This document shows positions 1 through 31,175 of a DNA stretch of 31,175 nt, in pieces (within the stretch, counting starts at the first letter, position 1; the number at the start of each line of letters is the position of its first letter). The notes beneath the pieces are model-generated. The model worked only from the letters and a program-made list of their open reading frames with translations, was not told where the DNA came from and made no database searches. The position numbers and the translations under genes were made by a program. Origin of the DNA: a virus. Where the stretch lies: positions 1-31,175 of IMG/VR virus record IMGVR_UViG_3300036760_001535; one strand, 5' to 3'.

Positions 1-195
1 AGGCGATCCAAGTTCGCGCGAGTGAATCACACGGGAGTCCGCGAGGGAATCCCCGAAGTTAGCTGAGCCCCATAAATCCGACCGCCGCACGGAGAACCGG
101 GGTGATCAGACGCTATGAGATCAAAAGCAGAACATCAGCGCTGATCTGATGGCCCACCACCGTAATGAATGCTGGTGCGACAGAGCAGGAGAGGT
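1..195. other. Non-coding left edge, downstream of the tail operon
   Basis: I see no convincing gene here on either strand: ATG-initiated frames on the minus strand stop after a few codons. The stretch follows the end of the long leftward tail operon. It contains a perfect 12-base palindrome (ATCAGCGCTGAT, 134-145) without a following T run, so I do not call it a terminator. No tRNA or recognisable attachment site was seen. The next gene of the phage, if any, begins to the left of the window. Confidence 0.6.
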
Positions 196-1413
196 TCACC
201 CGTTATTGCTGCGGCAAAGCTCCAACCAGGAGCCGCCCCGGTTCACAAACATGATGGTGTCGTCGAAGTTGTCCATGACGAAGTCGCCGGCCGTCTTCAG
301 ATTGCCGGTGCCGTCCTTGAAGGTGATCGTCTTGCCGGCGGTGCCGCTGAACATGACGATGCAGCCGTCGAACCCGCCGTTAAGGGTCGCGAGATTGTCG
401 GTGTTGCCGGTCTCCGGCGCGGGCACAATGTAGCTCTTGGTGACGGTCAGGGCGTCCGATGCGATCGTAGTGAAGGCCGGGCCGCCGTTGACCCCGAACG
501 GCTTCTCAAATCCGGTATTGCCGTTGTTTCGATCGATCACCCAGGCCGTGTAGAAGGTCGAGGCATCGGGCGAGACCTTGAGCGTGAAGTTGTCGTCACC
601 GAGCAGTCCGAACAGCGCACGCGTACTGAAATTATCCTGAAACGTAAATCCCGCGTCCTTGCCCGATGCGCTCTTATTGATGGTGAGGTGCATGTCACCA
701 GACGCATCCTTGTTGAACAGGACACCGTCGGCGTTGATCGCGAGCCAGTTGTTCGAGTCCGGCGAGCAGTTGATGCCGATGTGGCCGGTCGTCTTGTCGA
801 TGACGATCGAGGTCTTGAACGACGACCCGTCGGCGGAGACCTTGATCGTGAAATTGTCATCGCCGAGGAGGCCGAACAGCGCCCGCGTGCTGAAGGCATC
901 CTGGAATGTGAAGCTCGCGTCCTTCGCTGCGGCGCTCTTGTTCAAGGTGACGCGCATGTTCCCGGTGCCGGGCGTCACGTCGTCGTGGCTGAATAGCGCG
1001 CCATCAGCCTTCACCGCGAGGCGATTTGTCGTGTCGGCCGTGGTGAGGATGCCGAGCTTCTGCAATGCAGAGATCACGCCAGGTGCATCGACCCAGGCGG
1101 AGCCGTTCCAGGCAAGTATGGTGCCTTCGTCGATGACCCAGGCGAGCCAGCCGATGTTCGGGACGAAAAACCGCCAAGCGCCATCGAGCCATGCAGCGAT
1201 GTGGTTTGCATGTCCCGCCCATGCGCCGGTGGGGCTTGCCGCGACGAGGTAGCGGGCACCCTGCGTCGGCGAGCCTGGCGGCGTCGCGAGATCCCGGTCG
1301 AGCACCGCGAGCTGGACCACCGCATCGAGCAGGTTGAGTGCGTCGTTGTGGGTGACCTCCTTCTGTGCCTGCCCTTGCGCGATGTAGGGCAGGCTGAGGT
1401 TCGGGGTCGGCAT
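196..1413 (-). CDS. DUF2793 domain tail-fibre-like protein with internal repeats
   Basis: Predicted virion tail tip or fibre component of 405 residues. The first ~110 residues match the DUF2793 pattern seen at the end of alphaproteobacterial GTA-like tail operons: an N-terminal LPYIAQGQAQKEVTHNDAL stretch, then W-rich segments (AWLDGAWRFFVP and AWNGSAWVDA). Residues ~130-215 and ~222-303 are two copies of one module, each containing LNKSA or INKSA and STRALFGLLGDDNFT, which looks like a beta-rich fibre repeat. The last ~90 residues (SYIVPAPETGNTDNLATLNG onward) resemble a terminal cap. A Shine-Dalgarno GAGG lies 9 bases before the ATG and overlaps the stop of the upstream tail gene, so the two are probably translated together. 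The receptor-binding role is inferred from position and repeats only. Confidence 0.85.
   Translation of the reverse strand: MPTPNLSLPYIAQGQAQKEVTHNDALNLLDAVVQLAVLDRDLATPPGSPTQGARYLVAASPTGAWAGHANHIAAWLDGAWRFFVPNIGWLAWVIDEGTILAWNGSAWVDAPGVISALQKLGILTTADTTNRLAVKADGALFSHDDVTPGTGNMRVTLNKSAAAKDASFTFQDAFSTRALFGLLGDDNFTIKVSADGSSFKTSIVIDKTTGHIGINCSPDSNNWLAINADGVLFNKDASGDMHLTINKSASGKDAGFTFQDNFSTRALFGLLGDDNFTLKVSPDASTFYTAWVIDRNNGNTGFEKPFGVNGGPAFTTIASDALTVTKSYIVPAPETGNTDNLATLNGGFDGCIVMFSGTAGKTITFKDGTGNLKTAGDFVMDNFDDTIMFVNRGGSWLELCRSNNG
505..1026 (-). repeat. Tandem duplication inside the DUF2793 fibre gene
   Basis: Two diverged copies of a ~250-base unit lie roughly at 769-1026 and 505-750. They are visible both in protein (STRALFGLLGDDNFT in each) and in DNA, for example near-identical stretches around 845-925 and 590-670. 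Such duplications are common in fibre proteins, where they lengthen the shaft. Confidence 0.8.
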
Positions 1414-1424
1414 GGTGGATTACC

Positions 1425-4400
1425 TCAAAGCGTGGCAGTCGCCGGCCAACCGCGGCCCACGGTGGCGGAGAGCTGGTAGACCTTCACAAGCACGGAAGAC
1501 TGCGGCGCGCCGAAATCGGTCGTCTGCTGCGCAGCGGTGTATGTTGCGGACGGCGTTGTCGAGGACAGTGTGCGAGCGACCGTCGAGCCGTTCACGACGT
1601 CGATCTCGTAGCGCTCACTCTCTTCGTTGAGCGGGACGTCGACGCCATCGGCCCAGCCACCACCGAGGCGGGTGCGCCGTACCCAGGTGACCGAAAGATC
1701 ACCCGAGCCGTTGCGTGTACCCCTGACCTGAACCGGGGACCACGGCATCAAGCCGACCGCCCGGGTCGTAAACGTCGTCTGCTGCCATGCCGGATCGCTC
1801 GCATCGAGGCCGGGCGGACCCCAGCGGTAGAAGCGGGCAATGCCGCGCTCGGCGAGGGCCGTCTGCAGTTGCGCGATAGCCCCGTCGATCAGAACGACGG
1901 GGGCAGCTGCCGCGAGCGGCGAACGCATGCCGTGTTCGGTCCCCATCCGGCCACGCAGGAGCTTGGTCAGGTCATAGGTACTCGGCGCGACCAGGTTCGC
2001 GTTGCAGAATTGCACGATCTCCCAATCGCCGTCCGGCGTGCCGATCGCGAGCGCGTTCGCGCCCCCCGCAAGGATTTCGGCTTCGGTGCGGCTCGTCAGC
2101 TCGCCGGCATAGAGTTTGATCGAGAGGACATTGACGTCGTCCCAGTACGCCGTCGGCCCGGCCGGGAAGGAACCCAGCGTCTCGCCCATGATGGCGCGGA
2201 TCGGCAGCGTGGTGTCGACCGCGAAGCTCGATCCGGTCGCGCTGTCGAGCACCAGGATGCCGGCGAACGGCGAGGCGCAAGCGCCGGCATAGGGCGACCA
2301 AGGAACGTCGGTGTCGATCAGGATCGGCAGGTCCATGATCCGCAGGACGGCGGCGCCGAGGACCGGCGGCACCGTCACCGCGGGCGGCGCAATGCCCGGA
2401 AGCAGCGGAGCGTAGACCGCGGCCTCGGCCCGCTGCGCTTCCATGTTGCGCTGTCCGCCGTCGTTGATGCGCGTCAGGCGGAACGAGCGCGAGCGACCGC
2501 CAATCACCAGATCGATCACGTCGCCCGGGTCGAGTGCAACGAGCGCAGGCGGAAGCGCGAGTTTTGCGGTTTCGCGGGCGATCCAGGCTTCGGCGAGTGC
2601 TCGATCGGCGATCCCCTGCGCCTGCACGTCATCCATGACCAGTGCGAAGCTTGCGTCGCGCTTGCGGTCCGACCACCCCGCAAGCCGGCTCGCGGCGATC
2701 GACCCCGACTGATAGTCGTTGTTGCCGTCGATGAAGGTGACCGAGACCACGTCCGGCAGATCGGTCTCCTGCGCGCGCGTCAGCGTAACGGCATCTCCCT
2801 GATCCGGCGCGACGCAGTCCTCGGGTTCGACGGTGGCGACCGAAGGGCGGCCACGCGCCACGAAGCGGATCACGCCTTCGCTTTCGGTGGCGTCGAAGGC
2901 GAACGCCTGCATCAGCATTTCGATTTCGGCGCGGGGGCTCATCGGCCGGTCGCGCACGTAGCCGACGACGATACCGAACAGGCCGGTGACATCGACTTCC
3001 GTAAACCCGACCCTTGCGCAGCGCTCAGCTACGAGCGCGCCGAGGTCGGCTAAGCCCACCTTGCCGTTGAGCCAATGGCCAAGGGGCCAGAGGTCGCCGT
3101 CGCTCCAGATGTCGGTGCGGGCGGGCCAGGCGGGATACGGGCGGGCATCCCAGGTCCACGCCGCGATCGTCGCGACCATCGGACCGCCGTAAACCGACGA
3201 GATCAGATTGTTGCCCGCCCAATAGGTCAGCATCGCCTCGATGCCGCGCCGCTGGATCAGGTCGTCCCGCGTGCCCCGCGAATAGTAGGGGAGCGCGCTT
3301 TCCGACGACTTCGGATCGTAGAAGACGTTCGGCTGGTTGGTCCCGCGGTCGACCGAGGGAATGCCGAACTCGGTGAACCAAATCGGTTTCGACTGCGGCG
3401 CCCACGCGGTGTGCGACCCGCTCTCGGTCCCGCCGGGACGGTCGTAGTGGTCATTGAGCCACCAGTTGCGGAAGTCCTTTGCGCGCCAGACCCAAGGCTT
3501 GCCGTAGGCGCCGTCGGTGATCGACGTGCGGGTCTGGGCATCGCGGTCGGCCTGCGACGCATAGAACCAGTCAAAATCTTCGCCGCCCTCGATGTTCGAT
3601 TGCAGATAGGCGTGGTCGTAGATCGAGGGAGCGCCTGCGAGCGCGTCGAGATGCGCGGTGCCGTCACGCCAATCGGAGAGCGGTACGTAGACGTCGACCC
3701 CGACGAAATCGATGTTGGCGTCGGCCCAGAGCGGATCGAGATGGAAAAACAGATCGCCCGAACCGTCGCCAGGCTGATAGCGGCCGTAGTCGGACCAGTC
3801 CGCCGCATAGCCGACCTTCACGCCGGAGCCGAGGATCGCCTTGGCGTCGGCTGCGAGTATCTTGAGATGATCCGCTGCCGGAAAATGCGTGGCGCTGTCG
3901 CGCACGGCGCAAAGACCGCGCAGCTCCGAGCCGATGAGAAACCCGTCGACAGCCCCGGATTCGACCGCATTGATGGCGGCGCAGAGTCGCGCGCAATGCA
4001 GGATGAATCGCCGGAAGCTCCACTCGTTTGGTCCCGAATAGACCGTGGTGACCGCGTTCGACGATCCGTTGACTGAGACGCCGATCTGATCGCGCGTGAC
4101 TGTCCCGAAGAACGACGCGATCTGACTCGAAGCCGCCGCCGTCTTGTCCACCGTACCGGGCCGCCCGGGCGCCGGGTCGCAGGTGATGCGACCGCGCCAC
4201 GGATAGGCAGGCTGTCCGGTATTGCTGGTCCACGGATCGGGCAGCGTGTTTCCGCTCGCAATGTCCATGAACAGGAACGGATAGAAGATGATCGAAAGAC
4301 CGCGTGCCTTGAGGTCGCGGATCGCGCGCACGAGAGAGTCGTCGGATGGCGTGCCGCCGTAGGCGGGCCGGCCCTGGACGGTGCTGACGACCGCCGCGAC

Positions 4401-5375
4401 TTCGCGCGTGAGACCGTGAACCTGCCAAGTGTCCGGACTCGTGATCTTGGTCGAGACTTCGACCTTGGGCCGGACCGTGCAATGACCGGCGCGCAGATCG
4501 TCTCCGAACCAGCCGGCGACCAAGAGGACCGTGGAGATATTCGGCAGCGACGCATCGAGATCGTCGAGCGCAACGCTCCAATCGGCGGTCGAGCGTCCGG
4601 CGAACTTGTTCTCGGGCGTGGTCGAGCCGCCGCCGAGGTTGCGCGTCTCGATCGTGGTGTCGTAAACGCGCTCGCCCGCGCCTGGAATGATCGAGATCGC
4701 CTCGATGATATCCTCGACGCCTGAGCCGTCGCTCGGCGATACGCGGCGGAAGACCTCGAAATTGAGCTGCGGAACGCGGTTTCCAAAAGAACCAATCGCC
4801 AGGTTCTCGAAGACGACATAGGCGGTGCCGCGATAGGCCGGCACCTGGCCCGAGCCTTCAATTCCCTCGATCAGCGAGTCCGGCAGATGGTCCGCGGTCC
4901 CGCGGTAGACCCGTATCGTGACGTTGCTCATGTCGAGTGGCTTGCCGTCCGCCCAGATGCGCCCGACCCGATCGATGGCGCCTTCGCATAGCCCGACCGC
5001 GAAGTTCGCGAAATACGAATAGGTGGTCGTCGTGGTGGTACTGCCGCTACCACCGCCACCGCCTTTGCCGCCGCCGCCCGTACTCTGGGTCGTCGTGGTC
5101 ACGACCTCCTTGAACTTGGTGGCCCAGATCAGCTGTCCGGCGATGCGGACGCGGCCAGCAATCTCAGGGAGAGGCGCGCCTTCGGTCGAGGATTGGACTT
5201 GAAGATTGTCGAGCCGAGGACCTTGGGTCTCCTGATTTATCGGCCCCGGGCCGAAGAGCCGGTTGTCGATGACGCTGCCGACGACACCGGCCACCGCCGT
5301 CGCCGCAGCCGTGACCCACGCGGCCGCGCCTTCCGTCAGCACCGCCGCGCCGACGGCAAGCAAAAGCGTCGCCAT
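1425..5375 (-). CDS. GTA-type tail hub/tip protein with TIM-barrel (glycoside-hydrolase-like) domain
   Basis: Very large (1316 residues) tail-tip protein of the kind encoded by the distal GTA gene (ORFg15 type), expected to form the hub/baseplate that touches the cell envelope. The N-terminus is hydrophobic (residues ~1-35, AVLTEGAAAWVTAAATAVAG), then a Gly/Thr-rich loop (residues ~93-118, GGGGKGGGGGSG followed by six Thr). Residues ~400-760 contain the TIM-barrel-like region (VGYAADWSDYG, FVGVDVYVPLSDWRDG, PIWFTEFGIPSVDRGTNQPN), a pattern typical of the GTA TIM-barrel domain. The segment after ~790 is the phage-tail domain (PF13550 type). The start is three bases after the stop of the peptidase gene, suggesting translational coupling. 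Whether the barrel is catalytically active cannot be decided here; WFTEFG carries a candidate acidic residue. Confidence 0.92.
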   Translation of the reverse strand: MATLLLAVGAAVLTEGAAAWVTAAATAVAGVVGSVIDNRLFGPGPINQETQGPRLDNLQVQSSTEGAPLPEIAGRVRIAGQLIWATKFKEVVTTTTQSTGGGGKGGGGGSGSTTTTTTYSYFANFAVGLCEGAIDRVGRIWADGKPLDMSNVTIRVYRGTADHLPDSLIEGIEGSGQVPAYRGTAYVVFENLAIGSFGNRVPQLNFEVFRRVSPSDGSGVEDIIEAISIIPGAGERVYDTTIETRNLGGGSTTPENKFAGRSTADWSVALDDLDASLPNISTVLLVAGWFGDDLRAGHCTVRPKVEVSTKITSPDTWQVHGLTREVAAVVSTVQGRPAYGGTPSDDSLVRAIRDLKARGLSIIFYPFLFMDIASGNTLPDPWTSNTGQPAYPWRGRITCDPAPGRPGTVDKTAAASSQIASFFGTVTRDQIGVSVNGSSNAVTTVYSGPNEWSFRRFILHCARLCAAINAVESGAVDGFLIGSELRGLCAVRDSATHFPAADHLKILAADAKAILGSGVKVGYAADWSDYGRYQPGDGSGDLFFHLDPLWADANIDFVGVDVYVPLSDWRDGTAHLDALAGAPSIYDHAYLQSNIEGGEDFDWFYASQADRDAQTRTSITDGAYGKPWVWRAKDFRNWWLNDHYDRPGGTESGSHTAWAPQSKPIWFTEFGIPSVDRGTNQPNVFYDPKSSESALPYYSRGTRDDLIQRRGIEAMLTYWAGNNLISSVYGGPMVATIAAWTWDARPYPAWPARTDIWSDGDLWPLGHWLNGKVGLADLGALVAERCARVGFTEVDVTGLFGIVVGYVRDRPMSPRAEIEMLMQAFAFDATESEGVIRFVARGRPSVATVEPEDCVAPDQGDAVTLTRAQETDLPDVVSVTFIDGNNDYQSGSIAASRLAGWSDRKRDASFALVMDDVQAQGIADRALAEAWIARETAKLALPPALVALDPGDVIDLVIGGRSRSFRLTRINDGGQRNMEAQRAEAAVYAPLLPGIAPPAVTVPPVLGAAVLRIMDLPILIDTDVPWSPYAGACASPFAGILVLDSATGSSFAVDTTLPIRAIMGETLGSFPAGPTAYWDDVNVLSIKLYAGELTSRTEAEILAGGANALAIGTPDGDWEIVQFCNANLVAPSTYDLTKLLRGRMGTEHGMRSPLAAAAPVVLIDGAIAQLQTALAERGIARFYRWGPPGLDASDPAWQQTTFTTRAVGLMPWSPVQVRGTRNGSGDLSVTWVRRTRLGGGWADGVDVPLNEESERYEIDVVNGSTVARTLSSTTPSATYTAAQQTTDFGAPQSSVLVKVYQLSATVGRGWPATATL

Positions 5376-5378
5376 GTA

Positions 5379-5828
5379 TCAGGGCTCAAGGTCCGGAAAG
5401 GTAAAGACGAAACGGATGCGCCGCCGCCACCACGGCGACAGCGAGACTTCCGCGACTGGATGCGATTCGTAGCTGTGGATCATGCGATCCGGTTCGGTGA
5501 GGATTGCGCAGTGCTTCGCGGGCGCTCGCTCGTTCAGGGCGAACAATGGGACATCGCCGGGCTGCATATCCGCGATTGCAACCGGCACCATGTGGCGAGC
5601 CGCGGCATCGGCGAGCGTCTCTTGCCGGTGCGCTTCCGCCCAGTCGCGGGAATAGGGCGGCGGCGCTTCCGGCTCCTTGCCGTACACAGCGCGCCAGACT
5701 CCGCGCACGAGGCCGAGGCAGTCGCAGCCCGCGCCCTTCGTGCTCGCCTGGTGATGGTAGGGCGTACCGATCCAGGTGCGGGCTTCGGCAATAATCGCGG
5801 CGCGGTCAACCACCGAGCTTGCTTCCAT
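5379..5828 (-). CDS. NlpC/P60 family peptidase, tail-associated
   Basis: Cell-wall peptidase of the GTA ORFg14 type, 149 residues from the preferred ATG. The core carries the catalytic Cys in GCDCLGLVRGVWR and the His in AKHCAIL, in the order expected for NlpC/P60 enzymes. The N-terminal WIGTPYHHQA is also typical. Such enzymes cut peptide cross-links of peptidoglycan during DNA delivery. An in-frame ATG exists 42 bases upstream (5870), but it would overlap the DUF2163 gene by 65 bases; the 5828 start (MEASSVVDR) gives a 23-base overlap and a normal-length protein. It sits in the fixed order DUF2460, DUF2163, peptidase, TIM-barrel protein. Confidence 0.92.
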   Translation of the reverse strand: MEASSVVDRAAIIAEARTWIGTPYHHQASTKGAGCDCLGLVRGVWRAVYGKEPEAPPPYSRDWAEAHRQETLADAAARHMVPVAIADMQPGDVPLFALNERAPAKHCAILTEPDRMIHSYESHPVAEVSLSPWWRRRIRFVFTFPDLEP

Positions 5829-6696
5829 CGTTGCCGCTTCCTTGGTTCGGATAAGACAGCGCAAAGTCATTGCCGGGCATCTGCGGGAAGCCGCCGAAAT
5901 TCACGACATTGGCGAAGCGGTCGCGGCAGGTGGGATAAGTCTTGTCGCAACCGGCAGTCACGGTGAATGTGTCGCCGACGCCAATCGGATCGGGCATCGG
6001 GAGGAAGAGCGATAGGCGGGACGTGCCGCTGCCGGCAGAGTGGGATTTCACTTCGACGGCAAGCCCCGCGTTCGCTCCAGAGGCCCAGACCAGGCGCCCG
6101 CGCGAGAGGACGCCGGTGGCAAGCCCGTCGAGCCCGCTGGCGGTGAAATCGAAGGCGCTGATAACCTGCGTCACCGTGCCCGCGCCGTGCCGACCGGCTG
6201 CCGTGAGATCAACCGTGCAGTGGGTATCGCCCAGCTCCCACGGGCAAGCCCGCTGAAAGATGCGACCGGCCGCCTGATCGAGACGCGCTGCCAGCCCGCG
6301 TAGCTCAGCGGTGAAGGCGAGCGTTCCACGCGAGACCTGGCCCAGGAAGCCCGACCGCAGGATCACGCGCTCCGAGACGTCCTGCCAGTTGACGAGAAAG
6401 ATCGTTACCGCCGCGTCGTCGTAACGCCCCGCATTAAGGTCGTCCTCCGTGATCGAGGCCGAACTCAGCGCGCCTTGGACGTCCAGGTTCGAGACGGCAA
6501 GCCCGAGCTGATCTTCGATCGAGGTCGCCGTGAAGCCGCTTGCCGCCTGATAGGTCACGCCGTCGAAGGCGAGGTCGCGATCGTGGTCCGTAAACCCCAT
6601 GATCACGCCGTCCTTGCGGTCGACGCGCCAGCAGCGGCAAAGGGTCGTCAGGCCCCCGGCGACATGCGCGGCAAGGCCCGGATCGAGCGTCTTCAT
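5806..6696 (-). CDS. DUF2163 / phage BR0599-type tail protein
   Basis: Tail-tip structural protein (GTA ORFg13 type), 296 residues. The N-terminal part (LTTLCRCWRVDRKDG, MGFTDHDRDLAFDG) and the middle (RACPWELGDTHCTVDL) match the DUF2163 family. The C-terminal domain ending in CDKTYPTCRDRFANVVNFGG is the conserved BR0599-like tail signature, with Cys pairs also known to sit near an iron-sulfur-binding site in the GTA homologue (family knowledge, not shown here). The ATG overlaps the upstream DUF2460 gene by four bases (ATGA), and its own end overlaps the peptidase gene, indicating one tightly coupled operon. Confidence 0.92.
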   Translation of the reverse strand: MKTLDPGLAAHVAGGLTTLCRCWRVDRKDGVIMGFTDHDRDLAFDGVTYQAASGFTATSIEDQLGLAVSNLDVQGALSSASITEDDLNAGRYDDAAVTIFLVNWQDVSERVILRSGFLGQVSRGTLAFTAELRGLAARLDQAAGRIFQRACPWELGDTHCTVDLTAAGRHGAGTVTQVISAFDFTASGLDGLATGVLSRGRLVWASGANAGLAVEVKSHSAGSGTSRLSLFLPMPDPIGVGDTFTVTAGCDKTYPTCRDRFANVVNFGGFPQMPGNDFALSYPNQGSGNDGSKLGG

Positions 6697-7283
6697 TCAG
6701 GGACCTCGGTGAGGTCGATCTGCGAGACCACTTGTTGGTCCCAGGCATTGGCCTGGACTGGCAGATGATCGGTCTCGAAGCGCACCGGCACGTCGAACTC
6801 GAAGCTCGCCGTAGGTGCCGAGCCTGGCGCCGAGGAGAAGGTGACTTTGCCCGTTTGGTAGTCGATTCCGGCCGGGGTCACGACCGACGCGCCCACCTTG
6901 ACGACCACCGTGCCGACCACCGGCTTGGTGATGGTGCGGACGTGCTCGAAGCCGCCGATGTTGTAGCGCTTCACCAGCTGCCAGACGGTCGAGGTGACCT
7001 CTACCATCGACTGGTCCGTGGCGCCGTAGTCGTTCCAGTCCTTGAAGCGGAACGAATACGCACGGCCCTTCACGACGTGGAAGAACGCGATCACGTCGAG
7101 CATCTGCTCGCGGGTGCGGATCCCGGTCGAAATGTTCCATTTGCCGCGCGAGTTCGCCCACAGGATGTTGCGCTGTTCGGCGCCCGAGGCGAGCGTGACC
7201 ACGCTGGTCGAGAACGACGGCCCACCCGTTGCTCCGCGCGCCACGAAGGGCGGGAACGGAATGTCGCGAAATGGTTGCGGCAC
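6693..7283 (-). CDS. DUF2460 distal tail protein
   Basis: Distal-tail-like protein (GTA ORFg12 type), 196 residues. The N-terminus FRDIPFPPFVARGATGGP followed by the central YSFRFKDWNDYGA is the hallmark of DUF2460 (TIGR02217). It probably forms the ring connecting the tail tube to the tip. It starts four bases after the tape measure stop and overlaps DUF2163 by four bases. Confidence 0.92.
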   Translation of the reverse strand: MPQPFRDIPFPPFVARGATGGPSFSTSVVTLASGAEQRNILWANSRGKWNISTGIRTREQMLDVIAFFHVVKGRAYSFRFKDWNDYGATDQSMVEVTSTVWQLVKRYNIGGFEHVRTITKPVVGTVVVKVGASVVTPAGIDYQTGKVTFSSAPGSAPTASFEFDVPVRFETDHLPVQANAWDQQVVSQIDLTEVPE

Positions 7284-7286
7284 GGA

Positions 7287-10200
7287 TCACATGCCCCGCA
7301 TACCCATACGCACCGCGCGTGCGAGATCGGCCGCGACTTGAGTGCGGCTCGCCTGGAACGCCGAGGGGCTTGGGGTCTGGATCGTGACGTTGATCATCGG
7401 CTGGGACATCGCCCCGCGGCCGTCGTAGCGGCGCACCTCCTCGCGGCTGAGCACGCGCTCGCCACGCTGGAGAATCGCAGGCACTTCGTCGGGTGAGAGG
7501 AAGGCGCCGTCATGGAACCGCGGCGCGTTGCGGAACACGCCCGCAGGCACCCAGCTCGGCGTTCCGTCGACGCCCACGACGCCGCCCTCGTGGAACTTCA
7601 ATCCCTTGAACAGATCGCCGAGCAACCCGCCGACCGAGGAGAAGGTCGGCAGGCTCGTGCCGAACAACAAGTTCTTGAACGGATTCAAGAGCGCAAGCTT
7701 CAGGATTTCCTTGTTTATATCGATGAGCGCCGCGCGTCCGGCATCGGCCCAGGACTTCCAGTCGGTCTTGCCCTCCGCGATCAGGGTCGAAAAGTGATTG
7801 AACGTCGTGTCCGTGAGGCCCTGCAGCTCCTGCATGCCGGCCTGAGAGCGGGCAAGCGATTGGTTGAGCCGCTCGATGCTACCGGCGTTGGCGAGAATCG
7901 CCTGGCCCTCGGCGCTGGCGAGATCGATGCCCTTCAGGCGCAGCTGCTGCTCGACCTGAAGCTGGGCGATGATGATGGCCCGCTGCGACTCCCCTTGTCC
8001 GGCAAGATCAATCTGCTTCTGGAGAAGCTCGATCTGGTTCTTCTGCCCCTCGATCGTCTGCAGGGCCGCTGCACGAGCCTGTTCGCCATGAAGCCGTGAA
8101 TAAGCGCCGCGCAGCGCATCGATAATATGACCGAGGGTGCCCTTGGCGTCACCTTCCGCGAGCGATTGTGCAATGAGGAGCGGGCGCAGCGCCTGCTCGA
8201 CCTGCATCTGCCGCTGCGCTTGTTCGGTCGAGAGTCGTCCCGCCGCGACGGCGTTGTTGAGCCGTTTCTGGGCCTCCGCTTCGGCGCCGGTATCGCTCAC
8301 CGACTTGGCTGACTGCGCGGCTTGCTCCGCGATCTGCTCGATCAGCAATTCGCGCGAGCGCTTTTCGACATCGACGCCGTTCTGCACGGCCTCGGTCAGC
8401 GCCTTGCGCCGGGCCTCGGCCTGCTGCGCCGCTGCGGCGCTCTTGAGATACGCTTCCGCGACGGCCAGCGTCGCCTTCGCATTGACCTCGAGTACGCGGG
8501 ATTGGTCGATCAACGCCTGGGTCGCTTCGGCCCTCGCCTTGATGCTTGCCCTCGTGACGTCGGCTTCCGCAATGGCGACGGGGATCGCCTGGCCGGCGAG
8601 TTCGAGACGTCGACGTTCCTCGGCAATCGCCGCCTTCTGGGCCGGGGTCTTGGCGGCAAGCGCCGCAATCTCCAGCTCGTCGAGCCGACGGGCCTTCTCG
8701 GCCGGGTCCAGCCAGGTGAGGATTGCGCGCGTGACCGCATCGTAGGCGGTCTCGACTTGCTTGAGGTCGGCGACCTTCTGCTTCGCCAGCGAATCATCGA
8801 GCGCGGTCCGCAGCTGTGCCTCGCGCGCCTTTAGCGTCTGCAGCTCTCCGAAGCCGGGCGTGAGATCACGCGCAACGGTGCCGGCACGGACCGACAACTC
8901 GTTCGCCTTCGCCTCCTTGGCGCGGGCCTGGATGGTGTCGAGCTTTGCCTCGATCTTGGCGATCTCGGCATTGACATCCGCAAGCTGCCGGGTGGCAAAG
9001 TTGCGTGCCTGGCGCGCGACGGGATTCTCGATCAGGGCCGCAAGGCGCTCGCGTGTTGCCTGGAGCTGCTTGAGCTGTTCTTCGAGCGGCGCGCCATCAA
9101 GCAGTCGCGAAATGCCCCGCCCGATCGCGTCGAAGGCATTCGACGCCATGCGCCCGACGAAATCCCAGGCCCGCCCGAGTGCCGTCGTCGCATCGGCCGC
9201 GTTGATCAGACTGCCCTTAAGTGCATCGAGCAGGACGCGCTGCGCACCGGTTCGATCATTGTGGTCGGCCAGCGTGCGGACATACTGCCGCGTCTTGTCG
9301 TCGAGGAAGTTGAGCTTCTCGTTGAGGGCGTCCGCGCCCTTGATCGGATCGGCGAAGGCTCCGGCAAGTTCCTTGGTGGCGGTCTTGACGTCGGTGCCAG
9401 TCGTCGCCGCGTAGTCTTTCGCGACCTTGATGAGACCGTCGAAATTCGAGACGGCGATCTTGCCGGTCTGGAGGAACGCGGCCTCCATCTCGCGCGCGGC
9501 GGCGACCGATACGTGGCCGGCGGAGGCCGATCGTTCCGCGATGCGCTCGATCTGGCCGACGGTGGCACCCGCGGCCCGCCCGGTGCCGCCGAGGGCGACT
9601 TCGAGCTCCTTCTGCGACTCGATGTAGGAATAGTAGGCGTAGCCGGCCGCGGCCGCGATCCCGACGAGGCCGCCGATGACAAGCACGGTCGGCGTGAGCA
9701 GTGCGCCCAGTGCGGCACCCACGCCGCGCAGCGCCCCCATCAAGCCGCCGGGGCCAGCCGACACGCGCAGAAGTTCTCCGCCCGTCATCGTCATGGATCG
9801 CAGCGACATATTGCCGGTTGCCGCAGCCTCAACGAGCCGGCGCGTGGCACCCGTCAATGCCAGAAATCTTACTTCGCCGACGGCCGCCGTTCCGCCAAGA
9901 TTGGCAAGTTGAGCCGCCGTCGCGGCGTATTCCTTCTTCGCGAGCGCCACGGCGGCCGTATGCTCGACTTCGGTGATCGCACCGGCCGTGAGCAACGTCG
10001 AGGCGTTCGCGAGCGCGCTGTTCATCTTGATTTGCGCCGCACCAAGCGGATCGATCTGCGCACGCAGAGCGGCGGTTCGGGCTGCGAGGTCTTCCGCCCC
10101 CTTTGCCGACTCCTCGAAGACCGCAGCGGAGTCGCGGGCGGATTTCGGCGCCGTGTCGACGCCGAGGACCGTATTGAAGCTGCGTTGCGCCTGATCCGCC

Positions 10201-10397
10201 GCCCCCGCCTGCTTCGCGGCTTGGGCGAGGCGTTGAAGCCGCTGGGTCTGCCGATCGGTCGCGGCGCCCGTGGCGTCCATTGCGGACGCAACGCCGCGAA
10301 ACGCGTCCTGTCCGGACTTGCCGACCTCGTCGAACGCGCGCTTGACGTCCGCCTTGCCCTCGACGCCAAGGCGGATCGAGACCTGGGTGGTGCTCAT
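7287..10397 (-). CDS. Phage tail tape measure protein
   Basis: Sets tail length and is released at DNA injection; 1036 residues. The N-terminus (VSIRLGVEGKADVKRAFDEV) is typical of the TMP_2 family. One hydrophobic segment lies at residues ~233-257. Long stretches rich in Ala, Gln, Lys and Glu (residues ~430-850) are predicted coiled coil. The C-terminal part (GKTDWKSWADAGRAALIDIN then LLNPFKNLLFG) resembles the lambda tape measure C-terminal domain, and the end is a Gly/His-rich region (FHEGGVVGVDGTPSWVPAGV) common in these proteins. Its ATG directly abuts the TGA of the frameshifted chaperone extension. The order chaperone, frameshift extension, tape measure is the canonical siphovirus arrangement. 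Confidence 0.95.
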   Translation of the reverse strand: MSTTQVSIRLGVEGKADVKRAFDEVGKSGQDAFRGVASAMDATGAATDRQTQRLQRLAQAAKQAGAADQAQRSFNTVLGVDTAPKSARDSAAVFEESAKGAEDLAARTAALRAQIDPLGAAQIKMNSALANASTLLTAGAITEVEHTAAVALAKKEYAATAAQLANLGGTAAVGEVRFLALTGATRRLVEAAATGNMSLRSMTMTGGELLRVSAGPGGLMGALRGVGAALGALLTPTVLVIGGLVGIAAAAGYAYYSYIESQKELEVALGGTGRAAGATVGQIERIAERSASAGHVSVAAAREMEAAFLQTGKIAVSNFDGLIKVAKDYAATTGTDVKTATKELAGAFADPIKGADALNEKLNFLDDKTRQYVRTLADHNDRTGAQRVLLDALKGSLINAADATTALGRAWDFVGRMASNAFDAIGRGISRLLDGAPLEEQLKQLQATRERLAALIENPVARQARNFATRQLADVNAEIAKIEAKLDTIQARAKEAKANELSVRAGTVARDLTPGFGELQTLKAREAQLRTALDDSLAKQKVADLKQVETAYDAVTRAILTWLDPAEKARRLDELEIAALAAKTPAQKAAIAEERRRLELAGQAIPVAIAEADVTRASIKARAEATQALIDQSRVLEVNAKATLAVAEAYLKSAAAAQQAEARRKALTEAVQNGVDVEKRSRELLIEQIAEQAAQSAKSVSDTGAEAEAQKRLNNAVAAGRLSTEQAQRQMQVEQALRPLLIAQSLAEGDAKGTLGHIIDALRGAYSRLHGEQARAAALQTIEGQKNQIELLQKQIDLAGQGESQRAIIIAQLQVEQQLRLKGIDLASAEGQAILANAGSIERLNQSLARSQAGMQELQGLTDTTFNHFSTLIAEGKTDWKSWADAGRAALIDINKEILKLALLNPFKNLLFGTSLPTFSSVGGLLGDLFKGLKFHEGGVVGVDGTPSWVPAGVFRNAPRFHDGAFLSPDEVPAILQRGERVLSREEVRRYDGRGAMSQPMINVTIQTPSPSAFQASRTQVAADLARAVRMGMRGM

Positions 10398-10706
10398 TCA
10401 GTCGCTGTCCCGGCGGTAGGCGCGGATGATGATCGGTTCGATTTCGGGGAGGAGATCGACGAGCAGCGGGCTCAATGCGCCCATGGCATCGGCGAGCAGA
10501 AGCACGGCGCCGAAATCGAGCGCATAGACCCCGCCCATGACGGCGCGCACCTGGCCCGCCGCCCGTCGAAACACGCCCCAGGCAACAATGCCTTCAGGCG
10601 TCGTCGGGGCGTGTTCGTGGTAGGGGCACGCTGCGCAGGTCTCGGGGCACGCTGCGCAATAGCCCTCGCCCCCGCCGAAGTGCCATTCGGCAAGAGCGAT
10701 CAGACG
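10398..10706 (-). CDS. Tail assembly chaperone frameshift extension (GT-type)
   Basis: An open frame of 102 codons between the chaperone and the tape measure gene that lacks an ATG near its beginning and is joined to the upstream chaperone by a -1 shift at the slippery heptamer at 10706-10712. After the shift the product reads AEKN, then RLIALAEWHFGGGEGY, and ends in PEIEPIIIRAYRRDSD. It carries two tandem Cys pairs (CAACPETCAACP), encoded by a short direct DNA repeat, that could bind a metal. Its stop codon abuts the tape measure ATG. By analogy with lambda gpG-T, the fusion would load the tape measure protein during tail assembly. Position, uninterrupted frame and slippery site agree; an independent non-ATG start remains possible. 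Confidence 0.85.
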   Translation of the reverse strand, partial: RLIALAEWHFGGGEGYCAACPETCAACPYHEHAPTTPEGIVAWGVFRRAAGQVRAVMGGVYALDFGAVLLLADAMGALSPLLVDLLPEIEPIIIRAYRRDSD

Positions 10707-11053
10707 TTTTTTTCCGCGTCCCGGATCAGAGCGGGCCCGACATAAAGCCGATCAATCGCGTCGAACGTCGGCCAAAGTTCGAGCAGCGCATCGATATTGT
10801 CCACCGTGGGTTCAACGACGTTGCCTTCGGCATCGCCGATCCCTTCCCAGGCGGCAATCCCGGACTGAGCGAGCGAGCGCGTGAAGGCGACGCCGGCTCT
10901 CACCATCGCGTCGTCGCCGCCCGCGCGCAGGACGTCCGCCGCCGCAGTACGCGCGAGGAGGATCGCAGCAACGGTGATCGGGCGAAACTGAATTCGCACA
11001 CCGGCAGACAGATCGAGCCAGAACGGCTCGCGGTCGAAGGCGAGCTTGAGCAT
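10700..11053 (-). CDS. Tail assembly chaperone (gpG-like)
   Basis: Small helical protein (117 residues) between the tail tube and the tape measure gene, the position of lambda gpG. I prefer the ATG at 11053 (MLKLAFDREPFWLDL) because GGAGG lies four bases upstream. An in-frame ATG at 11116 would add 21 Pro/Ala-rich residues but has no clear ribosome site. The frame ends ALIRDAEKNV, and its last codons form the frameshift heptamer, so it should give both a short product and a longer fusion of about 218 residues. Sequence similarity to named families is weak; the assignment rests on context and the frameshift signal. Confidence 0.8.
   Translation of the reverse strand: MLKLAFDREPFWLDLSAGVRIQFRPITVAAILLARTAAADVLRAGGDDAMVRAGVAFTRSLAQSGIAAWEGIGDAEGNVVEPTVDNIDALLELWPTFDAIDRLYVGPALIRDAEKNV
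10706..10712 (-). promoter_or_regulatory. Programmed -1 ribosomal frameshift site (A AAA AAC)
   Basis: Read on the minus strand, the chaperone ends in codons GAA AAA AAC GTC TGA. This contains the classical slippery heptamer A AAA AAC in the correct phase, one codon before the stop. A -1 slip opens the 102-codon frame that runs to the tape measure start. A run of seven A is unusual in this GC-rich region, which supports selection for slippage. Confidence 0.88.
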
Positions 11054-11120
11054 CGGTCCTCCGCTTCGCGGTTGGGGAACTGCGGCTGGTGCCGGTTTGG
11101 AACGAGGCGCTTTCATTGGA

Positions 11121-12062
11121 TCAATATCCCGTCACGTTGTTGATGAGGACAGCCGTGCAGGTCTTCTGCACGGTCGGGTCCTTGGCCGCTTGCCAGGCGA
11201 ACGCAGCCTGGATGCCGCCCGGCCCTTGAATGGGCGTCTTGGCTTTCGGCAGAAAGACGCTGTGAACTGTGAACAGCAGCGAGTTGTCGGCATCGATCTG
11301 CCAGCCGAATGACAATTCGCACGGGTCGCCCGATGTCGCCTGGTCGAGCAGCACCGTGTCGGCGAAGCGCACGTTGATGTTGCCGGACACGGCGACCATG
11401 GCGGGATCGGCATCCTCGATGCGCCCGTCGGGTCGGATCACCTCGACCTTGTCGAGATTGTTCGAGTACATCAGCTCGGCGGACACGATGTGACCGAGCG
11501 CAACGTCATCGCGTTTGATATCGCCCATGAATTGCGAGAAGCGCTCGATCACAGCAGTGGTGGGCGATCCGGCTCCCGACGACCCTGCTTTGGTCTCGCC
11601 CTGCGCGATCAGGCTCATGGTCGCGTTGAGAAGACCCGAGCGTTGCAGCTGGATTTTCATCGAGTTGCCACGCACACCGACGTTCATGCCGTAGCTCGGG
11701 ATTTCCGGCATGCCAATCTCGATCGCCATCGAGGGCAGCGTGAGTGCGCCCGAGACGAAGGTGTGGGTAAAGACGCCTAAATTGTCGACCGAGGTCGGCG
11801 CGCCCAGGAGCAGCTTCAACCAATAGCCGAAGTTGCGAAGGTCCACCGGGACGACGGTGTCTCCCTCGTTGTTGACGACGTCGCGACTGGGCGGCAGCGG
11901 CTCGCGGCCGTAGCCCAGGAGATCGCTTGCGATCAGGTTCTGCTCATCCCCGAGCGCGGATGAAACGAAGGGCAGCTTCTTGAAGCCCGACACAGGTGCC
12001 GTGCCGTAGGTCGTCTCGAATGCCGCAGCCATGACGGCGTTGGCGCCGCGTGCGCGTGCCAT
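11121..12062 (-). CDS. Phage major tail tube protein
   Basis: Predicted subunit of the tail tube, 313 residues. It fits the Phage_tube_2 type seen in siphoviruses of Proteobacteria: an N-terminal FETTYGTAPVSGFKKLPF, a central GDTVVPVDLRNFGYWLKLLLG, and beta-rich sequence with GVRGNSMKIQLQRSGLLNAT. It lies between the tail terminator and the tail chaperone, the usual position. No signal peptide or membrane segment is present. Confidence 0.88.
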   Translation of the reverse strand: MARARGANAVMAAAFETTYGTAPVSGFKKLPFVSSALGDEQNLIASDLLGYGREPLPPSRDVVNNEGDTVVPVDLRNFGYWLKLLLGAPTSVDNLGVFTHTFVSGALTLPSMAIEIGMPEIPSYGMNVGVRGNSMKIQLQRSGLLNATMSLIAQGETKAGSSGAGSPTTAVIERFSQFMGDIKRDDVALGHIVSAELMYSNNLDKVEVIRPDGRIEDADPAMVAVSGNINVRFADTVLLDQATSGDPCELSFGWQIDADNSLLFTVHSVFLPKAKTPIQGPGGIQAAFAWQAAKDPTVQKTCTAVLINNVTGY

Positions 12063-12087
12063 GGAAAATCTCCGATTGTTGCGAAGT

Positions 12088-12522
12088 TCAGTTCAGGGGA
12101 TCGGGCGTGCCGTAGACGGCAACAATTGCGAGGTCGGCCCAGCGCCCGGCGACGGCACCCGCTGTTTCGACGTCCTCGGTCGCGGGCGCTGCGGCTTCCA
12201 CGAAATCGCAGAGGCCACCAAGGGTGCGGTTGCCGGCGACCGCCGTTCCGATCAGGCCGAGGATCACGTCAAGCGCTTGTTCGCGCGGCTGCGTGGTCTG
12301 ATGCACGGCGATCTCGACCGGTATGCGATGCGTATAGATGTAAGTGAGCGGCGACAAAGTGGTTTCGGGTTCTCCGGGATCTCCGTCCCGGATGATGACG
12401 AGACCACCGGCCGGAATGCGCTCGGGTTTTGCAAGGTTGCGCTTTACCTCGGCGTCGGGCAGAGCCGCGTCGATCAATGCCGCCATGGCCTCAAGGACCT
12501 GTTCGCGCCGGCTCGACACCAT
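12088..12522 (-). CDS. Putative tail terminator / minor tail protein
   Basis: Small protein (144 residues from the ATG) between the neck protein and the tail tube, the place of tail terminator proteins (lambda gpU-like). Visible segments are SSRREQVLEAMAALIDAALP and, near the end, RWADLAIVAVYGTPDPLN, with an alpha/beta pattern compatible with this fold. Relatives are sometimes labelled 'acyl-CoA transferase' in databases; nothing in the sequence supports that activity. The start overlaps the upstream stop as TAATG; a GTG one codon later has better spacing from GGAGG and could be the real start. Function is inferred from position. Confidence 0.65.
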   Translation of the reverse strand: MVSSRREQVLEAMAALIDAALPDAEVKRNLAKPERIPAGGLVIIRDGDPGEPETTLSPLTYIYTHRIPVEIAVHQTTQPREQALDVILGLIGTAVAGNRTLGGLCDFVEAAAPATEDVETAGAVAGRWADLAIVAVYGTPDPLN

Positions 12523-13178
12523 TACCTCCAATGACTTGCGATAATACTGCCGACACGGTCACCCCAACGCTGCGCAGCGTTTTCGACATCGAGGCGCTTC
12601 TTGACCGCGACTTGAGGTACGAGGATGAAAATCACGACGGTCGCGCGTCCGGAGAGACGCGTATAGGTATTGCCGGCCCACGTGCGTCCGATGTTCGGTC
12701 GCGCTAGTCCCTTCTTGCTCAAACGGGCATGGTCGGCGACGAGCAACGAAGGCCGGCCGCGCCGGTAGACGAAGCGCAGCCGCATCCCCGTGCGCCGTTC
12801 CCACCCGCCCGGCGTGATCCGCTTCATGCCGCCGGTTGCACTCAATCCCTTCACGCCTGCGGCCGGGGTCGGGATCGCGAGCCAGAAGCCGCGGCTCGAT
12901 CGGATCGTCACGCCGCGGTCGAACGCATCGACGATGTTCGGTGCCTTCGACCACACGAAGGACGCCGCTTCGAGGCTCACTCTGCTCTCGGGATAGGTCT
13001 TGCCCCGCCAGGTATTGGCCAGACGCTGACCGAGACCTGAATCGACGACATCCGCACGCAAATCGCTCTTCAGTCCGTCGGTCACCTCGCGCATGGCGTC
13101 GGTGACAGAGCGGGCGGTCTCCGCCTCGGTCTCGGCTAAGCCCTTGACGAGGTCGTCGGTCTTGAGCGTGAAACGCAT
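12522..13178 (-). CDS. DUF6441-like neck protein
   Basis: A 218-residue protein that I recognise as DUF6441-like, found in the head-tail neck region of alphaproteobacterial phages. The N-terminus (ETARSVTDAMREVTDGLKSDLR) is amphipathic helical and the C-terminal half is basic (VYRRGRPSLLVADHARLSKK). Its place between the head-tail joiner and the tail terminator corresponds to HK97 gp10-like tail-completion proteins, so a neck role is likely. The end overlaps the next gene by the TAATG arrangement. Confidence 0.75.
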   Translation of the reverse strand: MRFTLKTDDLVKGLAETEAETARSVTDAMREVTDGLKSDLRADVVDSGLGQRLANTWRGKTYPESRVSLEAASFVWSKAPNIVDAFDRGVTIRSSRGFWLAIPTPAAGVKGLSATGGMKRITPGGWERRTGMRLRFVYRRGRPSLLVADHARLSKKGLARPNIGRTWAGNTYTRLSGRATVVIFILVPQVAVKKRLDVENAAQRWGDRVGSIIASHWR

Positions 13179-13182
13179 TGAA

Positions 13183-13500
13183 TCAGGACTGCAGAGCGGC
13201 TTCGCAGGTCCAAATCAGGCCAAGATCGTCGCCGATGGGAGTGGCGATGATGTCGTAGATTTCCCCGTCGATCTCGACCGTATCGCCGGACGCCGGATTG
13301 GAGACTTCCGATCGCCGCACATCGATCAGCACGGCCGGCAGGATCGCGCGACTGTCGCCGAAGCCAACGACCTGGTCTGGCTTCTTGGTGATGACGCGCG
13401 CTGCAGTCCCTTCACCCGTACCGCCCGCGCGCCACAGCGCATCGCGCGCGAGGCTTGGATCGGCGAAGAGCGTGTCGATCGCAGCAGCGAACGCCGTCAT
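13183..13500 (-). CDS. Head-tail joining protein
   Basis: A 105-residue protein downstream of the capsid genes. The N-terminal AAIDTLFADPSLARDALWR and the C-terminal GDTVEIDGEIYDIIATPIGDD resemble small head-tail attachment proteins of the gpFII type. It is four bases from the following neck gene. Identification is by pattern and gene order, so the exact ring in the connector is not certain. Confidence 0.75.
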   Translation of the reverse strand: MTAFAAAIDTLFADPSLARDALWRAGGTGEGTAARVITKKPDQVVGFGDSRAILPAVLIDVRRSEVSNPASGDTVEIDGEIYDIIATPIGDDLGLIWTCEAALQS

Positions 13501-13505
13501 CGCGT

Positions 13506-13841
13506 TCAGAAGCTGGCGTTGAGGCGCACGCGACCGACCGTCTCGCCGGCACCGTTGCCGACGGCCTCGGTCGCGACCCCGATCAGCGTGTTGCTCGTTG
13601 CCGTCTTGGTCGCCTGCTTGGCAGTGTTATCCCAGTAGATCTTGTCGCCGGCCGCCCACGCCTGCGAGCCGACCTTGGTCAGGTCGAACACACCGACGAG
13701 CGCGGCTTCGATCGCATCACCGCTCACGGCAGAGCCGGTCGCGACGCCGAAGATGGCGCCTACCAGCAGCCCGTCACCGGACGCAACGTCGTAGGGAGCC
13801 GTTAGGGTGATGGTATTTCCGGGTTGAACGTAGTTCTTCAT
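13506..13841 (-). CDS. DUF2190 capsid decoration protein
   Basis: A 111-residue protein with the DUF2190 pattern: N-terminal MKNYVQPGNTITLTAPYDV, a central VGVFDLTK, then WAAGDKIYWDNTAKQAT and a closing IGVATEAVGNGAGETVGRVRL. This family supplies small beta-barrel decoration (cement) proteins that stabilise the capsid surface. A ribosome-binding AAGGA lies about ten bases before the ATG. A 76-base gap separates it from the capsid gene. Confidence 0.9.
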   Translation of the reverse strand: MKNYVQPGNTITLTAPYDVASGDGLLVGAIFGVATGSAVSGDAIEAALVGVFDLTKVGSQAWAAGDKIYWDNTAKQATKTATSNTLIGVATEAVGNGAGETVGRVRLNASF

Positions 13842-13917
13842 GGGATGAGGTCCTTCTGAAACGACGAAGGGCGGCCGAAGCCACCCGTCTCGTCAATCCG
13901 ATGATCGTTGTTAGGGA

Positions 13918-15969
13918 TTACGCGCCAGCGTTCTTGTAGAGGCCGCGCCAATCGATGGCCTTGGCGCCGAAGTCGAGCCGGCACTTGATCTCGACGCCGT
14001 CGACGTCGAAGCCGTTGCGGGTCTCGACATAGGCGCCCTGCTGACCTTCCAGATACGCGTACTCGATCGTGTCGATCTGGGCTGGATTTGCGGCGAGATA
14101 CCAGGCCGTGGCGCTTGCGGTGTCGAGCCTGGGCTCGGAGATCGGCGTCAAGGTCCGGATCGACTGCGGAACTACGTCGCCGGTCTTCGCAGGCACCAGG
14201 TTCTGCGCGATCAGCTGTTCTGCCGCCAATTCGAGGGCGGCCGGCACAACCAGGAAGGACGGGCGGACGTTGAGTACCGTCTTCTTGTCGAGGCCGGTCT
14301 GCTTCGCCATGGAAGCGCGGCCCTCGCCGACGGTGGTGACGCTCAGGGCTGCGCCCGTTCCGGCGAGGTTCTTGTGGGTCGCATGGAACAGCGCGACACC
14401 GTCGGCCATCGCGGCGTTCGCCGTGACGATGGCCCAGACCACGTCGCTTTCCAGCGTCGCGATTGCTGTCCCGTACATCGCGGGAATCCGGGTGAAGGCA
14501 TCGAGGTCGTCATTGATGAGGACCTGACGCGTGATGCCGACCACGCGCCCGTAGGTCTCGATGCGGTAGCTCTCCTTCGACTCGGCGATCATCCCGCGCT
14601 TGAACTCGCCGCTCTCGTTGACCTTCAAGAGCTGCGGCGCCTCGCCGATCTGGACGCGGTGCATGGCCTTGAAATCGGTCGCGAGCACCTGCCGGCAGAA
14701 GAGCACGAAGGTGCGCGGATAGACGTCGTAGGCCTGACGTAGCGTCTTGTTGGTGACCGCGGACAGCACCTCCGGGAAGTCGGAGGTTGAATGCAATGCT
14801 CGCGTTGCGATCTCGTCGCGCGAGACCCCCCGGACATTGACGCCCGCATTGGTAAGGAACTCACGCGCCAGTTCGAGCAGCGTCATGCCGCGGTACTCGC
14901 GGGCGTGTTCACTCAGCAGAAACAGGGTCGGGCTGTAACGGTGAAGCAGCGCATTCGCGACCGCATCACGACGGCTTACGCGCTCGTCACGTCCGCCGAG
15001 CGGAACCGAAACGTGCGGGAACACGCGCGTGCGGTCGGCAGTCTCGGCAACCTTGTCGAGGATCAGCCGGCGCGCTTCGTCGATGCCGACGTTGCGCTTT
15101 ACCAGATCGTCGGAAAAGGCACGCTCCATCCCGAGCCGGCCGGCGAGATCGTAGATCGTCGAGACCCGCTCGCGCTCGACTTCCTGGGCACGGGCAACAA
15201 GAGCCTCGGCTGTCGGGGCGGGCGGCTCCGGTGCACGGGTCTCGGTCGGCGCCGGAGCAGGCTTGGCCGGACGCGCGTCAGCTTGTGATCGCTTCTCCAC
15301 TCCTTCCTCCTTGTGATCGAGTATCCCTGGCAAAGGGAGTTCGCCGGTTGCGTTCGGTTCGAGCGCAGCCGGCCGTGCTTGCGTGTTTTCCATGATGGTT
15401 CTCCTGGGAGGCATGGCGTCGTCCCGGTCCACGACGCAGGGCATCAAGCGATCAACCGAGCGGAATCCGGCCGCCGGATCGGCCCCGACCGGGACCGCAG
15501 AGATTTCGAAGGGAGTCCAATCGACCGCGCGCCATAGTTCGGGGCCGTTCGCAGGACGTGTGATCTCGTAGCGCTGGACCTGATAGCCGACCGACACCGC
15601 CCGCAGATGGCCGCTGCGGATGTCGCTCCAGATCGGCGCGACGTCCTCGCGCTCGCTGAAACGCACGCGGGCGACACCGCGTCCGTTCTCGATGCGCGCC
15701 GTTCCTGGCACGACCGACCCGATCACGGCTTCGAGCGCGAAGCGATCGTGGACCTTGAGAAGCGGTGCGCCGGCATTGAGTCGTTCGAGATGGACCTGCG
15801 CCGGGTCCATGCTCAGCTCTTCGTCGAAGGGCTCGCCGAACAAGGGCTGGCGACGCACCCGGGCCCCCGCGGACCAAACCACTTCGATCGAGCGATCCTT
15901 CTCGTCGAGGGTCGCGGGCAGCAGGTCCGCTACCCGCATGAGCGCGGGCAGGTCGATCGTGCCGTGCAT
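13918..15969 (-). CDS. Fused prohead protease and major capsid protein
   Basis: A single 683-residue polyprotein in which a scaffold-processing protease precedes the major capsid protein. The protease part (first ~170 residues) shows a candidate catalytic His in LLKVHDRF and a Ser in LRAVSVGYQVQRYE, as in the S78/HK97-like prohead proteases. A Pro/Ala-rich linker follows (KPAPAPTETRAPEPPAPTAE) and then a helical, scaffold-like part. The C-terminal ~340 residues are capsid-like (e.g. VVGITRQVLINDDLDAFTRI, VYPRTFVLFCRQVLATDFKA). I start it at the ATG four bases after the portal stop (MHGTIDLPAL); an in-frame ATG at 16014 would overlap the portal gene. Self-cleavage probably releases the mature capsid subunit, but the site cannot be read from sequence alone. 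Confidence 0.92.
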   Translation of the reverse strand: MHGTIDLPALMRVADLLPATLDEKDRSIEVVWSAGARVRRQPLFGEPFDEELSMDPAQVHLERLNAGAPLLKVHDRFALEAVIGSVVPGTARIENGRGVARVRFSEREDVAPIWSDIRSGHLRAVSVGYQVQRYEITRPANGPELWRAVDWTPFEISAVPVGADPAAGFRSVDRLMPCVVDRDDAMPPRRTIMENTQARPAALEPNATGELPLPGILDHKEEGVEKRSQADARPAKPAPAPTETRAPEPPAPTAEALVARAQEVERERVSTIYDLAGRLGMERAFSDDLVKRNVGIDEARRLILDKVAETADRTRVFPHVSVPLGGRDERVSRRDAVANALLHRYSPTLFLLSEHAREYRGMTLLELAREFLTNAGVNVRGVSRDEIATRALHSTSDFPEVLSAVTNKTLRQAYDVYPRTFVLFCRQVLATDFKAMHRVQIGEAPQLLKVNESGEFKRGMIAESKESYRIETYGRVVGITRQVLINDDLDAFTRIPAMYGTAIATLESDVVWAIVTANAAMADGVALFHATHKNLAGTGAALSVTTVGEGRASMAKQTGLDKKTVLNVRPSFLVVPAALELAAEQLIAQNLVPAKTGDVVPQSIRTLTPISEPRLDTASATAWYLAANPAQIDTIEYAYLEGQQGAYVETRNGFDVDGVEIKCRLDFGAKAIDWRGLYKNAGA

Positions 15970-15973
15970 ATGA

Positions 15974-17491
15974 TTACCCGTTGGATTGAGGGCCGGTGCC
16001 GTCGGCCGCGGCATTGGCGTTCATTGCGTCTTGCAGCACGCCCGTCTTGGTGATCTTGCGCGGGTCGCTGTCGAGCACGAGCCCGAGCGCGTCGAGCTTG
16101 GCGTTCATCGCCGCGATCTCGGCGAGCACCGCGTCCGGGTTATGGCCCTGGCGCGCGATGGCCTGGGCCAGCGTCATGGTCCCGGAGCGCATCGCGAGGA
16201 GATCGGCCATCGCGTCCTTCAGCGGATCGACCGCCTCGAAGCGCGGCGGCGACCATGCGACGGCAATCTTCGCCTGGGGCAGTCGCCCTGCCGCCCAGGC
16301 TTGGGCGGTGAACCAGTCCCACACCGGCTGGCAGAACATCGGAATGAACAGTTGCCACTGGAGGGCGTCGATCATCCGGCGAAACTCAACGAGCCCGGCG
16401 CGGATCGACGAGTAGTTGACCTGACTCAGGTCTCCTGTGAGCAACTCATAGGGTAGCCGGAAGCCGGCAGCGACAATGTGCAGCTGTGCGCGCAGCCATT
16501 CGGAGACCGCCGCGGTCGTCGCAGGCTGGTTGAACTTGATGTCCTTTCCGCCGCGCGCATAGGCAATGAGTCCCGGTTCGAACTGCTCGACACGATTACC
16601 ATCGGCGTCGACGACCGAGGGCGCGATCCCCTGCTCGGCTTCGTCCGCGCCGAGTACGATGGCGACCACGCAAGCCTCGGTCTTCTTGCGAACAAGCTCG
16701 GCTTGGGTCCAATCATCCAGGTCGCGCAGCGCCCGCATGACCGGCGTGCCCCAAGGGACGCCGCGCACTTGAGCGCGCTGCTTCTCGTAGACATGCGCGA
16801 TGTCGGACGCCGGTACCGCTACGCTGTCGATCCGACGACGTAGCGAGATCACGTTGTCGCCCGGATGCTGGGCGGACAGCCAGTAGGCGCGACGGCGCCC
16901 GAGTGGATCGAATTCGATCCCCTGCAAAATGCGTCCGCTGTCGGCAAGATCGCCGTTTCGGCTCGCGTCGAGCAGGTCGCTCTCGATGATCTGCAGCTGC
17001 AGCGGCACCGCCAGGCCGTCACTCGGACGGCGGGGACGGCGACGCAGAAGCACCTCGCCAGCCTCGACCAATTCACGGCAGGCGAGCGTCTGCAAGCCGT
17101 AGTAATCGAGTTGCCCGTCGGCATCGCATTGAGCCGACCAGGATTCCCACAATGCGTCGGCTTGTCGGTCAAGCTTCTCGTCGCCCGAGGCCGCACGCGG
17201 AATGATGCCGGCGCCGACGATGTTGTTGACGAGGACCGAGACGGCCTTGGCCGCGTGTGGGTTGTTGCGCACGAGATCGCGCATGCGGTCGCGCAGCAGC
17301 GCACTCGCGACGGCAATCTCCGCATCCGCAGACGTGTTGGGCGCCCGCCAGCCATCGGTGCGCCGGCCGCGCGCCGCACCGTCATAGCCGCGTGTCAGCG
17401 CATCGAAACTCTGCCGCGCCAGCACGCGACGCACGGCCGCGCGCGGTGCGACCGCGCCGATGGCGCGATCAAGCCAGGTCGCTTCGATCAT
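15974..17491 (-). CDS. Phage portal protein, lambda family
   Basis: Dodecameric portal at the unique capsid vertex, through which DNA is packaged; 505 residues. The lambda-family (PF05136) signature is clear: NNPHAAKAVSVLVNNIVGAG, GLQTLACRELVEAGEVLLRR and GVPWGTPVMRALRDLDDW, followed by SQVNYSSIRAGLVEFRR. The upstream stop and this ATG overlap as TGATG, so I use the ATG at 17491 rather than a TTG one codon earlier. It lies between the gpW-like joiner and the protease-capsid fusion. Confidence 0.95.
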   Translation of the reverse strand: MIEATWLDRAIGAVAPRAAVRRVLARQSFDALTRGYDGAARGRRTDGWRAPNTSADAEIAVASALLRDRMRDLVRNNPHAAKAVSVLVNNIVGAGIIPRAASGDEKLDRQADALWESWSAQCDADGQLDYYGLQTLACRELVEAGEVLLRRRPRRPSDGLAVPLQLQIIESDLLDASRNGDLADSGRILQGIEFDPLGRRRAYWLSAQHPGDNVISLRRRIDSVAVPASDIAHVYEKQRAQVRGVPWGTPVMRALRDLDDWTQAELVRKKTEACVVAIVLGADEAEQGIAPSVVDADGNRVEQFEPGLIAYARGGKDIKFNQPATTAAVSEWLRAQLHIVAAGFRLPYELLTGDLSQVNYSSIRAGLVEFRRMIDALQWQLFIPMFCQPVWDWFTAQAWAAGRLPQAKIAVAWSPPRFEAVDPLKDAMADLLAMRSGTMTLAQAIARQGHNPDAVLAEIAAMNAKLDALGLVLDSDPRKITKTGVLQDAMNANAAADGTGPQSNG

Positions 17492-17709
17492 CAACGGTCG
17501 CCGCGCGAGAACCCAGCAAATCCCGCCACCGGCAGCGAGGCGGTCGACGATGCCGCAATCTCCCGTTCGATGGTGCGGATGCGCTTGAGAAGATCGTCGG
17601 CCGACCCGTACTCGACACTCCGCCCGTCATAGCTAACGCGCAGCGTTCCCGAAGCGTAGGCACGCCGGAGCGCCGCGAGTTCGGTCTCGGTCCAGGTCAC
17701 TTGAGCCAT
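17491..17709 (-). CDS. gpW-like head-tail joining protein
   Basis: A 72-residue protein matching the gpW pattern: WTETELAALRRAYASGTLRV followed by VEYGSADDLLKRIRTIEREI. In lambda, gpW stabilises filled heads and prepares them for tail attachment. The ATG at 17709 overlaps the end of the terminase gene by 13 bases; the frame continues to a TTG at 17730 but the ATG fits the family length. The order terminase, gpW, portal is the lambda arrangement. Confidence 0.9.
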   Translation of the reverse strand: MAQVTWTETELAALRRAYASGTLRVSYDGRSVEYGSADDLLKRIRTIEREIAASSTASLPVAGFAGFSRGDR

Positions 17710-19724
17710 CCCTTGTCGACGCCGAGCCAATTGGACTGCCGCTTGCCGGCTACGGCTGGCGGGCGAGCAAGCACACCCGCGGGCACCGGCTCCGCGCTCT
17801 CATCGCTGCGGACGCGGTTGGTCTCTTCCGCCGCAGGGCCGACTTGATCCTCGAGGTCGCGCCACCTGGCTTCGGTCCAGCGATCGGCGCCTGCTATCCA
17901 AGCCGCAGCGCGGGCATAGACGCGACAATCCAGCGCCTCGTTGCGCTCGCGCACCTTTTGCCATTCGAGCCGGCTGAAGCCGCGCCTGGTCTTCACTGTG
18001 ATGAGCTGCTCACCGACGAGCTGCTTCACCCATTCGGCCTCGATCCCGCGTGGCAGGTGAATGAACCCAGTCGGGAACTTTCCGCCGGCCGCTATCTCTT
18101 CGTCGATCGGCGCACCGAGACGCAGGAAGCGATAGCTCTCACTCTTGAAGGTCGCGACCGCGATCGTCCAAAGCCGTGCGCCGCGCCGCAGCTTGCGTCC
18201 GCCTTCGGTCACATCGACGAAGGTCGGCCCGACCACCGGAGCCGATCGGTTGAACCCTTCCACGCCCTTGACTGGGACGACTTGCGCATGGCCAGCCTTG
18301 CGCGCCCAGGCATAGACGGCGGGCGTCTCATAGCCAGTGTCGATCGCGAGCTTCGCAAGGCCGAGCCGAGCGCCGTGCGCGTGCGGCCAGGTCTGGTCGA
18401 GCAGTTTGCTTAAACTGTCCCAGCTCTCCGCTCGCTCGGGTCCGCCGTCGATCACGAGGTGATCGACAAGCCAGCTTTCCAAGCCGCGGCCCCACGCCCA
18501 GATCGAGACCTCAATCCGGTCCTTCTGGACGTCGGCACCCGCGGTCAGAAACAGACCGCCCGACGGCACGGTGGCGATCTGCCAAACCTCCCGGCGCTCA
18601 TAGAGCCGCTGCCAATCGGGTGCCTCACCGGTTTCGATCCAGGTCTCGCCGAGCACGCCGTTCTTGAAGGTGCGCTTGGCGTCGTCCGTCGCCTGCGCTG
18701 CCTCCCACATGCGCGCGATGTCGGACCAGGAGAACCATCCCACTGGTGAATAAAGTGCCGAGAGATGAAATCCAATCGTGCCAGGATCGGATGGTTCCGC
18801 GGTCGGTTGCCAGTCGCCGGCCTGGAGCATGACCGTCTTGTGGTGCTCTTGGATCGCGCCGTCGCAAGCTTCGCATTCATAATGGGCGCTCTCAGGCTTT
18901 CCTCTTTCCCATCTCAACCGCTCGAACCGTAGCCATTGCAGAACTCCGCAATGCGGACACGGCACGAAGAAGCGACGCTGATCGGACGCCTCGTATTCGC
19001 GTTCGATCCGCGAGAAGCCATGGATCGTCGGGGTCGAGGTCAGAAACGCCTTCGCTCGCCAGGAGAACGTTCGCGTTCTCGCCTCGGCGAGCGCGACCGG
19101 GTCACCCTCCTCGTCGGCGGACGGCGGGTAGGCATCGACCTCGTCGAGAAACAGATAGCGCGCGGGCATGGAGCGCAGGCCCACCGCGCTGTTCGCGCCG
19201 GTGATGACCAGCAATCCCGCCGGAAACTCCTTGGACAGAACCGTGTTGCCGGCATCGCGCGAGCGCGCGGGTTTCACCCGCTCGCGCAACGACGGACACT
19301 CCTCGATCAGCGGCTCGATACGCTGTCGTGAAAAGCGCTTGGCGAGCTCGACGGTCGGCTGCACCGCGAGCATCGGTCCGGGCGCATGATGGATGACGTA
19401 GCCGATCCAATTGTTGCCGGACTCGGTCGCTCCGACCTGCGCCGCCTTCATGAACACGACGCGGCGGGCCGGATGCGCCGGCGAGAGCGCATCCATGATC
19501 GCGCGCATGTAGGGCGTGCGGTCGGTCCGATAGCGCCCGGGCTCGGCCGAAGCCCTCGGGCTTAGCACCCGATGTCGATCCGCCCATTCGGAGACGGTGA
19601 GCGCCGGATCGGGCGTCAGCCCGTCGCGCCAGGCCTGGCGAAGCTCGTCCGCGCCGTCGAAACCGAATCCGTCATCGGAACTGGGGCCGAATGTCGGCGA
19701 GCTCTGCGAGGTGAGCGCGGACAT
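17697..19724 (-). CDS. Terminase large subunit, GpA family
   Basis: DNA-packaging motor and nuclease, 675 residues. The ATPase has a Walker A-like KAAQVGATES (residues ~93-102) and a Walker B YLFLDEVDAYP (~190-200). Two Cys pairs (CPHC near residue 255, CEAC near 282) form a probable zinc site, typical of lambda gpA relatives. The nuclease domain is in the C-terminal half (GADVQKDRIEVSIWAWGRG, LAIDTGYETPAVYAWARKAG) with conserved Asp residues. It overlaps the small subunit gene by 53 bases. Confidence 0.96.
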   Translation of the reverse strand: MSALTSQSSPTFGPSSDDGFGFDGADELRQAWRDGLTPDPALTVSEWADRHRVLSPRASAEPGRYRTDRTPYMRAIMDALSPAHPARRVVFMKAAQVGATESGNNWIGYVIHHAPGPMLAVQPTVELAKRFSRQRIEPLIEECPSLRERVKPARSRDAGNTVLSKEFPAGLLVITGANSAVGLRSMPARYLFLDEVDAYPPSADEEGDPVALAEARTRTFSWRAKAFLTSTPTIHGFSRIEREYEASDQRRFFVPCPHCGVLQWLRFERLRWERGKPESAHYECEACDGAIQEHHKTVMLQAGDWQPTAEPSDPGTIGFHLSALYSPVGWFSWSDIARMWEAAQATDDAKRTFKNGVLGETWIETGEAPDWQRLYERREVWQIATVPSGGLFLTAGADVQKDRIEVSIWAWGRGLESWLVDHLVIDGGPERAESWDSLSKLLDQTWPHAHGARLGLAKLAIDTGYETPAVYAWARKAGHAQVVPVKGVEGFNRSAPVVGPTFVDVTEGGRKLRRGARLWTIAVATFKSESYRFLRLGAPIDEEIAAGGKFPTGFIHLPRGIEAEWVKQLVGEQLITVKTRRGFSRLEWQKVRERNEALDCRVYARAAAWIAGADRWTEARWRDLEDQVGPAAEETNRVRSDESAEPVPAGVLARPPAVAGKRQSNWLGVDKGWLK

Positions 19725-20271
19725 GCGTCTCCAAGAGTTTCTGCATGCGGTGTGCTCCGATCTCGACGGATTGGCCGATCATCTCGCCGCACGAAACCGA
19801 CAGCTCGGATGCCATCAGCGCGGCAATCCGCGCCGGCCAATTCGCCCAGGCATCACGCTCTTCGCGCGCAAGTCGAAACGCGAGCGCGGTGGCACGCGCT
19901 CGATCGATAAGCTCCCCGCGGCGCTCCTGCAGCTTCAGCCGCGCAAGATGCGCCTTGGCGATCTCGTGTGCCGTGCGCGCCTGCACGAAGGTGACGTTGC
20001 CGCCGGATGGGAGCCCCTGCTCCTTGAGCGTTTCGCGCACGGAGCCCACAGCCGCCTCGGCCACGGGCTTGAGCTTTGCGCCATCCGTTTTCGGCTTGGC
20101 TCTCGCCTTCGCGCGTGCCGGATCGGTCGAGCGCTCCCATGATGCATCCGCCTTTGCCGGATCGACCTTGCCATCCGGCTCCAGGACGACGCGCCCTTGT
20201 TTGATGGCGCGCAGCACCGCGACGTGGCTGACGCCCCGCTGCCGGCCATACGCGCGGATCGATAATCCCAT
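19672..20271 (-). CDS. Terminase small subunit (Nu1-like)
   Basis: Recognises phage DNA for packaging; 199 residues. The N-terminal ~45 residues form a winged-helix-like DNA-binding segment (LSIRAYGRQRGVSHVAVLRA then IKQGRV), as in lambda Nu1. A basic linker follows, then a helical domain (NVTFVQARTAHEIAKAHLAR) for oligomerisation and partner binding. It is the first gene of the leftward structural operon, divergent from the plus-strand genes starting at 20374, so a leftward promoter should lie in 20272-20373. Confidence 0.88.
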   Translation of the reverse strand: MGLSIRAYGRQRGVSHVAVLRAIKQGRVVLEPDGKVDPAKADASWERSTDPARAKARAKPKTDGAKLKPVAEAAVGSVRETLKEQGLPSGGNVTFVQARTAHEIAKAHLARLKLQERRGELIDRARATALAFRLAREERDAWANWPARIAALMASELSVSCGEMIGQSVEIGAHRMQKLLETHVRAHLAELADIRPQFR

Positions 20272-20317
20272 GTCGCACCCGGGCCAAAGAAAGCAATCAA
20301 ATGATCCGATTAACCGC

Positions 20318-20347
20318 TTGGCTCAGAGTCGAAGCAGCGCATGTATA
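20318..20347 (+). promoter_or_regulatory. Candidate sigma70-like promoter for the plus-strand island
   Basis: TTGGCT (20318-20323) and TGTATA (20342-20347) are spaced by 18 bases and lie upstream of the first plus-strand gene, whose GGAGAG ribosome site follows at ~20364. It is a reasonable match but not decisive. The 102-base divergent gap also has to hold the start signals for the leftward terminase operon, which I could not pinpoint. Confidence 0.35.
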
Positions 20348-20373
20348 GCGCCATCGGAACAACGGAGAGCGTC

Positions 20374-20739
20374 ATGACCAAGGCCATCCTGCCGACCAAC
20401 AACACCGATTGGGGCTTCTGGGGCACGATTCGCCACCACGCCGACCCCGCCGAGGCTTGGACGCTTGCGATGCAGGCGATCACTGCCACCACCGAATGCC
20501 CAGACCCCGCGGTACGCGACTTTCTCGACAGCCGGCACGGTCGACACTTCGCCGACGACGTGGCGAATGGACTGTTCGCGCGGCTCGCCCTGCCGGCAGC
20601 AATCGATGCCGCAGTCAGCCGCTGGATGACCTGGACGATCAAGCGCCGCGACGAGCGCGAGACCGGCATCCCGCGCGGTCTGCCCTATCTGACCGGCTGG
20701 GTAACGCACTTCGAGATACTGGCCGAAGCGGCCGCATGA
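20374..20739 (+). CDS. Conserved hypothetical small protein
   Basis: A 121-residue protein I do not recognise with certainty. It starts at the ATG preceded by GGAGAG; an earlier in-frame ATG at 20341 lies inside the probable promoter and is unlikely. Visible features are a Trp-rich N-terminus (NNTDWGFWGTI), an acidic helical middle (HADPAEAWTLAMQAI) and a C-terminal segment with RRDERETGIPRGLPYLTGWV. There is no signal peptide or membrane segment. It is the first of three small plus-strand genes between the packaging and methyltransferase blocks, and is likely to be co-transcribed with them. Confidence 0.8.
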   Translation: MTKAILPTNNTDWGFWGTIRHHADPAEAWTLAMQAITATTECPDPAVRDFLDSRHGRHFADDVANGLFARLALPAAIDAAVSRWMTWTIKRRDERETGIPRGLPYLTGWVTHFEILAEAAA

Positions 20740-20759
20740 TCGCCGAGAGGAGAATTGTC

Positions 20760-21005
20760 ATGGAAAACTGGACCGGACTAACGCCCGCGCAGATTCGCGC
20801 TCGTGTCGTAGCCGCGCGAGAGCCGGCGCTCCGAAAGTTCCTTGCTAACTACGGCGCAACGGTTCTGCCCGGCGAAACGCTCGAACAAGCAGTGAAGCGC
20901 GTCCAACTCGTCATTGCCGGCGCAATACGCCTCGCGGCGGAGACTGCGCTCCCGAACGAAACCTTCGAGCAATCCATGAATCGCGTGCTCTCACGCGCGA
21001 ACTGA
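20760..21005 (+). CDS. Hypothetical small helical protein
   Basis: An 81-residue protein of unknown function, starting 20 bases after the preceding gene with a good AGAGGAG ribosome site. It is predicted largely helical (TPAQIRARVVAAREPALRKF) and contains two similar helical motifs, ETLEQAVKRVQ and ETFEQSMNRVL. These suggest an internal duplication of roughly 35 residues. No enzymatic motif was seen. Confidence 0.75.
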   Translation: MENWTGLTPAQIRARVVAAREPALRKFLANYGATVLPGETLEQAVKRVQLVIAGAIRLAAETALPNETFEQSMNRVLSRAN

Positions 21006-21030
21006 CCGGCCCCCGAAGCCCTGAGACCAC

Positions 21031-21085
21031 GCCCCGCTCCGATGCGGGGCTCGGGGCAGTAGAAGGGCCGCGATGATCGCGACCC
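21031..21085 (+). other. Two adjacent GC-rich hairpins in a 102-base intergenic gap
   Basis: The gap between the second and third plus-strand genes contains GCCCCGC-TCCGAT-GCGGGGC (21031-21050, perfect 7-base stem) and then a second hairpin with a CGCG stem and flanking GGG/CCC (21065-21085). No T run follows, so a classical terminator is not supported. It may be an RNA processing or attenuation structure before the DUF3489 gene. Confidence 0.4.
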
Positions 21086-21107
21086 GACTGCTGCGAGGAG
21101 CCACACC

Positions 21108-21683
21108 ATGGCCCAGCTTTCCGATGCTCAACTCGTCGTCCTGTCGGCCGCATGCCAGCGTCCCGATCGGTGCGTCTTTCCCGTCAACCCCAAGCTCAAG
21201 GGCAATGCCGCCGGCAACGTCCTCAAGAGCCTCCTGAAGAAAGCGCTGATCAAGGAAGTCCGCGCCAAGCGTGACGACACAGTCTGGCGCCACGACAAGA
21301 AGCACGGACGGATGACGCTGCATGCTACCCGTGCCGCTTACGATGCCCTCGGAATTGATCCACGGGAGGCGGCGTCTGAGACCGAACCCGCCGGCGATGC
21401 CGAAAGCACGAGTGATACAGCCGCAGCATCCGACACCGAGGCGAAGACCAAGGCTCGGGGCACGCGCACTGGCCGTACGCGAGCCGGCAGCAAGCAGGCT
21501 CAACTGATCGAGATGCTCAAGCGTCCCAAGGGCGCGAGCATCGAGGAGATCGTCAAGGCCTTCGATTGGCAGGCCCACACCGTGCGCGGCGCGATTGCCG
21601 GCGCGCTCAAGAAGAAACTCGGGCTCAACGTCGTCTCGGAGAAGGTCGAGGGACGCGGCCGCGTCTACCGCATCGCCGCCTGA
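21108..21683 (+). CDS. DUF3489 domain protein
   Basis: A 191-residue protein with the DUF3489 signature at its C-terminus: QLIEMLKRPKGASIEEIVKA, then FDWQAHTVRGAIAGALKKKL and GLNVVSEKVEGRGRVYRI. This is a small winged-helix-like fold found in many alphaproteobacterial phages and mobile elements. The N-terminal part also looks winged-helix-like (QLVVLSAACQRP then NVLKSLLKKALI), and an acidic/Ala/Thr-rich linker joins the two. A DNA-binding regulatory role is likely but not demonstrated. The gene ends just before a strong terminator. Confidence 0.88.
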   Translation: MAQLSDAQLVVLSAACQRPDRCVFPVNPKLKGNAAGNVLKSLLKKALIKEVRAKRDDTVWRHDKKHGRMTLHATRAAYDALGIDPREAASETEPAGDAESTSDTAAASDTEAKTKARGTRTGRTRAGSKQAQLIEMLKRPKGASIEEIVKAFDWQAHTVRGAIAGALKKKLGLNVVSEKVEGRGRVYRIAA

Positions 21684-21697
21684 TCGACGAGTCCTAG

Positions 21698-21731
21698 AGC
21701 GCCGCCGGGCTTCATGGTCCGGCGGCGCTTT
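21698..21731 (+). terminator. Intrinsic terminator ending the plus-strand island
   Basis: A perfect 11-base stem (AGCGCCGCCGG / CCGGCGGCGCT) with a 10-base loop is followed by TTT. It lies 14 bases after the DUF3489 stop. The last codons of the convergent DUF7220 gene run through the same hairpin, so it may act in both directions. Confidence 0.8.
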
Positions 21732-21954
21732 GCCGTTCTCGCCGCATGCGCCAATTCTCGAAGGCGCGTCGCATCAGATAGGATCGCAGAAGCGACACGC
21801 CCGTGAAGACGGCGCCCAGCAGCAGGTTCTCCCCGAGGCTCGGCCGCAGTCCGAACAGTGGAAACACGGCCATCTGTGTCGCGACGGCGACCCCGTATCC
21901 GATCATGACGTTCGCAACCGCCTCCACCAGGGACGTGAGGCGGCTTTGCATCAT
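21712..21954 (-). CDS. Small membrane protein (DUF7220-like)
   Basis: An 80-residue protein with two predicted membrane helices (residues ~10-32 and ~42-62): VEAVANVMIGYGVAVATQMA, and LGENLLLGAVFTGVSLLRSY. It ends in a basic tail (MRRAFENWRMRRERQ). It matches the DUF7220 type as I recall it, found repeatedly next to phage ParB/methyltransferase genes. The ATG overlaps the methyltransferase stop (ATGA), so the two are coupled. Function is unknown. Confidence 0.75.
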   Translation of the reverse strand: MMQSRLTSLVEAVANVMIGYGVAVATQMAVFPLFGLRPSLGENLLLGAVFTGVSLLRSYLMRRAFENWRMRRERQSAAGP

Positions 21955-23201
21955 GCGGCCATTCGCTCGGTCCTGAGCTCATCGAAGCTGCGGCCACTGC
22001 CGGCGAGCGTCGCTGCAATTCTCGTATGTCGCTGCCACCGCTCAATAACAACATCGCAATAGCGTGGATCTATTTCCATCGCGAGGCAGACGCGACCGAC
22101 GGTTTCGGCCGCGATCACGGTCGATCCGGAACCGGCAAAAGGCTCATAGACGGAATCGCCTCTCGCGCTGTTATTCACGATCGGCCGGCGCATGCACTCG
22201 ACCGGCTTCTGAGTGCCGTGCACGGTCGCCTCGTCCTCTTCAACGGCGGCTCCGATCGCCCAGAGCGTGGTCTGATCACGCGCACCCTGCCAGTTTCCGT
22301 TTGCGCCCTTGCGGACCGCGTAGAAGCAGGGTTCGTGCCGCCAGTGATAATCACCCCGACCGAGCACGAGGCGCGGTTTGGCCCAGACGATCTGCGCGCG
22401 AATGTTGAAACCGCATGCCTCCAGGCTCTCGGCGACGGTGCGGCTGCGGACGCCCGAGTGCCAGACGTAGGCGACGTCCCCCGGAAAAAGCGCCCACGCT
22501 TCGCGCCAGTCAGCACGATCATCGTTGCGGACTTTGCCGGTGCGCGCCGTCACCGACACGCCGGCTTCATTACGCCAATTGGGGTCATACTCGACCCCAT
22601 AGGGTGGATCGGTGACCATAAGGTGCATGTGGACACCATCGAGAAGGCGCTCGACGTCGGTCGGCGCGGTCGCGTCCCCGCACAGCAATCGATGCGGCCC
22701 GATGAGCCACAGGTCGCCCGGCCGCGTCACTGCCCGGGCTGGCGTCTCCGGAACTTCATCTTCACCCTCGGAGGTTCCATCTCCATCGAGGCCGTCGAGC
22801 AGACGGTCGAGTTCGTCGTCCCCGAAGCCCAGGAGTTCAAGGTCGACGCCGTCTTCCTTCAATCGCGCCAACTCGGCGGCAAGGAGCGCTTCGTCCCAGC
22901 CGGCATTGAGCGCGATCTTGTTGTCGGCGAGCCGAAAGGCGCGCGCCTGCGCGTCGGTCAGGTGACCGAGACGGATGACGGGCACTTCCGAGAGCCCGAG
23001 ACGCTTCGCAGCGATGAGGCGCCCGTGACCCGCGATCAATACGCCGCGTTCGTCCACCAAGCACGGCACGTTGAAGCCGAATTCCGCGATCGATCCTGCA
23101 ATCTGTGCAAGCTGTTCGTCGGGGTGGGTCCGCGCATTGGCTGCATAGGGCAGAAGCCGTTCGATCGGCCAGTGCTCGACCTGAAGCGCTTCAGGCAGCA
23201 T
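21951..23201 (-). CDS. ParB-domain / DNA methyltransferase fusion (first copy, DPPY type)
   Basis: A 416-residue fusion. Residues ~8-100 are a ParB/Srx-like nuclease fold with the AGHGR motif and a following LADNKIALNAGWDE. The rest is a beta-type DNA methyltransferase with catalytic TDPPYGVEYD (DPPY at ~198-201), and the SAM-binding YEPFAGSGSTVIAAE near the C-terminus. DPPY suggests an N6-adenine enzyme. The start at 23201 (MLPEALQVEHW) overlaps the preceding copy by 11 bases; a longer in-frame start at 23309 would overlap far more and adds an atypical N-terminus. No restriction enzyme is adjacent, so it is probably an orphan methylase protecting phage DNA or regulating gene expression. Confidence 0.92.
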   Translation of the reverse strand: MLPEALQVEHWPIERLLPYAANARTHPDEQLAQIAGSIAEFGFNVPCLVDERGVLIAGHGRLIAAKRLGLSEVPVIRLGHLTDAQARAFRLADNKIALNAGWDEALLAAELARLKEDGVDLELLGFGDDELDRLLDGLDGDGTSEGEDEVPETPARAVTRPGDLWLIGPHRLLCGDATAPTDVERLLDGVHMHLMVTDPPYGVEYDPNWRNEAGVSVTARTGKVRNDDRADWREAWALFPGDVAYVWHSGVRSRTVAESLEACGFNIRAQIVWAKPRLVLGRGDYHWRHEPCFYAVRKGANGNWQGARDQTTLWAIGAAVEEDEATVHGTQKPVECMRRPIVNNSARGDSVYEPFAGSGSTVIAAETVGRVCLAMEIDPRYCDVVIERWQRHTRIAATLAGSGRSFDELRTERMAA

Positions 23202-24579
23202 CCGCGATCTCCACGCCGCGTTCAGCGGCGATCTCTTCGAATGTTCGACCGGTACCATCGAGCGTGACGGGTTGATCCGGAAAGAGCTTTCGCCAACGCA
23301 AGACGGCAACGTCGATGTATTCCGGGGCGAGCTCGATCGCTCTCACGCTCCGGCCGGTGCGCTCGCCTGCAATCAGGCTCGTGCCGGAGCCGGCGAAGGG
23401 CTCATAGGCAACATCGCCCTCGTCGCTGTAGGCACGCATCACGAACTCGGGCAGCGCGACCGGGAAGACCGCCGGATGTTCGGTCTCGATGCCGCGCGCC
23501 TTGTGTCGGGTGATACGGATGACGCTGTCCGGAATGCGGGTCTCCTGCACGCCCTGGCCCGCATGGCTCCATTCCCCGACGTGACCATCGCGGCTGCGCA
23601 TGCCGCCGTGCGTATCGTTGATGTGCCCCGCCCACTTGCAAGGCACGATCTTGTTGGGCTTCCGCGCCGTCCGATTGAAGTGGAATACCAGCTCGAAGGC
23701 AGGCGCCAAGCGGCCGTTCCAGTCGCCCGGCAATCCGGGTCCCTGGTCCCAGGAGTAGAGCGCGAAGCGGCGCCAGCCTTGCTCCCGCATCCAGTCGAGC
23801 CAGCTCTGCCAATAGGGCTGCCACTCGTTGTCGCGATGGATCAGGCCGAGGTTGACGAGAAGCTGCGCCTCGTTAGTAACCGGAAGGCCGGCGAACACGC
23901 CCTGCATCAGCGCGTCCCAATCGCCGACGCCGCCGGTCGTGTAGTCGCGTTGGTTTCCGTAGGGCGGCGAGGTGAAAACGAGCGATGCGCGCTCCCCCTC
24001 CATGACGCGCGAGACCACCGCCGCATCGGCACTGCTGCCGCAGAGGAGGCGGTGGCGACCGATCAGCCAAAGATCGCCAGTCCGCGTGACTGGTTCGCGT
24101 AGCGGAGCGGGCGCTTCGTCGGCAGCATCTTCGCCGCCGTCACCGGCTTCCGCCTCACCGCCGAGCGGCGCCATGAGCGCATCAAGCTCGGCATCGGAGA
24201 ACCCCGTCAGGGCAAGATCGAAGCCCTCGCCATTGAGCGCATGCAGCTCGGCCGCGAGCAGTTCGTCGTTCCAGCCCGCGTTGAGCGCCAGCTTGTTGTC
24301 GGCAATGACGTAGGCGCGACGCTGCCCTGGGGTCAGGTGTCCGAGGACCACCACCGGCACGGCGTCGAGACCAAGCTTCCGGGCCGCCAGCAGTCGGCCG
24401 TGACCGGCGACCACCACGCCCTCGGCGTCGACTAGGATCGGGTTGGTCCAGCCGAACTCGACGATCGAGGCGGCGATCTGCGCGATCTGGTCGTCTTCGT
24501 GCGTGCGTGCATTGCGCGCATAGGGAATCAGCCGGTCGAGCGGCCAATGCTCGACCGTATCGGGCAGTCGTGGCGTCAT
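23191..24579 (-). CDS. ParB-domain / DNA methyltransferase fusion (second copy, SPPY type)
   Basis: Paralogue of the following gene, 462 residues from the chosen ATG (MTPRLPDTVEHW). It shows the same ParB-like N-terminal part (VVAGHGRLLAARKLG, ADNKLALNAGWNDE). The methyltransferase core has VFTSPPYGNQRDY (SPPY at ~204-207) and ends in YEPFAGSGTSLIAGERTGRS. SPPY is more typical of N4-cytosine enzymes, whereas the neighbouring copy has DPPY, so the two may modify different bases. A GTG start at 24651 would add residues encoded by the upstream repeat cluster and is less likely. No good ribosome site was seen before the chosen ATG. Confidence 0.92.
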   Translation of the reverse strand: MTPRLPDTVEHWPLDRLIPYARNARTHEDDQIAQIAASIVEFGWTNPILVDAEGVVVAGHGRLLAARKLGLDAVPVVVLGHLTPGQRRAYVIADNKLALNAGWNDELLAAELHALNGEGFDLALTGFSDAELDALMAPLGGEAEAGDGGEDAADEAPAPLREPVTRTGDLWLIGRHRLLCGSSADAAVVSRVMEGERASLVFTSPPYGNQRDYTTGGVGDWDALMQGVFAGLPVTNEAQLLVNLGLIHRDNEWQPYWQSWLDWMREQGWRRFALYSWDQGPGLPGDWNGRLAPAFELVFHFNRTARKPNKIVPCKWAGHINDTHGGMRSRDGHVGEWSHAGQGVQETRIPDSVIRITRHKARGIETEHPAVFPVALPEFVMRAYSDEGDVAYEPFAGSGTSLIAGERTGRSVRAIELAPEYIDVAVLRWRKLFPDQPVTLDGTGRTFEEIAAERGVEIADAA

Positions 24580-24907
24580 GTGGTTTGTGTTCGCGCAGTA
24601 CCGCGACGCGGTGGTAACTTGTTTCGGGGTTACCACGCGTGGGGTTACCACCCGCGGCGAGCGGAAAACTCGCGCCGTTGCGCGCCTTTAGGGCACACAG
24701 GGGCCAACGTTGCGTGGTAACTGGTAACTCAGATTTTGCCGCTGACGGTGGCGAAGTTTCGGGCCATTGCCCCCCGCATAGGATCTCCGCCAGGAAGGAC
24801 CCGCGATTGCCTCGACGCGCGCACGTCTCGCGAGCCTGCCAACGAAACTAGCCAATTCGGTGCGTTCTGTCTGAGCGAAAAGTGTCTGGCAGACATCTTT
24901 CGCTCCA
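24580..24907 (-). promoter_or_regulatory. Intergenic control region with clustered GTGGTAAC / GTTACCAC repeats
   Basis: This 328-base gap between the methyltransferase operon and the DUF6362 gene contains no convincing gene. It holds five copies of one short motif: GTGGTAAC at 24611-24618 and 24714-24721, its reverse complement GTTACCAC at 24629-24636 and 24644-24651, and a partial TGGTAAC at 24722-24728. The two middle copies extend to an 11-base direct repeat GGGGTTACCAC spaced by 15 bases. Position just upstream of the operon suggests operator sites for a repressor or for the methyltransferases themselves. No confident -35/-10 pair was assigned. Confidence 0.6.
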
Positions 24908-25357
24908 CTACGCTGTCGTCCCCGCTGCGATCGTCCTCTCAATGAGCCGTCGCTTCGAGAGACCTTTCGGCAGGTGATGCCCGTTAAGTTTCCACGCGGT
25001 CACGCAGAGGGCGTAGAGCCAATGCTCGTGCGCGGCGGCGCGCTGCAGTCCGACCTTCCAGCACACCGTCTTCCACCGCTCGCCCGAGGCCCGCAGCCAG
25101 ACTACCTTGCGGTCGGTCGGCTCCAGCCACTTCAACCAGCCCAGCGTCTCCTCCATGCGGCTGATCGCGTCGGCGCTCGGCCTGACGCGTGTGACTCGCG
25201 GAGGCTCCTGGCTCACAATATCACTGAACTCATAGAGCATCCTTGGCCAAGTGTTAAAGTGACCCGGGACGCACACGTCGGGAAGCCGCTTCATCACGTC
25301 AGCCGCTTCGACGAAGCGCTCTTCCACCATCGACTCGGTCCAGCGTGGTTCGGTCAT
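24908..25357 (-). CDS. DUF6362 family protein
   Basis: A 149-residue protein of the DUF6362 type (as I recognise it), with WTESMVEERFVEAADVMKRL at the N-terminus. Residues ~65-115 (SRMEETLGWLKWLEPTDRKV, VWLRASGERWKTVCWKVGLQ) look like a sigma-region-4/helix-turn-helix arrangement, ending in a basic LPKGLSKRRLIERTIAAG. Similar phage proteins lie between the replication and packaging genes and may control late transcription; this is inference. The ATG overlaps the upstream stop (TGATG), so it is coupled to the small ORF before it. Confidence 0.78.
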   Translation of the reverse strand: MTEPRWTESMVEERFVEAADVMKRLPDVCVPGHFNTWPRMLYEFSDIVSQEPPRVTRVRPSADAISRMEETLGWLKWLEPTDRKVVWLRASGERWKTVCWKVGLQRAAAHEHWLYALCVTAWKLNGHHLPKGLSKRRLIERTIAAGTTA

Positions 25358-25707
25358 CACCGGCCCTCCCGAGGCGTGCGGCCATAGAGCTTTGATCCGA
25401 GCTGACGGACCAATTCGCGCTCGGGCCAAGTGAGACGCTGATCTTCGGCACTGACCACAAGGATTCCCTGGTCGCGCCAGCCGTACCGCTTGATGGCTTC
25501 GGTCTCGTATGGGGGCGGAGACTTGCGTCTGAGCGTACAGTTGGCCGGCGCCGGACCGAGGCTGCGAGTGTCAGGTGTGACGGATGTGACGGGTTGTTTC
25601 GTTATGTCCCCACGCGCGCGCGCGTGCGCGCGCGTGACGTTGATATCGAAGTGATCCGTCACATCCGTCACAGCGTTGGCTTTGTTGGATTTCACCGGGT
25701 GCTCCAT
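25357..25707 (-). CDS. Small hypothetical protein overlapping a repeat structure
   Basis: A 116-residue ORF without a recognised family. Its N-terminal half (VTDVTDHFDI, TRAHARARGD, PVTSVTPD) is low complexity because it is encoded by an inverted-repeat/alternating-CG element. Its C-terminal half (RYGWRDQGILVVSAEDQRLT followed by WPERELVRQLGSKLYG) looks like a genuine conserved phage segment. It starts six bases after the primase stop and is coupled to the DUF6362 gene. The N-terminal part may be a by-product of a functional DNA element. Confidence 0.65.
   Translation of the reverse strand: MEHPVKSNKANAVTDVTDHFDINVTRAHARARGDITKQPVTSVTPDTRSLGPAPANCTLRRKSPPPYETEAIKRYGWRDQGILVVSAEDQRLTWPERELVRQLGSKLYGRTPREGR
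25576..25672. repeat. Iteron-like inverted repeat around an alternating CG tract
   Basis: TGTGACGGATGTGACGG at 25576-25592 and its exact reverse complement at 25656-25672 form a 17-base perfect inverted repeat. Each arm is itself a tandem pair of TGTGACGG, giving four copies in all. The 63-base interior contains an almost perfectly alternating CG tract at about 25611-25637 that is itself nearly palindromic. The element lies next to the primase gene, so an origin of replication or cruciform regulatory site is possible. Confidence 0.7.
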
Positions 25708-25713
25708 GGTCGG

Positions 25714-28023
25714 TTAAAGCTCCATCTCGGTGGTGCCTGCGCTGCCCTCGCGTAACCGCAGCCCTCGAAAGCCTCGTGCTCGATGATCCCGGCGCTTCTC
25801 GAAGCCCCGGCTCACGAGGTTCTCGGAGAGCCATTTGACCGAGGCGATGAACTCTCCGTTGGCTTCCGCCCACACCTTCCAGGCGGCAAAGAGGGCTGCG
25901 CTGGTCTCGGTCAGGTTGGGCCCGCGTTCGCACTTTTCGTCGAGCCACCGGCCGAGCGAGTCCTCGGCCTCGAAGTATTCCTCGGTCGCCGCTGCGACGG
26001 CGGCAGGAGGCTTGAGGCCGATGCGCTGCCACTCGCGGCATCCATCGACCGCCCAGGCCAGGATGCCGTCACGCTCGGCCAGCAGCTTTTCCGGCAGCTT
26101 CTGGTCCCGCTGACTCGGCGGAATAGTCACGGTGAAGGGGATCAGGTGGAGCCGGCGCCGCATCGCCTCGTCGACGTTGCGAATGGCCGGCTTGTGGTTG
26201 CCCGCGATGATGAGCTTGAACTGCGGGATGAACTCAAAGAAGTCCTGCCGCATGAACCGGGCGGTGATCTTGTCGCCGCCAGTCAGCGTCTTGAGCTTGC
26301 TCTCCGCCCAGCGCCGCCCCTGCTCGGTTTCGGTGGCCGTGACGAGGCGCGCGCCACGCAATCCCGCCATGTCGGTCGGGTGCCGTTCGCCCATTGTCGC
26401 CATGAACATGTCCATGGGGGCGACGGTCGCGAAGTCGCCCAAGATCGCGGCGACCGTGGTGACGAAGACCGATTTCCCGTTTGCGCCCGTGCCATACAGA
26501 AAGAACAGCGCGTGCTCGCTGGTGACGCCGGTGAGGCAGTAGCCCACGACGCGTTGAAGGTAGGCTTCCAGCTCGGCGTCGCCGCGTGTGACGGTGCCCA
26601 GGAAATCCTGCCAGGCCGGACATTCGCCGCGTGGCGTGGCGGTGGCGATCTTCGTGTTGGCGTCTGTCCGCCTGTGCGGAACAAGTATCCCCGTCCTGAG
26701 ATCGACCACTCCGCCGAGCGTGTTGAGCGACCACAAATCGGCGTCCCAGATATCGGTCGATGCGGCATGACTTCGGTCCGCGCGCGTGAGCCGCTCGACT
26801 GCCGCCACCGTGCCGGCGGACGCAAGCTTGGCGCGCAGCTTGACATTGGTGCAGGCGGCCGCCGCTTCTCGGCACACGATCCGTGCGAGGTCGTAGACCT
26901 TCAGCGTGTTTTCGCGTTGCCAGTGCGTGCCGGTCCAGACGAGCCATTGGCCCCAGGCGGCCACATAGCGCCAATCCTCGCCATGGCGCTGCGTGAACTG
27001 GAGCGCCAGCGCATCCTCGGTAAATTCCGATGCGCCAAGGCCCGCCTTGTCTTTGCGCTCGCTGTCCCGCTGCCCAAGCCGCTTCGTCTCATGCCGAAGA
27101 CGGTCCATGGGCCAAGGCGGAATGATGCAGGCTTCGTTGTAGGAGACGATCTCCCCCCATGCCTGCTCGCGCGAGATGTGCCCCTCCGCGCAACGCCGAA
27201 TCCAATATCCGATGATGCGGCTCAGTGCGTCGAAGCGCGTGATGCCGTCAACGCCCCCTTCGTGGACGCGCTTTGCGAGGAGTTTAGCCGCGGGTTCCTT
27301 AGCCGCGCGGGTGGCATCCGGTGTTGTCACCGTGCCGTCGGCAAGGACGGGCAACGCTTCAACCTTCTCGGCAAGTTCGCTGAGGTCGTATTCCAACGAT
27401 CGTTGGGCGCGAATTGCGACCAGGCGCTCGACGCCACCCTTGCGATAGATCGACCCCGCAACACGGATCGGCTGGTGCGCCGATCCAAACGAGGGATCGC
27501 CTCCGACCCTGTCGGCGATCACCGACCGAAGCTTGCACACCGCCGCAACGTCGGTACCTACGGCAGGCTCGGTCAGATTCCAGTAGAGGTGAAGTTTTTC
27601 CTGGCCCTGCTCCGTAATGCCGCCCGAGACGACCTCGAGGGATGGCGGCCCGAGATGCTCGGCAAGGTGATCGCGTTTCGATCGCACGTCGCCGTGGTCG
27701 AGATCGACCAGCACGGTCTGCATTGCGACGACGTCGTCCGCCTTGGCCTTGCCTTGCCCCGACACGGTGCCGGGGATGACGTAGAGAGCTAGACCTGCCT
27801 TGGCTGCTTCTGTCGCCTCCGCCACAAGCTTGATGCCGAGATCCGAGTCGGCGCGGAGAAACGGCAATCTCGGCGGCCGATTTGCTGTACCCTTTTCGGA
27901 GAACTCCCGTACCGCTACCCACCCGTCGCAGTAGCTGAACAAGACCTTCGAAAAGGTCTCGATCAGCGCGGGGTCGGGGGCAATCGGATTGCCGGCGTCA
28001 TCTCCCTCGGTCATCGCCATCAT
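25714..28023 (-). CDS. P4-type phage DNA primase/helicase
   Basis: Replication initiation protein, 769 residues from the preferred ATG; numbering below is from the longer frame that begins at 28137. The N-terminal half is archaeo-eukaryotic primase/RepB-like: VLVDLDHGDVRSKRD (DLD at ~145-147), KLHLYWNLTE and PIRVAGSIYRKGG. The C-terminal half is a superfamily 3 helicase: Walker A LYGTGANGKSVFVT (~549-556), the acidic TATETEQGRRW, FKLIIAGNHKP, and EAMRRRLHLIPF with its arginine finger. The start at 28023 follows the HTH gene by 13 bases; the 28137 frame would overlap that gene by about 100 bases. It should open and prime phage DNA, plausibly at the nearby repeat element. Confidence 0.95.
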   Translation of the reverse strand: MMAMTEGDDAGNPIAPDPALIETFSKVLFSYCDGWVAVREFSEKGTANRPPRLPFLRADSDLGIKLVAEATEAAKAGLALYVIPGTVSGQGKAKADDVVAMQTVLVDLDHGDVRSKRDHLAEHLGPPSLEVVSGGITEQGQEKLHLYWNLTEPAVGTDVAAVCKLRSVIADRVGGDPSFGSAHQPIRVAGSIYRKGGVERLVAIRAQRSLEYDLSELAEKVEALPVLADGTVTTPDATRAAKEPAAKLLAKRVHEGGVDGITRFDALSRIIGYWIRRCAEGHISREQAWGEIVSYNEACIIPPWPMDRLRHETKRLGQRDSERKDKAGLGASEFTEDALALQFTQRHGEDWRYVAAWGQWLVWTGTHWQRENTLKVYDLARIVCREAAAACTNVKLRAKLASAGTVAAVERLTRADRSHAASTDIWDADLWSLNTLGGVVDLRTGILVPHRRTDANTKIATATPRGECPAWQDFLGTVTRGDAELEAYLQRVVGYCLTGVTSEHALFFLYGTGANGKSVFVTTVAAILGDFATVAPMDMFMATMGERHPTDMAGLRGARLVTATETEQGRRWAESKLKTLTGGDKITARFMRQDFFEFIPQFKLIIAGNHKPAIRNVDEAMRRRLHLIPFTVTIPPSQRDQKLPEKLLAERDGILAWAVDGCREWQRIGLKPPAAVAAATEEYFEAEDSLGRWLDEKCERGPNLTETSAALFAAWKVWAEANGEFIASVKWLSENLVSRGFEKRRDHRARGFRGLRLREGSAGTTEMEL

Positions 28024-28036
28024 GGAGGCCGTAAAT

Positions 28037-28294
28037 TCAGGCACGGCCGGTGGCGGCAGAGACCTCGACGGCGTTCGCCGTGCTCGTGCGCACCTGTTGG
28101 GCTTCGTATGCCTCGACGTCGTCGAGGCGATAGACAACGCGACCGCCGATCTTGAGGTACCGCGGGCCCTGCCCTAACCAGCGCCAGCGCTCCAACGTGC
28201 GCGGGCTGATGCTCCAACGACGGGATAGGTCAACCTGATTGAGATGGCGGATCGGCTTGACCTGGTGGGCATCGGCTTGGATATTCTCGGGCAT
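28037..28294 (-). CDS. AlpA/excisionase-like helix-turn-helix protein
   Basis: An 85-residue DNA-binding protein of the MerR-like HTH_17/AlpA type: IRHLNQVDLSRRWSISPRTL followed by ERWRWLGQGPRYLKIGGRV and VYRLDDVEAYE. These proteins act as excisionases or regulators of early genes in prophages and P4-like elements. An AGGAGA ribosome site lies eight bases or so before the ATG. It heads the leftward replication operon. Confidence 0.9.
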   Translation of the reverse strand: MPENIQADAHQVKPIRHLNQVDLSRRWSISPRTLERWRWLGQGPRYLKIGGRVVYRLDDVEAYEAQQVRTSTANAVEVSAATGRA

Positions 28295-28444
28295 CGTCTC
28301 TCCTCGCGAAATGAGCGCGCCCGATTCAGATACGGCTCGCGCTGACTCTCAATTTCGCGAAGATTTTCCTCGACGCGCCGCGCCGGTTATATGGACGAGG
28401 GAGAGAAAAGTTGTGACGCGCCAGGCATCAAATCGCGCGCAAAA
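28295..28444. promoter_or_regulatory. Intergenic region with a 9-base inverted repeat
   Basis: This 150-base gap separates the phage early operon from the QueC-like gene. TCGCGAAAT (28304-28312) and ATTTCGCGA (28352-28360) are a perfect inverted pair 39 bases apart, just upstream of the HTH gene, and could be operator half-sites for it. No terminator was seen after the QueC-like gene, so transcription might read through into the phage early operon. No clear promoter motif was assigned. Confidence 0.5.
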
Positions 28445-30400
28445 TCAACGTCGCTCAGGTGGACTTGTGACAGGCTGTGCCGGGCTGTGTGACGTCACCG
28501 TGCTTTCGATCTCTCCGATCGCAACGAATCGTATGTACGGATTCAGCCGGTAGCCCTGACGCGCCTTGTTCTTAATGAGCAGGTGTTTCGGCGGATCCTG
28601 GCCGAATTTCCGCTTGTAGGCATCGCGCACAGCGGTACGGCAACGAGTCACCCGCTGGCGAACTGTCGGCTCATCGATTTGAAGGCCTTCCGCGAGCTTG
28701 TGGGACGTCACGTACTGATAATTCTCGGGGCTACGGCCATCGGACAGGTCTTGCTGAAAGGCGCCGTGAAGCTCATGAACCAGCTTGCTGTCGGCATCCC
28801 CGAGCTGAAGCAAGTCCCGGACAACGATCTGTTTTGTCTTTGCGTCAACTGCCAACTGCAGACCATCGCCATCTGCTTGTTTTGTCGCGGCACTTGCCCG
28901 CTCCGCCTCCGCGTCGTCGACCCATGTCTGCAATGAATCAACACGCTTGCCCATGATTGCGATGGCTGGCGCTCCGCCTGTCGATACGGTCATCACCAGC
29001 AGAGATGACGGCGGCAGCGTTTTGCTGACAAGTTCCGCGCTATGCGTTTCGACCGCGGCCTTGAGCACGCCAGCAATCCCTTGAGCATGTCGTTGGTGAA
29101 GGTCGAGAACTCGGCGCCCGACCTCGTCTGCGCTCTGCGACGGAAAACACTTGAGGACGCGCGCAGTTTCACCACCGAACCGGCCGAAGAATGCCAGGTC
29201 GCTTGATTCAAGGAGCTCCAGTGCCGTTCTTACGTAGGACTCGGCCATCGTTTGGTCGTCCGCCTCATCGCGTAGGCCGGCGAGGAGCTCTACCTTGTAC
29301 ATCTCGACGGGATCATGTTCGGCAGCATTAGCCGCAAGAACCGCGAAGCGGCGATCGATGCACTGCGAACAGCAACCGCAGTGAGTGTGTAGCTTGGTGA
29401 TGTTGTAGACCCGCGTACAGCTGACAGTGTGCCGGATCAGCTCTCCACAACCGCGATCCACGATTGACCGAACGACATCTCCTTTGGTCTTCCAGATGAA
29501 AGGATTGTCGACGTCAACCGCCTTGCCCACAGCCGCACTGAAAAACTGCCGAAAGTGGTCCAAGACCAAAGGATGCGTGGTGCGCGTTGCACGGGCACCA
29601 ACGACCTGCTCGGAGATTGGCAAATTGATGCTGACGACACCGTTCTCGAAGAATCGAATCCGGCTGTTCCCGAGCAAACGGGCAACAACGCAAGCGAGTG
29701 CCGCGTAAAGAAAGGACCGAGATCGCTGCGTAAATTCTTGAACCCGGAGCGTTTGTTGGGTCGTCGCAAGAACTGGTACGTGCATGACCTTCTGCGGAAA
29801 TCGCGTGACGAGTTCCGTGACGAGATGCTTTTGATGGTCGTACATTTTTGGTGACGAGCGATGGCTCACGAGCGCGACGCGTTTACCATTTGCCGACAGT
29901 TCCTCGATGGCCCCGCTGAGGGAGTCTAGCCCGCCAGAAAATAGAACGACTTCGTCCGCCTTAAATGTCGCGCCACCGTCGGCATCGCTAAACTCCAGAT
30001 AGTCCTGAATTGGAACCGGATTGGTCACCTTTTCAAACTCGAACTCGTAATCATCTTCCGACAGAAACGAGAGCATCGAGCAGAGCGCTTCCAAGACGTT
30101 ACGACGGTTCCAATGATCCGGATTTCTCACTGGAATGACGAATCGAAAGCTGCGGCGCCAGTCCGCGCCCATCCCAACCTGCGCTGGACCACCTCGACTT
30201 ATCGCTTGGTCAGCGCAGTAGACGTATGTGGCAATTTCGATAAGGTCGACGAGCAGGCCGGGAACGTTCCTGACCATTTTCTTGCTGATGTCTTCCAGCT
30301 TGAGTGTGATGTTCTGTGCTCGACCGCTCAAGGCAAGCCTCAGCGTCGGAGTTCCACCGGACCGCCTTGCTCCGCCACAGAGGACGAGACGCTCAGCCAT
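28445..30400 (-). CDS. QueC-like PP-loop enzyme with C-terminal winged-helix domain
   Basis: A 651-residue protein with three parts. Residues ~1-145 are an extra N-terminal domain. Residues ~148-365 are a QueC-like (7-cyano-7-deazaguanine synthase type) PP-loop enzyme: VVLFSGGLDSLSGA (PP-loop SGGLDS at 155-160) and a zinc-site pattern with Cys at ~328 and CGCCSQCIDRR at 341-351. Residues ~560-625 resemble an OmpR-type winged helix (VTSHKLAEGL, EPTVRQRVTRCRTAVRDAYK, then GYRLNP). It is far longer than housekeeping QueC (about 230 residues). QueC-like enzymes of this kind are known from the Qat and type IV CBASS anti-phage systems, where they are thought to act on partner proteins rather than in queuosine synthesis. 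It overlaps the upstream gene by eight bases with a GGAGAG ribosome site. Confidence 0.88.
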   Translation of the reverse strand: MAERLVLCGGARRSGGTPTLRLALSGRAQNITLKLEDISKKMVRNVPGLLVDLIEIATYVYCADQAISRGGPAQVGMGADWRRSFRFVIPVRNPDHWNRRNVLEALCSMLSFLSEDDYEFEFEKVTNPVPIQDYLEFSDADGGATFKADEVVLFSGGLDSLSGAIEELSANGKRVALVSHRSSPKMYDHQKHLVTELVTRFPQKVMHVPVLATTQQTLRVQEFTQRSRSFLYAALACVVARLLGNSRIRFFENGVVSINLPISEQVVGARATRTTHPLVLDHFRQFFSAAVGKAVDVDNPFIWKTKGDVVRSIVDRGCGELIRHTVSCTRVYNITKLHTHCGCCSQCIDRRFAVLAANAAEHDPVEMYKVELLAGLRDEADDQTMAESYVRTALELLESSDLAFFGRFGGETARVLKCFPSQSADEVGRRVLDLHQRHAQGIAGVLKAAVETHSAELVSKTLPPSSLLVMTVSTGGAPAIAIMGKRVDSLQTWVDDAEAERASAATKQADGDGLQLAVDAKTKQIVVRDLLQLGDADSKLVHELHGAFQQDLSDGRSPENYQYVTSHKLAEGLQIDEPTVRQRVTRCRTAVRDAYKRKFGQDPPKHLLIKNKARQGYRLNPYIRFVAIGEIESTVTSHSPAQPVTSPPERR

Positions 30401-31175
30401 TGGCGTCTCTCCGCTTGCGCAATTCCGCGCGGAGCTTCTTGAACGCTACATGCGCAAACTGGCTGGCCTTGTCCGGGCTAATATCTCCTTCTTGGAAGAG
30501 CGTCTTGCCGTACCATCCGCCTGAGAATTCCTTGATGATCCGCGATGCTTCACGGCAGTGCAGGTCCAACGCGGCGTTGAAATCGCTGTGCTCACTGACA
30601 GCGGCAAACCGTTTGTTTGGACCGACATGTTTCGACAGCTCTCTGCTCAGGAAATAGCCGAGCGAGCGGCTGGTAAGCCGAGAAAAGAAATCGCGTGCGA
30701 GGACGCTGAACCGATCCGATGTGCCGAGCTTGGCGAAGGCCTGCTGGACGTCACCTGCGGTGGGGCCAAAGAGACTCGGTAGCTCGCGGCCGACCAATGA
30801 GGAAAGGGTCTCGGCAGCAGCATGCTGCGCCATTTCGCCGAGATCGCTTCGCTTGCCGCTGTCGCGAACATGCCGGTCAACCGCAGTGGTGAACGCCCCG
30901 ACGATTTCCAGGAGAGTGGGCTTGCTCGAAACCTCCAGCCCCAGCCGCTTCAACTGGTCGGCGAAGTTGACCTGCCTCGCCGCCTGCGGGAGCTGGGTCA
31001 GCAGCCAAAATGCGTGGGCAAGCCCTTGGTCCGCAGACGCTCGTTCGAGTCCGTGTTCAGCGGCATCGGCGCTTGCAGCGGCGATCCGCCCCACATCGGC
31101 TCCCGCCGCGATGAGGCCGACGACCTGCTCCCACTTGTGCGTTTTCGGAAGCGCACCGAGGCGAACGTGACCCAT
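30393..31175 (-). CDS. QueC-associated helical partner protein, reaching the window edge
   Basis: A 260-residue, mostly helical protein of unknown function directly upstream of and overlapping the QueC-like gene. The first in-window ATG is the last codon of the window and gives the N-terminus MGHVRLGALPKTHKWEQVV; because nothing upstream is visible, the true start could be further out. The protein lacks a signal peptide, membrane segment or known catalytic motif. Visible segments include ADQGLAHAFWLLTQLPQAAR and LGYFLSRELSKHVG, and a conserved-looking C-terminus with EFSGGWYGKTLFQEGDISPD before a basic tail. Coupling to the QueC-like gene suggests it is the enzyme's substrate or partner. If the visible start is right, Met removal would expose an N-terminal glycine. 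Confidence 0.75.
   Translation of the reverse strand: MGHVRLGALPKTHKWEQVVGLIAAGADVGRIAAASADAAEHGLERASADQGLAHAFWLLTQLPQAARQVNFADQLKRLGLEVSSKPTLLEIVGAFTTAVDRHVRDSGKRSDLGEMAQHAAAETLSSLVGRELPSLFGPTAGDVQQAFAKLGTSDRFSVLARDFFSRLTSRSLGYFLSRELSKHVGPNKRFAAVSEHSDFNAALDLHCREASRIIKEFSGGWYGKTLFQEGDISPDKASQFAHVAFKKLRAELRKRRDANG

Follow-up and report, generated by a model that had tools for sequence, protein, structure and literature searches.

An inverted pair of tandem iterons behind a P4-type primase gene: a probable phage replication origin with an alternating CG-rich core

Introduction

A 97-bp element found in a phage or prophage with a self-sufficient P4-type primase-helicase is likely to be an initiator-binding site, and most likely the replication origin. 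Taken more broadly, as either a primase-binding origin or a site required in cis of the kind of P4 crr, this assignment is very probable from the comparisons presented here. The layout of the element, its linkage to the primase gene, the covariation of its repeats, a residue-to-base code and the alternation of its core were all obtained by sequence analysis. From the element as a whole we infer an origin function.

For most phages with D5/P4-type primases no mapped origin is available. If the proposed reading is true, the origin of such phages could be read from the 3' end of the primase gene, its sequence would be partly predictable from one helix, and the specificity and evolution of initiator-origin pairs would become testable in hundreds of phages. 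Moreover, P4 crr, the Sfi21 origin, the PICI origins and the pRN1 stem-loop, which were described separately, would be joined into one layout, and a conserved purine-pyrimidine alternation at an origin core would be a rare signature of a possible Z-DNA function in bacteria and phages. An element of this kind is already known; judged by the sequences compared, what appears to be new is the alternating, CG-rich core together with the code that relates residues to bases. No description of either was found in the open-access literature, to which the search was confined, subscription papers lying outside it, and the literal repeat occurred in papers only as primer coincidences.

Results

The element was identified in a stretch of 31,175 nucleotides (the window; IMG/VR record IMGVR_UViG_3300036760_001535). 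In the window, positions 25576-25592 read TGTGACGGATGTGACGG, and positions 25656-25672 carry the perfect reverse complement of this sequence; the two 17-bp arms are spaced 80 bp from start to start. The arms hold four copies of TGTGACGG, at 25576-25583 and 25585-25592 on the plus strand and at 25656-25663 and 25665-25672 on the minus strand. One more, isolated copy lies at 26587, and shuffled windows contained 1.2 copies on average and 4 at most. The dyad is present once in the whole record, in which a second cluster of the 17-bp unit was not found. An earlier sequence-only reading had placed the element and its four repeats correctly and had rightly described the arms as perfect reverse complements; its tandem repeat of 8 bases has to be corrected to a direct-repeat period of 9 bp with the unit TGTGACGGA. 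In relatives, the self-identity of the arms likewise peaks at lag 9 (0.60 vs. 0.19-0.31 at other lags).

Looser arms of 30 nt (25576-25605 and 25643-25672) are 83% complementary. They enclose the core CACGCGCGCGCGCGTGCGCGCGCGTG, a CG-rich tract of 26 nt with unbroken purine-pyrimidine alternation. Folded as DNA, the 97 nt give a single, almost uninterrupted hairpin of -40.7 kcal/mol, compared to -19.9 +/- 2.4 kcal/mol for shuffles of the element (z -8.55). Rfam returned just two sub-threshold microRNA precursor models for the element, which simply recognise a hairpin. The GC-skew profile, which the sequence-only reading had put forward as a check, gave no clear origin-like switch centred on the element. 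The primase gene is encoded on the minus strand, and the element starts 41 bp behind its stop codon. The features are as follows.

25576-25592, plus strand: left arm, two tandem iterons (TGTGACGGA TGTGACGG) with 9-bp period
25593-25610, no strand: left spacer, relatively AT-rich, partly complementary to the right spacer
25611-25636, no strand: core, 26-nt alternating CG-rich tract, Z-DNA-prone
25637-25655, no strand: right spacer
25656-25672, minus strand: right arm with two tandem iterons, perfectly reverse-complementary to the left arm
25357-25707, minus strand: small ORF, its N-terminal half over the element; C-terminal half (residues 56-112) matches phrog_19772
25714-28137, minus strand: P4-family primase-helicase, proposed initiator (TIGR01613; Pfam D5_N, DUF5906; phrog_6088)
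25753-25902, minus strand: C-terminal winged helix of the primase (residues about 746-795), proposed iteron-reading domain
25810-25839, minus strand: predicted recognition helix (residues 767-776), with the K768 codon at 25834-25836

The exact 17-mer of the left arm was present in 89 IMG/VR viral contigs. A primase ORF was contained in the fetched DNA of 68 of these, and in 65 of the 68 loci having both, the 17-mer was located 5-162 bp behind the primase stop (exceptions: L045, L054, and L057). Among 70 whole records searched, 48 carried D5_N. To avoid selection on the motif, a second survey began from the primase, taking its 80 nearest relatives among viral contigs and a further 80 from bacterial genomes. 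The layout was found just behind the gene in almost every relative, with differing iterons such as TGTGACGGA, CTGACAGAT, RTGACGCAG, TGAAGCTTC, TGTGAAGGA, TCTGTCGGA, CTGACGCAG, CTGACGGAT, and others. A 17-bp inverted repeat with 0-1 mismatches was present in 21 of the 31 clusters of the viral-contig set, while shuffles never gave fewer than 3 mismatches. Within 260 bp behind the stop codon, inverted repeats of 15 bp were sought and the best one kept: it had 0-1 mismatches for 86 of the 124 non-redundant primases, but for just 4 of the 966 controls, which were other genes of 250 codons or more taken from these loci. The element is thus more than a chance product, and the origin-like position beside the primase that the sequence-only reading had pointed out is borne out.

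The 141 elements with 0-1 mismatches between the arms comprised 75 distinct 15-mer arms. Their arm-to-arm spacing, measured on 15-mers, had a median of 82 bp (5-95%: 74-92), and they started a median of 21 bp behind the primase stop. Conservation of the repeat next to related primases, as anticipated from the sequence alone, therefore holds for the architecture, whereas the exact sequence is kept in only part of the family. Changes are shared by both arms and by both copies of a tandem, as is typical of a covarying recognition site; the suggestion of paired iterons is supported by tandem pairs that face inverted pairs in a layout kept across relatives.

The element was found behind the primase gene in phages of alpha-, beta-, and gammaproteobacteria, of Acidithiobacillus and of Lactobacillus. 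It was not detectable behind the primase of the actinophages JasmineDragon, AvGardian, and Shady and of Vibrio phage 1.072.O. It was absent behind the P4-type primase in the actinophages L176, L179, and L181 (Arthrobacter, Streptomyces, and Microbacterium phages), in which a DNA polymerase I follows the primase at once or past two small ORFs; perhaps phages having their own polymerase use another origin. In Mycobacterium phage Adephagia (L173), a gap of 409 bp behind the primase (2811-3220) contains GGCACAGAT repeats in both orientations and is likely an origin with yet another iteron. Repeats with inverted copies were also seen behind the primase of Listeria phage vB_Lmo_2389_typeII (L175, 2523-2812, GGTGGATAGTT) and Streptococcus phage phi-SsuSSJ27_rum (L177, 2541-2826, GTGTAGGTC), and these are probably comparable origins in phages of Firmicutes. 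Genomes could not usefully be searched with an alignment of 21 very distant primases, which diverge too strongly. The nearest genome relative of the phage carrying the window element was a Pseudorhodoplanes contig (83% identity), and the host is probably alphaproteobacterial.

The ORF at 25357-25707 spans the element, in agreement with the sequence-only reading, which had also regarded the encoded VTDVTD peptide as a by-product of selection on the DNA. The opposite view, that the repeats arose from protein-level selection on this peptide, has next to no probability. Of 153 relatives, 105 do have an ATG-started frame across the element; it lies in one phase in 66 and in another in 39, however, and the remaining 48 have no such ORF. 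Furthermore, the four copies vary in concert, whichever their orientation, and the next gene in the relatives, encoding a RuvC-like resolvase (phrog_159), in many cases begins only after the element. Within the 116-residue ORF itself, the family match is restricted to residues 56-112, beyond the element. As the reading frame across the element is not kept, peptide selection was rejected; the frame comparison indicates that the peptide is an incidental by-product.

The primase matched TIGR01613 with 347 bits (E 6.6e-104; curated cut-off 108.7), in line with its earlier description as P4-type. An AlphaFold2 model of residues 683-807 (mean pLDDT 84) shows a winged helix with helices at 746-759 and 767-776 and wing strands at 780-784 and 787-795. 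Its top Foldseek matches were the RFX DNA-binding domain on the X-box and the C-terminus of the AsfvPrimPol primase-helicase (probability 1.0, E 0.002-0.006). When iteron distances were compared with primase distances after removal of the helicase distance, the correlation was strongest in the last 40-50 residues (partial Mantel r 0.40 for residues 760-800, permutation p 0.001). Two other variable primase regions gave values of 0.25-0.30, which makes the C-terminus the strongest, not the sole, correlate. Because iteron variation tracks the C-terminal winged helix, the primase very probably binds the element there, and not through its N-terminal domain, which the sequence-only reading had proposed for a binding assay.

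Residue 768, the second in the predicted recognition helix, is lysine in primases with xTGACGG iterons and arginine in those with xTGACGC. With respect to iteron base 7, we counted 50 K-G, 38 R-C, 4 R-G (L077, L083, L089, and L096), and no K-C combinations (Fisher 1e-21). On a tree built without the primase C-terminus, 8-9 of 9 phylogenetically independent contrasts showed a joint switch, and none a switch in the opposite sense (sign test p 0.004-0.008). This residue had been chosen after viewing the alignments; a scan of all 460 columns for iteron base 7, in which it ranked first, and a held-out set guard against selection. In the held-out set of 63 non-redundant primases from other scans, whose phages are still relatives of the training phages, arginine occurred with C in 15 of 15 cases and lysine with C in two (L348 and L364). 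A near-isogenic comparison is provided by L202, L246, and L257 (K768, CTGACGGAT) and L229 (R768, CTGACGCAT), whose C-termini are almost identical.

A second association, on thinner evidence, is that of wing residues 782-783 with the choice of A or G at iteron base 4; it holds in 4 of 5 independent pairs. Wings of the form [ED]KFK..T.RG or similar were observed together with TGGC instead of TGAC iterons (L269, L272, L274, L279, L281, L288, L422, and L449), and the wing form is a candidate for a second residue-to-base link. Recognition helix and wing might together constitute a simple iteron code, in which residue 768 specifies base 7 and residues 782-783 specify base 4.

The alternating run at the centre of the element has a median length of 22 nt in GC-rich phages, compared to 6.3 nt for stretches drawn at random from these loci; low-GC relatives have an AT-rich centre. 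Across the relatives, the spacers average 52% GC and the tract 77%. Substitutions in the central 16 nt were almost exclusively transitions (152 transitions to 14 transversions), in contrast to the rest of the core (389:354; odds ratio 9.9, p 1e-23), and the central 20 nt gave a similar picture (165:26 vs. 335:320). These counts over the central 16-20 nt are unconditioned; conditioning on both sequences keeping a long tract biases the count. CpG hypermutability was rejected as the source of the bias, changes in CpG context outside the centre being 82:70. Outside CpG, the central transition bias is weaker (34:12).

Selection for a cruciform was likewise rejected for the tract, which pairs with itself no better than shuffles that keep the alternation (median z -0.2, 109 tracts). 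The interior of the element without its arms is weakly structured in relatives (median z -1.8). The substitutions thus indicate that the alternation itself, not palindromy, is maintained in the core, as would be expected if Z-DNA formation matters. Of the two structures suggested for the core from the sequence alone, the pattern favours a Z-type structure over a cruciform. It is also possible that the alternation reflects an array of priming sites or an undetected mutational bias.

Discussion

We infer binding, helicase loading, opening and initiation at the element, and the following course of events is proposed. The winged helices of the primase would bind the iterons, whereby two ring helicases would be loaded face to face, one on each side of the core. 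The core may absorb supercoiling as Z-DNA, with B-Z junctions beside the comparatively AT-rich spacers, and open. The helicases would then unwind outwards, and the N-terminal half of the primase would prime synthesis. With the site 3' of its own initiator gene, site and reader would stay together in recombination.

In PICIs the origin directly follows the initiator gene on its 3' side and always has two iteron sets around an AT-rich region; one such origin was tested for plasmid maintenance (PMC6092414). The Rep protein of SaPIs reads its origin via the C-terminal domain, and the C-terminal domain of the SCCmec helicase Cch2 binds repeats just behind its gene (PMC7581432). The window element shares with this pri-rep-ori arrangement the site 3' of the initiator gene and the two iteron sets around a central stretch; a C-terminal readout is predicted for it from strong coevolution and the modelled winged helix. 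It differs in the fused P4-type primase-helicase, in its occurrence in phages, and in a core that is CG-rich and alternating; the AT-rich central stretch of PICI/SaPI, Sfi21, and P4 crr is absent from it. The layout has been called unique to PICIs (PMC6092414), which the present data contradict.

The crr site of P4 is annotated 46 bp behind the alpha primase gene and contains a tandem pair of 8-bp type I iterons at 9-bp spacing together with inverted copies (X51522). Like the window element, these iterons (GGTGAACA) are found less than 50 bp from the stop codon of a primase of the TIGR01613 family, their reader. Unlike the window element, crr is composed of two 120-bp direct repeats with AT-rich interiors, and replication starts at a separate ori. 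In Streptococcus phage Sfi21 (NC_000872), the 302-bp origin is annotated from the end of the primase gene onwards, and in it ACTTTAGTTACTTAGTTAC faces GTAACTAAGTAACTAAAGT around an AT-rich stretch. Tandem iterons (TTAGTTAC) directly behind the primase gene thus face inverted ones as in the window, whereas the 8-bp period and the AT-rich core are different.

The archaeal plasmid pRN1 needs in cis a stem-loop of 100 nt, situated 54 bp behind orf904, and this stem-loop also suffices; its structure is conserved and its sequence is not, and the same was proposed for Bordetella phages (PMC4234260). The authors described it as devoid of iterons and proposed that it is recognised in stem-loop form; in their gel shifts, ORF904 did not bind specifically to DNA downstream of its gene (PMC4234260). 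Its stem reads TTATGTCCATAGTGTCCAACT, with TGTCCA twice at 9-bp spacing, which the authors did not remark upon. The window element, with 97 nt, fits this type in size, in its position behind a TIGR01613 primase-helicase with a C-terminal winged helix and in the 9-bp tandem in the stem. The loop of pRN1 is AT-rich, unlike the core in the window. Tandem iterons and the residue-base correlation argue for double-strand readout, not for recognition of a stem-loop form, and the otherwise puzzling sequence divergence of the pRN1 stem-loop would be accounted for by covarying iterons. A long stem-loop was reported for BIP-1 (PMC4234260), a near-identical sister of BPP-1; in BPP-1 no repeat was found under the repeat criterion used here.

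P4 crr is required in cis and is not the start point, so binding to the element does not prove initiation there. An auxiliary site of this kind, bound by the primase and needed in cis while synthesis starts at another origin, would share position and iteron layout with crr, from which the P4 ori is about 5 kb away. We consider it unlikely, though worth keeping in mind: the record holds no second cluster of the 17-bp unit, Sfi21, the PICIs, and pRN1 (PMC4234260) have the origin itself at this position, and a single dyad with a special core looks complete. Somewhat less probable still is a functional hairpin, be it a cruciform, a stem-loop of the pRN1 type or an mRNA 3' structure, in which the arms serve simply as a stem. 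The strong folding of the 97 nt, matched by a median z of -7.0 in relatives, speaks for it, as does the requirement for an intact stem-loop in pRN1 (PMC4234260). However, a stem needs only complementarity between the arms; neither the 9-bp tandem identity within each arm nor the correlation with a residue of the recognition helix would be required, and what the tract maintains, inside a weakly structured interior, is alternation and not pairing. An intrinsic terminator was rejected, as a T run is absent after the element. Inverted sites covarying with a recognition helix would look similar in an operator that lets the primase, or some other repressor, regulate the replication operon, yet the element lies behind and not before the primase gene in diverse phages, and no conserved promoter context was established; this explanation is very improbable.

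Returning to the origin reading, a farther-reaching proposal can be made tentatively, and we regard it as possible but somewhat doubtful. In GC-rich phages, a maintained Z-DNA-forming alternation might replace the AT-rich unwinding element, with the B-Z transition and its junctions driving opening, and jointly with this, the residue-to-base code might predict origins across P4-family replicons, from archaeal plasmids to phages.

Two further observations concern the neighbouring genes. Beside the replication module, the gene at 28445-30400 (minus strand) encodes a QatC-like protein (PADLOC QatC, E 2.9e-60; Pfam QueC), which suggests part of a phage-carried Qat anti-phage defence system; its neighbour at the window end (30393-31175, minus strand) matched no family. 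The overlapping adjacent ORFs at 21951-23309 and 23191-24651 (both minus strand) each encode a ParB-like N-terminal domain together with an N6/N4 DNA methyltransferase.

What the first reader, a model, noticed from the sequence alone, without database searches (positions are those of the whole stretch)
28445..31175. Two-gene QueC-like module beside the prophage: candidate undescribed anti-phage system
The sequence shows an overlapping pair: an enlarged QueC-like PP-loop enzyme (SGGLDS, Cys4 zinc pattern) and a helical partner. QueC family members act in queuosine/7-deazaguanine synthesis, and divergent ones act in defence (QatC of Qat; Cap9 of type IV CBASS). I see no QatA ATPase, TatD nuclease or CD-NTase in the window, and no queuosine genes, so this does not match a known layout as far as visible. 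Position next to a phage early operon and lower GC than the phage genes fit defence cargo. It could equally be a known system whose other genes lie past 31175.
Basis: partly seen in the sequence, partly recalled or inferred. Interest (0 to 1): 0.85.

Follow-up and report, generated by a model that had tools for sequence, protein, structure and literature searches.

The report
Prophage QatB–QatC-like pair with DNA-binding tail
At one end of a prophage sit two overlapping genes that look like the core of the known Qat anti-phage system, but without its other two genes and with a DNA-binding domain fused to the enzyme; over a hundred viral contigs carry the same partner family, and wherever the next gene is covered it is almost always the same fused enzyme, so this appears to be a widespread, undescribed minimal variant.

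Summary
In detail: a 651-aa QueC-family protein (28445-30400, -) overlaps a 260-aa helical protein (30393-31175, -) by 8 bp at the edge of a siphovirus prophage. The enzyme is QatC-like: PADLOC QatC E=2.9e-60, QatC crystal structures as best PDB hits, all QatC signature residues kept. The partner matches no Pfam, NCBIfam, PADLOC or PHROG family. [quoted passage not shown] A partner search found 112 viral contigs; 51 nonredundant complete pairs were built. QatA and QatD are absent from all loci tested. The enzyme's extra C-terminus is a winged-helix DNA-binding domain here, and a DpnII-like nuclease in a Leptospira plasmid relative. Pairs usually lie beside a large serine integrase and before an AlpA-like gene; a related phage has another cassette in that slot. 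Best reading: a natural two-gene 'QatBC' superinfection defence in which QatC modifies the partner's N-terminal glycine and a fused DNA-directed domain delivers the response. Layout and conservation are shown; activity and chemistry are inferred.

The parts
28445..30400 (-). QatC-like QueC-family protein, 651 aa, with a C-terminal extension beyond the ~465-aa QatC
   Evidence: PADLOC QatC 2.9e-60; NCBIfam QatC 218.8 bits, below its cut-off of 280; PDB QatC 9vlk 5e-35; signature invariant in 50 relatives
29921..29938 (-). SGGLDS PP-loop (residues 155-160), ATP/pyrophosphate site
   Evidence: S155 G156 G157 D159 S160 invariant
29570..29629 (-). Loop NLPxxxQVVGARATRTTHP (about residues 258-277), aligned with the QatC loop that packs on QatB and carries the two substrate-site threonines
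   Evidence: role from PMC13279940
29360..29419 (-). Zinc site C328, C341, C344, C347 followed by R350 R351 (QatC pattern C...CGxCxxCxxRR)
   Evidence: pattern from PMC13329287
28523..28858 (-). C-terminal winged helix-turn-helix (about residues 515-626), after a low-confidence linker (about 474-511)
   Evidence: AF2 pLDDT >90 over most of it; Foldseek: AdeR DNA-binding domain, probability 1.00, TM 0.68 by target; two relatives hit Pfam Trans_reg_C, best 1e-9
30393..31175 (-). Partner protein, 260 aa, all-helical, proposed QatB equivalent
   Evidence: no real family match; 60-sequence alignment; AF2 pLDDT 89.6; weak profile similarity to QatB, above all shuffles
31131..31175 (-). N-terminal tail MGHVRLGALPKTHKW of the partner; Gly2 is the proposed acceptor site
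   Evidence: Gly2 in 89/90, His3 89/90, Leu6 89/90, Gly7 88/90 distinct partners
28037..28294 (-). AlpA-like excisionase/regulator, downstream of the pair and co-directional
   Evidence: phrog_66, 8.7e-7; AlpA-like motif 190-410 bp downstream in 21 of 52 loci with enough sequence
25714..28137 (-). Phage primase/helicase, context
   Evidence: phrog_6088, 7.1e-152

Best explanation
The two genes form a natural two-gene QatBC-type superinfection-defence module carried by a prophage. The partner plays the role of QatB. After removal of Met1, its flexible N-terminal tail (Gly2-His-x-Arg-Leu-Gly...Pro...Trp) is threaded into the QatC-like active site, and the enzyme uses ATP to modify the alpha-amino group of Gly2, as Cap9 does to its CD-NTase and as proposed for QatC-QatB. 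Infection-triggered formation or use of the modified complex is then coupled to DNA through a domain fused to QatC: a winged helix in the window and most relatives, or a DpnII-like nuclease in Leptospira. In the four-gene Qat system, DNA binding (QatA) and the predicted nuclease (QatD) are separate proteins; here a DNA-directed function is fused in cis. Shown here: gene pairing, QatC signature, glycine tail, absence of QatA/D, nature of the window's C-terminal domain, position beside the integrase. Inferred: defence, N-terminal modification, DNA as the target or signal.
For: QatC-like by profile in 50/50 members, with D52, D64, R69, W81, R226, R228, E252, G254, H276, P277, T305, C328, C341, C344, C347, R350 and R351 invariant and K306 nearly so, which is the QatC signature and not the canonical QueC one (PMC13329287). 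P. aeruginosa QatBC alone gives full defence against lambda-vir, and a QatB G2D change or loss of the conserved tail segment abolishes it (PMC13279940). Partner Gly2 in 89/90 distinct proteins; the one exception (L045, Asp2) has no QatC-like gene detectable in its 17.6-kb locus. Pairing and overlap in all 51 nonredundant loci. QatA/QatD absent in 65 loci, with 9/10 and 10/10 recovered in canonical controls, and in 48 virus records. Winged helix; DpnII-MboI domain, E=1.2e-9. Partner-QatB profile score 34.7 against a shuffle maximum of 22.9, and 33.0 against 24.6. Exchangeable slot: L148 has the pair, L150 (primase 69% identical to the window's) has a different cassette at the same place. Purifying selection on core and wHTH.
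Against: No activity data. Partner-QatB homology is weak (hhalign 28-35% probability), and Foldseek found no PDB match for the partner, though QatB may not be in that library (released up to 8 April 2026). The tail is shorter (about 15 residues) than QatB's 30-90 and reads MGH, not MGTS. The QatC reaction has never been reconstituted, even for canonical QatC. The slot beside the integrase is also where phages keep lysogeny regulators, and a winged helix suits regulation. The 17 long-type C-termini are unassigned by Pfam, so a DNA-directed domain is not shown for every member.
Confidence: 0.68

Rival explanations
1. The pair is a lysogeny or immunity regulator of the prophage: the QatC-wHTH protein acts as a modification-controlled repressor or antirepressor of the early operon (AlpA, primase) and the partner tunes it.
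For: It lies between the integrase and the early genes and is transcribed towards AlpA, with the AlpA-like motif 190-410 bp downstream in 21/52 loci. The C-terminus is an OmpR-type winged helix. In relatives without the pair the slot holds XRE-ImmA-like regulators plus another cassette. No CI-like repressor was noticed in the window, though none was searched for exhaustively.
Against: The pair also occurs beside a tyrosine recombinase and a RloC-like ATPase (L025) and on a Leptospira plasmid (L022), where the C-terminus is a nuclease domain. Its closest characterised relatives are defence proteins. At least one related phage lacks it (L150). C-terminal types differ between phages using the same slot.
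Confidence: 0.17
2. Part of a complete qatABCD operon whose qatA and qatD lie beyond 31175.
For: The window ends at the partner's start codon, so the upstream side is not seen directly.
Against: qatD normally follows qatC, but here AlpA and phage primase follow. 0/65 related loci carry QatA or QatD; 0/48 virus records carry KAP or TatD families. Close relative L148 has serine integrase and DUF2924-like genes upstream.
Confidence: 0.03
3. A 7-deazaguanine (preQ0) biosynthesis or DNA-modification gene pair of the phage.
For: The QueC family; phages do carry QueC homologues (PHROG 1550, E=5e-13).
Against: The QatC signature replaces the canonical QueC motifs (PMC13329287). The best matches are QatC, and QueC profiles match only weakly. 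No queuosine-pathway gene was recognised in the window. Published QatC does not complement a queC deletion.
Confidence: 0.03
4. A toxin-antitoxin or abortive-infection pair in which the partner is toxic and the enzyme controls it, with defence as a by-product.
For: Overlapping two-gene layout with a small first gene.
Against: An orphan partner without the enzyme exists (L045), which is hard to square with a toxic partner unless its Asp2 change inactivates it; no toxin fold is seen. The large catalytic second gene is unlike classical antitoxins. This overlaps with the best explanation if defence is abortive.
Confidence: 0.09

Closest known systems
qatABCD (Qat) anti-phage system
   Same: QatC core, signature residues, N- and C-terminal extensions; preceding helical partner with an N-terminal Met-Gly tail; QatBC alone suffices for lambda defence (PMC13279940)
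   Different: No QatA or QatD; partner not recognisable as QatB by sequence search; MGHxRLG tail in place of MGTS; enzyme 596-708 aa with a fused wHTH or nuclease domain; mostly in prophages beside a serine integrase
Type IV CBASS Cap9-CD-NTase (deazaguanylation)
   Same: QueC-family enzyme paired with a protein whose N-terminal Gly2 is essential; presumed N-terminal modification
   Different: No CD-NTase or Cap10 seen; the QueC-motif tyrosine and aspartate are replaced by QatC-type residues; partner fold unrelated to CD-NTase
Canonical QueC (preQ0 synthase)
   Same: PP-loop ATPase fold, zinc cysteines
   Different: QatC-type motifs, about three times longer, no pathway genes
Winged-helix-fused restriction enzymes and DpnII/MboI-type nucleases
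   Same: DNA-directed domain fused to a defence enzyme
   Different: Fused here to QatC, a combination not found in the papers searched

Membership tests
QatC protein family | Profile match over the QatC core | tested here: met
   PADLOC QatC 2.9e-60 over residues 34-376; all 50 relatives match. NCBIfam equivalog QatC 218.8 bits, below its cut-off of 280
QatC protein family | SGGxDS, D63, D(x)4R, WxR, RxRxxxF/Y, ExG, HP, P(x)4TK, C...CGxCxxCxxRR | tested here: met
   Invariant or nearly invariant in A4, against the published signature. The D(x)4R to WxR spacing is 11, not 7
QatC protein family | About 400-465 aa without an extra C-terminal domain | tested here: not met
   651 aa with a C-terminal wHTH
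QatB | N-terminal Met-Gly tail with conserved Pro and Trp | tested here: met
   Gly2 89/90, Pro at 9-12 in 86/90, Trp at 13-19 in 78/90; but MGH, not MGTS
QatB | Sequence or profile homology to QatB | tested here: inconclusive
   No PADLOC or NCBIfam QatB hit; hhalign E about 5e-4, probability 28-35%, above all shuffles
QatB | QatB fold and 1:1 complex with QatC | tested here: inconclusive
   All-helical AF2 model; no Foldseek PDB match, but the library may lack 9zee/9vll; complex not modelled
qatABCD system | qatA (KAP ATPase) in the operon | tested here: not met
   0/65 loci, 0/48 virus records; control 9/10 canonical loci
qatABCD system | qatD (TatD nuclease) in the operon | tested here: not met
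   0/65 loci, 0/48 virus records; control 10/10
Type IV CBASS | CD-NTase partner modified by Cap9 | tested here: not met
   Partner matches no CD-NTase family; all-helical model; QatC motifs, not Cap9 motifs
Canonical QueC | YxQxHxxE, VPxRN and YPDC motifs and C(x)8CxxCxxC | tested here: not met
   QatC-type motifs instead; equivalog score 22.3 against a cut-off of 150.3
Anti-phage defence | Reduces plaque formation | not testable with these tools
   Needs a plaque assay

The most novel reading that the evidence does not exclude
A distinct, prophage-borne family of minimal QatBC systems in which N-terminal modification of a new substrate protein by QatC directly switches a cis-fused, exchangeable DNA-directed domain (winged helix or restriction-type nuclease), so that sensing, modification and DNA attack or silencing lie in two genes.
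Probability: 0.4. Interest if true: 0.82.

Novelty: new variant of a known kind. Interest (0 to 1): 0.62.

Why it matters
What QatC does to QatB, and how that stops a phage, is stated as open in the 2026 structural paper. This family offers natural two-gene versions in which the part downstream of QatC is fused to it, so the suspected target (DNA) can be tested by swapping or deleting one domain. It also suggests a sizeable class that system definitions requiring QatA and QatD would miss: 112 viral contigs matched the partner search, while in the plasmid collection only one record carried the partner. It defines a cargo slot beside large serine integrases where other uncharacterised cassettes sit.

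Tried and rejected
Pfam, NCBIfam, PADLOC and PHROG scans of the partner gave nothing usable (the one NCBIfam line, E=0.09, is noise). phmmer and profile searches of the PDB with the partner gave only noise. Foldseek of the partner gave no fold match. A profile search of viral contigs with QatB failed for lack of conserved stretches. Tyrosine integrase (PF00589) was expected beside the pair but found in only 6 of 48 virus records; serine recombinases were the right answer. A PDB profile search with the C-terminal domain gave only weak hits, so the wHTH call rests on the fold and on Pfam hits in two relatives. A dN/dS value for QatC against L002 (0.61) is discarded because those sequences were compared without alignment across an indel. 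Queuosine synthesis and a cut-off qatABCD operon were considered and rejected.

Full report
Observation. The window is an IMG/VR virus record of exactly 31175 bases holding a siphovirus prophage: terminase subunits, portal, head protease/capsid, tape measure, tail protein, primase, AlpA-like excisionase and two ParB-methyltransferase genes. At one end, on the minus strand, lie a 260-aa gene (30393-31175) and a 651-aa gene (28445-30400) that overlap by 8 bp. GC is 62% and 57%, against 65% for the phage part.

The enzyme. Its best matches are QatC: PADLOC 2.9e-60, NCBIfam QatC 218.8 bits (below the cut-off of 280), PDB QatC 5e-35 and 6.5e-30; QueC itself matches only weakly. Across 50 relatives the residues that define QatC in the published signature (PMC13329287) are invariant or nearly so: D52, D64, R69, W81, R83, R226, R228, E252, G254, H276, P277, T305, K306, C328, C341, C344, C347, R350, R351 and the SGGxDS loop. 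Every relative matches PADLOC QatC. dN/dS against L004 is 0.07, and 0.09 for the C-terminal domain alone.

The partner. No library names it. A profile from six partners found 112 relatives in viral contigs, of which 80 were kept, and more in bacterial genomes: 4 of 369 in one class sample and 11 of 299 in one order sample, each counting the genome the sample was centred on. Almost every relative for which the downstream gene could be read has the QatC-like gene overlapping it; 51 nonredundant full pairs were built. Some other loci are truncated by the contig end or broken. The partner starts MGHxRLGxLPxTxxW; Gly2 is present in 89 of 90 distinct proteins, and the single exception, Asp2 in L045, has no QatC-like gene detectable in its 17.6-kb locus. 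The QatBC paper shows that QatB's N-terminal glycine and tail are essential, that G2D abolishes defence, and that QatBC without QatA and QatD protects against lambda-vir (PMC13279940). The AF2 model of the partner is confident and all-helical. Profile comparison with QatB is weak (probability 28-35%) but its score exceeds all 60 shuffles of each QatB alignment. I therefore treat the partner as a QatB equivalent and as a probable, unproven, distant homologue.

No QatA, no QatD. KAP ATPase and TatD families are absent from 48 whole virus records, and QatA/QatD queries find nothing in 65 pair loci while recovering 9/10 and 10/10 canonical operons. By its definition this is not qatABCD.

The fused domain. 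Beyond the QatC core, the window protein has a helical extension, a disordered linker and a winged helix: AF2, Foldseek to the AdeR DNA-binding domain with probability 1.00. Two relatives match Pfam Trans_reg_C, best 1e-9. In the Leptospira noguchii plasmid relative the same place holds a DpnII-MboI nuclease domain, E=1.2e-9. By end-motif, 28 of 51 are of the window's type and 17 of a longer, unassigned type that looks winged-helix-like to me but was not tested. Since QatA binds DNA (PMC13279940) and QatD is a predicted nuclease, fusion of DNA-directed domains to QatC suggests that the module acts on or through DNA. That is inference.

Genome position. In 32 of 52 loci with at least 3 kb upstream, a large serine recombinase ends 0.6-2.2 kb before the partner, divergent in 24; an AlpA-like motif follows 190-410 bp downstream in at least 21 of 52. 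Among relatives of the window's primase, L148 (80% identical) has serine integrase, pair, AlpA and primase in order, whereas L150 (69% identical) has, between the same integrase and AlpA, an XRE-ImmA regulator and an unrelated two-gene cassette. That cassette's first gene occurs in 12 of 80 primase loci and in none of 65 pair loci. So the pair is exchangeable cargo in a fixed slot. Exceptions outside this setting are L025 (tyrosine recombinase, RloC-like ATPase) and the Leptospira plasmid.

Mechanism and rivals. Best: the N-terminal glycine of the partner is modified by the QatC-like enzyme, and the complex drives a DNA-directed response that limits superinfection (0.68 for the QatBC-type defence reading; the DNA step is less certain). 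Main rival: a lysogeny regulator, favoured by position and winged helix, disfavoured by the nuclease variant and by occurrences outside the slot (0.17). Queuosine synthesis and a truncated qatABCD are unlikely (0.03 each).

Novelty. In the papers I could search and the text of the two QatC papers, I found no description of QatBC-only operons, of QatC fused to a winged helix or nuclease, or of this partner family; preprints and subscription papers were mostly not searchable. One paper reports QatA next to only about a third of QatC-cluster members, so QatC outside qatABCD is implied but not explained. Rated a new variant of a known kind.

Noticed in passing
L131 (NZ_CP017148.1), L132 (NZ_CP045347.1), L018, L019: Another QatC context in rhizobial, Bosea and Labrenzia replicons: a ~188-aa partner starting MSDGPHRSLPMxxxW and a QatC-like protein with altered PP-loop (SEGMDS/SDGMDS); in L131 and L132 an XRE-family regulator and a ~205-aa protein follow. 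Not qatABCD.
   Followed up: partly
L129 (NZ_CP084474.1, Natrinema plasmid), 1879-4212: Archaeal operon with a partner starting MGSASASSS, a small acidic protein and a QatC-like protein with SDGLDS: possibly an archaeal glycine-tail substrate pair.
   Followed up: no
L150:5604-7714, L162:712-2806, L153:673-2782: Uncharacterised two-gene cassette (phrog_37634 plus a ~320-aa protein with no family match) upstream of AlpA in pair-less relatives, beside XRE-ImmA-like regulators. Candidate immunity or defence cassette.
   Followed up: partly
L045:10001-10762: Partner with Asp2 in place of the otherwise invariant Gly2, and no QatC-like gene detectable in the locus.
   Followed up: yes
L025:3141-10863: Pair convergent with a tyrosine recombinase and next to a RloC-like AAA ATPase: looks like a small defence island outside the serine-integrase slot.
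   Followed up: no
L026:53-1466: Pair near a serine recombinase whose QatC-like gene breaks off after about 186 residues: a decayed copy.
   Followed up: partly
window 21951-24651: Two tandem ParB-domain DNA methyltransferase genes (phrog_498) in the same prophage; whether they relate to DNA recognition by the pair is unknown.
   Followed up: no
OR848142.1 and OR846725.1 (Listeria phage records): The only QatC-like matches among 50,697 phage records, 26% identity.
   Followed up: no
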